Assembly (NCBI GenBank): GCA_013368325.1
Contig: JAACJK010000112.1
Coordinates: 1 to 64,000, forward strand
Reading direction: 5' to 3'
Length of the DNA stretch: 64,000 nt
From: Ephemerocybe angulata
Taxonomy: Eukaryota; Basidiomycota; Agaricomycetes; Agaricales; Psathyrellaceae
Below are positions 1 to 64,000 of the stretch, piece by piece. The notes below the pieces were generated by a model, which was not told where the DNA came from, searched no databases, and worked only from the letters and a program-made list of their open reading frames with translations. Position 1 is the first letter of the stretch. Every line of letters begins with the position of its first letter. The position numbers and the translations under genes are program-made.

Positions 1-244
1 TTCTTTACAACGCGCTTTCTAGGGCTCTTTGCCTCTTCGAAATTCGCTGAGGTTTCGTTGGGATGTCCATAAGAAGTTTCCGCCACGGCTCCAGGAGCTC
101 ACTAGGGAACGAATGCTGAGCCTCATCGTCAAGGTCATCTTCATTTTACGCCTTCGTTTCTTTCTCGTGGCCATATTGGTGAGCTAGAAAGCAATGCCTT
201 GGGGTGGGGGTAAAAGTGTCGTGTGGTTTATGAGCCTTGTTTCC

Positions 245-520
245 GATTCAGCGCTCAGCACCCATCGATCCAAATACATATTTGGGGCCTTAATCCGCTC
301 CCATGCGAGGCACATGGGTCACCGGCTGGCTTAGGCAAGTTATTTGCAATTCGGCACCCATCGTCTCCAAGTGGGGGTCTTAATCCAGTCTCATCAAGGC
401 GCATGGGCTCACCGTCGTGCTTTGGTCGTGCTTAGCGCGTCATTTCCAATTCAGCACCCGGCGCGGGCCTCAATCCAATCTTATCAAGGCGCAGGGCTCA
501 CATGGGCTCACATGGGGAAC
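245..520. repeat. Degenerate ~100 bp tandem repeat, three copies
   Basis: Three imperfect copies of a block containing TTC-GCACCCATCG, GGG-CTTAATCC and AAGGCGCATGGGCTCACC-like segments begin near 249, 350 and 451, a period of about 100 bases. They lie directly upstream of the decayed cysteine-cluster gene and may have been its promoter region. No function is evident. Confidence 0.5.
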
Positions 521-653
521 GATGATACAAGGGAGAAGGCAGGAGTCATGTGGGATCGTTCCAGGGTCGTCTCATGGGCACCCGCTGTTTTCGCTCGAAC
601 CCATCCCTCTCCATATAGCCTGGCACCGTTAGCCAACGACAACTCAAATCATC

Positions 654-2434
654 ATGGCTCCTTCCAAACGTCGACAACCAACCAAAGAGCCGAAGCCCGC
701 CAAAAAGCTTCACTGCCGTCGATGTGATGGTAGCCACTCCTGACTGAGTGTGCTCACCGCAAGGCTCAAGCAGGTGTACGTTTTGCATTCGCGTACGGGA
801 TATCTCTCTAAAGGCTATCAATAGCCTCCCCCGCTGGTCAGAACCCAGTCATCGATCCAACACTCGCTGTCCAACAAGGTCCAGCACTCGCAGCTCAACA
901 AGGTGCGCCCGTGCAATTAAATATCTCATCATCAATTTATACCTTCCCTCGTAGTGCCGATGTACCTCAATTTCAATTTGGACAAGTAAGTTAGAATTAG
1001 GTTGTTCTCGTTGTCCTTTGCTGATCCATCAACCTCTCTCAGTGAACCCGTACGCCTTCAACTTCAACCCACCTCAGCAACTCCTGCTGGAGTTCAGAGC
1101 TACCCCCTGGAACTCCAAGTGCTCCGGTGTATCAGTTCCTCCCGGGTGTAAGTTGCTCTTCCTTCGCGAATCGCGGACGGCGTGCACATTCTAACATCCC
1201 AATCAGATACCCCAATGTCGCACCCTGGCTCTTCAACCCCGCCTCCTATGGGCTTGCGGGACCCGCGCCTCCGTCTGCTACTGCACCGCTGCCGGAACTG
1301 ACCAGTCTCCTTCAACCGTCGGTGGTGCGCCTCTGACGGCCCAGAGTAACGCCTACAACGTCGATCTCTCCCTTCTGGACGACGATATTCCAGCCCGTCC
1401 CTGCGACACAGGATATTACAGCCCCGTCCCTGCGACACAGGCTGGGCTCATGCCTCCCGCATGTGCTGTGCCAGAGCCCGCCGGCGCAGTCCCACTCCGG
1501 ATGGCGAACTTGAAACCTCTGATGTAACATCACAGCCCGCACCCTCTGTAACGACTAGTCCCACGCCTCTCGTTGACGACCATGTGACTCTGTGTCCCAG
1601 CATGGGCAAAAGCGCCCCGCGAGGATTCGATGAACAGTTCCCCGCACCCGCTCCAAGAAACGGGCCTATGCATCCGGTGCGAAGCCAATCTTCGACTGGA
1701 TTGAGGGAGTGGGTCGCGGTGCCCGGAACTGGCGTGCGTCCCTTCTTTTTTTCTGTCGATCGTGCTGACCTGTTTCATCCCTGTCTTTAGGTTTGGCCCG
1801 TAAGCGCCCATTGCTCCCGGAAATTGTGGATAACGCCCGCGCGACGAAGTGTTATTCCGGTTGGGTCCATGACCTCATGTCCCGCGTTGTACCGTTCCTA
1901 TCATTGCACCCTAATTTCATGAGCTAATAAGGAACCTAGTGCGAGAGCATCTCCATTCGATCAGGTTGCTGGATGTATGTTGCCGTGCAGCATCCATCTG
2001 CTCGGACTCCCTTCACGCATTATTCGTCCAAAGCTCCGTGCTGAAGCTCCGGCTGCGCTCGCGTCCTTTCATAAGGATGTTAGCATGACAATGACCAGTC
2101 TAGTCCGCGCTGACCGTAAGGCCAAGGTTGAATCTATCGTTGAGGCGTTGAGAAACAAGGCTCGAGCGGAGGCCGCTGAAGCCAAGACAGCTGCACGGAG
2201 CAAAAGCTGGCACTGGCGAACGAGAGGTTGGAGGAGCTGGAAAGAAGGCTGGAATCGTTGACTGTCATCACGGAGGAGAACGAACTGTACCGCCGAGGAC
2301 GAGCGGAGGAGGATGACGAAGAGGAGTTCTCTGAAACTGAGAACCCCTGTAGCCACCCTCCATTACCTCAATACCTTTTTCCTGTCACCATCGAAATGAT
2401 ATCTTTTATCCTTTGCCCTTCATTCGATATTTGA
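654..2434 (+). pseudogene. Decayed cysteine-cluster/coiled-coil accessory gene, relic related to the gene at 53.6-54.8 kb
   Basis: Opens with a basic N-terminus (MAPSKRRQPTKEPKPAKK) and a zinc-knuckle-like cluster, C-x2-C-x3-H-x4-C, which is only continuous if a one-base shift near 700 is allowed. It continues as proline-rich sequence over intron-like stretches (986-1042, ~1146-1206, ~1731-1790). It ends in a charged coiled coil (VEALRNKARAEAAEAK, then ANERLEELERRLESL) that crosses another one-base shift near 2205, and a tail of acidic residues. The order (Cys cluster, Pro-rich, PIFDWIEGVGRGA-like segment, SRV-ending segment, coiled coil) matches the transposon gene at 53,558-54,788 (NPLFKTVKGAARGS, DLITRV). 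At least two frameshifts argue that it is dead. Homology to the other gene is inferred from short motifs and domain order, not from an alignment. Confidence 0.55.
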
Positions 2435-4470
2435 GTTACTGTCTATAATCACATAAGTATCGTATTGATAAGTCACGCTCGACGTCAGTTAATACCTTCC
2501 TGGTAGCTCAGAACGGAGTTCAACAGAAAGAGAAGGAGTATAACATCCCTTGGATTCAACTTGCATGCCATTCATCTACAAATGTGATCTCTGATAGTAC
2601 AGGTCACCTCGCTATACAATCATAAATTCGTCGTGCCACGGAACCTGGCCATGTCCTCAAGTCCTGAATCATCTCCACAGCTTGGTCTATTTTGGCACCC
2701 AGCGCTTCGAGCTCACCAAGTTGAGCTGCTGCTCCACTCCAATGAGATATCTTGCTCATGGGCGTAAACACCTTCTCGAAGCCGGATTAGGCGCGGCAAG
2801 ACCAATACAAGGTCCTCGACACACCACTCTCGATGTACCGAGCTGAAATATCTCCAGGAACTCGCGAAGCGACCTATTTTCCACATGTCTTGTAGGATGT
2901 GAGGAGAAATTTGGTATGCCCTTCCCAGATGTCCCTCGGAGGCGGCGGCTAACCACTGCAGTGCTAAGAACACAGTTCTATGAGGTATGGAATGGCATTT
3001 GTCGCTCGTTTAACACACTTAATCACTCGCCGGTTTCGATTGTTTGCTACTACTGCCTTCATTCTTTGGGGCAGATTCCTTCTAGAAATGTACACCCATT
3101 TTTGAGAGCGCATCCATGTATACAATCAATGAAGTACGCACCGCTGATATGACCGATTGCTTTTCTGACGATTGTCGTACTTGCGCTCCTCGTCAGATTT
3201 AACAACTTTTACTTTCTCATGCTTCGAAGGATCGTTACGCCTTTTGGCTGCATATTTCTGCTTCCTGGAAATGGAGATGTTCTCCCGGAATCTGCAATAA
3301 AGTCAGTTGGACGGCGTAAGTGGTACAAGGATGCGGCCCTAACCGTTCATAGTACTTCCTGCTTCGTTCGCATGCAGCGGCCTTTTTCTCCTCCTCCGTT
3401 TTATAGAGAACAGGGCGCCCATTTCAGCTATACTAGAATTTACTATACCAGCTGTAGTGAGTGCGCAGTCTGGACGACCGTACGAGTGGGGTGGGGTGAG
3501 CTTGATGGTTGTTGCTAAAGTCGAAACCGGTAAGGATTCACAGTTCCGCGTCTGACTTGCGCGTTTCGTCTCACGTTTACTCCACCATCAAGACTGTTCA
3601 TGCTCTCCAGGCTCGCTCAATACATTTAAAGTAAAGTATGTACGTAGAATAATAAATGAATAGCACACAGTAATGCTATGAAAAATCTAGACATATATAA
3701 CATATATCATACTAAACCAAGTGACAAAGGAAGGGCGTCAAGTCGCACCTTGCAGCTCGGATTTAGCAACAGTAGAATGAGGTACGCACCTTTCACTGTC
3801 AGACACTGCTCGTTAAACTTCTTGCAGATCAATCTTACTGAACTGTAGAATACTGGCGGAAAATGAGTGCTCGTACGTCGCATATGAACGCACATTGTAC
3901 TTCGCGCACAAGGGGCGCGCACTGGCTGCCTGATGTCCTGCTGTCACAAAGGAAGGTGTGAGCCTAGCTTTAGACTACCTGCGAGTCTCACTGAATTTAT
4001 AGTGGCGTGGAAGGTGTCAAGAGATGAAAGTACTTTGTACGTCGCTTCACGCACGTACTCACTGCCTAATGTACTCGCTATCGCTAGAGGATGGCGCGAG
4101 GCTTACTGGAGAATTATCTGAGTATAGTTTTTGCTGGTCTAAATCACTGAGATACATAATATCTTCGAAATCCTACAAGGGCTGTGTGTGATAGGGCGGG
4201 AACGTCAAGAGGCGCTCACAAATATCGCAGAGGCGCGCAACAAAGCTCCGTAACGGCATATGCCATGACGGATCACATCAACCTCCGGCGGAATCTGATC
4301 TATCATGCATTCTCCCGTGACCTTGCACACTCTTTCATCGACACCACCATCGACAATACCATGAGCAACCCCACATAGCAGATGCATCCAGGTTTTGCCA
4401 TCTCGAGAGCTTCCTCTCCTCTGTGTAAGTCTTCCAAGTATCACAGCAGCTACTCCTAATAATGCGAATA
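2435..4470. other. No gene recognised
   Basis: Only short open frames without codon-level coherence or domain motifs. The stretch occupies the position where the accessory genes between the cysteine-cluster gene and the CHC-motif gene would sit if this is a relic of the 43-60 kb element, but I cannot recognise TET/JBP motifs in it. AT-rich stretches occur near 3,640-3,715. Confidence 0.4.
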
Positions 4471-4474
4471 GTGC

Positions 4475-5375
4475 TGTAGGTCAGCGCAAAAACGTAAAGC
4501 TCAGGGGGACCACGTAGGCCGCAGGCCCAAGAAGATGTCGGAGCAGTATAAGGAGTAAGTCACTGCACTGCGAGAAGGACTGTAGCCTGATTTTTCCCGC
4601 ATCCTGTGTAGATCTGTGGCTCGGGGAAGGAGCTAAGGGATGCAGGCTTAGAGGAAGACCTCGTTATCATCAAGAGTCCGTCAGGGAGACACACGCTTGG
4701 CCGTCGTTACGTGCCCATCGGTACAGTTCCAGCTTATCCTCGTTGGGTGATAGATCTTCGCCCAGGAAGAGCAACACGTCTGCAGTAGCCAAGTGCGTAT
4801 TCCTTTTCTTTCTCGATATATGTGCCTGCCTGATACGTTTCATGTTAGAGCCAGTCAGCTGGAAGGTCTGGGAAGGGTCGCAGTACTTTATCTGCTGATG
4901 ACGAGTACGTGTATCTACTGTTCGTTATTTACCACCACCTCATCACACTCCCCACACGTCCTTTTGGTGTGGCGGCTTTTGGAATAGATGGAAGGTCTGG
5001 GACTTCATCTGCTGTTGACGAGTACGTGTATCTACTGTTCGTTATTTACCACCACTCATCACACTCCCACACAGTCCTTTTGGTCTGGCGGCTTTTGGAA
5101 TAGATCCTGATTTAAATGACCCATTCCCAGAGGCATTAGATTCGTCAGAGGATGAGTATGATAGCGATGGCAGTAGTGAAACGGGGGTTAGCGTGCTGGG
5201 ACGGATCTCAAGCCAAGCGAACGAGGAGAGTGTCGGCCTGGAGGCCAAATTAGCGAAGACGAGCACGAGGCTGAGGCCACTGAGTTTCAGGAGTAGATTA
5301 AGAATAGCATCGAGTTCCATATACATACCGGCACTCATGGACATGGTTTCGATGGGGGTTTTGGGGCCCAAATAC
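4475..5375 (+). pseudogene. Decayed multi-exon gene fragment, unknown family
   Basis: Three protein-like stretches separated by intron-like sequence. The first, near 4,477-4,555, reads RSAQKRKAQGDHVGRRPKK before a GTAAGT donor. The second follows a TGTGTAG acceptor at ~4,610 and encodes about 60 residues including KELRDAGLEEDLVIIKSPSG and YPRWVIDLRPG. The third, from ~5,105, is acidic (LNDPFPEALDSSEDEYDSDG). The frames cannot be joined without stops, and a partial internal duplication (4,861-5,105) interrupts them. I do not recognise the family. It lies between two relic accessory genes and may belong to the same decayed element. Confidence 0.35.
4861..5105. repeat. Direct duplication of an intron-like segment
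   Basis: Two copies (from ~4,861 and ~4,990) share GGAAGGTCTGGGA, then GACGAGTACGTGTATCTACTG through to GGCGGCTTTTGGAATAGAT, with a 12-base length difference. Each copy contains a plausible intron starting GTACGTGTATC, so this resembles an exon-intron duplication. Confidence 0.7.
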
Positions 5376-5786
5376 CTGGGTTCTGGAACGGTGGCCTTGA
5401 CCCCGAGAATCGCTCAATGCTCAGGGTTGGGCCTGGTTGGGCATATGATTTTTTTCAAGTCTGTTACCATATGATCTTTTTTATTTTTTAACCCCAAGCG
5501 CGGAGCAGTTGGCGCCCGTCCATAATGATACACAGGGATCAACTTCGCGAAGATCACTGATGAGAATCTACACGGTCATGTGGTGGTAAAATGAACCGCG
5601 ACGCGACGGCATCAGGCTGCCCTATCTGAATCATCTATGTCGAAGTGAAAGGCCAAGTTCAACCCACTTGGATTCGTCTCATGCCACAAGGTACACAGCC
5701 AGTATATCTCTCTTCTATTTCCGTTGTACAGAGCATTAAAGGCCTACCACAGCGTTTTTACAGTCGATGAGCAAGATGGGTCGTAT

Positions 5787-6005
5787 CAACCACAGCCATC
5801 GGACGCGCATACAATCGTCAAGATGTCTACTTAGCTTAAGATTGCATGCGTGTCGCGAGCATGCATGTCTCCTCCGGGCTCCTGGTATCAGCTGGTATCA
5901 ACGACCGCCATCGGACGCGCATCCAATCGTCAAGATGTCTTGTTCGCCTCATGAATGGACGCGTGTTGCGCGCACTCGTGTCTCCTCCCTTCCATATGCT
6001 CTCAT
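5787..6005. repeat. Two-copy tandem repeat, 112 bp period
   Basis: CCATCGGACGCGCAT followed by CAATCGTCAAGATGTCT occurs at 5,796 and again at 5,908. Each copy is followed by a GCGTGT-GCG and TGTCTCCTCC segment. No coding meaning is evident. Confidence 0.7.
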
Positions 6006-6211
6006 CGGCCGGCCGTGCCCTTGGACCTTTCACGGATAGTAAACGACCCCAAATGGACGTTCCTGCCCCATCCTTTGTCTACACTCCCACTCAGACGTGA
6101 AACCGACTCTCTGAAAGCATTGAATACCCAGATGTCCGCTCAACCAACGTCCGCTCAAGGTGTGTGCTTTCGAGGTGTATTCAGGGTCCGATACTTACAG
6201 CGCGTACAGCT

Positions 6212-8959
6212 GTCATGGACGCCTTCCTAGAGAGCATCGGCTCCTCCCCTACTCTGAAAAAATTGGTGTGTAGGGCACTCGCGACGACGCGCATGTAACT
6301 AAATGGTCTTGACAGCGTCCCTTGAAGCAGCGTTCAAGTTCTCCACGGGAGAACTTGAAGACTTGGAAAAAGGAGGGACTTCGCTCGATCGCAGAAGTTG
6401 ACCTATTCGCACATTTCGAGGAAGGTCAACATCATGAAACAACGGTTGGCTGGTATTGAAGGCGCCATGGCGCAAGTGAGGTCTGAGGAGAGAGGTTCAT
6501 CTCTATCTCCTGTGCCAGAGGACTCCGAGTCCGCGGCTCCTTCCTCGCTCAACCAAGCCGCTGCGCCCCCTCAGCCGGAGGAGTCAGCTCCACTCCTCCC
6601 CCCGTCAACACTGACCGCCACCCGGACAACGAGGCGACTGCGACTTCTGAGGTCGTCAGTTCCGCCTCTCCCCCTCGCTCAACCAAGCCACTGCGCTCCC
6701 TGAAGCCGGAGGCGTCGGCTCTACTCCTCCCCCCGTCAACGAGACCTCTGCGGCTCTCCTCCGGTCAGCGAGCCCACTGCACCTCCTGGAGCCGTCAACA
6801 CTGCAGTTCCGCCGGTCGAAGAGGCCACCGCCACCCCTCCGGTCAACGAGGTCACTGCGCCCTCTCGAGTGGTGGATCCCGCTTCTCCTCCAGTCAACGA
6901 GGTCACTGCTCCCTCTGAGGTCGTCGATCCCGCTTCTCCTCCAGTCAACGAGGTCACTGCTCCCTCTGAAGTCGTCGATCCCGCTTCTCCTCCAGTCATC
7001 AACGCGGTCGTTCCTCCGGTCCCTGTGCCCGCTAACGTTGTAGAGGCCGTCATCCCGCCGACCGCTCCGACCGCTGCGCCTGTTGGAGTAGTTGATGCGG
7101 CGCTTCCCCCTGTCACCGAGACCTCCGCACCTCTTACTCCAAATGTCGTTCCCACCACAACTGGTGTCATCAAGCCTGAGGCACAGGAGGTTGTACTTCC
7201 TCCTGCATCTTCCTTTGTTCCCCAGTCGGTCAAGGTTCGTGTGATACCCGTTCATGACTACAATATGAGCTAACGTACATTCAAGCTCCTTTGACTCGTG
7301 TGAAGCCAGAGGCACAGGAGGTTGCCGTTCCTCTCCCTGAACGCCCCGTGCCCGTACGTCCAGCCCAACAAGGTATGTGTCCATCTCTCTACACACCATT
7401 TCTCTGAGTAAGAGCTGACGTTGTCCCAAGATCCTATGCAGCCTGTCAAACCCGAGGCACAGGAGGCCGCTCTTCCTCCTCCCGCGAGTGGCGCGCCGCC
7501 CATCGCTACAGCCCAGCAAGGTACGCCTCCGGATCCGTAAACACTGTTCATTCAATTGGAACTCACGATCATACAAAATTCATAGTACATATCAAGCCCA
7601 AGGTGGAGGCTGCCGATCGTCTCCCTCCTAAAGGTTCAAACAAGCGAAAGCCGGATGCTGACTTGGAGGTCATTGTGATCTCGAGTGACTCCGATACCCC
7701 AGGGCCTGTGAAGCCCACCGTAAAACGTACGTGTTCTGAAGTTATGTGCATCTCAGTTGTACCTTGACGGCTAATACGAACCTTCTTCTCTAGGCGCCAA
7801 ACGAACGGGGCCCAAGGCCGGTGCAAAAGGCAAGGGAAAATCGAAAATGAAGCCAGAGGACGAGGGCATGCGGTTGATCGATGACGCCGATTTCCAATTA
7901 CTTCGCGAGGGATCAGAACCTGAGTCGGTGCCTCAGATCCTTACGAAGGCGGAGCTCGCGGAGGAGGACAATAAATTTGCACGTGAGTTTGTCCGTCCAC
8001 GCTTCGTCCAAAAAAAGAGTTATTGACAATGTCCTTCCTCACAGTGGCCGGCGAGAATTCTATGCACAACTTCATCACTCACAATCTCATGCTATCTGGT
8101 CGGATCCGTAGCAAGGCCCGGAAGGTCCAGGAGTACCTGCCGGAGTCTGCCACGACATCTCGCATCCTGGCCATGTCTATGTTTCTCTTGGACAACGGCA
8201 CCGGTCAGACAAAGTGCGCGTATCACAGCGTCCTCGATCACCAGTGCCTCGTCAACGACCAGGACAGCAGGGAGCTGAAAGGGACGGTTAGGAAGCCTAA
8301 GTTCGACAAGAAGGTCACCGGTGTTCCCTTCAGTCCATCGCAGACAACGACCGCCCTTCCTTCGTCGGTCGCCAAGGTTCCAGGGCCAGCCAAAGTCTTG
8401 TAATCAAGAGGCTGCCATCGCATAACGACAACCCGCACAAGGTCCCGCCAGTCGTCAGCGGCATGGGCGAAGCCGAACTGCTCACCTTCTTCCGCAAGAT
8501 AGGTGAAGCATACTACTTGCACTGTGGGTGCGAGTTGGAGACGTGTCTCCTCGACTTCTACCTGTGGAAGAGCAGCCCCATGCTTGTCTCCCCTCGACCG
8601 GCGCAATGGAATACTTCGGCGTTTCTCCAGACCCTAGGCACCGGGGTCACTTCAACCATATCTTCCGGGCCTTGAGGATTAGGGTCGACGACTTGTACCT
8701 GTTTGACAGGAACGGCGTCCGAAGGGATACGTCCAATGCCCCCGAAGCGCTTCTCAACTGGTACTCTTACCATGGCCTGACTCTCCCCTCCCCCGCTCCT
8801 CCCACCCCTCAGCCCAAGCAACGACAGAAGCCCCAGTACGTCGAGATTGACGATCTTCCCACCCCGGGACCTTCGGGTCACAGGAGCTTTGCGGACCTAT
8901 CCCTTTCGGAAGCCGAGGACGTGGACATGGGCGACGAGGAGATGGACTTGGGCTCGTAA
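6212..8959 (+). pseudogene. Relic of the CxYHxxxDH/LHCGC accessory gene (related to 46.8-49.6 kb)
   Basis: A multi-exon reading with good GT-AG introns (for example ~7,376-7,432, ~7,728-7,793 and ~7,981-8,043). It has a proline-rich N-terminal half and a conserved C-terminal core. The core shows TKCAYHSVLDH, then VTGVPFSP, then YYLHCGCELETCLLDFYLWK, then HFNHIFRALRIRVDDLYLFD. The same order (VCHYHTMHDH, VTGVPYAP, LHCGCVLHEVLIDFYYWK) occurs in the transposon gene at 46,840-49,572. The frame shifts at about 8,335 (a weak 44 bp intron might explain this one) and again at about 8,625, so I call it a pseudogene. Three exons repeat a KPEAQE-VxxP unit, indicating internal exon duplication. The C-terminus is acidic. 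Function is unknown. Confidence 0.6.
6840..7010 (+). repeat. 54 bp coding tandem repeat (PVNEVTAPSEVVDPASPP)
   Basis: Three tandem copies of a unit encoding PVNEVTAPSEVVDPASPP lie inside the proline-rich half of the relic gene. The copies are nearly identical at nucleotide level, suggesting recent slippage or unequal exchange. Confidence 0.75.
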
Positions 8960-9155
8960 TTTATCTACCGATCTTTGTTTTCTTTCTGCGTCTCTCGAAT
9001 TTTATCTGCCTTTCTTTCACTGTGCGCGACAAACACTAAGAGATCTGAGATTTGAGACAAACGTGGCGATACAAAAGAGTAGATTCGACGTATGGTACAT
9101 GCTATCAACCTCTGAGTTCCTTCGGCCACTTGCCGGGCCCAACCACTGCTTGATA

Positions 9156-10258
9156 TCAGCTTCGTGTCCACTTGACGGTAAAATATAAGTACACACCGGT
9201 TTGTATCCTTTCAGACGAACCACATGACGAAGGGACGTTTAAGTTCCACGTTATCGAAGGAATGCGAGAACCGTAGCTTCCAGCGTCGGTGAAGTGGACG
9301 GAGTACATCAGGAGGTCGGGATACGCCCTGGAGAGTGCGGGGCAGGAGGGGTTCATTGGGCAAAGGTGACGTCCAATCGCGCGCGTTGCGTTTTCGAACA
9401 TGGTAAAACCGTGGCCAACGAGCCTATCAAACACGGGGATGTCGAACGTTGATGAGCCGTCTTCAGGGATGACGATGGTGAAAAGCCCCTTGCGAGCCTC
9501 GGTGAGTTCGGGATAAAGGCAAACCGCGTCGTTGGAGGTGATGAAATTCATGAGGGCGGTTGTTGGGGCTTCGGTGATTAACGCAATAGGGGGGACACGA
9601 CATTGTATGAATAGAATCTCTCGGTCGAGCGTCGTATTGACCATGCGGAAGATCTTGACGATGTTGTCTCCGTATCCGTAGTGGCGGTATCCCAGCACCG
9701 TACATTTCTCATACGTGTGGAGGAGCGTGTCGACAAGGCGGTAGCCATTTCCCCGATCATCCGATGCATCGTTGTCGTCGTAAACCTGTTGGTGTGGGGC
9801 ACCCAAGTCCGGGTGGGAGTCGGTGCTCGTCTGTGTATACACCTCCAGGACGCGAGGCATTGGGACTTCCTCGGCAAAGATTCGAAGAGCCGCCATGCCT
9901 CCGATCACAGCCCCGTAGTACTGCATGGACTCGAGAAAGGGAGCGGGATCGAGCCCAAAGGTCCGGAGGGTGTTGCGCACGCGTGTAGTGACCGGGGTGG
10001 CTACCAACTTCTCCATGTGAAGGCACGAGTCGTGTAGGGAGCGACGGTCAGAGAAAGGGAGCAAGGAGACGATGAAGAGGGAGAGATCGAGAGGAAGGCG
10101 AAGTATTGGTGCGTCCTTGTCAGACGCTGACAGAAGGCGGTCATGAATACGACTGAATCAGACCTATCGGGAGACTTACTATGTCGCTTGTTACAGAAGC
10201 TGCACCACTCCAGCTCCTCCCGGTACGGATAACGCTGAACGAGCCTTCGGATGCGCAT
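9156..10258 (-). CDS. F-box-like protein with nucleotidyltransferase-like core (basidiomycete family)
   Basis: Two exons (10,258-10,180 and 10,126-9,156) give 349 residues. A short N-terminus carries a CSFC pair, then an F-box-like segment (ILRLPLDLSLFIVSLLPFSD). The body follows a pattern I associate with basidiomycete nucleotidyltransferase-like proteins: a GAVIGGMAAL motif in the place of the usual glycine motif, a short acidic strand (LEVYTQ), and the downstream block ITEAPTTALMNFITS followed by CLYPELT. An enzyme role is not assured, because the classic acidic pair of active nucleotidyltransferases is weak here. The F-box points to a possible SCF ubiquitin-ligase link. The start at 10,258 was chosen because it makes the spliced frame exact and includes the F-box. 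Confidence 0.55.
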
Positions 10259-10559
10259 CGGGGATGGGACAGGTAGGAGTGAAACGTAGGGAGTGAAGTG
10301 GGAGGGAGACGGGAAGTGTCGCGCGTACAATGGGTGCAATTCAAGGTTTCCCACGCCCCATCTGGCAGCCCCTCTCGGCGATGCTCGACGAGGCACACGA
10401 CATTTGTCGGCGGGTCTCCGTGACACGGAAGGGGTCAGCACAGAACGGTACACAGACCCGTGAGCTGAAAGTCAGATAATAATAAGGATTCCAATGTCTA
10501 CAGAAACATTGGACAGAACCAGCCATACAAATGCATGACTAGTTGATACAAAAGCAAGC

Positions 10560-12860
10560 GCCCGCCTCTTAGAGAAGCATTGCAGCAGTGGTTTGTGTAG
10601 TACGATGTCTGTAGGAACAACGGTTGTGTGGTCAGCAGTGGCACACTGTTTCGGGGCGGCCGTCCCACCTGTGGTATTAATCAATGCCTCCAGAGCAAAC
10701 GCAGGCCACATTTCATCGGAAAGTTGCTTCCAGAACCTTTCGTCGGATTAACAACTCTTACAGAAGCATTGCATGGGCGGTTTGAGTGGCACAATGTCTC
10801 TAGAAACAACGGTTCACTGGCACACTGTTCTGGGGCGGCCAACCCACCTGCGGTAATTATCGATGCCTCCAGAGGAATCGCAAGTCACATTTCGTTGGTG
10901 GGTTGCTTCCAGAACGTCTCGTTGGGTAACCGCCCCTTACCGAAGCATCGCAGGATTGGTTTGGGCCGTGCACTGTCTGCTGAAGCAACGGCCAGGCGGT
11001 GTACACTGCAATCATCGACGCCTCCAGAGGAAACACATGTCGCTTTTCGTCAGCGCATTGCTTCCAGAACGTCTCGTTGGATGACCACCTTTTACTGAAG
11101 CAATGCAGAGTTGATTTGGGCGGTGCGATGTCTGTAGAAGCAATGGAAGGAGGGTCACCACTGGCGCACTGTTTCGGAGCGGCGGACCCACCTGCGACAA
11201 TACCGATGCCTCCAGAACAAACGCAGGTCACATTTCGTCGGTGGGTTGCTTCCAGAACTCCTCGTCGGGTGACCGCCCCTTACCGAAGCATTGCAGGCCT
11301 GGTTTGGGCCGTGCGTTGCGGCCGGGCGGTGCTTTCAGAAGCATCGCAAGGGTGGTTTGGGTTGTACAATGTCTCTAGGAACAACGGTTAATACCGATGC
11401 CTCCAGAGGAAATGCACGTCACATTTCGCCCGTCCTTTGATTCCAGAAGCTCTCGTTGGATGACCACCGCTTACTGAAACAATGCAGAGGTGGTTTGGGC
11501 GGTGCGATGTCTGTAGAAGCAATGGAAGGAGGGTTAACACTGGCGCACTGTTTCGGGGCGGCGGACCCACCTGCGATAATACCGATGCCTCCAAAGGAAA
11601 TGTAGGTCACATTTCGCCCGTTCTTCGCCTCCAGAAGCACTCGTCGGACGACCACCGCTTACTGAAGCAATGCAGAGGTGGTTTGGGCGGTGCGATGTCT
11701 GTAGAAGCAAGGGACGGGACCTTAATACCGATGCCTCCAGAGGAAATGCAGGTCACATTTCGCCCGTCCTTTGCTTCCAGAAGCACTCGTTGGATGACCA
11801 TCGCTTACTGAAACAATGCAGAGGTGGTTTGGGCGGTGCGATGTCTGTAGAAGCAATGGAAGGAGGATTAACACTGGCGCACTGGTTCGGGGCGGCGGAC
11901 CCACCTGCGATAATACCGATGCCTCCAGAGGAAATGTAGGTCACATTTCGCCCGTTCTTCGCCTCCAGAAGCACTCGTCGGACGACCACCGTTTACTGAA
12001 GCAATGCAGAGGTGGTTTGGGCGGTGCGATGTCTGTAGAAGCAAGGGACGTGACCTTAATACCGATGCCTCCAGAGGAAATGCAGGTCACATTTCGCCCG
12101 TCCTTTGCTTCTAGAAGCACTCGTTGGATGACCACCGCTTACTGAAGTAATGCAGAGGTGATTTGGGCGGTGCGATGTCTGTAGAAGGAAAGGACGGGAC
12201 CTTAATACCGATGCCTCCAGAGGAAATGCACCTCACATTTCGCCCGTCCTTTGATTCCAGAAGCTCTCGGTGGATGACCACCTCTTACTGAAGCAATGAA
12301 GAGGTGATTTTGGTGGTGCGATGTCTGTAGAAGGAATGGATGGACGGTCAACCCTGGCGCACTGTTTCGGGGCTCCGGACCCACCTGCGATAATACCGAT
12401 GCCTCCAGAGGAAATGTAGGTCACATTTCGATCGTTCTTTGCTTCCAGAAGCACTCGTTGGATGACCACCGCTTACTGAAGCATTGCAGGACTGGTTTGG
12501 GCCGTGCGTTGTCTGTAGAAGGAATGGATGGACGGTCAACACTGGCGCACTGTTTCGGGGTGGCGGACCCACCTGCGATAACACCGATGCCTCCACAGGA
12601 AATGCAAGTCAGATTTCGCGCGTACCTTGCTTCCAGAAGCACTCGTCGGATGACCACCTCCTACTGAAGCAATGCAGAGGTGATTTGGGCGGTGCGATGT
12701 CTGCCGATACAATGGTTGCTTTCGGGCAGCGGGACACCTGCAATCATCCACCAGAGCCACTCGTGATGCAGGGAACCGACTGGCGAGGTATGCGCGGTGG
12801 GAATGGCTGTAGAACCACAGGATGGATAAACACTCGTTACGCAAGAAACACATTCTGAAA
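10560..12860. repeat. 2.3 kb satellite-like tandem array, 187/147 bp units
   Basis: The landmark CAATGCAGAGGTGGTTTGGG (or close variants) recurs near 11,101, 11,481, 11,668, 11,815, 12,002, 12,150, 12,295, 12,482 and 12,670. Spacing alternates between about 187 and 147 bases. The short unit lacks a ~40 base block around ACTGGCGCACTGTTTCGGGG. Every unit carries GATGCCTCCAGAGGAAATG and TTCCAGAAGCACTCGTTGGA. Copies from 10,560 to 11,400 are more diverged. Small open frames occur on both strands in every unit but follow the repeat rather than codon conservation, so I treat the array as noncoding. Confidence 0.85.
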
Positions 12861-13053
12861 TCTGGGAGTAATCTCTACACAGACATTGGTGGGCGGACGC
12901 ACTGCGCTCGATATCCATATTGGAAAAGAAAGGGGTGGACGTAACGGCCAGGGATAAGGAACTATAAGATCTAAAAGCCTCCTGCCCTCTTTCTCCTCCT
13001 CCTAGGCTCTGGATATCCGAGGTGCACTGAGCGGATTGGGATGTTGAAAGAGC

Positions 13054-13080
13054 TGTGCCACGCCGTTCAGGCGTGGCACA
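13054..13080. other. Perfect 11 bp hairpin
   Basis: TGTGCCACGCC and its exact reverse complement are separated by the loop GTTCA. A second short perfect palindrome (CATCCTCGC-GG-GCGAGGATG) lies about 50 bases downstream. No adjacent gene end explains them. Confidence 0.6.
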
Positions 13081-13124
13081 CAGCAGGTTTGATCTAGCGT
13101 GGGCATTATTTACAGCTTACATAA

Positions 13125-13430
13125 TCATCCTCGCGGGCGAGGATGACCATCATCCTCACGGGGGCGGTGTGTCTGGACCAACATAGCTATCAACGGATGC
13201 CCCAGTGCATAGGTAGGAGCATGAACACCAGGTCCTATGAGCTGCCCATTGTCCAGCGGCAGAGTCGCAGGAGGCTGAGGCGGATGGTTATAAAAGATAA
13301 AGAAGGTAGCAGATCTGCGAGAAGGCCCAATGACATAAACGTGTGCGTAAGTACTAATCGAAAATAAGGAGCCAGGCGCCGAAGTCTTACAGTTCTTCTT
13401 GTTCTTCGAGATCTGACATAGCGTGCTGTT
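13125..13430 (-). pseudogene. Truncated paralog of the small hypothetical gene at 13.9-14.5 kb
   Basis: On the minus strand the start MSDLEEQEEL resembles MSDSLEEEEV of the neighbour. After an intron-like stretch the segment NHPPQPPATLP and then PGVHAPTYALGHP parallels HHPPQHPHTLPQ and PGKHVPTYALGWM. The similarity stops after about 110 residues, and the rest of the gene is missing. Upstream flanks of both copies also share a CTCTCC-C-TCCTCGTTGTTTTCATC segment, so the duplication included promoter sequence. Confidence 0.55.
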
Positions 13431-13906
13431 CAGCTGCACTCTCGCTTTTTCACTGTATTCTGGGGCGATGAAGTCCCATTGTCCAATCCGACCTATGCTT
13501 TATATCTACCCCTCTCCACATCCTCGTTGTTTTCATCTCCGGTTGGGGACTTTCAAAGTACACCCACACCATCACGCACGTTACCTCTGAAACTCTTAAG
13601 TCGTCGTGGCTACATAATATCACACCCACTCAGTACATACATCGCTCAGAAACCGCTGGGGCGCTGTCTGAAAGTTCCGGTCTCAATTCATGCTGGTAAT
13701 TGCCAACTAAATCCCTGCACACCATGCATAGTCGATGACATCCAACATCTCGTCCGGCATCGCCAACACCCTCCTGGTAGAACCTATACACGGGTAACGA
13801 CAGACTTTGCGCATGTGGTAAAAATCCAGCCAGAGTACCCACGTCAAGTTGGCGCGGAAGGCGTCGCCCAAGTCCATCTCCGTCCGTCTTGTCGAGGAGA
13901 AGGACT

Positions 13907-14469
13907 TTAAGCGCCTGCTCCTCGATTTGCTTGGTCCCAGCTTCGGTACATGTTAAGGAGAGCGAGCGCCTGTGGGGTGTTCTCTGCGAGTTGGATGAAG
14001 ATGTGGTCGTTGCCGAAGAGGCTGGGGACCATGAAACTGGGGGTCGTCGGTCAGTGTATTGCTGGCCTCTGATTTTAAGCGCCCAATGGGATGGTGATGG
14101 GGTCGGATGCTAAGAAGTGTTAAGACGTATGTACCCATGGTTCCGAGGGGGAGTATACCAGTCCGGAAATCCTGCTTCCTTCCATCGAGGGAGGATGAAT
14201 CTCTCCTGGTAGCTGCCGTAGTGGTTGCCAAAGTCGGTGATGCGGGGGACCTTGATCATCCAGCCCAGGGCATAGGTGGGGACGTGTTTGCCAGGGAAGA
14301 CGAATTGTTCTTTGTCTTGTGGGAGAGTGTGGGGATGCTGTGGGGGGTGGTGGAAGAAGAGGGGGAAGATGACGGATTTGCTGAAAAGCAGTGTGCGTAA
14401 GCACTATATCGAGCAGTTTCAAAGTCCAAAATCGCCGTACACTTCTTCTTCTTCCAGAGAGTCTGACAT
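13907..14469 (-). CDS. Small hypothetical protein, family not recognised
   Basis: Three putative exons. A short acidic start (MSDSLEEEE) precedes an intron whose exact borders I cannot fix. A central exon includes PGKHVPTYALGWMIKVPRI, FGNHYGSYQERFILPRW and GFPDWYTPPRNHGYI. A last exon after a CCCCCAG acceptor near 14,040 encodes FMVPSLFGNDHIFIQLAEN and ends at TAA 13,907-13,909. Total is about 140 residues. No signal peptide or known domain is visible. The central exon reads as real protein, but an in-frame stop just after the start must be spliced out, so a recent pseudogene is also possible. Confidence 0.4.
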
Positions 14470-14479
14470 GGATCCGTTG

Positions 14480-15620
14480 TTAGTTGCTCTGACTTTTGTT
14501 TTACTTTTGTTTGCGGGCCCGAGGTAGGCCTTCAAGTTGACTGCTTTCGAATCTCACCTATGATTTATAGTATTTATACCGCTCTCCGCGTCCTCGTTGT
14601 TTTCATCGCACGTTTCCCCACCTTACCTCTCAAACACTGGATCGCTATGGCTAACACATGGTTGGCGAAAAAAAAGTAAGAACGCGAGCGTGCAAAAGAG
14701 TTGGCTACTTTCCGCCCTCGTCCGTATATAGAAATACCTGTTATAGTAGGTGGTTTGCACATTTCACGTGCTGAACGGTGATGAACCAGCAAACTGGTTG
14801 GGAATTGGACTTCGTAGTGGTTTTTTCAGTATTGTATTGAACACTATGTTAGGTCATTAGCTTTTCATTCGCAACAACCCCCATATTTTCACATGGATAG
14901 CTCCCTCCCGCTCAGCATCGCACCCCTCCCTTCGGGGGGGCCCCGCAATGCTTCGGGGAGGGTCCCAAGGCCCCCCGATGTGAAACCGCTTCGCAATACA
15001 TGGGTCCCTCGGCCAGCCTGGTGGTTGCTCATCGCACTCGGCCCAAGGGCCGAGGATTTGACAGTCGCAGGGAGGGGGAGGAGGTGAACCAACTTACTTC
15101 CTCTTATGGTAAGCCTTAGTAAGCAGACGCGGCAAAGACACAGTTTTTTTTCTTCTCATTTATTTTCATTGAACAAATGGTCTGTACCTCAATGCTATGC
15201 AGTATCTATCGTCTTAAAGTAGATATGGAGGGTGGATGAAGGGGTAGAGGAGAGAAACAACCTTTTTTTCTACCACATCAAGCGCCATCATTGAAGAGTG
15301 ATGACGAACGCTCGCGACTCGACTCACCTTGTCGTCACGTGCGAGCTGCAAACTGCCTACCATAACAAGCATTTCTATATACGGACGAGGGCGAAAAGTC
15401 AAGTGCTGCGTGCAAATAGGAAGTAAACAATAATCGAGGTCAAGAAGGATTGATTGATTAATTGATTCATCGAGGCAAGGAAGGGCGAACGAACGAAGGA
15501 GGGATGATTAATGGTCTCCAAACGGTAGAACAATGGTATACACAGAAATATGGAGCTTGGCTTGGACGGACATATATAAGTTATGGGCGGGGGGATTACG
15601 AGTTATGGGTGAGGGGATTA
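14480..15620. other. Intergenic region with a GC-rich hairpin island
   Basis: The only structure seen is a GC-rich block at 14,890-15,090, with open frames on both strands and a near-perfect palindrome CTCGGCCC-AA-GGGCCGAG near 15,040-15,057. I find no domain and no intron pattern. The rest is 3' flank of the TFIIS gene. Confidence 0.4.
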
Positions 15621-15625
15621 CGACT

Positions 15626-16892
15626 CTACGAGAACTTCCACCTGTTTCCGCAGACGGTGCAGGTGACGAAGGTCGTCATGGGCTCGTCGGCGCTTCTGGT
15701 CTGTGCCTGCCTGTACCTGCATTTCCGCTACACACCCACAATCAATATTACTCCGGGTCGGTCATAGGAGAAACGCACCTGCTTGCACCTCCCACACTGG
15801 AACGCCTCCGTCTCCGCCTCCGTCTCCTGCGCACTCAGACTCTGGAACAAATTCTCCTCTTTAATCTTCTTGAGCTTGGCCTTATGCTCCTCGCTCGCCA
15901 TGTCCTCGCTGCTCATGGTGGCGAGCCGTTCCGCGGAGGTTTCGCCGCTGACGACGCTCTCGCGCAGCTCGGGGTTGTTCTGGGCTTTGAGGTTGACGAA
16001 GAGGCTGCGGATTTTGTTTTTGTAGTCGCCTGCGGTGCTGCTGGAGTGGGATTTGAAGACGGCGGACTCGACGGCCAGTGCGCGTTTGGAGATGAGGTCG
16101 GAGGCTGCGGGAAAGGGAAGGAAAGGGGAGGGCGAGGTTAGTCCGGCCGTTATATTGTATGGGAGGGGAGGAAGGAGTGTGGGGGGAGGGGGGAGAACGG
16201 GGGAGGGGAGAGAACGGGGGAGGGGAGAGGGGGAGGGGGAAGGGGGGAGAAGGGGGACGGACGTACGAGCTGTGGAGTCGGATGCGAGGGCGTCGTAGAT
16301 GAGCTCCATGCACTTGTCTCTGACTTTATCGCCCACGTTCCCTGAGACACCGTCGCTCTTCGCTGTCCTCGGTGGCCCACTGCCTCCTGGCGTCGCAGGC
16401 GTCGCGCCCCCTCCTCCGCCTGCTTTCGATGTTGAACCCGAGGCGGCTGTGGCTACAGAGGTGTTGATGGCGGAGGGTTTGGGTGTGGCGGCTTTGGGCG
16501 GTTTCAGCTTCTCCACGGCCGTCTTCCATTTCTTGACGAGCTCTTTGGCGGCGTTGGAGACCTTTGTGGACTCGTATTGGCGGAGCTTGCCTACTGCTAG
16601 GCCGGCTTTGCTTTCCTGGTGTCCATTAGGAAGGGGAAGATTGATGATGATGAGCGGGGGACGGATAGAGAAAAGTGAAGGACTCACCCTAAGGATTTGC
16701 TCTGTGATGCTGAATTCGGTCTTAAGGATGTTCAGGATGCTCAGGATGTCCTACACGCACGCCGGTCAACACACGCACGGTTCGGAGCGCTATAGATAAC
16801 GGGATTGGAAGGAACCCTACCTCGTCGTTCTTCTCAGTCGTTGCAGCTTGCAGCCGCTTTACGTTTTTCTTTAATTCTACTACGTCGCACAT
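15626..16892 (-). CDS. Transcription elongation factor TFIIS
   Basis: Five exons (16,892-16,821; 16,750-16,688; 16,615-16,267; 16,104-15,779; 15,727-15,626) give exactly 303 residues, the usual TFIIS size. The N-terminal part is the helical TFIIS-N/LW domain ([13 protein letters not shown]). It is followed by a Gly/Thr/Pro linker, the central Pol II-binding domain ([17 protein letters not shown] and [12 protein letters not shown]), and a C-terminal zinc ribbon in the last 40 residues. The ribbon has two CxxC pairs and the essential DE dipeptide in [18 protein letters not shown] binds stalled RNA polymerase II and stimulates transcript cleavage so elongation can resume. It is divergently arranged with the Prp46-like gene. 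The third intron is an extreme polypyrimidine tract. Confidence 0.95.
16165..16262 (-). repeat. Polypurine/polypyrimidine tract inside a TFIIS intron
   Basis: The + strand is almost pure G and A, with many runs of four to six G and two copies of GAACGGGGGAGGGGAGA. In the transcript it is a long C/U tract upstream of the 3' splice site (intron 16,266-16,105, about 162 bases, more than twice the local norm). The + strand has G-quadruplex-forming composition. Confidence 0.8.
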
Positions 16893-17205
16893 GGTGTAAG
16901 GTACACTAGTACTGTATTCCGTCGGTCGGGGTTTCTGCACTCTTTCGATCGACTTCTTGTTCTACCCTCTGCGTTTCCTTAGAAAGTTTGCTGCTGGCTG
17001 AAAGAACGCGGAGATCTCTCTGCACGTCGGTCGTCGAGGCGGTCGTCGTCGTTGTGCAAGTGAAAGGCGCCTGGGTGTGTGGCCCGCGTGCCAAAGACAG
17101 GCGGACCATCGTTGGCCAAACACCGGACAAACAATGTCGCGGTGGGTACCGCGCGACTTCCGACTGACCTCCTGGACATCACCCACCCACCCACTCACTG
17201 TTATC
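16893..17205. promoter_or_regulatory. Bidirectional promoter region, TFIIS / Prp46
   Basis: A 313-base interval separates the two divergent start codons and must hold both promoters. No TATA box stands out, as is usual for housekeeping genes. Pyrimidine/CACCCACCCACC tracts precede the Prp46 start. Confidence 0.6.
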
Positions 17206-18819
17206 ATGTCGTCGACCGCCGGCCTACCACCCCTGGACCCCCTCTTCAGACGCAACACGAAGCGCACATGGGAGGCCTTTGCGAGCGAGTACGAGGACTT
17301 GACGGGGAAGGAGGAGGAATCCAGGTAAGCTTCTTGCTATTGGAAATGTGATACTGAGGTGGACTTTTGGATTGGGTAGTACGAGATTACGATTGGCGGT
17401 GAAAATTAACGACGAGTATAAGGATTACAAGAGTCTTCCTTCGACGTTGCTTTCGCAGCAGGGAGGGGTGGGTCCTGCACGGCCGAAGGACGCACGGAGG
17501 ATGATCACAGCAGGGGGAGAAGGTGCGCAACTCCACACACACAAAGTCTGCTTGGAACGTCACTAACGATCGAACGTCACGCAGGCATCGACCCGAGCAC
17601 CTCAAGAGCCATCGCAAGGATAGACAACACCCCCGTGCAACAGCCCTCCACCTTCTCCTCCTCCTCCACCCTCACCAAAGCCCTCGCGCTGCACAAACAG
17701 ACGCACACCGTCAAGCCGACGTACCACCCCGAATGGAAGCTCAGCCGCGTTATCAGCGGGCACCTGGGCTGGGTGCGCAGCGTCGCGGTGGAGCCGGGGA
17801 ACCAGTGGTTCGCGACGGGCGCGGGCGACCGCGTTATTAAGATCTGGGACCTCGCGAGCGGGGAGCTGAAGCTCAGTTTGACGGGGCATATTAGTACGGT
17901 TAGGGGCCTTGCGGTGTCGAGTCGGCATCCGTACCTTTTTAGTTGTGGGGAAGACAAGGTTCGTCGTCTTGTACCACTATCCATTACCAAGCTCGAATCG
18001 ACTGACGCTCCCCTTGTAGATGGTAAAATGCTGGGATCTGGAAGCCAACAAAGTAATCCGCCACTACCACGGCCACCTCTCGGGCGTCTACTCCCTCTCC
18101 CTGCACCCCACCCTCGACGTCCTCGTCACCGCCGGCCGCGACGCCTCCGCGCGCGTCTGGGACATGCGCACGAAGGCGCAAGTCCACGTCCTCGCCGGCC
18201 ACACCGCGACCGTCGCCGACGTCAAGTGCCAGGAATCCGACCCGCAGGTCATCACCGGCTCTATGGACTCGACAGTGCGCCTGTGGGATTTGGCGGCGGG
18301 GAAGACGATGACTACGTTGACGCATCATAAGAAGAGCGTGAGGGCGCTCGCGATTCACCCGACGGAGTACTCGTTTGCGAGTGGGAGTGCGGGGGGGAAT
18401 AATATTAAGAAGTGGAAGTGCCCCGAGGGAGCGTTTGTGTTCAATTTTAGTGGGCATAATGCGATTATTAACACGCTGAGTGTGAATGCGGAGGGGGTGT
18501 TCTTTAGTGGAGGTGAGTTTCTGGGTTTGGATTTGGGTTGTTGGTGCTGAAGTTTTTGTGTAGGTGATAATGGGACGCTTACGTTCTGGGATTATAATAC
18601 CGGGACGCCGTTCCAGAATATGGAGGATATACCTCAGCCGGGGTCGCTTGAAGCGGAGGCGGGCGTGTTCTGCTCGACGTTTGACCAGACGGGTACGAGG
18701 CTCATCACTGGTGGTGCCGACAAGACTATCAAGGTGCGTTCTATGCTTGCAGTTCGTATAGTGACTCGAATGCTGATTCTGCTCCGTCTCTCAAGGTGTA
18801 CTCGGAAAAGTCGCAGTAG
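17206..18819 (+). CDS. WD40 splicing factor Prp46 / pleiotropic regulator PRL1
   Basis: Six exons (17,206-17,324; 17,380-17,522; 17,585-17,958; 18,020-18,512; 18,564-18,733; 18,796-18,819) give 440 residues. About 160 N-terminal residues precede seven WD40 repeats, beginning [20 protein letters not shown]. Repeats show GH-to-WD spacing with KIWD, KCWD, RVWD, RLWD and FWDY. The [18 protein letters not shown] start, the [16 protein letters not shown] insertion and the final GGADKTIK are characteristic of PRL1/Prp46, a core Prp19-complex (NineTeen Complex) subunit needed for spliceosome activation. The C-terminus is short: only VYSEKSQ follows DKTIK, where many homologs carry a longer tail. The last exon is only 24 bases, so a different terminal splice is possible. 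Confidence 0.92.
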
Positions 18820-19758
18820 AGCTAGGGTGGAGCGTTGTAGAATGTCTGGGGGTACTGGGCGTGCGTGTAACTTGTATGCTCAATGCAGTTTTGTTTCTTC
18901 TCTTGTACCGCGCCCTATGAAGCGACTTTTGTCCTCGCTTGGTTGCCAAAATACGACTCGGCAGTGCTTCTTAGGTCTAACTGGCTATCGAACTGTGCGT
19001 GGTTATTTGTCCTAGTTCGTGTTTTTCTGATGAAGAAAAGTAGACTAGGAGAATGGCTTTGAAGTCAGACGATTGTGGTCCGCAACGTACATGTCGACTA
19101 AGCCTTGATTCGGCGTGCGCGTGACTGAGGCAAACACTTCGAGGGAAAGAACTGCGGGAAAGGCGAGTGCCTCCATGTCTGGAATGCGGGAGTGCCATAT
19201 GCTGATTTTGCATCAGCAATTGTCAATGGCCCAAGCACATCATTGGGAGGGAGGACCCGGTGGACCGCGTTACATAGGAAGTCAGCTCTGAGCGCCGGGC
19301 GTTCAAACCCCAAAGGAAGGATACTTTTTGCGGTGAGGGTACATCCGTTATACAGGTAAGTAATTCTCGATGTAAGCACCTGGAGACCACGGTGCACAAT
19401 GCATGTATTCTATCCGAGGTTAGTTGTCGGCTGTCAGAACAATTTGCAGGGTGGGGTTTGCCCCGTTGCTGGCGGTTGGTGCTAAGTCTTGAGAAAGACG
19501 AACTAGTTCAGAGCACATTAGTGTCTTCGACCTAGCAGGAATCTGCAGGATGCATACTGGTCGGTCTGGCTGGGTCCACAAGTGCGATCGGCCTTTGGAA
19601 AACTCCACCTTTGCTCCAAACCAAACTCCACCCAAATCTGAGACTGACCTTTGTCCTTGTAGAACCACCGAACGAATGGCGCAGACAGAATCATTTCCTT
19701 ACCACCACCACCAAGGCATTTGCCCTCCACCACCCGTCCATCTCCAATCCACACCACC
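18820..19758. other. Intergenic, no gene seen
   Basis: 3' flank of the Prp46-like gene followed by the upstream region of the first protease-inhibitor gene. The last ~60 bases (CCACCACC-rich, TTTGCCCTCCACCACCC) are duplicated upstream of the second inhibitor gene. Confidence 0.5.
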
Positions 19759-20104
19759 ATGGCAGAACAACTTGAAACCAATCTCGTCGAAGTAGAGCGC
19801 TACCCCGTAAAGAGGGAGTCGTCCTATATCGTGAACCTCAAGCTCGGCGTCGACACATGGGCGTTCGTCCAACGGTTCCAGGAAGCGCACCCTGACGATC
19901 CAGGCGCTAGAATAGAGGGCGTTTGGGATAGGACTCGGAGTTTCTTTGGCACGTTTGATGACAAGACTCTCTATTCCCTGCGGTCGTCCCCTGAGGTGAA
20001 GTCAATTTCGGAGGTGAATAGTAACAAGTCCTTATTCGATTGTGCGTATGGACTGACTCATAGGAACGGCTTAGGATTCTATATGGTTTCAAAATTTCGA
20101 ATGA
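19759..20104 (+). CDS. Peptidase inhibitor I9-type small protein, copy 1
   Basis: Two exons (19,759-20,013 and 20,075-20,104) encode 94 residues. There is no signal peptide. The layout SYIVNLKLGVDTWAFVQRF, then FFGTFDDKTLYSLRSSPEV, then SISED matches stand-alone I9 (subtilisin propeptide-like) inhibitors, of which fungal proteinase A/B inhibitors such as the Pleurotus type are examples. The usual ending, an IEED-like strand that enters the protease active site, is reproduced only after splicing out 20,014-20,074 (SISED then SIWFQNFE). It probably acts in the cytoplasm or vacuole against subtilisin-like proteases, or as a subtilisin chaperone. It is the first of three tandem copies. Confidence 0.75.
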
Positions 20105-20352
20105 TGAGGTAGCGGTGGTGAATCAGTGCCCGGACATCCCTTCAATTTGTCGGTACCTCTAGATATTCGAATCCAAGGTAGCTTGGGATGAAGTACGTCG
20201 ACCGCAACAGTGTCCAGAAGCTGCCAGATGCGGGGATAAGGTCGGAAATGGGGGCATGGATTGGACCAAGACAGTGGATAGGGAAAAGCCTCAGGACACC
20301 ACCACCAAGACATTTGCCCTCCACCACCCGTCCATCTCCAATCCACACCACC

Positions 20353-20687
20353 ATGGCAGAACAACTTGAAACCAATCTCGTCGAAGTAGAGCGCTACCCC
20401 CTAAAGAGGGAGTCGGCCTATATCGTGAACCTCAAGTACGGCGTCGACACACGGGCGTTCATCCAACGGTTCCGGGAAGCGCACCCTGACGATCCAGGCG
20501 CTAGAATAGAGGGCGGTTGGGATAGGAGTTTCTTTGGCACGTTCGATGACGAGACTCTCTATTCCCTGCGGTCGTCCCCTGAGGTGAAGTCAATTTCGGA
20601 GGTGAATAGTAACAAGTCCTTATTCGATTGGTGCGTATGGACTGACTTAGAGGAACGGCTTAGGATGCTATAGGGTTTCAAGGTTAA
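20353..20687 (+). CDS. Peptidase inhibitor I9-type small protein, copy 2
   Basis: Two exons (20,353-20,601 and 20,664-20,687) encode 90 residues, about 90% like copy 1 by eye (SAYIVNLKYGVDTRAFIQRF, FFGTFDDETLYSLRSS, then SISED-AIGFQG). The TAA stop lies inside the 9 bp duplication GGTTAATGG made by a MITE insertion immediately downstream. Its upstream sequence is largely the 3' flank of copy 1, with only the last ~60 bases of the copy 1 promoter retained, so expression may differ. Confidence 0.75.
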
Positions 20688-20690
20688 TGG

Positions 20691-20917
20691 CAGACTCCTA
20701 CCATTCGTTGGTGGAGAGGGACGAGTCTGAGGGTCGAGGGGGACTTGGGGGACTATCTTATCTTATCAATAGTTTTACCGAGTATATTCCGAAGAGGGAC
20801 AAATGTAATGATTTCGGAAAATGTTCGGTAAATTGAATGATTAGATTAGATAGTCCATATTTATTTCCCCCTCTACCCTCTGACCATCCCTCCCCACCTA
20901 CGAATGGTAGGAGACTG
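20691..20917. mobile_element. 227 bp hAT-like MITE with target duplication
   Basis: Terminal inverted repeats start CAGACTCCTACCATTCGT on the left and, reversed, CAGTCTCCTACCATTCGT on the right, and stay similar for about 70 bases. The element is flanked by GGTTAATGG on both sides (20,682-20,690 and 20,918-20,926). TIRs opening with CAG and a duplication of about 8 bases are typical of hAT-derived MITEs. The internal sequence is AT-rich and noncoding. Copy 1 of the inhibitor gene has no insertion at the corresponding place, which confirms recent insertion. Confidence 0.85.
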
Positions 20918-21228
20918 GGTTAATGGTGAGGTAGCGGTGGTGAATCAGTGCCCGGACATCCCTTCAATTTGTCGGTACCTCTAGATATTCGAATCCAAGG
21001 TAGCTTGAGATGAAGTACGTCGATCGCAACAGTGTCACCCAGAAGCTGCCAGATGCGGGGATAAGGTCGGAAATGGGGGCATGGATTGGACCAAGACGGT
21101 GGGATAGGGAAAAGCCTCAGGACTTCCATACTTGCCAAGCGGCTCGATAGTATACAGTCGTCAGACGAACGGCAAACAGCGTGGCAACATGCGGCGCTGG
21201 TTGGGCGGAGCGCCTAATACTTCCACCC

Positions 21229-21237
21229 GTATATAGG
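21229..21237 (+). promoter_or_regulatory. TATA-like box upstream of inhibitor copy 3
   Basis: GTATATAGG lies about 170 bases before the start codon. Copies 1 and 2 do not share this promoter. Confidence 0.35.
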
Positions 21238-21404
21238 CGCTCGAAGACGAGACTCATACATACCTCCGAGCTCCGAGTCCGAACCCCACCCAACCGTGAC
21301 CGTGACGCGTGACGGGGCCGATCTCAGTACCAGATTCCCTCTTCATGGTACAGACAAAACCGCCATCCGCGACATTCAACCCCCAGCCAATCCACAACAC
21401 CAAC

Positions 21405-21736
21405 ATGACAGAACAACCTGAAACCCACCTCGTCGAAATCGGCCACGCCAAAGGGGAAAGGGTTGAGTCAAGCTATACCGTACAGCTCAAGGACAACGCC
21501 AACATGTCAGTGTTTATGCAACGGTTTTTGAAAGCGTACCCCCCTAGTTTGGACAACCCAATAGCGATAAAGTGGCCCTCTGCAACAGGATTCTCTGGAA
21601 CGTTTGGTGACGAGACACTGCATTTTCTTCGGTCGGCCCCCGAGGTGGGTGAGATCTATGAGGTGTGTCTGTTTTTATTGGTAACGCGTTGTTGGTGTGG
21701 ACTGACTTGTGGTGGTTTTAGAATTCGAGAGGGTAG
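21405..21736 (+). CDS. Peptidase inhibitor I9-type small protein, copy 3 (diverged)
   Basis: Two exons (21,405-21,662 and 21,722-21,736) encode 90 residues. The start MTEQPETHLVEIGHAK parallels MAEQLETNLVEVERY. It is followed by SSYTVQLKDNANMSVFMQRF and FSGTFGDETLHFLRSAPEV. The C-terminus differs (GEIYE then NSRG), so the reactive-site tail may have another specificity or be weakened. This is the oldest of the three duplicates judging by divergence. Confidence 0.65.
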
Positions 21737-21739
21737 CCA

Positions 21740-22115
21740 TTTTGAGGGTGAGGCAGCGGTGAATCGGCATATACGTTAGGCTTGTCTGTACATCTAGAAT
21801 TCTCTAATTCCAAGCAAGAATGCCCACTCGCGTCGATCTACGCTCTGAAACTACCAGGGAATTCATGGGCATGCAGCGCTCACTGGGCACAAGAGAAGTC
21901 TAGGTGGGATAGAAAGTCGCGCTGAGAATTTGCCTAGATTTAGCTCAGGCTGGAGGAAGTACTTGTGGTTGGTTCCAGTCATTGAATTAATTGGTATGTA
22001 AGTAGGCTCAAAGAAACGCTGTCGTAGAGAAAGAGAAACCGGGTACTAAACTACGAGCAAGCTTGCCATACAAATTTCTAATAGGACAAGTTACAAATGC
22101 CGTTAGATAGTGCAA
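21740..22115. other. Intergenic, no gene seen
   Basis: Boundary between the inhibitor cluster and the DUF4360-like cluster. No conserved element noticed. Confidence 0.5.
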
Positions 22116-23024
22116 TTAGAGTCTGACAGGCACTCCTGTGCTTGTGCAACTGACTGACTGACTCACCGGATGGATCGCATGCGCCTCGAGCAAGCCTGAC
22201 CCACTCGCATTCTGAGCGTCGCTCAGTCGGGCTTGGTAAATCAGGTTCAAGGCCGTGTCCCTATTACAAGGTGAGACCACTGTAGACGCTAAGTCGAAGG
22301 TGAAATTCTGGATGCCGTCGTGTCCGGGGACAGGACCCAGGGATTCGGATCGTGTGCTGGAGAGGATGTCTTGACCTTGAACTAAACGAAGTTCAGTGTA
22401 AACTTGGCTACTAGTGCATCCACAGAGCATATGGACGGCAGTGGATTATAGAACTCACAGTAGTAGTCGATAAACTGGGATAGGGTGACTTTGCTTGCGA
22501 GTTCCCGGTAACTGGCCTAAATATCAAGCGGCATTAGGTATGTTTGCAGCCCGAAGCGGGAGAATGGAATATACTGACGGCTTCTATACTCTGGATGCCA
22601 AAGGCAAACCCGGGAGGAATCTGCACCCCTATAGCCAGTTGACAATTCCTCCTGTTGTTTGCCAATGGAATGCCCGTTCCAACCTCTGCGTAGAAATTTG
22701 AGAAGGTCACGGTGAGGCCTTCCTTGTCACCTGCGGTTACAACAGACGGAACGTCAATTTGTGTTGAGAATCTTTATGAGTTGAACGAAGGGATATACCG
22801 TCCAAGGAATAGGATGCTGAGCTCGGAGAACATCCAGATCCAAGAAAGCTACCACTCGTGCTACATAAGCATTCACTGGCAAGGTGATTTCGTTTTTTCT
22901 TACAGGAAACTGAAAAGGGTACGCACACGTTAAATCCCGGAGGGGGAGGGACACGATCCAAAGGAGTGGGTGAAGCTGAAGCGATAAAAGCTACAGCCCA
23001 GCAATATCCGAGAAACTTGAACAT
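22116..23024 (-). CDS. DUF4360-like small secreted protein, copy 1
   Basis: Begins with a signal peptide (MFKFLGYCWAVAFIASASP). After an intron comes GSGCSPSSASYSLDG, the family's GCPPGS-type motif. A next exon holds LTVTFSNFYAEVGTGIPLAN, RRNCQLAIGVQIPPGFAFGI, and a further exon carries QGQDILSSTRSESLGPVPG and SPCNRDTALNLIYQARLSD. Introns are inferred at about 22,790-22,735 and 22,575-22,512, plus others. It is the most diverged minus-strand copy. I cannot find the final FNFQWQTC exon, so the 3' end is uncertain and the gene may be decaying. Confidence 0.55.
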
Positions 23025-23481
23025 TCTGCCTTGGCGCCCTTTTCTCGAGAACGACGCACGCTCAAATATATGTTCCCAGACTGCCGGCAACAATTGGACA
23101 AGCGTAAAGCACAATGGATGGTGTGAGAGCTGTGTACTCACTAACGAGCTTCTCGACTTCGACGCCGAAAAACGAGGTGGTCAATCCGGCGGAAGCTATT
23201 AAACAGAGGGTATCCAGGGAATAGATTCGAGGCAAGCTTCCAAGTTCTCAATTCGCCGACACATTGAACTTGCACGCGGGAACATTAGAAGAGATGTATG
23301 TCAGTTGGTGCCTATGTGAGCGGACATTTGATCGCCTGAATCGAGAAGGATTTTGAGATCAGCTTTACATTGAGCAGCCCAGGATAGGATACAGACACAA
23401 ATGAGCCTCAAACGTGACTCGGAGCAAAAGCAAGTATTAGCTGGCTGTCAGACCATCATAGCATCACGAGTACTTCTGAGT

Positions 23482-24443
23482 TCACGGCTTTGTGGGTGGC
23501 TTCGTGCAGGTCTGCCACTGGAAGTTGAATGTCTGATAGCATCCAGTGTCAACATTTGAGCCACAGGAATATATAAATGTAGGACTTACCGTAGCAAGGG
23601 CGGTATCGACCTGCAGTCAGTTTAGTTGGGAGAGCGTAAGAAGATTGTCAAAAATCGGCACATTCGAAGGGAAAGGCGAGAAGGCGTACCGAATCTGTTG
23701 CAAAGTATCCACTGCCTTTGGTATTGTTGGCATTGTTGACTCGAATATCGCTATTAATGTTAAGGACGGTGGCAACGCCGCAAGGACTGTTCACTGTTGA
23801 ATAAAGCTCAAATTCATCTCGGTACGTGTATTCCTGGCCCTCGACCGGACCGACAAGTGCAGACCGAGCGGTCGACTGAATCTTCTCGCCCTGGACTAAG
23901 AAAAATATACGTGAGTGTTTTGGCTATCCAACGTTCGACAAAATAACCCACAGTAGTAGATGGACTGCTGGGATGCCGAGACCTTGGCGTCGAGTTGGTA
24001 GAACCCGCGATAATCCACAGTCGCAACTGCGAACGTGAACCCAGGCGGGACGTTCACACCAAATGTGAGCTGACAGGCCTTCCTGTTGGCACTGATTGGT
24101 ATTCCTGGGCCAGCCTCAGCAAAGAACTCGCTGAAGGTAACGGTCACAGCCGTCTTGTCCGCTGTGGCTCGCGTAAGTAAACACTTTTCGGAATCCAGCA
24201 TGAGTTAGTTTATGCGTACGGTTCAAAACATAGTAGGTGGTGTTTGGGGGGCATCCAGTTCCGAGTACTCCGAGAGATGTGCTAAGTAGTTGAGAATGTT
24301 ACAGCGAGGACGTCGAGGATAGAAAGCGAAAAGACCTACATGTTGAAGCCGACGGGGGGTGGAGCAGGAATTGGGATGCTCAGTGAAGGCGCAGCAACGG
24401 CGGTAGATGCGAGGGAAGTGAGTAGGAAAGCAATGGCTATCAT
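23482..24443 (-). CDS. DUF4360-like small secreted protein, copy 2
   Basis: Signal peptide [18 protein letters not shown], then PPPVGFN. A second exon reads [21 protein letters not shown] third has [39 protein letters not shown] and [18 protein letters not shown] fourth has [18 protein letters not shown] and [20 protein letters not shown]. Short last exons end [15 protein letters not shown]. The pattern GCPPGS, CQL, PPGF, SPCG is that of the DUF4360 family of fungal secreted proteins, whose function is unknown. Cysteines C-P, C-Q, P-C-G and T-C-K are probably disulfide-bonded. A TATA-like ATATAAAG (reverse strand, ~24,529-24,536) lies about 90 bases upstream. Confidence 0.75.
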
Positions 24444-24544
24444 TATAGAGCTCCTGATAATTCAAGTGAGTGCAAGTGGCTTTGGTGCGATAGAATCTTG
24501 TTGTTCTGGTGGGTCCTTGGGGTCCCTTTATATGATTCTTGTGC

Positions 24545-25935
24545 TTCAAAATAATTAGCTTGTTAGGATAGCAAAGGATAAGTGGCGCACAGAATAAGCT
24601 CGTGCACAGACCATCCCTGTCACCAGACATTTCGCGCTTCGCGATTTTGGTCGTTTGGGCGACCCATGACTCGAAAATCAGTATGATATGTATCATATCG
24701 TTCTTGGTGCACCGACAGAAGTCCTAACAGGACCGAGGAAGCCCTGGTAAGGAGGAGGGCTTTAACTTCCTCGATATCACTTCAGTTGGAAGTGGACTTG
24801 CGAAGCTCGTCTGTCGGGACTTGATCGGGTTAGTCAAAATTAGGAGAGAAATGAAAGAGTATGAAGGGTTCTTCGAGATGTATAGAATCGCTCAGATGAT
24901 TGCCGCATAGGCTTCAGTGAGAGACCAAACCGTGCTCTAACTTGCAACGCACGATGCAAGGAGCTGTGACACTATAAGGTTATTGAGGTCAAGATTTATG
25001 AACTAGTGGGCGCGTATGGACGTACATCCATTGTCTCGGAAGCATATCGCCCAGGGATCGCCACCCATAGAAAGACTAAGAGAGTAGTCGATCACACAGG
25101 TGCTGAGCTCACTGGCAGCTGTGGAAGTGGTGATAGACCGCTTGGCGGGATCATCACTTCAACAATTTGCGGATAAAATTCGCGTGCTCGCTCAAGTGGA
25201 AAGGCCGACGTGAGAGTGCCCACTCCTTTGCAGCTCAACGCATTTGGTTAGAAGTTGAAGCCGGGAGGCGCCCAAGTTCAAGAATGCTACCGCAAGCCAG
25301 AACTGATGGTAAGTAGGGCCGCGCAAGGATGCTAGAAGTTCATCATGTTCCACTTAAGATGAAGTAAGATTAATACAGGGCGAGTGACTGGGGTTAATAA
25401 TCGAAATTTTCGCACCATTAAGCACTCCCGTTCCTACAATCTAGCACACTATCACAGCGCCGAAGGCTTGAACGGGCCAGCCGGGTTGAAGACCTTCTGC
25501 TATCCTTTTACCGCTGATTACCACCGTAGGTGCATGCAGGGAGGATAACCTGATGACACTGGCTTGAGGGTTGACCGTTAAAGTTTGAACTTTGAGTACA
25601 GATGTTAGAACTGAGAGGCAGAGGTCAGAATTGCTCCGACGCGTTCAGGCCAAGCTGAGCGTGTGAAGTGTGGCACTGCCAAAATGTTAATCACGGTCAC
25701 GCGTCATGGTCCAAGCGTAGGGCGCCTAAAGTATAACCTGAAACTCTTGCCCAACTCCTGCCCCAACTTATAATTTGAGAGAAATTTTAGTTAGACACTC
25801 TATGGGAGTATCATTAAGCGGATGAGAAAGATATCATATTTTCATGTCTTTGAATTAAGGTAAATGGAAACTAGGAGAGGCGGCTCCGCCAATCGCGACC
25901 ACGACAAAAATGGGGAGTATATCCATCAGTTCCAT
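24545..25935. other. Long intergenic region, no gene seen
   Basis: About 1.4 kb with no coherent reading frame, intron pattern or repeat that I can support. Confidence 0.5.
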
Positions 25936-26866
25936 TTACTTGCAGGTCTGCCATTGGAAATTGAAAGTCTGTAACATTATCCCGTTAAAAATCTTGATTA
26001 TACCAGACTGGGAGCCACTCACTGTAGCCAAAGAGGTATCGATAGAGTCGGTAGCGAGGTAACCGGCACCCTTCGTGTTTGCGGAGTTGCTAACGCGAAC
26101 ATCGCTGTTGATGTTCAAGACTGTGCTCTTCCCGCATGGCGACTGAACAGTGGAGACAAGTTCAAATTGGTCACGATAGGTGTATTCCTTGCCGTTGATG
26201 GGCCCAGTCAAAGTTGAGCGCGCGTCGGCTTGCACGACTTCTCCCTGGACTAGTTCCGAGATGCCTAAGGATCAGATTCCAGGGGTAAATGGGATAATAG
26301 CTTACAATAGTATAGAGACGATTGCGATGCGGTGACTTTTGAGTCAAGTTGATAGTATCCACGCTAAAGCAATAGTTGCTTGGTAAGTAAACTAACACTG
26401 CTCAAGAGCGAGACGAGTGCTGACATAGTCGACGCTGGCGACGCCAAACGTGAACCCAGGGGGTACGCTGATGCCAAAGGTGAGCTGGCAGGCCTTTCTA
26501 TTCTTGCTGATTGAAATTCCAGGCCCGGCTTCTGCGTAAAACTCGCTGAAAGTGACAGTGACGGCGGTTTTCTCGGCTTTTCAAAAAGCTATGAGCACCT
26601 GTACCGCCCATGATCAGATTTGACTAACCATTGAGAACGTGATAGGTGGATCCTGGAGGACATCCAGTCCCGATAACTCCAAGACTTGTGCTGTATGAAG
26701 ACGACACGAAGATATCTAATCAGTACTGTCTTTAAGACCTGTGAGAACGGAAAGAAACGTACATGTTGAATCCTGGAGGTCCTGCAGCGGGAACCTCAAT
26801 TTGAAGCGCAGGTGCAGCGAGTGCCGCAGAGATGAGAGCAGAAAGGTGGAAGAGAGACTTGAACAT
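25936..26866 (-). CDS. DUF4360-like small secreted protein, copy 3
   Basis: Signal peptide MFKSLFHLSALISAALAAP and a short proline-containing spacer (VPAAGPPGFN). Then [118 protein letters not shown] and a final FNFQWQTCK exon. It has six or seven short exons, all with GT-AG introns. It is very similar to copy 4 and shares the same intron positions. Likely exported; role unknown. Confidence 0.8.
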
Positions 26867-26919
26867 TTCGCTGGGTATTTAGTGGTGGTGGTGCTGGGTC
26901 AAAAGGCATAACACTGACT

Positions 26920-28440
26920 CCTTTTATGTGATTTCAACCTTTGCCTCTGCCGGATTGGTAAGAGGTAGGCTTGTGGCCTAGGTGCCCATGGGACTCGGGC
27001 ATGTAGGGATATCAATCCAAGAATGACCGTGTAATGAGCGCTATGAGGCCGCTTGAGGTCTCTCTGTGACGATGTTGCCATAAGGGGAATTATGATAGGC
27101 ACTCTGCACTAGTCGCACTTGGTGCATTTGCAGAAGGCAGAATTGAGTCGGAAGCGCCTGTGAGCTCAGGAGGATCGGAGGGTCTTGGCAGTCCCGCCAT
27201 GCTTGGTATTATTTCCATTCCGAGAGATTCTTGTCAGATCACAATATATTCGAGGGCGTAAAGGTGGAGGAGTGTGATGGGTATGTGATGAATTGGGTTC
27301 CATTTACCGACAACATGGCAAGAAGGCAAGAAGCCTTCCTAAATCGCCGTCAAGGGCCCCTTGTATACATCAGGAAGGCAAGAAAAAATCAGACCTGCCA
27401 AGGGAAAGGAATCGTGATAATGTGAAGGTCCAATGCTTAATTTGACTCAGGGCAAGGCCCCGCAGGCACCCAGAGCGACAATCACGCAGCTACGGAGAGT
27501 ACAAAGTCTAAAATTTGAAATCACTGCCCGCAAGGTCCACGCACATTGCGCCGCCCTTCGAGCGCGCCCACCTGAGCTTTCGCGGGAGATAGTCGCCTAT
27601 TCTCTACCATACAGTTCAGAAAGATTAAACATGATTCTGTTGTCTACTCGCCATTGAGCCTGAGGTCCGTAAACGGGGCTAGTCTAGGCTGGTTATTTCT
27701 CGTGTGGAACCACGCGTTTAGATTCAAGTTGGGGCGACTAACACACGCACAGCGCGTCCGACAAGCTGGCCACAAGGCGAGAGCTCAGCGTTCTGTGGGA
27801 TAGCGGCTTGAATCCATGTTCCCATGCGGCAATTGATCGCTTTTTTGCGCCAGTCTCTCGTCGTTCGAAGTTGCGCACTTGCCCCTCTGCCAACTGTTGC
27901 AACTTCGGTGGCACACGACGGGGGGCAGAAGGGGCCGGTACGAGTTTCGCATACCTTTATACGTGCAGCGACGGGTAGAACATTTAACATCGAACTTCCC
28001 TCCAATCTTGCCAGTGGGTGGCTGCTGGCATGTGAGGTGCTCAAGAGCGTGCACTGCTCTGAGATTGGGCGCTTAGTCAGTGATGAATGGCTGGCAAACA
28101 CTTGAAGCGCCTAACACTAATTAAGCGCCCAATTACTGGCAAGAAAGCGTCCGCCGTCTACGCCGGGCCCGTAGAGCTAGGATCATTGATCGGACTCGAG
28201 ATTTCTGCGCGTCACGGTGGGACACAGTGCACACTGCTTTATTACGGGATCACCTGTTCCCGGTAGGCTTGTTGAGACTTCATAACCTGAGGTCTTGGGT
28301 TGCTCTTGGCTTCGAAGAAGTATCCGATACCGCCACTTCCAGAATCTAGCGTCCTCCTTACCTCGATGTTACAGTGAGGCTCTCTAGATCTGTGGCTAGC
28401 CTCAAGTGCTGATAACTCCTCAACTCTCTCGATAGCAGCC
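26920..28440. other. Long intergenic region, no gene seen
   Basis: Contains the promoter of DUF4360-like copy 3 (TATA-like CATAAAAG on the minus strand near 26,920) and the upstream region of the F-box gene. No coding or repeat structure that I can support. A GGGCGCTTA-like motif recurs near 28,070-28,130. Confidence 0.45.
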
Positions 28441-28442
28441 TT

Positions 28443-30272
28443 TTGGGGGCCTTCAGGAAGCCTCCCCACGAGTCGGAAGGAAAGATAGTGGCGGCGCTTT
28501 TGAAAACGAACGGATTGCCGAGTGATGAGCAGCGTGCTGCGTTGCTTCTCTCCCTCCAAGAGCTTGAAGTGAAACTCCAAACCCTTCGATCTGGGCACAA
28601 GCAGGGCGTGATACCACAGCCAGCCGGGGACCTACGGAGCCGCGAATACCTTGAAGAAGCCATCCGACGCCACAGGCTATGCCTTTCATGCGTCAGAAGA
28701 GTGCCAGAGGAGATCTGGGGACACATCTTAACTCTCACCCTTGAAGATGAGGACAGAAGTCTTCCCTCGTCCATTTCCATCGTTCAAGGTCTTTCCAGCA
28801 TTTCACTCGCAATTCGATTTGCTGCATTACGGGAATGTACCTTATGGACCACCCTTCCAGCAATCACACTCTTACCCAACCGTTCATCGCGAATCGCTCA
28901 CCAAACTGACATCTTGAAGAAATTCCTGCAGAGATCTGGAACCCTTCCAATCTCTTGGTCATTGGCCTTTGGTTCGAAGATCTGGGGTTCGGACCACACA
29001 TCTGGTATCACCGCCCTGCTCCAGCTCTTGGCAGACCAGTGCCACCGTTGGGAGGACGTACGCCTGGAAATCCCCTTCTCAGCTGTCGAGCAACTAGCTC
29101 CAATCGAAGGAAATCTACCAGTTCTATCAACGCTACGCTTGGATGTGCACAGGAAAGAAACTCCTGGCGAGAACATCAGATGCTTACCAGCCCAGATTGA
29201 CTACTTTCTCGAGGCCCCAGCGCTGCACACCGTAACATTGAAGGATGTTAGCAGTCATTTACACCCCTTCGTCATCAACCTTCCGTGGTCCCAGTTGGTG
29301 GACGTCACCATTATATCGCGTGACAGGACTCTGTACCACAGTTTAATAGCGCTCCAAACACCGACGTTGCGGAAGCTCCGGTATGAAATAGCGTCGACCG
29401 TCTTTGGTGCAGAACCGCCGCCCCATTTGTCGCCCCGAGCTCCTTTCACGCTTCCCAACGTCGATACACTGTGTCTAAAGGCGTCGACTTTGAGCGGCAC
29501 ATTTGTGCCAGTCGATATCGATTCCTTGATTCTCCCGTCCCTAACCGACCTGGAGATCGAAGGATGGTTGGACATTACAACCTCCCTCTACGACAGGGTA
29601 GAGAGCCTGCTGGCTAGGTCGGGCTGCCACCTCAATCGCCTGGCACTTGGCGCAGACGGCGACGTCATGTTTTCTCATTGGCAGATACAGCTCACCTGCT
29701 TCCCTCTCATTACTTCACTATGCCCTGGGATCACCCACCTCGATTTAATGGATGTCCAAGAAGACATTTTCCCGCTTCTCCTCCTCGACCCTGTCTCTAC
29801 CACCCCCACGCTTCCCAAGTTGCAGGTTCTGGTGCTACGCTTTCGCTTCGTATACGTAGACGCAGAAATTTCGCGCGCCTTTTGGGAAGTGGCTCAATCA
29901 AGGACAAATCTACTTACCCGAGCGCGGCCGGGCTCGATGGATAATGGAGATCGATTCCAGGTCCTGGAAGAAACGAGATTTGTGTTCGAAACTCCGGACC
30001 TCATGCAGGGCGACGCACAAGAATCTGTGGACACACCAGCAGGCCCACCGTACGACGGTGATGATATGGAATTGATGACCCTGGCGAAAAAAGCTCGCCA
30101 ATGCTTGAAGAGTGCATTCCGTGCCGATGGAGCACCCTTACGAACGTTTGCCAGCCTCGCGTTGCAACTCGAATTGGACACGGTGTTGAAGAAGCTGGAA
30201 AAGCTAAATCTGGAAAATCGTCAGAGCTATCCTTTGACAGTGCGTACCTATCTCACCCCACTCATCACATGA
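28443..30272 (+). CDS. F-box protein with leucine-rich C-terminal region
   Basis: A single open frame of 609 residues. An N-terminal coiled helix (LLLSLQELEVKLQTLRSGHK) is followed at residues ~83-105 by an F-box (CVRRVPEEIWGHILTLTLED). A long region of irregular leucine-rich repeats follows (LPVLSTLRLDVHR, LPNVDTLCLKAS, LPSLTDLEIEGW, LPKLQVLVLRF). This layout is the standard mushroom F-box/LRR type and suggests a substrate adaptor for an SCF ubiquitin ligase. The true start could be further downstream or on an upstream exon. A segment near 28,780-28,830 might be an in-frame intron, since the usual VC-xW motif after the F-box is not seen. It lies in the middle of the secreted-protein cluster. 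Confidence 0.8.
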   Translation: MGAFRKPPHESEGKIVAALLKTNGLPSDEQRAALLLSLQELEVKLQTLRSGHKQGVIPQPAGDLRSREYLEEAIRRHRLCLSCVRRVPEEIWGHILTLTLEDEDRSLPSSISIVQGLSSISLAIRFAALRECTLWTTLPAITLLPNRSSRIAHQTDILKKFLQRSGTLPISWSLAFGSKIWGSDHTSGITALLQLLADQCHRWEDVRLEIPFSAVEQLAPIEGNLPVLSTLRLDVHRKETPGENIRCLPAQIDYFLEAPALHTVTLKDVSSHLHPFVINLPWSQLVDVTIISRDRTLYHSLIALQTPTLRKLRYEIASTVFGAEPPPHLSPRAPFTLPNVDTLCLKASTLSGTFVPVDIDSLILPSLTDLEIEGWLDITTSLYDRVESLLARSGCHLNRLALGADGDVMFSHWQIQLTCFPLITSLCPGITHLDLMDVQEDIFPLLLLDPVSTTPTLPKLQVLVLRFRFVYVDAEISRAFWEVAQSRTNLLTRARPGSMDNGDRFQVLEETRFVFETPDLMQGDAQESVDTPAGPPYDGDDMELMTLAKKARQCLKSAFRADGAPLRTFASLALQLELDTVLKKLEKLNLENRQSYPLTVRTYLTPLIT

Positions 30273-30738
30273 ATCTGAACTCATCCCAAATCATAGCTTA
30301 AGGGTGTCCCGGCCCTTTTACGATCGATTAGCTCTCTCCCCACTGGAAGCATTCCTGGAGACCAGGTCTTCCGATTTCGGAGGCGAGCATCGAGCATCTG
30401 CGAGAAGTGGAGGCCCCATCTTCTGCGTGACTATCAAGGTGACAGATTCCCTTTCCGGTGGTCCTATCCTAAGCCGGGGGAAGCTGTCTTGAAATGGCAT
30501 CCGCCCTCGAGATCTGACCGTTTCGGTGAGTTTTACCTTTGAGACGAGCCGTAGGCTATCATACTGAGAAGTTCTATCATGCAGACGAAGCCGAGATCTG
30601 GAAAGAAGTGGGAACTGGACCGCTTTCGTACTAGTTGGATCGCCAAGGACCTGTCGGAGTGCGGAGGAAAACGAGATCAATATTATCATTCGAACTTCGT
30701 ACAGGTTGCTTGAGAATCGAGGTAGGCTGTATAAGCTC

Positions 30739-31624
30739 CCTACGGCTTGCAAGTTTGCCACTGGAAGTTGAAGGTCTACGATCGTGATTGAAAATGTCAA
30801 TACCATAAGTGATAGTGGCACTAGCTGGGGAAGACGTACCGTTGACAAGGCGGTGTCGATAGAATCAGTGGCGATGTACCCTTGGCCCTTGGGGTTTGCA
30901 GAGTTGCTGACACGGAGATCGCTGTTGATGTTGAGGACGGTGCTCTGGCCACAGGGAGCCTGTACAGTCGAAGTAAGGTCGAAAGTATCGCGGTATGTGT
31001 AGGAATCGCCGTCGATAGGACCAACGAGATCCGACCGGGAGGAAGCCTGGATGAGCTGTCCTTGGAAGTAATAGAGGGATGACTGTGAAGCGGTGACCTT
31101 CGGGTCTAGCTGGTAGAAGCCACGCTATTATTTTGACTGGTTAGTGGTCGACAAATCTATGGTAGGCGTATGGTGCTGCGTACGTAGTCAACACTGGCAA
31201 CACCGAAGGTGAAGCCAGGGGGCACGCTCACGCCCAGGGTAAGTTGGCATGCCTTCCTGTTTTTGCTGATCGAAATTCCAGGCCCAGTTTCGGCGTAGAA
31301 TTCACTGAAAGTGACAGTGACGGAAGTCTTGTCGACTGGGAAGGCCATGGTCATCATGCTTATTACTCTTTGGTGCCGCCGTAGTGTCAGAGCTACTTAC
31401 CACTGAGAGCATAATAAGTCGACCCGGGAGGGCATCCAGTACCGATGACACCAAGACTTGTACTGTAATGACATGACTGGCAGTCAGCGTTGAAAAAACA
31501 AGTGGGAAACAGGACCATATACACACATGTTAAATCCCGGGGGCCCCGACACAGGTACCTCGACAACAGGAAGAGCAACAGCTGTCGCGGCAAGGACAAA
31601 AAGACATCCGAGAGACTTCAACAT
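30739..31624 (-). CDS. DUF4360-like small secreted protein, copy 4
   Basis: Signal peptide MLKSLGCLFVLAATAVALP, spacer VPVSGPPGFN, then [117 protein letters not shown] and [10 protein letters not shown]. The exon layout is the same as copy 3. A clean TATATATA sits about 70 bases upstream of the start. Confidence 0.8.
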
Positions 31625-31692
31625 GCTGAGGAAGGCTAAAATGCGAGATGTATCGAGGCGATCGATGCTCTCCAAATGCCATTTTACCTTGA

Positions 31693-31700
31693 TATATATA
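31693..31700 (-). promoter_or_regulatory. TATA box of DUF4360-like copy 4
   Basis: TATATATA lies 69-76 bases before the ATG at 31,624 on the minus strand, a typical distance for a TATA-driven, regulated gene. Confidence 0.5.
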
Positions 31701-31709
31701 CAATTCTTC

Positions 31710-34030
31710 AACTCTCGGTTTCCAATGGTTCGCATCACTGCGAGGCCATGTCTATGTGGTGGGTCGGAGGTCGCTTGCCAAGCAAAGATCCGAGACAGAG
31801 GCCCAATTGGTCACCCGATTGGCCCTGCTAGGTCACCCGGATATTCTCCTGAGAGAAATTTTGGACATACGGGCTTTCCTGAAATGTTTCGTCCCCCTTC
31901 GATTTCAGTGCGGCGAAAGAAGACTGCTGACTCGGGAAAACCTAGTCGAAGAGGTAATTACTCAGCGCAAGCGAGCGTCTGGATTGTTGGCTTGAACTGT
32001 GGTGTTTGAAGGGGGAGTGGAGCCGCCGTGTCCTTGGTGTCTTGTTTGCTCTGGTAACGCGCCGATGGATGAGGATTGCAGTCGCAGATTTTCCGAAAAC
32101 TGACAATAGTATAGCTTCCCAATTCACCGCCGAGACTCGCAAGTCAAGTCGTGTCATAAAGGCCTCGAAGTCGGACCTTCTACACCCGGGAAGCACACTC
32201 TGCGCGAACCTGAGGAACGTTTCATTAAGAATCGAAAAACAAAATAACAATAAACGGGACGGACTCAGCGCGAAAACATGGAGGTGCATCACGTACCGGC
32301 AGTAATGACCAAGGCCAGTTTTACTGACCGGATCCCAGCCATCCCGAAACACGCGGAGAATATTCGCTTCCAGGCAGAACTGCTCCAGCTCCCACTCAAG
32401 GCCCATTTGCCCGGGGAGTGCGGTGTCCATGCTTCAGTGAGAATTAAGCGAGAAGTACCATGAGCAAGTAGCTCGCCACCGTCCGATCCGTGAGTCTGGC
32501 ACATCGCTTCTCATCGATACACTTGTGGTCAGAAGGGACTGAGATACATGGGCCGCACAATTCCCTGTTGCCGAGGGCGCGACCTTCTTCTAACCACACT
32601 TAGAGGCGATATGGAAGCTTGGTCGAAGGTGCGGGGAAGAATATAGCGGCCTTTGATAGGACTATAGCAGCAGATCGCCAGATTGTCGTCACACTTCTGA
32701 GTGACACGGTGTCGCTGTTCACCGGGACTCTGTTCGTCAACAAGGTTCTCGTGCAGCAGCAGGAGGCATATCCTGCTATAAAGATAATCATGTTCACACA
32801 CGGATTTTGACCGTAGATTCATGCTACGCACCGGATTCCCGTTGACTTCCTCAATGCAACCTGAGCTTCACAATATCATCAAAGGGCCCACCGTGGAAAT
32901 CGCCAGATCCTTCCTGCTTAGCCCCTAATACCACCTGAACAGCATGGTACATAGAATGAGCTCCTGTACACGTCGAATATTCGCGCCAAATGTGCTGCGG
33001 TTAGGCAAAACGTCTTTGCGGTGGAGAGACGATGGTGCAGGAAGACAAAACGCAAGGGAGCCGGGACGACGCGAGTCGGCGGGCGCCTCGCCAAAATTGA
33101 AGCCCCGCCACTTACTTAATCTCGAGCCTGCATCGTCCTGCAGTGCCACATCGTCCCATGTGGCCACGGCCATGGGAGATGCATTGCGTTTGTCTAATAC
33201 TTACGAAGGATAGAGAGTTATCATCACCACGGTAACTGCATATAGAGGGTCTGGCCATATATGTATGGCGGGCATCTCGTGAAGCAGCGCCGCCTGCGAC
33301 GGTGCGACATGATCAGACTGAGAGAAGAGCCTGTTCACTCCTGTCCTTGTCTACAGGATCGTTCATTCCGCAGTCGTCCTCGGACATTATGGCACCCTTT
33401 TCCTTTCCTTACGATCCGGTGCATCCCCTACCTCGGTTCCATCTGATAGATGGGTTTTCTCTGAGTTGGGCTCCGAGTCAGACCGAACTATCGTATGCCC
33501 AGGTTTGGACCTAGTTTACCCCTGGTCTATATTACTTTTCTCTGCGTCAGGACATGGCAGACCCTTATTAATACGCTAACACATTTCCATACGATTCCTA
33601 GAAACTTCTGATCTATTTTGAGGATACATTTAGGCGCCCACGCGCCTGATATCATCATCTCGCTCCAGAGGTTGGTTTGGGCTAACTCCATGCTTGCCAT
33701 ACAGGCTGTGTACTGCACCTGGAGATATACAGCCATTTATAAGAGTCTGGTAAGCCAGGGAAGGCAAAACATCGCGCGGTAAGAAACCCTAAGAAAAGAT
33801 CTTATCAGCGTCACATTGGCCGAGCCTGAAAGATTTGTGGCGCCAGCCACACTCTGGGTAAGTGTGCCCCCTTTACCCATGGTTTCAGCTCAGTTGTAGC
33901 TTCTCAGGACCTACAGTATCAATTTGTGGCAAACAGGCTTGACATGCGATTGAACTTGGGTATCCCGGATGGCAACAGCCTGAGGCCCAGATAAACTTAC
34001 GGAAAGCCAACTTGGCGCACCCGTCCACCG
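31710..34030. other. 2.3 kb intergenic region, no gene seen
   Basis: No reading frame with supporting motifs on either strand. It separates the four minus-strand secreted-protein genes from the divergent plus-strand copy. Confidence 0.45.
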
Positions 34031-34032
34031 AC

Positions 34033-34042
34033 ATTTAAATAA
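34033..34042 (+). promoter_or_regulatory. TATA-like box of DUF4360-like copy 5
   Basis: ATTTAAATAA lies about 85 bases upstream of the ATG at 34,126. Confidence 0.4.
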
Positions 34043-34125
34043 TGCATAGGGATCCTGGACTTTTCATACTCACTCAAGCCCATCACACCAGCCCAGCATA
34101 CCTACATTTGACCTACATTAACTCC

Positions 34126-34916
34126 ATGATGTTCAAGTCCTTTGCATACCTCCTCGTTCTCGCCGCTGCGGTATCTGCCACCGCCCCCTCAGGATTTGCC
34201 ATGTGCGTTTCTTCGGCTGCGAAGAGCCAGGTATAATCCTGACATGTAGACTCTCAATTCGTCTTCAACTCCATGAAGAAAAAGTGGCACGTTCTCTGGT
34301 ACCGGATGCCCCACAGGAACGGCCAAATCCTCTATCAATGGTCAGAGGGCCCGAATAACTTGGGTGCCACTACTCACGCTCTACCCGCAGCCCAAAGCTC
34401 TACCCTCTCTGCAACCTACTCCAATTTCAACGTTTATTCGGGCCTTAGACTGCCCAATCCAAGCATAAAAGAGTGCACCCTGAGTTTGGCGGCCACTGTG
34501 CCCCCTGGGTTCACCGTCGGCCTCACTCGCGTCGATACCGTTCGTCGAGTCCCCTCTCAGCCTGTGATGTTTAACACTCAGACTGCTTTGCCTACAGCGC
34601 TCTACCACAAAGCTCTCGGGGGCCACCGGGAGCACCTCCACTGTTTACTCTTGTGAGCCGCTTATTGTTGTTACCATTATTTATGCCTCCGTTCCTCAAA
34701 CACCGACAGTTTCTGGCGGTTCTCAAAAGTCGGCATGCGGACAGGACACCGTCCTCACCTTCACCACCAAGGCCACACTCACCGCCTCTTCCCCGAGCGA
34801 CTCTGGAATGATCAAAGTCGATGGCTTCGATACAGTAAGTAACCAAGACACACATTCGAACTTCAGCTATATCTAATCTGAATCATCCCAAGGCCTTGAC
34901 GTTCAGCAAGTGCTGA
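34126..34916 (+). CDS. DUF4360-like small secreted protein, copy 5 (divergent, shortened)
   Basis: Signal peptide MMFKSFAYLLVLAAAVSATA. After splicing to an AAG acceptor near 34,273 the frame reads SGTFSGTGCPTGTAKSSIN, the GCPPGS-type motif. The next exon reads QSSTLSATYSNFNVYSGLR, IKECTLSLAATVPPGFTVGL and RVDT. It ends with SACGQDTVLTFTTKATLTA and a last exon ALTFSKC. All family landmarks (GC-P, EC-L, PPGF, S-CG) are kept, but the FNFQWQTC ending is shortened. It is the only copy on the + strand and is convergent with the Tom70 gene. Some internal splice sites are uncertain. Confidence 0.65.
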
Positions 34917-35152
34917 AGCGTGTCTGTGATCCAGAAGGTGGAGAGTGGAGATTATCATTAGCTACAGATGATATAAACAATAAAAAAGCGCAGCGGGCAC
35001 GAATGCATTGAAGGAACTGGAGGCATAGCCTCCAGCAGGTAGTAAGCTAGAAGGTGAATAAATGAAAGGATAGCTTGGTGAGGGGCAATGAGCGACAGGG
35101 AGAGAGAATTGTGTGTCCAAAGGTATGTATTGTATCGTCCATCATAAGCAGC

Positions 35153-37364
35153 TTACATCCCCCGAGCGAGGGCGTTGAGCTGGGCGGCCATGTTCGGGTA
35201 GTTCTTGAGGAACTCGAGCTGCGACGCGGTAGCGTACTGATAAGTCAGCGCGTTAATGAGCTCTGGCTCCGTCCTCGCGATCTCCGCCTGCTTCTTGAAC
35301 ATCTCCATCGCGTTCTTGATCTTGCTCTGCTGCAGGTTAAGTTGCGCGAGAGTGGCAATTGCCGCCTCGCACTCGGGGTCGATTTCCAAAGCCTCGGCAC
35401 AGCACTGCTCGGCGGCACCAACGTCCTGCTTCCACTGGAAGAGCGCAAGACCCTTGTTCACAAGGGCGAGCACGTTCGGGCTCGGCTTCGTCTTCTCGAT
35501 CTCAATCGCCCGCTCGAACTTCTCGACAGCCTCCTGGAACCGGCCCTGGTCAAGCAGGAGCTCACCGCTGTGCATGTGTCAGCACACCGAACAGAAAATA
35601 CGAAGGGATGAATTAACTCACTAGTAGTTCTGAGGCTCGCTCCTCTGCGGGAATGCCGTCAGGGTGCGCCTGAACGTCTTCATGCTCTCGCCCGTCTCGC
35701 CCGACTTGTACTGCGCCACCGCGAGCTGGATATGTGAGAACACGAACCCATCGTCGAGCTCCGTGCTCTTCAGGTAGTTCTCGGCTGCCTGCGAGAACTC
35801 GCTCATGATAAACAGCACCTGTCCGCGATGGTAGTAGATGTCTGGGTCGTTCGCGTTCTGCTTGATCGCCTCGTCGAAGCACTCGAACGCCTTGGCCGGG
35901 TCGCCCTGCTCCATGTGCACGGATGCAATCTTGACAAGGGCCTGGGTGGACGAGGGGACGATGTTGATGGCGGTCTGCAGGTCGGATTTGGAGCCGTCGA
36001 TGTCGCCAACGAGGAACTTGAAGGTGCCGCGCAGGTTGAAGGCCTCGGCTTTACCGGCATCCCATGAAATGCCTTGGGTGATGGCCTCGTTGACGAGACT
36101 CAGGGCATGCGGGTAGTTGGCTGCCGCGAGCGCTCCAAGAGCCATCTGAAGGGTTTCGTCTCCTTGCGAGGGGTTTACTGGGAGGACAAGTTCTGGGCCT
36201 GCAAACAAATGAGCTTCACGTGGAGGAGAATAGGCAATGTGACTAACGGGGTCGGAATGCAGCAAAGTAAGCTGAGATGAAGGTGTGCGAAGGAAGTTTT
36301 GTTCGGCGGTCCTGCTACTTTTCAGTATTGGCGAAATGTCATGGCGTTTTTTATACATACCTTCATCAGCTCGGTGGCTTGCGTGGTCGCGATTTCCTTC
36401 AAAACACGTTCTACAGCATTAGCGGTCGCTGCGTTCTGGAACTTGTCGAGGATGGTGGCGGCGGTGTAGTCTACACTATTGTTAGGATTGTCCAACTGAG
36501 CGCAAAGGACAACGGATACACACCCCTGAGAGCCTCTTCAAGACGGTTGAGACCCTCCAAGCCAACAGCTCGTCGGTTAAGTGCCTTGACATAGTTGGGG
36601 TCGAGCTTCAGGGCCTCGTCACAATCGGCGACGACCTTCTCGTGGTCTGGGGGGTTGAAGTTGACGTAGCCTATACGTCCAGAGTATGTTAGCAAAAGAA
36701 TGGGAGATAGACGCTATGACGCACAAGCAGCCCTGTTGCTGTAAAACACAGGTTCGGGTTTTGGTGTGACGTTGATAGCCTTCGTGTAGTAGTCGGCGGC
36801 CTCTGAGAAGTTGCGCTTCGTGTACGCAGTGTTTCCCTTGCCCTTGAAGGCAGCTGCATATTTCGTTCTAGTCTGCAAGCCGAAATATATTAGTCCCGAG
36901 TCTGTGACGCGCCCGACTCCAGAAACTCAACACACCTCTTCAGGCAAAGCAGCGAGCTCCTCGGCGTCCAACTCGAGGTCAAGATCGTCTGACACGCGTA
37001 AGCATAGCTATCCAGCAATTCCTGCACCTTCGAACATACCAGTTCCCTCTGAAACAGTCGCGACCTTGGGCTTCCTCTCCTCCAGAATGGGCCCACTGTC
37101 ATCCTTCTTGCTCTTCTTCTTCTTGCCGCTCTTGCTTTTCTTCTTCTTTCCACTACTACTGCTCGCGTCGCTACCGTCCCCCTTCTCGACGTCGCCAAGA
37201 GGTGGCCTGGGCCTTGAGGTCGACGCATAGTATGCCACGCCAGCAGCGCCAATCGCGGCTGCGACTGCAGTCAATAGGATAGCCTTTTTGTTCTCGGAGA
37301 CGAAGTTTTGTACGCGCTCGACGACTGAGCTCGTCGCAGCATCGGTAGACGACGAGGAGGCCAT
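35153..37364 (-). CDS. Mitochondrial import receptor Tom70
   Basis: Seven exons (37,364-37,040; 36,988-36,936; 36,872-36,725; 36,670-36,524; 36,470-36,361; 36,271-35,622; 35,567-35,153) give 615 residues, close to yeast Tom70. An N-terminal membrane anchor (residues ~28-47, AILLTAVAAAIGAAGVAYYA) is followed by a lysine-rich linker. The first TPR cluster (AFKGKGNTAYTKRNFSEAA) is the Hsp70/Hsp90-binding clamp. A linker and further TPRs up to the C-terminus (EAINIVPSSTQALVKIASVH, GELLLDQGRFQEAVEKFERA) form the preprotein-binding part. It sits in the mitochondrial outer membrane and receives carrier-type precursors. The start of exon 6 is the least certain junction. Confidence 0.93.
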
Positions 37365-37949
37365 TGAGAATAGGTTAGAAAGGTAAAAAAAAAAAGGGTA
37401 GAACTTGGGTGGAAGGCGGTGACGCACAAGCCGACTTTGCGCGATCAATTGCGCTGCGAAACACATTCCGAAATTTGTCTTTGGAGTATCGTGAGAATCG
37501 CCACCGGCATTGACGGCAAGAGGGTTATGTGGCACAGCGGCTGGCCTAGAAGGGCTCTCTGCTTCAACCACGAAGCTGGAGCAAACGAGCGATCATACCC
37601 GGAGGAACCGTTACCCAAGAAGATGAAGCTGAGCGAGTCAAGCAGGCTATGCCATACGTGGACTCTGGAATCACTCCCACCCAACTTACTGTAAGCACGA
37701 TCTTCTACTGTAGTCGATGGTCGACATGTTATCAAGGAAAGTGTTGTGCGGTCTAGGAGTAAGCAGTAAAAGGTCAAGGAAGTCACTCAAGTATTTGAAG
37801 ATGTTGAACCATAGGTTCAGTGGTAGGACACGAACACCAGAGGAACCGTGGAAATATGGGCGCCTAATTCTACGGCGACTCGGAGCCCATAAACTCGTAT
37901 TAACCTAACCTACAGACAGCACGGAATATTTCTGGGGTTCAGGCTTTCA
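37365..37949. other. Intergenic, no gene seen
   Basis: Tom70 promoter side and the 3' flank of the arrestin-like gene. Nothing notable apart from an A-run at 37,386-37,395. Confidence 0.45.
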
Positions 37950-40400
37950 TCATACACGTTTGGTGAAAGGAATAGGTCTCGGTTCGTCTGACCTCATGTC
38001 TGTTGTAATCTCCACGGTGAGAGATGTGTAAACATGGTCCCGGCGCTCCTCTGCCTCCTCATGCGTTTCCAATGGCGTTGTACCGTCTTTACCACTGGAT
38101 AGCGAGGAAGTTAGATGTGGTTCAAACGCGTGAGATCGCGGCGCCAAGAGCTCAATGCGATACTGAGGGGAGAACTTTAGGGTCGTAAGGGTTCAACAGA
38201 GCTTAGGGGGGCTTACCAGTACGTTGAACAGCGGGAAAGGGCAGGACGGCTGCAACCCTCTAGGCAAATGAAGTTCACCCATCAGCTTCCTGAGGCCTGG
38301 CTGCTGGGTAAGATCCTGAGGTATCCACCACACGGCACCTGACCCAATTTCTCGCTCGTCGTCGTCGTCAGATGGGTCGAGCGCCTTAGGATCGTCAGTC
38401 TGGTCATCAAAGTCCCCAAAGGATAGGGCCGGGACTTCCCCGGACCCAAGATTTGCATTGCGCACCAAGGTCCTACGCTGTGCAAGCTGCCAGGCAATCT
38501 TGGGCGGCAAAGAAGTTCCCATGTTTCCCACAGCCCCAACCTGAAGGTACATGGCCGGAGGGGCACTTTCGCGATAATAGTTGTCTGGAGTTCGATTATC
38601 GAAGAACCGAGTGAACCGTCTGAGTCGAACACGAGGAGATCGTGGATCAGAGAAGATATTGAGAGCGCTCGTGTCTTCGCAGGCGATTGTGAGCCAACAA
38701 GGTATCACGGTCCCCCTGCAGTACGAAATCTATTGTAAAAATCCCTGGGTTAGTAAAACAATATGCAACACATAAGGTCAGTACCTACAGGTTTGGCAAG
38801 GTGAAGAGTGTATACCACGTTCAAGTCTTGTTGTTGGACGTATGTGCCCGTAATATGCGTTGGCTGAAGCTGATACCAACTGTCGGGGTCGACATCTGGG
38901 TTGGGTAAAGAACGTCGATGTCTGTAAGCAGCCTGCCGATTCAAAGGCATTGGTGGGGGTTTCGATACTGGACTGTAGACAATGGCAGTCCTAGCTCTAG
39001 AGGCGGGCCATCAGTTCAACCTCACAGTCAAGCCTCCAGCCACACTGGTGTGATGTCTGAAAACGAACCTGCTTTCCGAGGCAAAACGCCCATGCGACAC
39101 AACCAAGGTCAGCTCATATTGAATGTTTGCATTGACATCGCGTTCGAGAAATGTTTGTGGGAGCCTTTCTCCCGTTGGTGGGGGCAGCTTCGGTGTGGAA
39201 TCTGGTGCGATGTTTGTTGGCTTGGATAGGGGATAAGGATGGAGAGTTGGAGACTCTGGAGCGGGTTGGTAGAGGGGTAACATCGAGGAGATGTCAGCAA
39301 CTGAAGCAGGAGAACCGTTGCGAGCTACTGGACGTATAGAATTCCTCAAAGAACCTTTTTCGCCCCGGGAAATAGGTGTCGGTGGATGGCCGACATCGAA
39401 TGGGATGATTCTTTGTTGACCTCCCTGCGCTCCGGTCTCGTGGATTGCAGAGAGAGGCGAATCATCATCGCGAAACGGAGATATCGGAGAGTCAGGCCTC
39501 ACAAACTGGGGTAGGAGCCGAACAGGACCATCGTCTTCACTGGTGTAAACTCCAGCCAAGGACGTTCGGTCAACGCGAGTTGGAAAAGGTATTGAGAATG
39601 GAAACAACCAATTACCGACCAGTTTCCCATCTGCCTTAAGGCCTTGCGACTGGCCTTGGGCTAGTTCCCGAGGATCACCAAACTTTCGGTCCCACAGGAG
39701 GTATGTCTGGTCCAAGAACGCAAGCGATCCCGATTCGAGCGATGCACTGGTTACAAGCACCCCTTTCAACTTGAAATTAAGTTAGAATGCGCTCGTTTTG
39801 GAAAACCCAGTTGAGAATAACACGTACAACAAGCTTTATACTCCGGATTGTCTGGGTGCTGCTCAAATCAAGCTCTACATTTCCTAGCATGGCGTGCTCG
39901 TCAGTAAAGCGGGGGTGTATTGCCCTGTTCGATGCAGTAGGGCGAGCAGGATCGGGATTGTAGAGTCGAAGTGTTGCCCAAGGTTTGGATTTACCGAGCC
40001 CGCTACGGATAGGAAAGGTGTATTCTGTAGGCGCTCCTTCGAAAGACTCCCCGGATCGCATGCTAAATGTGCTCATCGTTGAGTACCGAGGTGGGTTTGT
40101 AAGGGTCCGAAAGGATGTCGCTGGAGCGCGACGATCATGTGTAGTGTATGTAGGGGCGGTTGAATTGGCATCCAGAGAAAAGATAGAATGAGAGTCCGAG
40201 TCCTGGAAGATCGATTCATCTGCATGATCAGGGTTGGACTCTGCGGAGGCATCGCGTGGCTCGGAAAGTCCTGCTGTAGAGATGTTCGAGTAGCGAGGCG
40301 GGTCCAGGCTGCCCGCATTTTGCTGACCTGGGGATGAAGTAGAGTCGACCGTTGGGTCATTGGAGTGACGACTCGATCGTCGACTTCCCCAGCGAAACAT
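37950..40400 (-). CDS. Arrestin-like (alpha-arrestin) protein 1
   Basis: Five exons (40,400-39,828; 39,769-39,069; 38,990-38,789; 38,729-38,217; 38,162-37,950) give 733 residues. A Ser/Thr-rich N-terminus precedes an arrestin N-type sandwich (AMLGNVELDLSSTQTIRSIK and FPFSIPFPTRVD, then DVNANIQYELTLVVSHGRF). A long disordered insertion splits the domain. The C-type sandwich contains GTVIPCWLTIACEDTSALNI and ends LFNVLYRIELLAPRSHAF. Such proteins recruit HECT ubiquitin ligases to membrane cargo; no clear PPxY motif was noted. It is a paralog of the gene at 60.4-62.2 kb. Confidence 0.75.
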
Positions 40401-40873
40401 GGTAGTGGATTATGGCAAGTTGGGGGTAGCTTCAAATTGGGTTGCACCAGCTGTCCCAACTTGGTAGCGCCCAGGAAAGACCGCTTCCCACCCATTCAAG
40501 AACAACAACAAGTTTGAGCTGGAATCAATTCGTAGGTTGAACTTGGCGTGACAGCCACGGAGAGATGTCTCGAATGAAAGCTTGTGACCAGTGGCGAGAT
40601 GCAGCGACAGCAAGTGTGGGTATTTGAACGACCATATGGGCAGAGGAATTCGCCGGCGCTTAGAGAAACTCTGAATCGGAGATAATTGTTCGCCTGAGGG
40701 GGGGCTCCTCGACTTCGAGATTCAAGGCTGGGGCCGCGTCACTAGCACTGTACAACAAGGGATGTTGATAGGATGCCCAATGATTAAATACACATTCTGC
40801 ATTATGGGTACGATATGTATCTGAATTGTTCAGTGCAATCTAGCTGTCATTGTATATCCAGTCATGATCTCTC
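40401..40873. other. Intergenic, no gene seen
   Basis: Separates the arrestin-like and GT69 genes, which run in the same direction, and must contain the arrestin promoter. Confidence 0.45.
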
Positions 40874-43085
40874 TTACACGGATCTACCCAAACCCTTCTT
40901 CTCCAGTTCGTCATGTATCGAGAAACCCAGCCGTCTCTGCGTCTTGGTCGCCTTTCTTCCACCCGTTTGTCTAGATGAGCCCCCATCAGCACAACAGAGC
41001 AAGAATCAGAAAATCGAACGAGAACGAACCTTTGTTCCTGGCAAACGAAGCTTTCCGGCGCACCCTCCCAATCTTCCAGCACATATCGGCCTTCACCCCC
41101 CTGGTCCTCCTCATCCTCGCCCTCCCCAAACAGATCTCTTGCCAGCTTCGTATGACTCACACCAGCGTAAGTTGTCGGACACCGCGGGTTCACAAGGATC
41201 CTTGCAGGCCTGTACACACTATTAGGTCTGGAAACCTTCCCATAATCACGGTGGTCTTCGAGCGGGGGAGGGACGGAACCAGCAGCGTCAGGGGCATCTT
41301 CAGGCATGGCATCGTAGTCGCTTCCAGCATTGGCGTCGGGATCCTCTTTCTGTCCAACCTTCTTCCGGGAGTCGGCAGCATCATCGCTTACTTCCTCTTC
41401 CTCGTTTCCGACCTGAACCTTCACAGCATCACGCCCATTAACCCCTGGTACCTCCCTCTTTTCCACTTCCACAACATCCTTCTTTCCCCTATTCCAAAGC
41501 TTGGTCCACCCGTCGAACCTTGCCCATTCCCTTATATCTCTCTTCCTACTGCCGCTGCTAGCCCCTGTGCTGCCCTCCACCTCCTCCATACCTTCTCCAG
41601 CGCTCCGCACCCAGAGATCTCTACAGAACCAGGCCTGGCTACTGTCCAAGCAATTTGCATCTCCGTCCCGCACCTTCACGCCTTCGCCCTTCGTCATGTT
41701 CTGGTACTCCTCTCCAGCCCTGTACTTCACACCCTTGTAATAGCTCTGGCCAGGGTCCACCACATGCATACCACTCTCGCAGCAGAACACCTGGAAGGGG
41801 AGGTGCTGGGCGTATCGCTCGGCGCCAACCTTATCTCGGGGCGGCACGCCTTCAGGTTTCGAGTTCGACGACTTGGACTGGCGGAATTGGTCTCCTTCGA
41901 TATCTCTCGTCCTCCACCGGTCACTGAAGATGAAGAATCCGTTGTGTTCGGCCCAATCCATCCCGCACACCATTGCCGCCTCGTTGACGTAGCTGATTTT
42001 TATCGTTTCGAGGATGTCGTCGGGGCAGGTGAAGCCCTTGAGCCAGACAACGCGGTCGAACACGATGCCGCGCTTCTGGTGCAGCTCGTGCAGAGGCTCC
42101 AGCGCGAGGTTGCGCGTGTAGGCTTCCTCGAGCGGGTAATAAGCGGCTTGTGGATCTTCCGTCATTCCAGGGACTCTCCTAATCCTGAAGGGTACACCAA
42201 GAAGGGTTAGAACGGCTTCAGAAAGGTCGAGAAGCGTGGAGGTCGAGTCGCTCGAGTCGTAATCCAGCATTGACACGAAGAGGTTATTGGTCCCGAGTCT
42301 GCGTGCCATTTGGACGATGACGGCGAGTTGGTCGACGAGGAAATGGTCTGCACTGTGCACGACTATGGCGATGTAGTAACGGTGGTCTTCCCGGACGATA
42401 TCTTCGTAGGCGTTGTGTCGCTTGTGCTGACCGAAGGGACGAGTGAGGGTGGGGCAGAGGTGGCCTACCCAGCCGTTTAGTGATAGGAGCTGGTCAATCG
42501 AGGTCAACATATGCTGCGTGTCCATGTTTATTGTGTCTTTCGAGACGATGCTGCGAAGATAGGGTTTTCGTTAGTCGAGTAGTTCGGACGATGGGCTTCT
42601 GAAAACGCTCTCTAGTCGTTGCAGAGATGGGGTCGTCGGCCAGGACGCAGCTTCAATGCAAGATAACAAGTAGCCGCCGCGCTTCCACGAACCCGCTCAC
42701 TACCACCAGGGTGACGATTCAAGAGCAGAATGTCCGAGAGAATGAGATGGATGGTGAGGACGTACTAAGGCAACTGAAACCTTTCCCAGTAATCTTGGAC
42801 CCCGTTGTATATCAGCTCGTTGTATGCATCATCCCTCTCATCCCTCCCCATCCGTGCCTGCAGGAAAGGATGCTTCTGGACATTGAGAGTCTTGTCTGGC
42901 CGCGTCGCGCGCTCGATAAAGTTGTGTTCCTTGATTTGGTGGGCGTCTTTTCTCCGCAGCGAGGATTGTGGGGAGTGTGGATCGTTATTGTTGGAAGATG
43001 ATGGGTAGAAGAAGATGTAGAGAAGTAGGAAGGATGCGAGAATAATGGAAAGGCGAGAAAAGGAGCGTCGCCGGATGGAGAACAT
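40874..43085 (-). CDS. CAP59/CMT1-type mannosyltransferase-like protein (GT69)
   Basis: Three exons (43,085-42,766; 42,550-41,030; 40,970-40,874) give 645 residues. Splicing the 59-base last intron replaces a basic read-through tail with the ending GFSIHDELEKKGLGRSV. It is a type II membrane protein with a signal anchor at ~11-28 (LSIILASFLLLYIFFYP). The catalytic region follows the cryptococcal alpha-1,3-mannosyltransferase pattern: YYIAIVVHSADHFLVDQ, LFVSMLDYDSSDSTSTLL, VFDRVVWLKGFTCPDDIL and CGMDWAEHNGFFIFSDRW with RDIEGDQF. A long acidic region separates this from the C-terminus. Probably Golgi-located and acting on cell-wall or secreted glycans. The first intron is unusually long (~215 bases) and could hide a small exon. 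Confidence 0.85.
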
Positions 43086-43341
43086 TGCAGCTTAAGGGCG
43101 GCCCCGTGGCGGGTGTCGCTGACCAGATCAACAGTGCCGACGTCGATTACGGCGACGACAGAGTAGGTTTTATGGTGAGCTCGCTGGCAACGGCGACGAC
43201 CGCGGCGAAGAAGGGGTCGAGGTCAGAATTGCAACGTTGAAGGAACTGACAGCGATGCATCAATTCTTCACGTCCAGAACAATGTTCTCACGCTTCATTG
43301 GGGTTTCCTGATACCGTATTGCTGCCGAACGACCAGTAAGC

Positions 43342-43351
43342 GCTGAGAGCG
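43342..43351 (+). repeat. Left target-site duplication
   Basis: GCTGAGAGCG, repeated in the same orientation at the right end. Position matches the two TIR ends exactly. Confidence 0.7.
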
Positions 43352-43734
43352 GGGCAACCGTGAGCGAACCCGTTGGGAATTCCGCACCCAACCTGTTAGG
43401 CCATCAATTCCCCAACCTGTTGGTAAAACTGTGTAACTGCACCGATTAGGCTATCTTTGCATAGAGTATCAATACTTGTATTGACTTGAGTCAGAAGTAA
43501 ATGTAATGTTTTGTAGCGGGTAAGGAAGGCACAACTAGTCGATCTCAGAACTGCCCGAAGGCAAATGCATTGTATCTCTGGCTCAGAACTGCGGGACGAC
43601 ATTGATGCCAACCCCGGTTCCTCGTCGAGATGAGTGAACTCAGATCTGCCAGGGTGCGCGCCGCGGGATGTGGGAGGGTGGATTTACCTCATCTCAGAAC
43701 TGCGAAGCCTTAGAAGCCACGACTGGCTAGGCGA

Positions 43735-43850
43735 AACAAAAAATTACAATAGTCAGGGTTAGAACATGTGCTCGTAGAGTGTAGTCTATCGTAACATCAT
43801 ACCACTGAGCCAGCGGGGTGATACATTGTAGAGGGCGCGGACAGGGAATA
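43735..43850 (-). other. tRNA-like/SINE-like segment in the left TIR
   Basis: On the minus strand CTGGCTCAGTGGTATGATG resembles a Pol III A box and CACATGTTCTAACCCTG a decayed B box, followed by ATTTTTTG. The right-TIR counterpart keeps an exact B box (GTTCGAACCC). No convincing cloverleaf forms, so it is probably a tRNA-derived fragment. Confidence 0.4.
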
Positions 43851-44217
43851 GGTACCCGTTCGTTACAAGCGAGCGCGGGGCAATTGTTGAAGTGGGTGGG
43901 CTCAGAACTGCGAGTGAATATGTGAGCACGTCGGATACCTCACCCTCAAAACTGCGAGTACACGTACCAAGGCACCAAGCGGCCAAAAGGGCGGGAGGGG
44001 GGCGATGCCAGGCACCATCTCTTCAGAACTGCGTGTGGATGGGGGGTGGTTGTCAAGGTGGGCGTTGCCAGAACTGCGGGTGAATATCTGAATACATTGA
44101 ATAGTCCTTCCCCAGAACTGCGCGGGGACGTACCGGATTAAGCGCCCGAATAGGCGAGGGTGACGGTTTGTACACTGGGCGCCAAACACTATTTAATCAG
44201 AACTGCGCGCGGCAGTA

Positions 44218-44789
44218 TCGGTGGTCCATTTGTCGTCGGTGACTACACGGGAATATTATGTTGGTCCGATTTTCGAGCTTCCGGTTGTTCCGGTTGTTAA
44301 GACGTTTGGCGCGGGATTGATGAATTTTCGGAGTTTGAAACCGTTAATAAATACGACGTGGCGGGGTGCGTCTGTTTCCTTCCACCCCGTTGTGCTTGTT
44401 TTGGCTTCACACAACGGGGTCACAGGGCACCCAGCTGCGATGTTGATTTGCGCTGGGTGTCTAGGGGGGACTGCTAGGTGTCGCATCGTCAGCTTGCTGG
44501 CACAGCGTCCCGTGGAACCCCTGTCTTTAAACTTACGGTGATGGGCGACCTCAGGTTCCTCGGCTATGAGCTCGGTTTCGTGCGCTGCCTTTGTGGCATG
44601 CCTAGACGGCATTAGGCGCCCTCTGTTTAGAGTGACCTGGCGTCACGGGGGGGTGCCACCGCGCGCGAATTGCCGAGCACCTCTAGTTGGAGGCCTGCAG
44701 GCAACGTTCTGACCCCGACAGCCAATTTCCCGTTTTTCGGATTATTTCTTTGTCATTTCGAACGGGTTGCTATTGATTCGCTGGAGTTG
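44218..44789. mobile_element. 572 bp insertion inside the left TIR, 9 bp target duplication
   Basis: GCGGCAGTA occurs at 44,209-44,217 and 44,790-44,798. The right TIR has one uninterrupted copy of the same sequence in reverse complement (TACTGCCGC at 59,354-59,362), an empty site. The insert lacks the TCAGAACTGCG motif. It has no clear TIRs and no coding motif, but contains a perfect hairpin (ACCCCGTTGTG / CACAACGGGGT). Family unknown. Confidence 0.75.
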
Positions 44790-46065
44790 GCGGCAGTAGG
44801 CAGATTGTCAAAGTGGGCTAACTCAGAACTGCAGGTGAATATGTGAGCATACCAGATAGGTATATCTCAGATCTGCGCGGTGACGTACCGGTGTATACAC
44901 CCCAGAACAGGCGGGATCGGGACGTTGGGCGCTTGTCGAAGTGGGTGGGCCCAAAACTGCGAAAGGGGATGTGAGTGTGGTAGATAGGTCGCTCCCAGAA
45001 CTGCGTGTGAACACACCATGAATTAAGGCGGATAGATACGGGGGAAGGGGATGCCCGACTCTATTTTCTCAGAACTGCGCGGGGGCAAGGGGAGGCTGTC
45101 AAGGTAGGCAAGCTCAAAACTGCGGGTGAATATGTGATTGTGTCAAACCGGTCACTCTCAGAACTGCGCGGGGACGTACCGGAGGATCACACGACCAAAT
45201 ACGTGGGAGGGGGACAGCATTGTAGTTTGGGCGCTGTTTGGGCGCTAGTCAAAGTGGGCATGGTCAGAACTGCGTGATCATGCAAAAGTGGTCACTGCCA
45301 GAACTGCGCAGGGACATACCGGCGAATCGCGATTGCATCAAACCGGTCATTTTCAGAACTGCGGGGGGACGTACCGGAGCAGTTTGGGCGCTAGGGAAGG
45401 ATATGTGAGCATGCAAAAGTGGTCACTGCCAGAACTGCGCAGGGCGAGGGGTGGTGGTCGAAGTGGGTGGGCTCAGAACTGCGGAGGGACGTACCTACAT
45501 ATTAAGGGGAATACACTGCCGAACGGGTGGAATTATGAGATTGCCAGAGTCCATGTCTTCAGAACTGCGTGCGGAAGAGGTGTGGTGGGCGAGCTGGGTG
45601 AGGTCAGAACTGCGAGTGAGAATGGGCGCTAGTCGAAGTGGGCGAGCTCAGAACTGCGGGACGGCCATATGCGATTCCGCCGAATAGCCCTTCCTCAGAA
45701 CTGCAAGTGGACGTACCTGCAGATCACACACGCCCGAATAGGTGCAGGGGGACAGCGTCATCGTTTGGGCACTAGTCAAATTGGGCCAGGTCAGAACTGC
45801 GAATGGATACGTGACTTTGTCAGAAAGCTCACTCTCAGAACTGCAGGACGGCGTCGTAGTCGAAGTGGGCGATCTCAAATACACGTCAGGGGCAAGATGT
45901 CATAGTCCAGCATCTCAGAACTGCGCCTGAACAAGAAACTAAGCGCCAGCCTTTGCGGCCCCTTTGCCATATATTTCCCGATCGGGATTCGGCCCGTCCA
46001 ACCAAATTTGATTTACCGCCGAGATACCATCTTACCTCTCCCACCTCCAGCCCCTCCCATCACCC

Positions 46066-46440
46066 ATGGCCCACGACACCAAGCCGCCCAAAAAGAAATA
46101 TCAAAGGCCACCACCAATTATAAACGAACACGGGCATCTCGAGTGGCGAGTGGAGGTCATACTCGAAGCAAAGCTACGCCGTCGGATCGGAGGGATGCGC
46201 CGATCGCAAATTTACAAGATACGGTGGAAGGGATACCCCCCCGATGATGACACATGGGTTACGCATAAAGCTCTATTGAAATGCAAAGCTCTTGACCAGT
46301 GGCTTGAGACCCAGAAGCGTCAGGTATGCATCCATTCTCGTCATTGCCCAGGCACTTATCCCATGTATTAGGCAGTCCAAATCAAACCCGAACCTAAGCT
46401 GGAGGACATCGTGAAGCAGGAGAACCCCTACACCCCATAA
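46066..46440 (+). CDS. Stand-alone chromodomain protein (transposon cargo)
   Basis: Two exons (46,066-46,323 and 46,372-46,440) encode 108 residues. The chromodomain spans about residues 26-84: HLEWRVEVILEAKLRRRIGG, YKIRWKGYPPDDDTWVTHKA and CKALDQWLETQKRQ. Aromatic and acidic positions of a methyl-lysine reader are mostly kept (W in the first strand, W of IRWKGY, W of DDTWV). The basic N-terminus could bind DNA. In fungi such domains usually sit at the end of Ty3-type integrases; here it is a separate small gene just inside the left TIR of a DNA transposon. A role in targeting the element to, or protecting it from, H3K9-methylated chromatin is inference. Confidence 0.8.
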
Positions 46441-46592
46441 ATACTTTAGAATAGCATCCCCGTAATAGATTTTTCACCCCGACCGCCACTGTACCCCGTC
46501 CGTCAGCAAGAAGTCGCGAATAAATGACACAAATACAATAATAATATACTAGATATGCTGCATTACCATATTGTATGTATAATTGAAAATCT

Positions 46593-46670
46593 CTAAGACC
46601 TCATAGTGCAGTGGTTGTGGTGACCGGGTGTTGTCCCTAGTCGGTACCGGGTTCGAACCTGTCTGAGTGT
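46593..46670 (+). other. tRNA-like sequence with A and B boxes
   Basis: TAGTGCAGTGG fits an A box and GGGTTCGAACCTG a B box at the normal spacing. CTAAGAC and GTCTGAG could form an imperfect acceptor stem. The T arm has mismatches, so this is more likely a tRNA-derived element than a functional tRNA. It lies between the chromodomain gene and the convergent accessory gene. Confidence 0.4.
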
Positions 46671-46839
46671 ATGTTATTCAGCGCCTGTTTTTTTACTTGA
46701 ATTCTCGTCATCAGTGCTGCGAAGTTCCAAGTTCAATGGACTAAGTCAGATCGCCGCTGGCTATACAAATTCATACACTTATCAATACACACGGGGTAAG
46801 AGGGACAAAGCATTGTTAGGGAAGCAAAGTACAAGAACA

Positions 46840-49572
46840 CTATTCACATTCAGAGCTGTCTTCAGAATCGGAGCTGTCGCTACCACTACCCGACTTCCCT
46901 ACGGTCTCATCCTCACCAACACCGCGAATCAAAGCCCTTCCTCCTGCCAAATTTGCATCCTTCTCCTCGTTCGGCTGCGTGGCATCAGAGTCTGGCTCGG
47001 TATCGGTCTCGCTGTCGCTCGCTCTTTGCAGCTCGAGAATCTTAGCCCGATGCATTGAACGAAACGCGTGCCTCCTGGCCGCCCGCCTAGCCGAGATATA
47101 CTTACCGTTCTCGTCGATTTGGAAAATCGAATCGAGAGTCCCACAGTTCGCATAATGAATCGCGACCAATGCGAGGCGGTCCCGTGGATGAGGCGGCCTG
47201 AGTCTCCCTGCCCCCCATCCCTCTGCCAACCCGCTGGACCACGAGCTCACGTTCAAAGTCTTCCAATAGTAGAAGTCGATGAGGACTTCGTGGAGAACAC
47301 ACCCGCAGTGGAGAACACGAAGTCCGTTAACGACGGGGAAGAACGCAACGACTCGTTCCTTCGTGAAGTTGGGGTTAGGATCCCCCTTCTTCGCGCCGGG
47401 CCTTCTCCTCGTGGGGGGATCGAGGTAGTTGATGGGGACAAGGGGCTTGAAATCGGTGCCCTTGTCCGGGGCATAGGGAACGCCGGTGACATTATGGAAT
47501 GTCGAGTCGTTGTTGTCGTCGTACTTGGGGGTCTTGCCGTGGTCGTGCATCGTGTGGTAGTGGCAGACCGTCCGACCCTTCTGGTTGATAAACAGGTGAG
47601 CGGCGAACTCAAACGACCATGACGACCAATCGGCCATAAGAGGGGCAGCGCGGCGGACCCAGGTGCGCAACTTGGGCGGGATCGGGTCCCTCCATCTGAC
47701 AAACGTCTTGGCGGCGGCTTCACATTTGTCTACCCGAAGAGTGAGGATACGATATTACAACATGGCGAAAGGGCGACTCACCAATTAAGTCGTGCTGATC
47801 CTTCTCTGGGAGAAACTCATACTTGTCAGTCTTGTGATCGTCGTTCACGCCTTTGGGCTTACGGCCCCTCGCATGCTTGTTGACCTTCTCGAGAAAGAGC
47901 TTCCCGCTCTTCGTAATCCTGGCAGCCATTTTCTCTTGCTCCTTCCGCTATACAGGACGTTAACCTCGCAGATTGAGAGCGAAGTGTACACGCACCTGAT
48001 CCTTTTCCCTCTCCTCCTTCTCCTCCTCGGGCGCCTTCTCCTCTGGCGCCTTCTCCTCTGGCACCTTCTCCTCTGGCACCTTCTCCTCGGGCGCCTTCTC
48101 CTCTGGCGCCTTCTCCTCAGGCGCCTTCTCCTCCTCGGGCGTCTTCTCCTCCTCTGGCGCCTTCTCCTCCGCCGCCGCTATCTCAACGCCGTAGTCGGAA
48201 TCCTCGTCAGAGGCCCAATACGTTGCAACCTCCGCCAGCACCGCCCCAAACCTCGGCCAAGGATCTTCATCCACCCCGACGTCGTCAGAATCCCGGTCAG
48301 AAGAGGTGGGGTGGCCGCCCTCGTCGCTGCTATCGGTCTCGGAGCTGGTGTCGGTGTTTTGTGCAGAGTCGGACGTCCGGAAGTCATAGAAATCCGGGTC
48401 CTCAATCAAGCCCCAGTCGCGCTTTCCCTTCTCTTGAATAGCCACCTTCCAATCCACCTCATCACTCTCGTCTCCCTCATCGTCGCCATCGCCATCGTCG
48501 CCATCGCCATCGTCGCCGTCGCTGTCATCCGTGAACTTGGCGGACTCGTCGCTAGTGGACCAGTTGTTGTCCTCGACGTCATAATCACCACCCGCGACCA
48601 GCACGTCAACGTCAAGCGGATCGAACCCATCGTACTGCTCGAGCAGTGCCTGGAGCTCATTCAGGTGTGGAGCAGTAGAGGCCGTCATCTCGAGCTCAGC
48701 TTCGTCGGGTGGGAGCAGCGAGGCGGGCGGACGGGGCGGCGGAGACGAGCCAGGACGGGGGGGACCTTCCTCCCGGCGATGCTGTTGGGGATGTGCAGCA
48801 GTGTGCCCAGGGAGAGTAGCAGCCTGCGATAGAGTTACCAGCGGCTGCGCGGACGGTGTGGACGCTGGTGACGGTTGAGGTGGTCCATCCCCACTACGAG
48901 GCAGCGATTGATTAACGGGAGGCTCCTGGCGAGGGGGAGTAGATGGTGGGTCTGAGAGAACTGAAGAAGCCGCAGGTAATGCTTCTGATAAGCCAAGTAA
49001 GTAATCGAGAAGCCGAAACAGAGTTAGATTACATACGTGACTCTCCAACACGGGCGCGTTTAGACGCGTCTGCAGCACTGGCCTGGGGCGAGAGGGGGCG
49101 CTTCTGACTACCAGCATCCTGCTCCGTAGTCGCCGCCACTGTAGCTGTAGCACTTGAAGGCTCTGTAGCCGCCGCCGTACTTAAAGTCGCGCCTCGCCTC
49201 AATAGACTGGCTTTACGGTTCAACAACCTCCGTACGTTACTACTGAGCGTCCTTTGAATCCCGCTCAGTCGCGATAGTTCTGCTTTGTCCACTAGAGTAC
49301 CGAAGGTTAAAGGAGCACACTATGTGAATAAAGACACGTACTGCCAGGAATAGCCTTCAAATCCTTGATCTCTTGAATGCGGGCGTTACACGCTGAGAGG
49401 TAGGCCACCACGTTGTCGAGACCCTCAGGCAGGGCATTGGAAAGGCTATGTTCTGGGAAAGAAGAGCATCGACTGAGCCTTGTAAAGTCGCATACCAGGG
49501 AGACAAATTCCTACCGATAACAGCAAGGGGGACAGCAACGAGGGGGACAGCAGTTGAATCCTCTGTGGCCAT
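46840..49572 (-). CDS. Transposon accessory protein with CxYHxxxDH / LHCGC core
   Basis: Six exons (49,572-49,515; 49,452-49,342; 49,291-49,037; 48,984-47,996; 47,947-47,782; 47,729-46,840) give 822 residues. The N-terminus is alpha-helical (SLSNALPEGLDNVVAYLSAC). A disordered Pro-rich stretch and a long acidic segment (DDSDGDDGDGDDGDGDDEGD) follow. Next come about ten EEKAPEE-type repeats and a basic patch. The C-terminal core contains VCHYHTMHDH, VTGVPYAP, LHCGCVLHEVLIDFYYWK and LVAIHYANCGTLDSIFQID. Conserved Cys and His (C, H, DH, HCGC) suggest a metal site. The same core occurs in the relic at 6.2-9.0 kb. I do not recognise a named family. The acidic tail ends SDSSDSEDSSECE. Confidence 0.75.
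48020..48172 (-). repeat. Coding tandem repeat, EEKAPEE units
   Basis: Units of 18-24 bases (GGCGCCTTCTCCTC on the + strand) encode about ten EEKAPEE/EEKVPEE/EEKTPEE repeats. The lengths vary by whole codons, typical of slippage in a disordered acidic region. Confidence 0.85.
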
Positions 49573-49801
49573 GGCTGTACGAAAAAGCGCTACGCAGTTC
49601 TGAAGAAAGGGAAATCCACAATCCTGCTGGTTCGGTTCGTCCTGATTATGAGCGGGTCGACGATCAGGGTAATCCCGATATAGACATGCGCATCGGCTAA
49701 CACTCGCTTGTGGGGCGCGCATGCGCGCGGAACAAACAGTAGAATGAAGAATATAATTCACCCAGGGAGAGGAAGCACATAGTGCAAAGAAGATAACATA
49801 T

Positions 49802-51469
49802 TTAGACCAGAGAATCAGCAGCTAAGGAAGCAGACGTGGAGTACAGACCTATTCCATCATTCCAACGCACATCGTCCGCACCGTCAACAGCCACTTTGAA
49901 CGCTCGTCCTGCTCCAGTGCTCGAGAGCTTCGTACCGGCCTTAAATCCATAAGCGACCCAGCGAAAGAGGCCTCCGGCAGCATACTGTGCCATTGACATG
50001 CGTTCCTCACCCGGTTGGATCGGGGTATTGCTGTGTTTCATCGCGGCAGACGGTAAAAGGGCGACTGAGCCGGGGGGGAACTCCACAAGGAGCTTAAGTC
50101 CATGGAGAACAAGGTGACCACCCTTCCTCCAATCGAACGTTCCCAGTGGTGTGAGTGCGCAGAGACCGAAGGACAGATTGTTATGGTCGAAGTGCTCGAT
50201 GGAAACGCTCTGTGGCCCACAGTTGAAGCTCGCCGCAGGGAAGACGCTGTTGTCGAAGTTCCACTGGAGCTCCCGATGGTGCGCAAAGAGCGCCGAAAGG
50301 TCGGACGCGTAGCGACGATAGAGCATGGGAGCAATCATGGAGAAGGCACCTGAGCAGCCCAGACGCGCGTCAGTGTGGAACCGGCCCTGACAAACCAGCC
50401 AAGGCTTACTTGATTGGTATCCGGCTAGCCGACGAATGGCGGCATTGCGCAAGATAGACTGCGCGATGCGTCGCCGCGAGTACACAGCGTGAACGAGGTT
50501 TCCCGGTTTCTAAACAGAGAAGTGTAAGAAGAAGCCCTAAAGCCATACCAGGTTTATAGTCTCACCGTCTGCCCGCCCCCCATCGACACACCCACCGGAA
50601 TGGCCAGGAACCTTCCGCGGCGATGCTTCAAAAAGCTTGCCGAGTACGCACTAAGGTTCATCCCGGTGAGACGAGCCAAGCGTAGGCAGAGTCCGGCGCC
50701 CGAGACCACGCTAGGCCAGTCTGAGCCGGGTGCTCCGGCGATAAGTCCCCCAACAATGACGTCGTTTGCGTCGACAAAGAGTACGTTCGTGCTAAAATTA
50801 AGCGCCCGGCGTCAAAATCAAATACCACTCCAGAGGTCATGAAGGGAGACAGGAAGGATGCGACGTACCCTGGAGTATGTTCAACGTATTGATAACCTTC
50901 CTTCTTCAGCTCTTCAACCGTCCACGGCACCTTCTTCCCCCTGCTATCCCGGCGTCCAATCCAAGCACCACCGCCGCTGTGAGGAAGCGTGGAGGCTGCG
51001 ATTGAAGCACGAACCATTCGGTCTGTTTTCCCGTATTTTCGAAGGGTACTCGGCTTCGGGCGGTAGGTAACAGCCGCGTTGAGAGAGGAGGCAAGGCGTT
51101 CTGCTTTGGCGCTAGATCGCCGCAAGGAGCGGCGCCTCGACGATCCTGAGGTTGCGGAAGTGGTGGGCTTGAGGGCCGTGGTGGTGGGTACGGAGGGAGC
51201 GGGGAGCTCGCGATTCTTTTCGAAGGAGGCGGCCTAAAGGTGTGGACGCATTAGGAGAGCTACGGAGTAGGATAATAGTGTAGTGCACGTACGCCGGCCA
51301 TAACAATTGCACTAAAGATGTCGCTCTCAGGGACGGGGCTAGGCGCCCTGGAGAGCACCTTCAACTCCCCAGTTTGAATCTCATCCTCGTCGAGGGCGTA
51401 GTTTCGAGCCGCCTGGATACCTTCGGCAGCTTCTATTTCGCCAGTCGCATCCCAATTGGTCTCCCACAC
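49802..51469 (-). CDS. TET/JBP-type 2-oxoglutarate/Fe(II) dioxygenase
   Basis: Five exons (51,469-51,293; 51,233-50,869; 50,791-50,566; 50,509-50,410; 50,349-49,802) give 471 residues. The disordered N-terminus is followed by DANDVIVGGLIAGAPGSDWP, then GVSMGGGQTKPGNL, which fits the fungal TET/JBP signature before the catalytic fold. The double-stranded beta helix contains FNCGPQSVSIEHFDHNNLSF, with the HxD iron ligands at ~342/344. Next are GGHLVLHGLKLLVEFPPGS, the distal His in AAMKHSNTPI (~395) and the 2-oxoglutarate Arg in EERMSMAQYAAGGLFRW (~406). All catalytic residues are present, so it may oxidise 5-methylcytosine in DNA. TET/JBP genes are known to be expanded with KDZ transposons in basidiomycetes. 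Upstream exons beyond the chosen Met are possible. Confidence 0.88.
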
Positions 51470-52366
51470 CGAGAACTCGGCCTGAGCACTATCATCAAAG
51501 GGGGAGAACGAGGCGCCAGAACGCGTCTACCGGCCGTCGTCAGCCACAGAGAGCATGATTCAATCGAATACTTACCGTACTGCTGCCCATATGCGTGCCT
51601 GTGGAGTATAACATCTTGAAACGGCTCCCTAGAGCGATACAGGTGAGTGAGTAGCGGAGCTCGGCGCACAACCGAATCATGGCGCGGGATCTCTCCCAAG
51701 GGCCTACGGCGGGTTGCTAGGACCCTTGTGTGGGATCCATAGGCCACCTGCCTGCTACCCCGCTGGGCCTCTGGGTGAACGCTGGGGAGAACGCTGGGGA
51801 GAAGGGTGCAATACCAGGCGACTAGGACCCAAGTGTGGGATCCACAGGCCACCCAGTACCGCTCGGATGCCGCTCGACAAAGGCTGGGAAAACATTAATA
51901 CTCACTTGGTGGGGCCCGTCTTGTATCTGGAGAAACTAGATGGGGTGAAGAAGGGGGGAGATCGCAAGTTATAAGCAGCGTGTTGGCGTCAACCAGACTG
52001 GGCGGAGGTTTCACTTTGATTATGAAACTTCCGGCCTAATTTAAGAGTTAGTTACGTTCAGAAGTCAAACAGTGACGTATACGTGCTGTAAGGAATTTGT
52101 ATGGCCCGCTGAAAGGGACGTGCAGAAGAAGAACGTAACATTTTGGACGAAAGGTGCACGGATATGACCTAAAGCCAAGTATGATCCCATGTTTGATCTC
52201 ATGAACTTCGCGCAAAACCTGGACGCACGTCGTATTTTCCTGTTCTGGCATCGCCTGGCGCAAAACAAGTGCTCAGTTGGAAAGGTATAGTACCAATATG
52301 ACCTTCTCATGCGATGTTTTGCGGTTGTATTGCCCTGGGCGCCCATAATTCCCGTATCTTCAACGG
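51470..52366. other. Intergenic region within the transposon
   Basis: No convincing gene. Two similar blocks (TAGGACCC-TGTGTGGGATCCATAGGCCACC near 51,718 and TAGGACCCAAGTGTGGGATCCACAGGCCACC near 51,826) form a direct repeat of about 30 bases. An extra 5' exon of the TET/JBP gene could lie around 51,480-51,600. Confidence 0.4.
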
Positions 52367-52437
52367 ATGTCACTGATAGTCACTGACGCCCTCCGCCGTC
52401 ACTGACTGTCACTGACTGTCACTGACTGTCACTGACC
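52367..52437. repeat. Short tandem repeat of GTCACTGACT
   Basis: About five near-perfect ten-base units (GTCACTGACT/GTCACTGATA) in tandem, just downstream of the gene at 52,549-53,272. Confidence 0.85.
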
Positions 52438-52548
52438 CATCTTCGCATGTCTCCTCTTTTGTATAGGGTTCACCGTTCAAGGTGCAATATTCCGGCCCTC
52501 AATCATGGTCATAGTAATGTATATATATTCAGAGGCCTATATATCTAT

Positions 52549-53272
52549 CTACCACTCGTCAGCGCTCCCAATTCCAACTTCATCGAACATCTCATCCCAG
52601 TCGAGCTTAGATGTAAATGCTACCTCCTTGTAAGTCTCCTCCCATATTCCATTCCAATCGCTGCGGCGACTTGAGTTAGGTTTGCTATGCCAAGTGATAA
52701 AGACGGCAACGTACTTGGCGTATCTCAGCCTTTTTCGCCTCTCCAGCTGCGCTGCCTCCAGGACGTCCATAACGAACTCTCGTTGACGGCGTGATATGCC
52801 GCGCAGTGCTTCATTGATGTCTTGGGTAGTGGGGTAGTTGGGAAGCCGCGGTAGAATACGCTTATCAACGGCCGGTGAAGCAATGGGAGGCGAGGACGGC
52901 GGGAGTGATTCCGCTTGACGCCGTGGAGGAGTGCACGGAGCAGGGAGCGGCGGCGATGGTTCTGGAGGAGGAGTAGGCTCTGCCTCCTCCATCTCCTTCA
53001 AGCGGCGACGCCTCCTTCTTTGCCGCTCTGCAGCGTCCTCCTGTGATTTTGGCAGATTCCTGAAATAAATTGTAGTAGTAAGTAAGTGTGATTGTGGGCA
53101 ATAAAGTGGTCACGTACTTGTAGTAATGGGTCTTGCTTGATTTGCTACTACTGGCGCGACGCTTTGCCAGGCGGTGAGCATCGTCGCATGCCTGTACGAA
53201 GTCTCGAAGGCTTTGGCCCTTAGGCTTATCGCCTTTCCCCTTAGACTGACGAGACGCCTGGACGCGAGTCAT
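52549..53272 (-). CDS. Transposon accessory protein, small basic/acidic, unknown
   Basis: Two exons (53,272-53,118 and 53,059-52,549) give 221 residues from MTRVQASRQSKGKGDKPKGQ. An alternative in-frame Met at 53,323 adds 17 residues. The basic N-terminus (LAKRRASSSKSSKTHYYK) is followed by a charged helix (EDAAERQRRRRRRLKEMEEA), a proline-rich stretch, and a conserved-looking end with ISRRQREFVMDVLEAAQLER and SKLDWDEMFDEVGIGSADEW. No domain recognised. It lies between the TET/JBP and cysteine-cluster genes on the same strand. A further 45-base in-frame intron near 52,714-52,670 cannot be excluded. Confidence 0.6.
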
Positions 53273-53354
53273 GAGTGAAAGAAAGGTCGTATAGGATCCA
53301 GAATGTTGGAGACGCTGGATCAATTTTCGTGGATCGTCACGGTCCGGAGTTTAA

Positions 53355-53455
53355 GCGCTGAAGATAAAAAAAAGATGGGGTTACCGGGGTTCGAACGAGA
53401 GACCTCATCAGCATTGCATGCACGCATACTGACTGGACTATTGTTCGCTTTACAA
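53355..53455 (-). other. tRNA-like Pol III element with terminator
   Basis: On the minus strand TAGTCCAGTCAGTATG fits an A box and CTCGTTCGAACCCCGG a B box. The sequence runs into CATCTTTTTTTTATC, a strong Pol III stop. The arms do not pair as a cloverleaf. It is best described as a tRNA-derived fragment between two accessory genes. Confidence 0.45.
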
Positions 53456-53557
53456 TACCAATTCTTGAGATTACCTAGCTACACGACAGGATCAGGAATG
53501 TGCCAAAAAAAAAAGGAAGAAATTGACGCAAGGCCCGAGATACAAGTCACATCTAGT

Positions 53558-54788
53558 CTAATCGTTGTTTACGGGCAGGGGTGGGCTAACATGAAGACCT
53601 AGAAGAAGGTCTCGAACGCTTTTTTGAGCTGCCATGTCTGCTTTAAGTCGTGCGAGCTCTTCCTGACTGTCGCGAAGTGCCTTTTCGGCCTGTGCTGCCA
53701 AATCATTCGCCTCCTTTACCTTCTGGTCGGCGATCTCCTGAACTCGAACGACATTCAGGTCAGAAGCTCGGTCCGCTGCCTTCACGGTGGACATGGTCTT
53801 CCCCATGAGCTTGTGGATGTCCTTAAGCTCCTCCTTAGCATCCTTACGGAACTTTCGAGAGGCGTAGTTGAGGAAGGGAGTCTTAGAGGCTGGGTTCTGA
53901 ACGGCGAGGTAGACCCAGCTGTTCGTCCTCTCGCCGATATCCTCGCACTACGGCCTGTAAGCGAAGGAGACGAGGAAGAGGAAGATAAATACACTCACAC
54001 GAGTGATCAGGTCGCGGGTGAGATTGTCGTAAGCTCGCGAGGAACTCTTCGCCGTGAGGTACCGGGCCTTGAGCTTACGGACTCGAGGCATAACTGAAGT
54101 GAAGGTGGTGGTCAGCAGAGCAACAAGGTCAGATGCGTAGCACGTACGAATTGGGACGCTACCACGAGCAGCCCCCTTGACCGTCTTGAAGAGGGGATTC
54201 TTGCCGGAAGGATAGAGCCGCTTCGGGGGGCCTTTCTTGGCAGGCGACGCATCCTCCGGATTGTACGGACCGAGGGCTACATTGGGCTGTACCTCAACCT
54301 GCGTAGCGTGTACTTGAGGGCCAGTGCGAACTGGCGTGGTAGGGAGTGATCCTTCAGAGGGAGAAGGAGGGCCGGCGTTCGGATCGACTTGAGACGGCGT
54401 CGCGTTTGGATTGACTTGAGACGGCGTCGACTGCGCGTGGGGCGTCGCAAACGAGAGCGCAGGGAGAGGGCCTTGGGGAGGCGAAGAGAACGAAAGCGCA
54501 GGGAGAGGGCCTTGAAAAGGACTGGATCCCGGAAACAGGGCTGGGTCCAACCACCCGGGATTTTGCGCTGGGGACGTCACTGGGGAGGGCAGAGCGTTAA
54601 CCTTGAAGGCCTATGCCACGGTGAGCAAGTGGACACAGGGACGACGCCTTTGTAACATAACTCACCTTCCGACGGCCACTGGAACATGGACATCCGGCCT
54701 TCAATGGGTTGTCCGGGCAGATGCGACACCTACGAGCGGCACGCGGCTTCGACGGTGATGACCCTTTCCCGCCGCGCGATGAACCCAT
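53558..54788 (-). CDS. Transposon accessory protein, cysteine cluster plus coiled coil
   Basis: Four exons (54,788-54,666; 54,610-54,148; 54,093-53,999; 53,947-53,558) give 356 residues. The first exon is basic with a cysteine cluster (CRICPDNPLKAGCPCSSG). Exon 2 is Pro/Ser-rich with FQGPLPALSF and QGPLPALSF repeats and ends KNPLFKTVKGAARGS. Exon 3 contains YDNLTRDLITRV. Exon 4 has EDIGERTNSWVYLAVQNP and an alanine/glutamate-rich coiled coil (ANDLAAQAEKALRDSQEELA). The order matches the relic at 0.65-2.43 kb. It is divergent from the transposase gene (346 bases between starts) and may be co-regulated with it. No named family. Confidence 0.72.
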
Positions 54789-55134
54789 GGGATCGGTGGA
54801 GGAGTGAGGGAGGGGGCGTATTCCGGAGAGAAGGAACTTGGAATTTTTACGAGGTCATGATTTTGGCCCGCCCCTGCCCATCGCCTTGCGCCTGAAGCTT
54901 GAACCGGTGGCTCGTTGTGTGAACCGGCGGCTCGAGTCGCTGTGGGCCAGGCTATCTATCCCCTTGTGGGATGGATATCGTCGGATTCCACATGTAACCC
55001 GCTTATCGTCGGCGCCCGGCGTCGGCTAACAATGACTGTTAAGCGCCGTCCTTTCTGGCCTTTTCTGGCCTGTCTTGAAGTGCAAAATTGGGTACGTCCC
55101 TCGATCGGTCGGTCATTTGAGTGCGCGATCTAGC
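54789..55134. promoter_or_regulatory. Bidirectional promoter between accessory and transposase genes
   Basis: A 346-base interval separates the divergent starts. No TATA box stands out. A TTAAGCGCC motif near 55,038 recurs elsewhere in the element (near 44,138, 50,798 and 53,353). Confidence 0.4.
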
Positions 55135-58100
55135 ATGGTAATGAAACGACCAGCTCAGGCTGAGCCTGAGCTGGATTCCGATGAGGAGTACCCTGACTAC
55201 CCTGACGATCTGCTGGACGATGACGAGCTGCCGCCCGAGGTTGGCTCACCAGTCAAAAGAGCTCGGTGGAGTCACGTACCTTCTCAGCAGCGACGCAATG
55301 ATCTCGATACCTCGACATCTCACACTACAACAAGGTCAGCGGCTGTCAGTACAGCAGGTGAAACGGACGGAGAACGCTTTGACGGCCAGTGGGGTGGGCA
55401 AGGAGATGTCTGGGAAGACGCTGGTGGTGGATGGGAAGGGCATATGGAGGATGTCATGCCCAATATTGATGTTCCGCCGCGAAATGCCGTCAGCGACGAA
55501 ACCTCCAGTCCACTCAACATCACCAAACACCAGGTACAAACATTCTACGATGCCATGCAGGCTTCGGCCGTGGGGTTTGCGTTTATTGAGGACAAGATAT
55601 TTGCTGTCGAAGGTTGGAACTTGGCGAGAGGGAAGGGAACGGTACGCACCTCGCATTGTTTGATATCCGGCACCACACTTACCAGTTGCAGGGCATCTGG
55701 TACCACCTTGAGTACCTCTGGTTAGAGGACGAGCTTGCCATTGCCTGTACATGCCCAGCAGGGCTTAGAGACGACTACTGTATCCATAGAGTCGTCTATA
55801 AGCAGTATGATTTGCGGCATGTCCAAGGGTTTGCGCAGTCGGTTGAGTGCGAAGGTGTGCCCTTCCCTGGTTGTCACTATTCTCGCCATGTTAATGAGAA
55901 ATAGATGTACAGGTCACTATGTTCTATCGTCAGCGACTCCTCGAATCGGACGACTTCCTCACCATATTTTCGATACGCAGCCCCTCCCAGTTTGGAGCCA
56001 AGGGCCGCGCGATGGTTTCTCATACGGGCAGTTTGCCGACTCGCGGCGAGTGGCATTGCTCAAAATCCCACTCCTCGAGCTCAAAGTGCGCTCATGTCCC
56101 TGCCGCGAGGAAGGTTCTGCTTGATGTTCTGGGTATTGACGAGGGGACAGTGGATGAGACGCATGTGAAGGAGGTGGTAGTTAGCCCCCACCCAGGTCAG
56201 TATCTCATCACCTCGTTCCTCTAGATTTTTCACTCATGCTATATGTAGTCTATGAAAGGGGTGCGGTGTCCTATCTTCCTGTACTCCCACCTGTGTTGCA
56301 TGCCCTGCGTTACGATCCGGTTTTATACCCTCGCCCGCCTCCCTTTCGCGACCCACCCCTCCCCGCTCAGTTCTTCCATCTCGACCTCTCATCAACATGT
56401 CCATGCCCTCTTCCACAAAGGGCTTCCTTCAATCCTCTGGGTAAACGGTCGGAACTCCATACGTGCTGGGTGTACACGCTCTGCGGCGCGTTCGAAGCTC
56501 AGATCGAACTCCAAGAATGCCCCAACTGTTTCTCGGATACCCAGCGATGTGTGGGCCCCGATCTTCGGGAAAAGGGCCTTTTCAACTTCAACAACGGAAC
56601 GATTGTCAGCCACGAGCTTCTCGATGAGTATACTGTTGCGTACTCGACTTCCGAAACCCCCTTCTCCGCCTTCGTCATTCAGATGGAGCATCGCTACTGG
56701 AACTCCACCACGAACTTCCTGTCTCCGGATGTCTTTCGTGCAGTTTGGTTCTCGTACGTCTCTATCCAGGCTTTCGAGGGCGACATGGCCTGTTCTCGGT
56801 GTGGCCCGTCCCCAGACAACGTTATATTTGACGGTGTGACAGTGGCCTTCGATAAGAACCGCCTCACTTCGACAATCACACCGCCGACCGAAGTACCACC
56901 GGGTTCTTGGGATAGACCCCTCGTCAAGAACATGACGATGCAGCAGCTCATACCCGACGCTGGCATTCGCAAGGCCATTCGGCTGGTAATGGACAGCATA
57001 CGGAGTCCTTCCAAGGCAACACCTGGCAACAGTCGTGCTACGGTCATCCCCGAAGAAGCGCAACCTGAAGACCTCGCAATTAACGGAACACAGGAGGCGG
57101 ACATCCTAAGGATCGACTATGTCTGCGAGGCGCTTATGGAGTTATGCCCAGCGCTGTGCGCACTCTTCCTCGAGCATTGCGGATACGTCGCGTACAGGGA
57201 CAAAAAGCCCGTTCCTCGTGTGTACCGAAGCTTCTTCCTGCAGGTGAGTATGTCCGCCTTTGCCCGTGCTTATGCTTACCAGATTCGTTTTCAGGTCGCT
57301 GCAGAGGAGTCGGTACTGCAGCTGGTTAACGGGCGGTCACACCCTTCCCTCGTTAAGTTCCTCGCAGACCCAAGGCCTGAGAGCATCACGCAGCTCATTG
57401 GAATACCCGGGCTTTACCTTTTGGTCAAAACGCATGGTACGAATCGCCTAGCGTCCCTCCTGCCTATACTCCGGTGGATTGAAGAGCGAACGGCCATCGT
57501 GTGGGCTGCGATCACGGTGGACTCAAGGCCTATTCCCATTGTAACTATAGACACCCACCCTGAGCTTGGCGTAAGCTGGAGGAAGGTATGTCTGCGACTC
57601 GGTTGCATCTCGCTGTTTCTCTCTCGGTTTCTGCAGTAGCTGATGGTGAACGTGTAGACGGGGTGCTTCTATCACCTCCCTCAGATTCGAATCCGACCCC
57701 GGTACTCCAAGCTGATCAGTGACCGCAAGAAAGCGGATTCACAGCGGGGAGGCGATACCTGCGGGAAGTTCTACTCAGAGTATGGCGAACAGTCGCTCAC
57801 CGGTGGGATAATGGCGGTTTGGTGTACTCATAGCGTTTGCTATGGCTTCCATTGCATCCCGTCCAGCGAGGGTCGAAACGACGTCTTCTCGGCGTTGGTC
57901 ACTCGGTGGCCGACCGCTCCCAAGATGGTTATCTACGACTTCGCTTGCGCCCTTGGTCCGTACTGCCTCATTCGCGAGCCCGAATTCTTCAAGAATACCC
58001 TTTTTGTGATTGACAAGTTTCACACTGCCGGCCATACCAAGTGCAGCCCCGCGGCCTTCCTCGACCAATACTCAGATACGGATATCCGCCTATCTTCCAT

Positions 58101-58251
58101 CAACTCCAGTGCTGGAGAAAGTGGAAACAGCTCTTTACGGCGTGTGCGTAAATCTCTTAGGTATATGACTCAGGACCATGCTATCATCTATACCAAGGTC
58201 TTTCTATCGATGTGGAATCGTCGCACTATGATCAAGAAGGGTTTACAGTAG
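55135..58251 (+). CDS. KDZ-family transposase, HMGXB3/CxC type with SWIM-like finger
   Basis: Six exons (55,135-55,641; 55,686-55,854; 55,905-56,195; 56,249-57,243; 57,295-57,585; 57,658-58,251) give 948 residues. After an acidic N-terminus comes a SWIM-like finger (~190-205, CTCPAGLRDDYCIH), then a second cluster (WHCSKSHSSSSKCAH, ~277-290). A CxC-type cluster follows (CWVYTLCG, CPNCFSDTQRC, GPD, ~396-424), then CSRCGPSPDNVIFDGVTVAF (~504-523). The KDZ catalytic region begins TGCFYHLPQIRIRPRY and contains VIYDFACALGPYC (Asp ~845), FVIDKFHTAGHTKCS (Asp ~870) and INSSAGESGNSSLRR (Glu ~905). These acidic residues are candidates for the DDE triad. No stops or frameshifts are needed. The first intron (44 bases) is short; its borders are the least certain. 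Confidence 0.88.
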
Positions 58252-58329
58252 TGTACTATGCATATACCAGGCCTCTTAGTATTCAATACCATATGCTTTT
58301 CTGTTCTACTTCTTCTTTTTGCCTTATCG

Positions 58330-60230
58330 TCCCACGCAGTTCTGGGAGAGTGGTGTTTCACGCCGAGACGGTACGTTCCCTCGCAGTTCTGAGAGCAATG
58401 TGGATGTCCTGCTCACTCGTCTCTCCGCAGTTCTGACCTTGGGCCCTTTGTCTTGTCCTTTCATTCTCATAAAAGATTTTGATTGCCCGCCAAATGCTCT
58501 CAGATAACACTTTTGTTCGAACCCCCGTCGCGAAGTGGTACGAAGCCCGGTTCGAGCATATCTCTTCAGATGTTCGCTCCCACTACGTACGACTTCTGGG
58601 CGGGGGTTCCCATCCCTCTTTTGCCACTTTTTATTTATTTATTTATTCATCTCCGCGCAGTTCTGGAGAAGGGCAATTTCATATCCGGCCGGCGCTTAAT
58701 CCGGTACGTCCCAGCGCAGTTCTGGGGTATGCCTTTTTGACGTTTTCAAATAGCCACCCGCAGTTCTGAGGAGGCCCACTTCGACATACGCCCATTTTCC
58801 AAGCACAGTGCTCCTGAATTCGATAGCCTGCCAAACACTCTTGCATCTAACCGTATCTCGAACCCCCGTCGCGAAGTGGTACGCAGGCCGGTACGAACGT
58901 GTATTCATACGTTCATTCCTACTCCGCACCCCTTCTGGGCGGGGGTTCCATTCCCTATTTTGCCATTTCTTTATTTTGATTTAACCCTGCCTTGGTAGGT
59001 CGACTCGCAGTTCTGGGAGTGACCTGTTCAGCACTTCCCGCAGTTCTGACCTCGCCCACTTCGACTAGCGCCCAAACGATGACGCCGCCTCCCTCCGCCT
59101 ATTCGGGCTTTTGTTCCGCCCCTTTCTTTTCCTGTGCAGTTCTGAGGGGGAGCTCTCTGACAAACTCACGCATCCATTCGCAGTTCTGACCTGGCCCAAT
59201 TCGACTAGCGCCCAGACGATGACACCGGCCCTCTCCGCCTTTTCAGGCGTGTGTGATCCGCAGGTACGTCCACTCGCAGTTCTGAGAGAGGGCTATTCGA
59301 CGCAATCGCATATTCACCCGCAGTTCTGAGTTCGCTCACCTTGACGATCTCCCTACTGCCGCGCGCAGTTCTGATTAAATAGTGTTTGGCGCCCAATGTA
59401 TAAAAGCGTCACCCTCGCCTATTCCGGCGCTCAATGCAGTACGTGGCCGCGCAGATCTGGGGGATGGCTATTTGACGTATACAGATATTCACCCGCAGTT
59501 CTGACAGCGCCCACCTTGACGACCACCCCCCATCCACACGCAGTTCTGAATAGATGGTGCCTGTCATCTCCCCCCTCCCGCCTTTTTGGCCGTGTTTCCG
59601 CCTTGGCGCTTTGGTACGTGTACTCGCAGTTTTGAAGGTGAGGTATCTGACGTGCGCACATATTCACTCGCAGTTCTGAGCCCACCCACTTCGACAATTG
59701 CCCCGCACTCGCTTGTAACGAACGAGCGCCTATTGCCTGTCCGAGTCCACCACATTGTATCACTCCGCTGGCTCAGTGGTATGATGTCACGGTTGACTAC
59801 ACCCTACGAGCACATGTTCGAACCCTGACTATTGTAATTTTTTGTTTCGCTCAGCCAGTCGTGTTTTCTAAGGCTTCGCAGTTCTGAGATGAGGCAAATC
59901 GGCCCTCCCACCTCCCGTGGCGCGCACCCTGGCAGATCTGAGTTCACTCATCTCGACGGGGAACTGGGGTTGGCATCAATGTCGTCCCGCAGTTCTGAGC
60001 CAGAGATACAATGCATTTGCCTTCGGGCAGTTCTGAGATCGACTAGTCGTGCCATCCTTACCATTACATTTATTTCTGACTCAAGTCTAGGCGAAGTCAA
60101 TACAAGTCATTGATACTCTATTCAAAGATAGCCTAATCGGGGCAGTTAGACAGTTTTACCAACAGGTTGGGGAATTGATGGCCTAACAGGTTGGGTGCGG
60201 TATTCCCAACGGGTTGTTCCATGCTTATCT
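58330..60230. repeat. Right terminal inverted repeat with CGCAGTTCTGA array
   Basis: The array carries the same 11-base motif as the left end, in reverse complement (CGCAGTTCTGA). 59,354-60,230 pairs colinearly with the left TIR. The inner part (58,330-59,350) is array of the same kind but not colinear unit by unit. It also holds two copies of a ~110-base block starting CGAACCCCCGTCGCGAAGTGG (near 58,517 and 58,861) that contain tRNA-like boxes and end in GGGCGGGGGTTCC. Confidence 0.88.
59755..59845 (+). other. tRNA-like segment in the right TIR
   Basis: CTGGCTCAGTGGTATGATG (A box) and CATGTTCGAACCCTG (B box) are followed by AATTTTTTG. It is the counterpart of the left-TIR segment and keeps the intact B box. 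Confidence 0.45.
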
Positions 60231-60240
60231 GCTGAGAGCG
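60231..60240 (+). repeat. Right target-site duplication
   Basis: GCTGAGAGCG, identical and in the same orientation as 43,342-43,351. Confidence 0.7.
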
Positions 60241-60441
60241 ACCGGCGCTTACGAGGCGACACATTCAATGGCGGACTGGATGCATGTTAACTAGTCAGGT
60301 AGAGATGAGGCTAACTAGGCTGGGACGGGAGACTACTATCATACGAAGAACACATCTCAAATGGGTCCCTTGGGTATAGATCGACTTTCGGAACGGGGTA
60401 TAAATGTAGCAAAGGTATAGGTAAAAGACTAACGTTAGAGG

Positions 60442-62207
60442 CTATCGTCCCATGAAGATTATTCCACTTCCACCTGGATCTTTATACTGGAACTCCTGTA
60501 CAGACCAAGCATCCTTCTTCTTGCTTGGCGGTCGGGGGGTAAACGGAGCAGGGACGGGCCCTTCAATAGCGTTGGCAGTCGCTATCTTCACCGGAAGGCT
60601 GCTGAGTATGCGCTGGCTAGGCAATGCTGCAGGAGCCTTGCTCCCTGATGGCCTTCTTGAAATAACTTCTGGAGGAGGAAGGGGGTAAAGAACTTCAATG
60701 TTCAGAATTTCCGACGCTTTGAGTGAGGCAGAAACAGAGTGCTGTAGGGTGCGTCTCCTGTTAGACGTATGGAAGGTGGGTGGTTGTGGGATACACTTAC
60801 CGAAACTTGAAGGAAAGGCGTTTCGCACGACGGCAAGTCCCCTACATCCAGATGAATCTCTCCCTCCAGACACGAATAGTGAACCCCTTCGCGTCCCGAG
60901 CCCAACCCGTCCGCAAGACTCGCTGAAGGTGTCCACCAGACCGCGACTCCACATTCCTCAGAATTGTTGGCTCGCTCGGATTTCGACCCCTTGATCTTGA
61001 TATTCGAAGCCTGCTTGGAAGATAGCGCCTGTCGAGGATCCTGGTGGTACTGCACTTTCTGGTTGTGCACCAAAGAGATGCACTTCTGTTCTGTGAATGC
61101 GTGGAGAAGTGCGAAAGCATCGCCGTCGCCTGAGGACGTGTCGTTCTTGCATACGAGGTAGCAAGGAATAACAGTTCCGCGGGTATATACAGTTGGATTC
61201 GCCACAAACACCTGCAGATAATTGAGTTAGGCGAAGGAGATGAGGGCGACGAGGGTATACGCACCGTGCACTCCAGATCTACGGAGGACGAGAAGGATGT
61301 ACCTTTGGCGCTCAACCTGAACTTCATTGGCGTCAAGGCCCGCCATCCAGTGGGATCCTCCTCAGGCCCAATAAGATATGAGCTGTTCAGATAGGCCCCA
61401 GTGCGCAAAGGTGAAAGTGGAGGAGGTCGAATGCGAGGAACATATATAACTGTTGCAGTTGTTCTGTACACGCAGTTGGCCATAATCAGACTTGGGCTCG
61501 AACCATCCCATCGAAGCGCCCACTCACCTATGTTTGGAGCCGATCAGTCCACCGGTCGTAATCTTCAAGACAACCTCATAGGCAATATTCGCATTGACCC
61601 CCCGAGCCAGCACGGTCTGCGGTGTGGGGTACTTCTGCGATGAACCGCCCGGGGTGGTGTCCTGGAATTCGGTAGGAAAGGGGATGGAGAACGGCCAACT
61701 ATATTGTCCCTGCAGTTTCCCCGAGGGCGACGAGACCTTTGACCCCCCAGGCGGGGGAACTCCCGACGTGCTGTCCCAGACTGGATGCGTGACCTCAAGG
61801 AAGAGGTGGCTCCCTTCTGACAATGAGCTTGTAACCATCTTGCCACGCAACTGTATTTCACGCAATTAGGGGCTACACACAACGATAACACTCGAAAAGC
61901 TCACCAGAACCGCGATCGAAGTGATCGTCTGAGGCCGCTTCAGGTCCAAGATAACAGAGCCCTCGATACTGTCTCCAGAGGTATACCGTGGTCGCTGGAG
62001 CGACGCAGGAACTCTGCTCATCAGCCGCAGCGTCGCCCACGCCTGATTGGCGCCATTCTCGATGCAGAACTCGAAAGCCTGCAGAGACGTCCGATCCCTT
62101 GACCGAGGATCCCCAAGACTCGAGATATCGAGCTCCCCAGCTGTGGGGTACACGGGCAGGGGTGTAAGAGAGAGGGTGGAGTATCGCGGGGGCGTTCGTT
62201 CCATCAT
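60442..62207 (-). CDS. Arrestin-like (alpha-arrestin) protein 2
   Basis: Five exons (62,207-61,905; 61,850-61,528; 61,463-61,265; 61,211-60,801; 60,741-60,442) give 511 residues. The N-type sandwich shows GDSIEGSVILDLKRPQTITS, WPFSIPFPTEFQ and GVNANIAYEVVLKITTGGL. The C-type part shows VYTRGTVIPCYLVCKNDTS and ASLKASEILNIEVLYPLPPP. Intron positions match arrestin-like protein 1 at several sites, and shared blocks (FPFSIPFPT, VNANI-YE, GTVIPC) show that they are paralogs. It lacks the long disordered insertion of protein 1. Likely a ubiquitin-ligase adaptor in membrane trafficking. Confidence 0.75.
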
Positions 62208-62882
62208 CTTTGCTCGTAGGGGGGAAATTACCTATCCTTGCGATCTACGAAGGTATAAAAGTGCATAGGACCTTTGGTCATGTCGTAATACGACAATAGA
62301 GGTACTAGCTTCTCAGCTTCAGAAGTGTCGACAAACGCTCTGAAGACAATAACAGAAATGCTATTTCTGTCCTCGCGGGTGGTTTGGCTCCGGGCGAGCC
62401 TTGAGCATGGCCCTACCTGGTTGCCATGTCCTTCCCGGTTGTCAAGAGAGCTTTGTAGAGCAAAGAATAGAGAGAATAGGAAACCTTGGAGCGTTCCTCG
62501 GAGCCGAACGACATCTGGAGGGCCCAAGAAAGGCAAGTCCGAAGTTGTCGGAGCAGAAGTTCCTTGACTCTTGGCCCACCCCGACTTCCTTGCTTCCAGC
62601 ATATCGAGGGGACGTATGAATATGAGCACAGAGAGTAAATTACAATTAAGAGAAATCTATGATACATGGAAAGATAAATGATTGTGGTGTCTACAGGATG
62701 ACTTCAACGAACGAATCATGATACTGAGTCCAACCGATAACCAAGAAAAGCTGATTCAATAAGAGTGAAGGAAAATTAATAAAGATACCAAGCAAAGCTA
62801 TAGGATGTGCCAGATAAAAGCCAAATCGAAGCAAACATTAAGCAAAAGAAAGATAACACTCGAACCAACGTCCTGCCTATGC
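62208..62882. other. Intergenic, no gene supported
   Basis: An open frame on the minus strand (62,629-62,228) has no recognisable domain or splice connection to the arrestin gene. The rest is AT-rich. Confidence 0.4.
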
Positions 62883-64000
62883 CTAAGCCTGAGCAAGGGG
62901 AGCAGCAGCAGCACGCTTCGCCGTCGCAAACACCTGCCTCTCCTCATGCTTAGCCCTCGACAACATCATCTTCGCCTTCTTATACTCGTCATCCTCCTCA
63001 TCCGAATCCTGCCACATATCTCGAACGCCACCCTGGGGCTTCCTCCGCGGGGACGACGAAGTGGTAACCAAAGGTCCATCCATGCTTGGGGAAAAGAACC
63101 CACCCATATGGCTGTTCCTCGGCTTCTCAGGGACTCTAGGCCTCCAATGACTATCCTCGTCGTCATAGTCCACCGCAGGCGGTGTCTTCGCGAAAGTGGG
63201 CTGCAACGAAACTCGCACACTCTTGCGACGCACAGGCGTCTCCGCAGAACTCGACGGAGGAACAGACCTCGGGATAGGGCCATTCGCACTAGAGGGGTGC
63301 AGGGTGTCCGACCCAACAGGAGGAGGCACCGTCGTCGTCGTCGAAATCTTCCTCACCCTCGCGCCTTCATCACCAGAGATCCCATCCCCCGGAGTCTCAT
63401 ACGCCTCATCATCATCATCTTCTTCGTCGTCGTTTTCGTGCTGATAATTCCCCACCTCCCGCCCAAGCCCACTCCCACTCGCCTGGGCATTCCCAGAAGC
63501 CTGTCGCTGCGGCACAGGCATAGGCGACGGCGTCCTACTCGGATTCCTCATTGCACTCTTCAAAGGACCCCTAGCAGGCCTCGTCGCACTCATCTGGCTC
63601 GTCCGCCTCACCACCCCCGATCCCCCAGAAGCCGTTGAGGTGGACCTCGCAGGGCCTCCACCAACATTATATGGCACAGGGACTTGGGGTCTCGCGACAG
63701 GCTCCGGACCAGGTCCGGTCAAAACCTGCCTCGGAACGCGCACAGGCGCAGGCATCACATGAAGGTCCATCTTGCCACCGCTCTTCAACACCCTAAGCTG
63801 CTCCTCCGCAATCCGGTTGCCCCGCGCGAGATCCTCGATGATGCTGACAAGACTCGCATCCCCCTTGGCAGGCATCATACTAGTCATGGATGTCGACTGC
63901 AGAGTCTGCATTGAGACGGGAGGAGGCGCCCTTGGAAGCAAAGGCATCGAAGCAGACACAGCTCCGGGAACACCGGGCAACGCCACAGGCTGCGGCATAC
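62883..64000 (-). CDS. Low-complexity protein, unknown, cut by the right edge
   Basis: An open frame of at least 371 residues reaches the window edge. The first visible Met is at 63,998, but the frame may continue upstream. It is rich in Pro, Ser, Arg and Asp. A helical segment (ASLVSIIEDLARGNRIAEEQ) is followed by basic Ser/Thr-Pro stretches (SRTPSPMPVPQRQ), an acidic run (HENDDEEDDDDEAYETPGDG), and a C-terminal helix (KKAKMMLSRAKHEERQVFA). Many SP/TP sites suggest a phosphoregulated disordered nuclear or cytoskeletal protein. No family recognised. Confidence 0.6.
   Translation of the reverse strand, partial: MPQPVALPGVPGAVSASMPLLPRAPPPVSMQTLQSTSMTSMMPAKGDASLVSIIEDLARGNRIAEEQLRVLKSGGKMDLHVMPAPVRVPRQVLTGPGPEPVARPQVPVPYNVGGGPARSTSTASGGSGVVRRTSQMSATRPARGPLKSAMRNPSRTPSPMPVPQRQASGNAQASGSGLGREVGNYQHENDDEEDDDDEAYETPGDGISGDEGARVRKISTTTTVPPPVGSDTLHPSSANGPIPRSVPPSSSAETPVRRKSVRVSLQPTFAKTPPAVDYDDEDSHWRPRVPEKPRNSHMGGFFSPSMDGPLVTTSSSPRRKPQGGVRDMWQDSDEEDDEYKKAKMMLSRAKHEERQVFATAKRAAAAPLAQA

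Follow-up and report, generated by a model that had tools for sequence, protein, structure and literature searches.

Results

Structure and boundaries of the element

The window analysed here, a 64-kb stretch of the Ephemerocybe angulata genome, harbours a 16,881-bp element that starts with GGGGCA at the left and has CAGATA as its right end read inward. Comparison with sister elements (see below) was used to correct its span to positions 43,351–60,231. An earlier sequence-only reading had described one pair of inverted ends enclosing six open genes at this locus, and this was confirmed. The left arm (43,367–44,217, + strand) and the right arm (59,354–60,215, − strand) form a single gapped match of 863 columns at 89%, so the long inverted ends of that reading were borne out; the outermost 16 nt differ between the two ends, and arm matching starts at 43,367, going inward. 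Searches of the 64-kb window for tRNAs and Rfam families returned no matches.

The 10-bp direct repeat initially proposed to flank the element had to be shortened. The motif GCTGAGAGCG occurs exactly twice in the window, at 43,342 and 60,231 (shuffle mean 0.30). Since 3 of 100 shuffles also gave two matches anywhere, the repeat by itself is modest evidence, and its weight is its position at both element ends. Comparison with the sister elements showed that the true target duplication is 8 bp long (CTGAGAGC, at 43,343–43,350 and 60,232–60,239), the remainder being one chance base per side. Direct repeats alone are a weak test, because within the windows scanned an 8-bp repeat turned up for 2,042 of 20,000 random point pairs; a 10-bp repeat was seen for 216 of 20,000. 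An 8-bp repeat together with both terminal hexamers was found for 22 of 20,000 pairs, all drawn from sequences containing real ends, where an exhaustive scan recovered one such pair per sequence. The hexamers were picked from the complete elements themselves, which makes this part of the test circular; independent support for the ends is provided by the left end of a truncated sister and by the empty sites of another.

The motif CAGAACTGC is present in 45 copies in the 64-kb window (shuffle mean 0.63). Near the left end, 24 copies (43,546–45,924) are all on the + strand, and near the right end 19 copies (58,336–60,035) are all on the − strand; of the remaining two, one is internal (49,594) and one lies beyond the element (32,375). 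These arrays are putative transposase-binding sites.

Sister elements in the same genome

Four sister loci were identified in the same Ephemerocybe angulata genome, three complete (E1–E3) and one truncated (E4); the window element is referred to as E0. The complete elements E0–E3 share the same terminal hexamers and have exact 8-bp duplications (4/4), and E4 starts with GGGGTA at the matching left end. The transposase, TET, D, A and chromodomain genes described below are common to all five. Identity of the shared proteins is 30–62% among the complete elements, and an excess of third-position differences was seen in all 30 pairwise comparisons of the five shared genes. The gene set seems to move as one kit.

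Thus, a search for other host copies with the same ends and gene set recovered sisters with nearly the same set, and these do not end at other points, which supports the proposal of a single self-contained transposon. The window element itself is single-copy in the host genome, with no further copies found. Empty sites were recovered in part: paralogous ones are present for E2, and the host genome search revealed none across the junction for E0, E1 or E3. Contig C186 was considered as the other haplotype and rejected; with 0 substitutions and 101 indels relative to the window over 24 kb, it duplicates this sequence and is poorly polished. The suggestion that two alleles carry the insertion was withdrawn once this became clear.

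Transposase

The transposase gene (55,135–58,251, + strand, 6 exons) encodes a protein with a CxC4 cysteine cluster and a KDZ-like C-terminus. Hand splicing yielded exactly the uninterrupted 948-residue frame proposed originally, and the frames of the five further gene models each end in a stop, as proposed (the TET model was corrected later). Scores against the Pfam KDZ model for the transposases of E0–E3 were 21.2, 13.4, none and 19.1 bits, respectively (cut-off 26.6), and the partial matches fall at the same C-terminal place in the three matching proteins. The CxC4 cluster scored 142–147 bits in the same four transposases (cut-off 26.9). An 8-bp target duplication, exact in 4/4 complete elements, is also characteristic of Zisupton, Dileera and KDZ1. 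We read the window element as a complete, KDZ-type DNA transposon of a mushroom.

A TET-like dioxygenase

The oxygenase gene (49,802–51,614, − strand) encodes 503 residues in 6 exons, which in the corrected model are 51,614–51,576, 51,526–51,293, 51,233–50,869, 50,791–50,566, 50,509–50,410 and 50,349–49,802. Its match to Pfam Tet_JBP (13.6–15.5 bits, E 0.01–0.04) stays under the cut-off of 34.9 bits, and we therefore call the enzyme TET-like by fold. The predicted fold of its relative P0001 (pLDDT 95.7), used as a stand-in for the window protein, matched CcTET at E 5e-11, followed by NgTET, CMD1 and TET2 in Foldseek. The active-site residues are conserved (H in 59/60 sequences, D in 58/60, H in 60/60, and the 2-oxoglutarate-binding R in 59/60), and the closest TET proteins are from Psathyrellaceae. 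Fold and active site together support the TET/JBP identity assigned earlier. The enzyme is a divergent TET-like type, with methyl-base oxidation as its predicted activity.

Could it instead belong to a different class of 2-oxoglutarate oxygenases, such as the prolyl hydroxylases? The sub-threshold Pfam score would fit, as would two database entries named prolyl-hydroxylase and matches to 2OG-FeII_Oxy_3 in 8 of 40 sequences scanned. Sequence-profile searches of the PDB with TET, D and A gave chance matches only, with no match of TET to CcTET, and the residues at D+3 and D+9 are N and C rather than the Gly/Asp described for CcTET in Kojima 2025 (PMC12730594). Against this, the top 21 Foldseek matches to the P0001 model were exclusively CcTET, NgTET or CMD1 chains, Tet_JBP was matched by 14 of the same 40 sequences (best 3.4e-5), and the E3 enzyme in the same role reached 28.3 bits (E 1.2e-6). 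We consider a non-TET oxygenase improbable.

The TET-like genes do not follow the transposases. In the transposase tree, E3 and E4 cluster with E0 (support 0.999); in the TET tree, which is midpoint-rooted and carries no support values, E0, E1, E2 and Ephemerocybe P0001 are together, far from E3 and E4. The conflict suggests that TET was probably exchanged once among the elements. An old duplication with differential loss of copies would produce the same pattern with no exchange, and the rooting and missing support of the TET tree leave room for it; we regard it as rather unlikely, given the conflicting groupings and the fact that two TET genes were seen together in none of the elements.

Chromodomain protein

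The chromodomain gene (46,066–46,440, + strand, 2 exons) encodes 108 residues. The domain was recognized at 37 bits (Chromo cut-off 25.1) and resembles MPP8/HP1 (MPP8 at E 3e-6), so its earlier identification stands. Three aromatic positions, which we take to make up the aromatic cage, are W/Y, W and Y in all five elements. The chromodomain and TET are encoded as separate proteins, and the sole link seen between them is that they ride together.

Genes D, A and B

Gene D (46,840–49,572, − strand, 6 exons) encodes 822 residues with a conserved core at approximately residues 525–780 that contains CHYHT and HCGC motifs. Gene A (53,558–54,788, − strand, 3 exons) encodes 374 residues with an N-terminal CxxC...CxC motif and a helical C-terminal part. 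Among 45 scored transposase relatives, 22 have gene D next to them, always divergently (22/22), and 17 of those 22 loci are without TET. On account of this position, D looks like a core partner of the transposase. The one TET-less relative that was read contains the transposase, A and D, so A looks like a core part too, from this one case; the absence of the chromodomain gene and B was assessed in that relative only. Of the three "unknown cargo genes" proposed originally, D and A are thus better described as core-like, because they accompany related transposases that lack TET. They may act as general helpers in transposition or in recognising the element ends. A protein search with D residues 535–760 of the long model matched none of 1,890 candidates, and a four-row D profile gave 11 matches. 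The predicted fold of the last D exon (pLDDT 72.9) matched nothing in the PDB below E 6, and we therefore claim no function for D.

Gene B (52,549–53,272, − strand, 3 exons) encodes 203 residues with a basic N-terminus. It is clear in E0, E3 and E4, probable in E1 and uncertain in E2. Full-length scores were 112 in E1 and 91 in E2, the maximum of 20 shuffles being 69 (E1, + strand), and wrong-strand proline-rich matches reached 74–108. We retested B using its two less repetitive ends as queries with 100 shuffles each. For the N-terminal part, 0/100 shuffles reached the E1 score with both queries, and E2 was mixed (0/100 and 9/100); the C-terminal part was weak in E1 (6/100, 0/100) and absent in E2 (14/100, 98/100). 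The presence of B in all five elements was dropped as a claim after this retest.

Discussion

Taken as a whole, we find it likely that the locus is a complete KDZ transposon in which D and A are partners of the transposase, and TET and the chromodomain protein form an accessory anti-silencing module. From what is known of the family, the transposase would bind the oriented CAGAACTGC repeats near both ends, excise the element and insert it at an 8-bp staggered cut. The TET/JBP enzyme would act on silenced copies by oxidising their methylated bases; the chromodomain protein may bind methylated histone H3 and help direct either this oxidation or the transposase to copies in heterochromatin. Within one transposon clade, TET and the chromodomain gene resemble an accessory module; this module, perhaps including B, would act against silencing, with its TET slot exchanged at least once.

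A role of the gene set in lifting the element's own silencing is plausible. DNA_methylase-family matches occur at four places in the host genome, in line with the overall reading. A real transposon could also use TET and the chromodomain protein on the host genome, on competing elements or at the insertion step, by opening target chromatin. CpG ratios, compared as a footprint of silencing or methylation, did not differ (0.90–1.00 in five TET-carrying elements and 0.80–1.02 in six pieces of TET-less copies), so no protection of the element's own DNA is visible, nor is there a CpG depletion of the sort that methylation pressure would leave; the genome has 25 other Tet_JBP places. On the other hand, both genes are kept across five diverged elements, which fits a benefit to the element, and Kojima 2025 (PMC12730594) reasons from the many TET-carrying families per genome that every TET works for the family carrying it. 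We judge such other targets to have perhaps one chance in a few, and favour action on the element's own copies.

A more specific version remains tentative and, in our view, is somewhat doubtful: a two-part anti-silencing machine, with the chromodomain as reader and TET as eraser, carried as an exchangeable cassette on a transposase/D/A core and using the element-specific, oriented end repeats as an address. The TET would then be of a kind outside all three published types. If so, the element would locate silenced copies of itself via chromatin and clean them. Apart from this version, the results point to D as a core protein that has been overlooked in these transposons, and to a histone-mark reader accompanying the DNA-mark eraser. 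Five diverged elements, exactly defined ends, an empty site and natural controls without TET make the anti-silencing idea directly testable, by contrasting methylation and movement of TET-carrying and TET-less elements within one nucleus.

TET-carrying DNA transposons of fungi were reportedly covered by Iyer et al. in 2014. Escape of transposons from methylation silencing through their own TET genes is a general proposal of Kojima 2025 (PMC12730594). Like the fungal transposons described there, the window element belongs to the KDZ group, has its own TET/JBP gene and resides in an agaricomycete. Kyakuja from the same source lacks TIRs and has CA..TG ends with 7-bp duplications, whereas the elements described here have inverted arms, GGGGYA/CAGATA ends and duplications of 8 bp. 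The window TET retains HxD, in contrast to the PE type; the Gly/Asp pair of CcTET and of the Kyakuja AG type is missing from it. The passages of that paper considered here name neither a chromodomain gene nor the genes D, A and B, apart from a single "chromo" string, its context unseen, and our literature search, covering open-access main texts, found no report of a fungal TET-carrying transposon with a chromodomain gene.

KDZ1–3 of Cryptococcus neoformans (PMC12810828) are likewise long KDZ transposons with TIRs; they were shown to move and have duplications of 8 bp (KDZ1) or 4–8 bp (KDZ2, KDZ3). Unlike the window element, they are ~9–11 kb long with 139–241-bp TIRs and a CxC1 rather than CxC4 cluster, and the passages describing them name neither a TET nor a chromodomain gene. 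Marasmius oreades (PMC8290104) is also reported to have KDZ and Plavaka elements, and a supplementary figure of that study describes their TIR motifs. As a functional comparison only, plant VANDAL (via PMC12730594) is a DNA transposon with its own sequence-specific anti-silencing factor; its proteins are unrelated to those of the window element, where anti-silencing is a proposed role. TET-carrying KDZ transposons are already published; the multi-gene architecture adds a new variation on them.

Limits of the element and its sister copies

The window element (E0), a KDZ-type transposon at 43,351-60,231, is a mobile unit with an 8-bp target duplication and a kept gene set. Searching the genome (58.7 Mb, 232 contigs) with its left end as DNA query returned only E0 itself and a duplicate contig, C186. 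Protein searches (48 of 189 candidates scored in one) located a transposase and a TET/JBP dioxygenase gene (TET) in the same divergent layout at no fewer than four further places, namely E1 (C125:147,285-163,552), E2 (C125:885,312-901,943, reverse), E3 (C150:69,304-84,779) and E4 (C107, reverse). E3 and E4 are closely related (90% in the DNA surrounding the transposase).

The four complete elements, E0-E3, carry the terminal hexamers GGGG(C/T)A at one end and CAGATA at the other, and an exact 8-bp direct repeat adjoins both ends (CTGAGAGC in E0, ACCGGTTT in E1, GAACCTCT in E2 and GTGCTCGG in E3). Exactly one hexamer pair more than 3 kb apart with an exact 8-bp repeat exists in each of the four sequences, and it coincides with the proposed limits. 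The ten-base flanking repeat of the sequence-only reading is indeed present at both ends of E0, but the duplication is 8 bp and the outer base on each side matches by chance. The left end of E4 is present and starts with the same GGGGTA, at the point from which E4 resembles E3; its right end was not found within the stretch read. The hexamer on the transposase side varies, being CAGATA in E0 and E3 and the GGGG type in E1 and E2.

The inverted arms of E0 measure ~0.86 kb each and are 89% identical when both ends are aligned; the gene-enclosing arms of E1, E2 and E3 span 112, 77 and 58 columns (75-79% identity). In E0-E3 the outermost 12-21 nt of one end show no match to those of the other. Oriented repeats (n=43) occupy the ends of E0, and different kinds are found in E3 (AGCCTGCA, 26 versus 1) and E2 (GGAAGATA, 14 versus 2), with none seen in E1. 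These repeats are putative family-specific binding sites. All four window matches to GTTCGAACCC fall within E0 (46649, 53387, 58515 and 59816; shuffle mean 0.17), and TGGCTCAGTGG occurs once per inverted arm (43802 and 59769). We take these two motifs to be tRNA-like A and B boxes, although ARAGORN found no tRNA in the window.

Contig C186 duplicates window positions 30,180-54,610 with differences that are indels only. Its copy of the E0 left end contains a 5.7 kb insert (C186:13,463-19,168) whose internal direct repeats measure 147 and 223 nt. This may be a recent LTR element insertion present in some nuclei, or else an assembly fault.

Empty sites

When the flanks of E2 were joined with one GAACCTCT, two uninterrupted places on C117 matched across the junction (70% and 68%). 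The three-way alignment is gap-free for 38 columns to the left and 100 to the right, with a 3-column gap farther left, and the eight target bases are identical in one copy and differ once in the other. The joined E2 sequence has an open frame of 199 aa, and the joined flanks of E1 are open across all 200 codons. No junction-spanning empty site was found in the genome for E0, E1 or E3; for the window element this check had been proposed by the sequence-only reading.

Gene content, order and constraint

Splicing by hand from the sequence, with predicted splice sites, gave six complete frames in E0: the chromodomain gene CHR (46,066-46,440, plus strand, 108 aa), D (49,572-46,840, minus, 822 aa), TET (51,614-49,802, minus, 503 aa once an additional 60-nt intron is recognised), B (53,272-52,549, minus, 203 aa), A (54,788-53,558, minus, 374 aa) and the transposase (55,135-58,251, plus, 948 aa). 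The C-terminal end of CHR (46372-46440) reads IKPEP...IVKQE, which resembles two SUMO acceptor motifs. N-terminal to CxC4, all five transposases have a CTCP...C.H stretch (residues ~185-290; 55,686-56,195), which we take to resemble a SWIM zinc finger, and, in the same region, a W.CSKSH...C.H.P stretch.

E1-E4 each contain transposase, TET, A, D and CHR (tblastn or spliced alignment). B is clearly present in E3 and E4 and probably in E1 (N-terminal part), and its presence in E2 is uncertain. The earlier suggestion to look for copies with the same ends and gene order was borne out for the terminal hexamers of E1-E3 and the order of E1, but the order differs in E2, which has CHR between TET and A, and in E3/E4, which have B between D and TET and on the opposite strand. 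Among E0-E3, protein identity is 50-60% for the transposase, 34-46% for A, 30-49% for D and 36-50% for CHR; TET is 60-62% identical within E0-E2 and 30-34% to E3. Third codon positions are the most divergent of the three in all 30 pairwise comparisons (weakest excess in D and CHR), the pattern expected if selection maintains the proteins.

Putative core and accessory genes

A genome search with the core of D showed that 22 of 45 transposase loci have a D gene no more than 20 kb away, always on the far side and in divergent orientation (22 of 22). TET is that close to five of the 45. Many counted copies are near-identical and hence not independent. For 27 of the 49 D places, none of the transposase matches listed lies within 20 kb, but many places are near contig ends, so these D genes need not stand alone; 20 of 25 TET places have neither D nor transposase. 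In a TET-less relative on C202, the 12.8 kb that were read contain transposase, A and D, and TET, CHR and B were not detected within that stretch. Based on D beside 22 of 45 loci and on this relative, D and A seem to be core partners, and TET with CHR tentatively resembles an added module, as judged from a single TET-less relative. A second, near-identical family of the same transposase has at least 15 loci (L027-L041), of which 11 lie within 17 kb of a contig end, which suggests a subtelomeric KDZ family.

TET identity and probable exchange

The Pfam Tet_JBP model matches the window TET weakly, and 25 other genome places lie above its cut-off, making the window TET a divergent kind. Searches found 55 relatives, the species-named ones all from agaricomycete fungi. 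Ephemerocybe, Coprinellus and Candolleomyces provide the closest ones, which points to a probable host in the Psathyrellaceae. The Ephemerocybe relative P0001 is 69% identical across 59% of the window TET; the predicted structure of P0001 (mean pLDDT 95.7) has CcTET, NgTET1 and CMD1 as top PDB matches, with human TET2 lower in the list. Metal and arginine positions are conserved in nearly all of 60 TET sequences.

The transposase tree (last exons, 16 sequences) unites E0-E4 against TET-less copies (0.989) and places E3 + E4 as sister to E0 (0.999). The TET tree, built from 60 sequences over 409 columns, clusters E0, E1, E2 and P0001 and puts E3/E4 far off: E3 is 2.47 from its nearest other leaf, versus 0.62-0.67 from E0 to E1/E2. 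The simplest reading of these sequence trees is that TET was replaced in the E3/E4 lineage.

Silencing and comparison with known systems

TET and the chromodomain protein may counteract silencing. DNA_methylase-family matches at four host genome places provide what this idea requires. CpG ratios speak neither for nor against it: they are 0.90-1.00 in five TET-carrying elements, 0.80-1.02 in six segments from TET-less copies, and 0.91 in the window left of E0.

In the literature searched, we did not find described a chromodomain-including gene set kept across five elements, the division into core genes (D and A) and a TET module, TET exchange, or unequal element tips. The TET-carrying fungal transposon as a kind is already known: the text of Kojima 2025 (PMC12730594) describes complete ones, including Kyakuja and Zisupton of Agaricomycetes, proposes escape from methylation silencing and distinguishes three types of their TET. 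Judged by that text description, the window TET appears to fit none of the three, since it retains HxD, unlike the PE type, and has N and C where CcTET has the Gly and Asp described there. Functional work on such enzymes is still awaited, according to a 2026 review (PMC13297926). As for the ends, the Marasmius genome paper refers to its supplement for KDZ end motifs (PMC8290104), and KDZ1-3 of Cryptococcus are described as mobile, leaving 4-8-bp duplications (PMC12810828).
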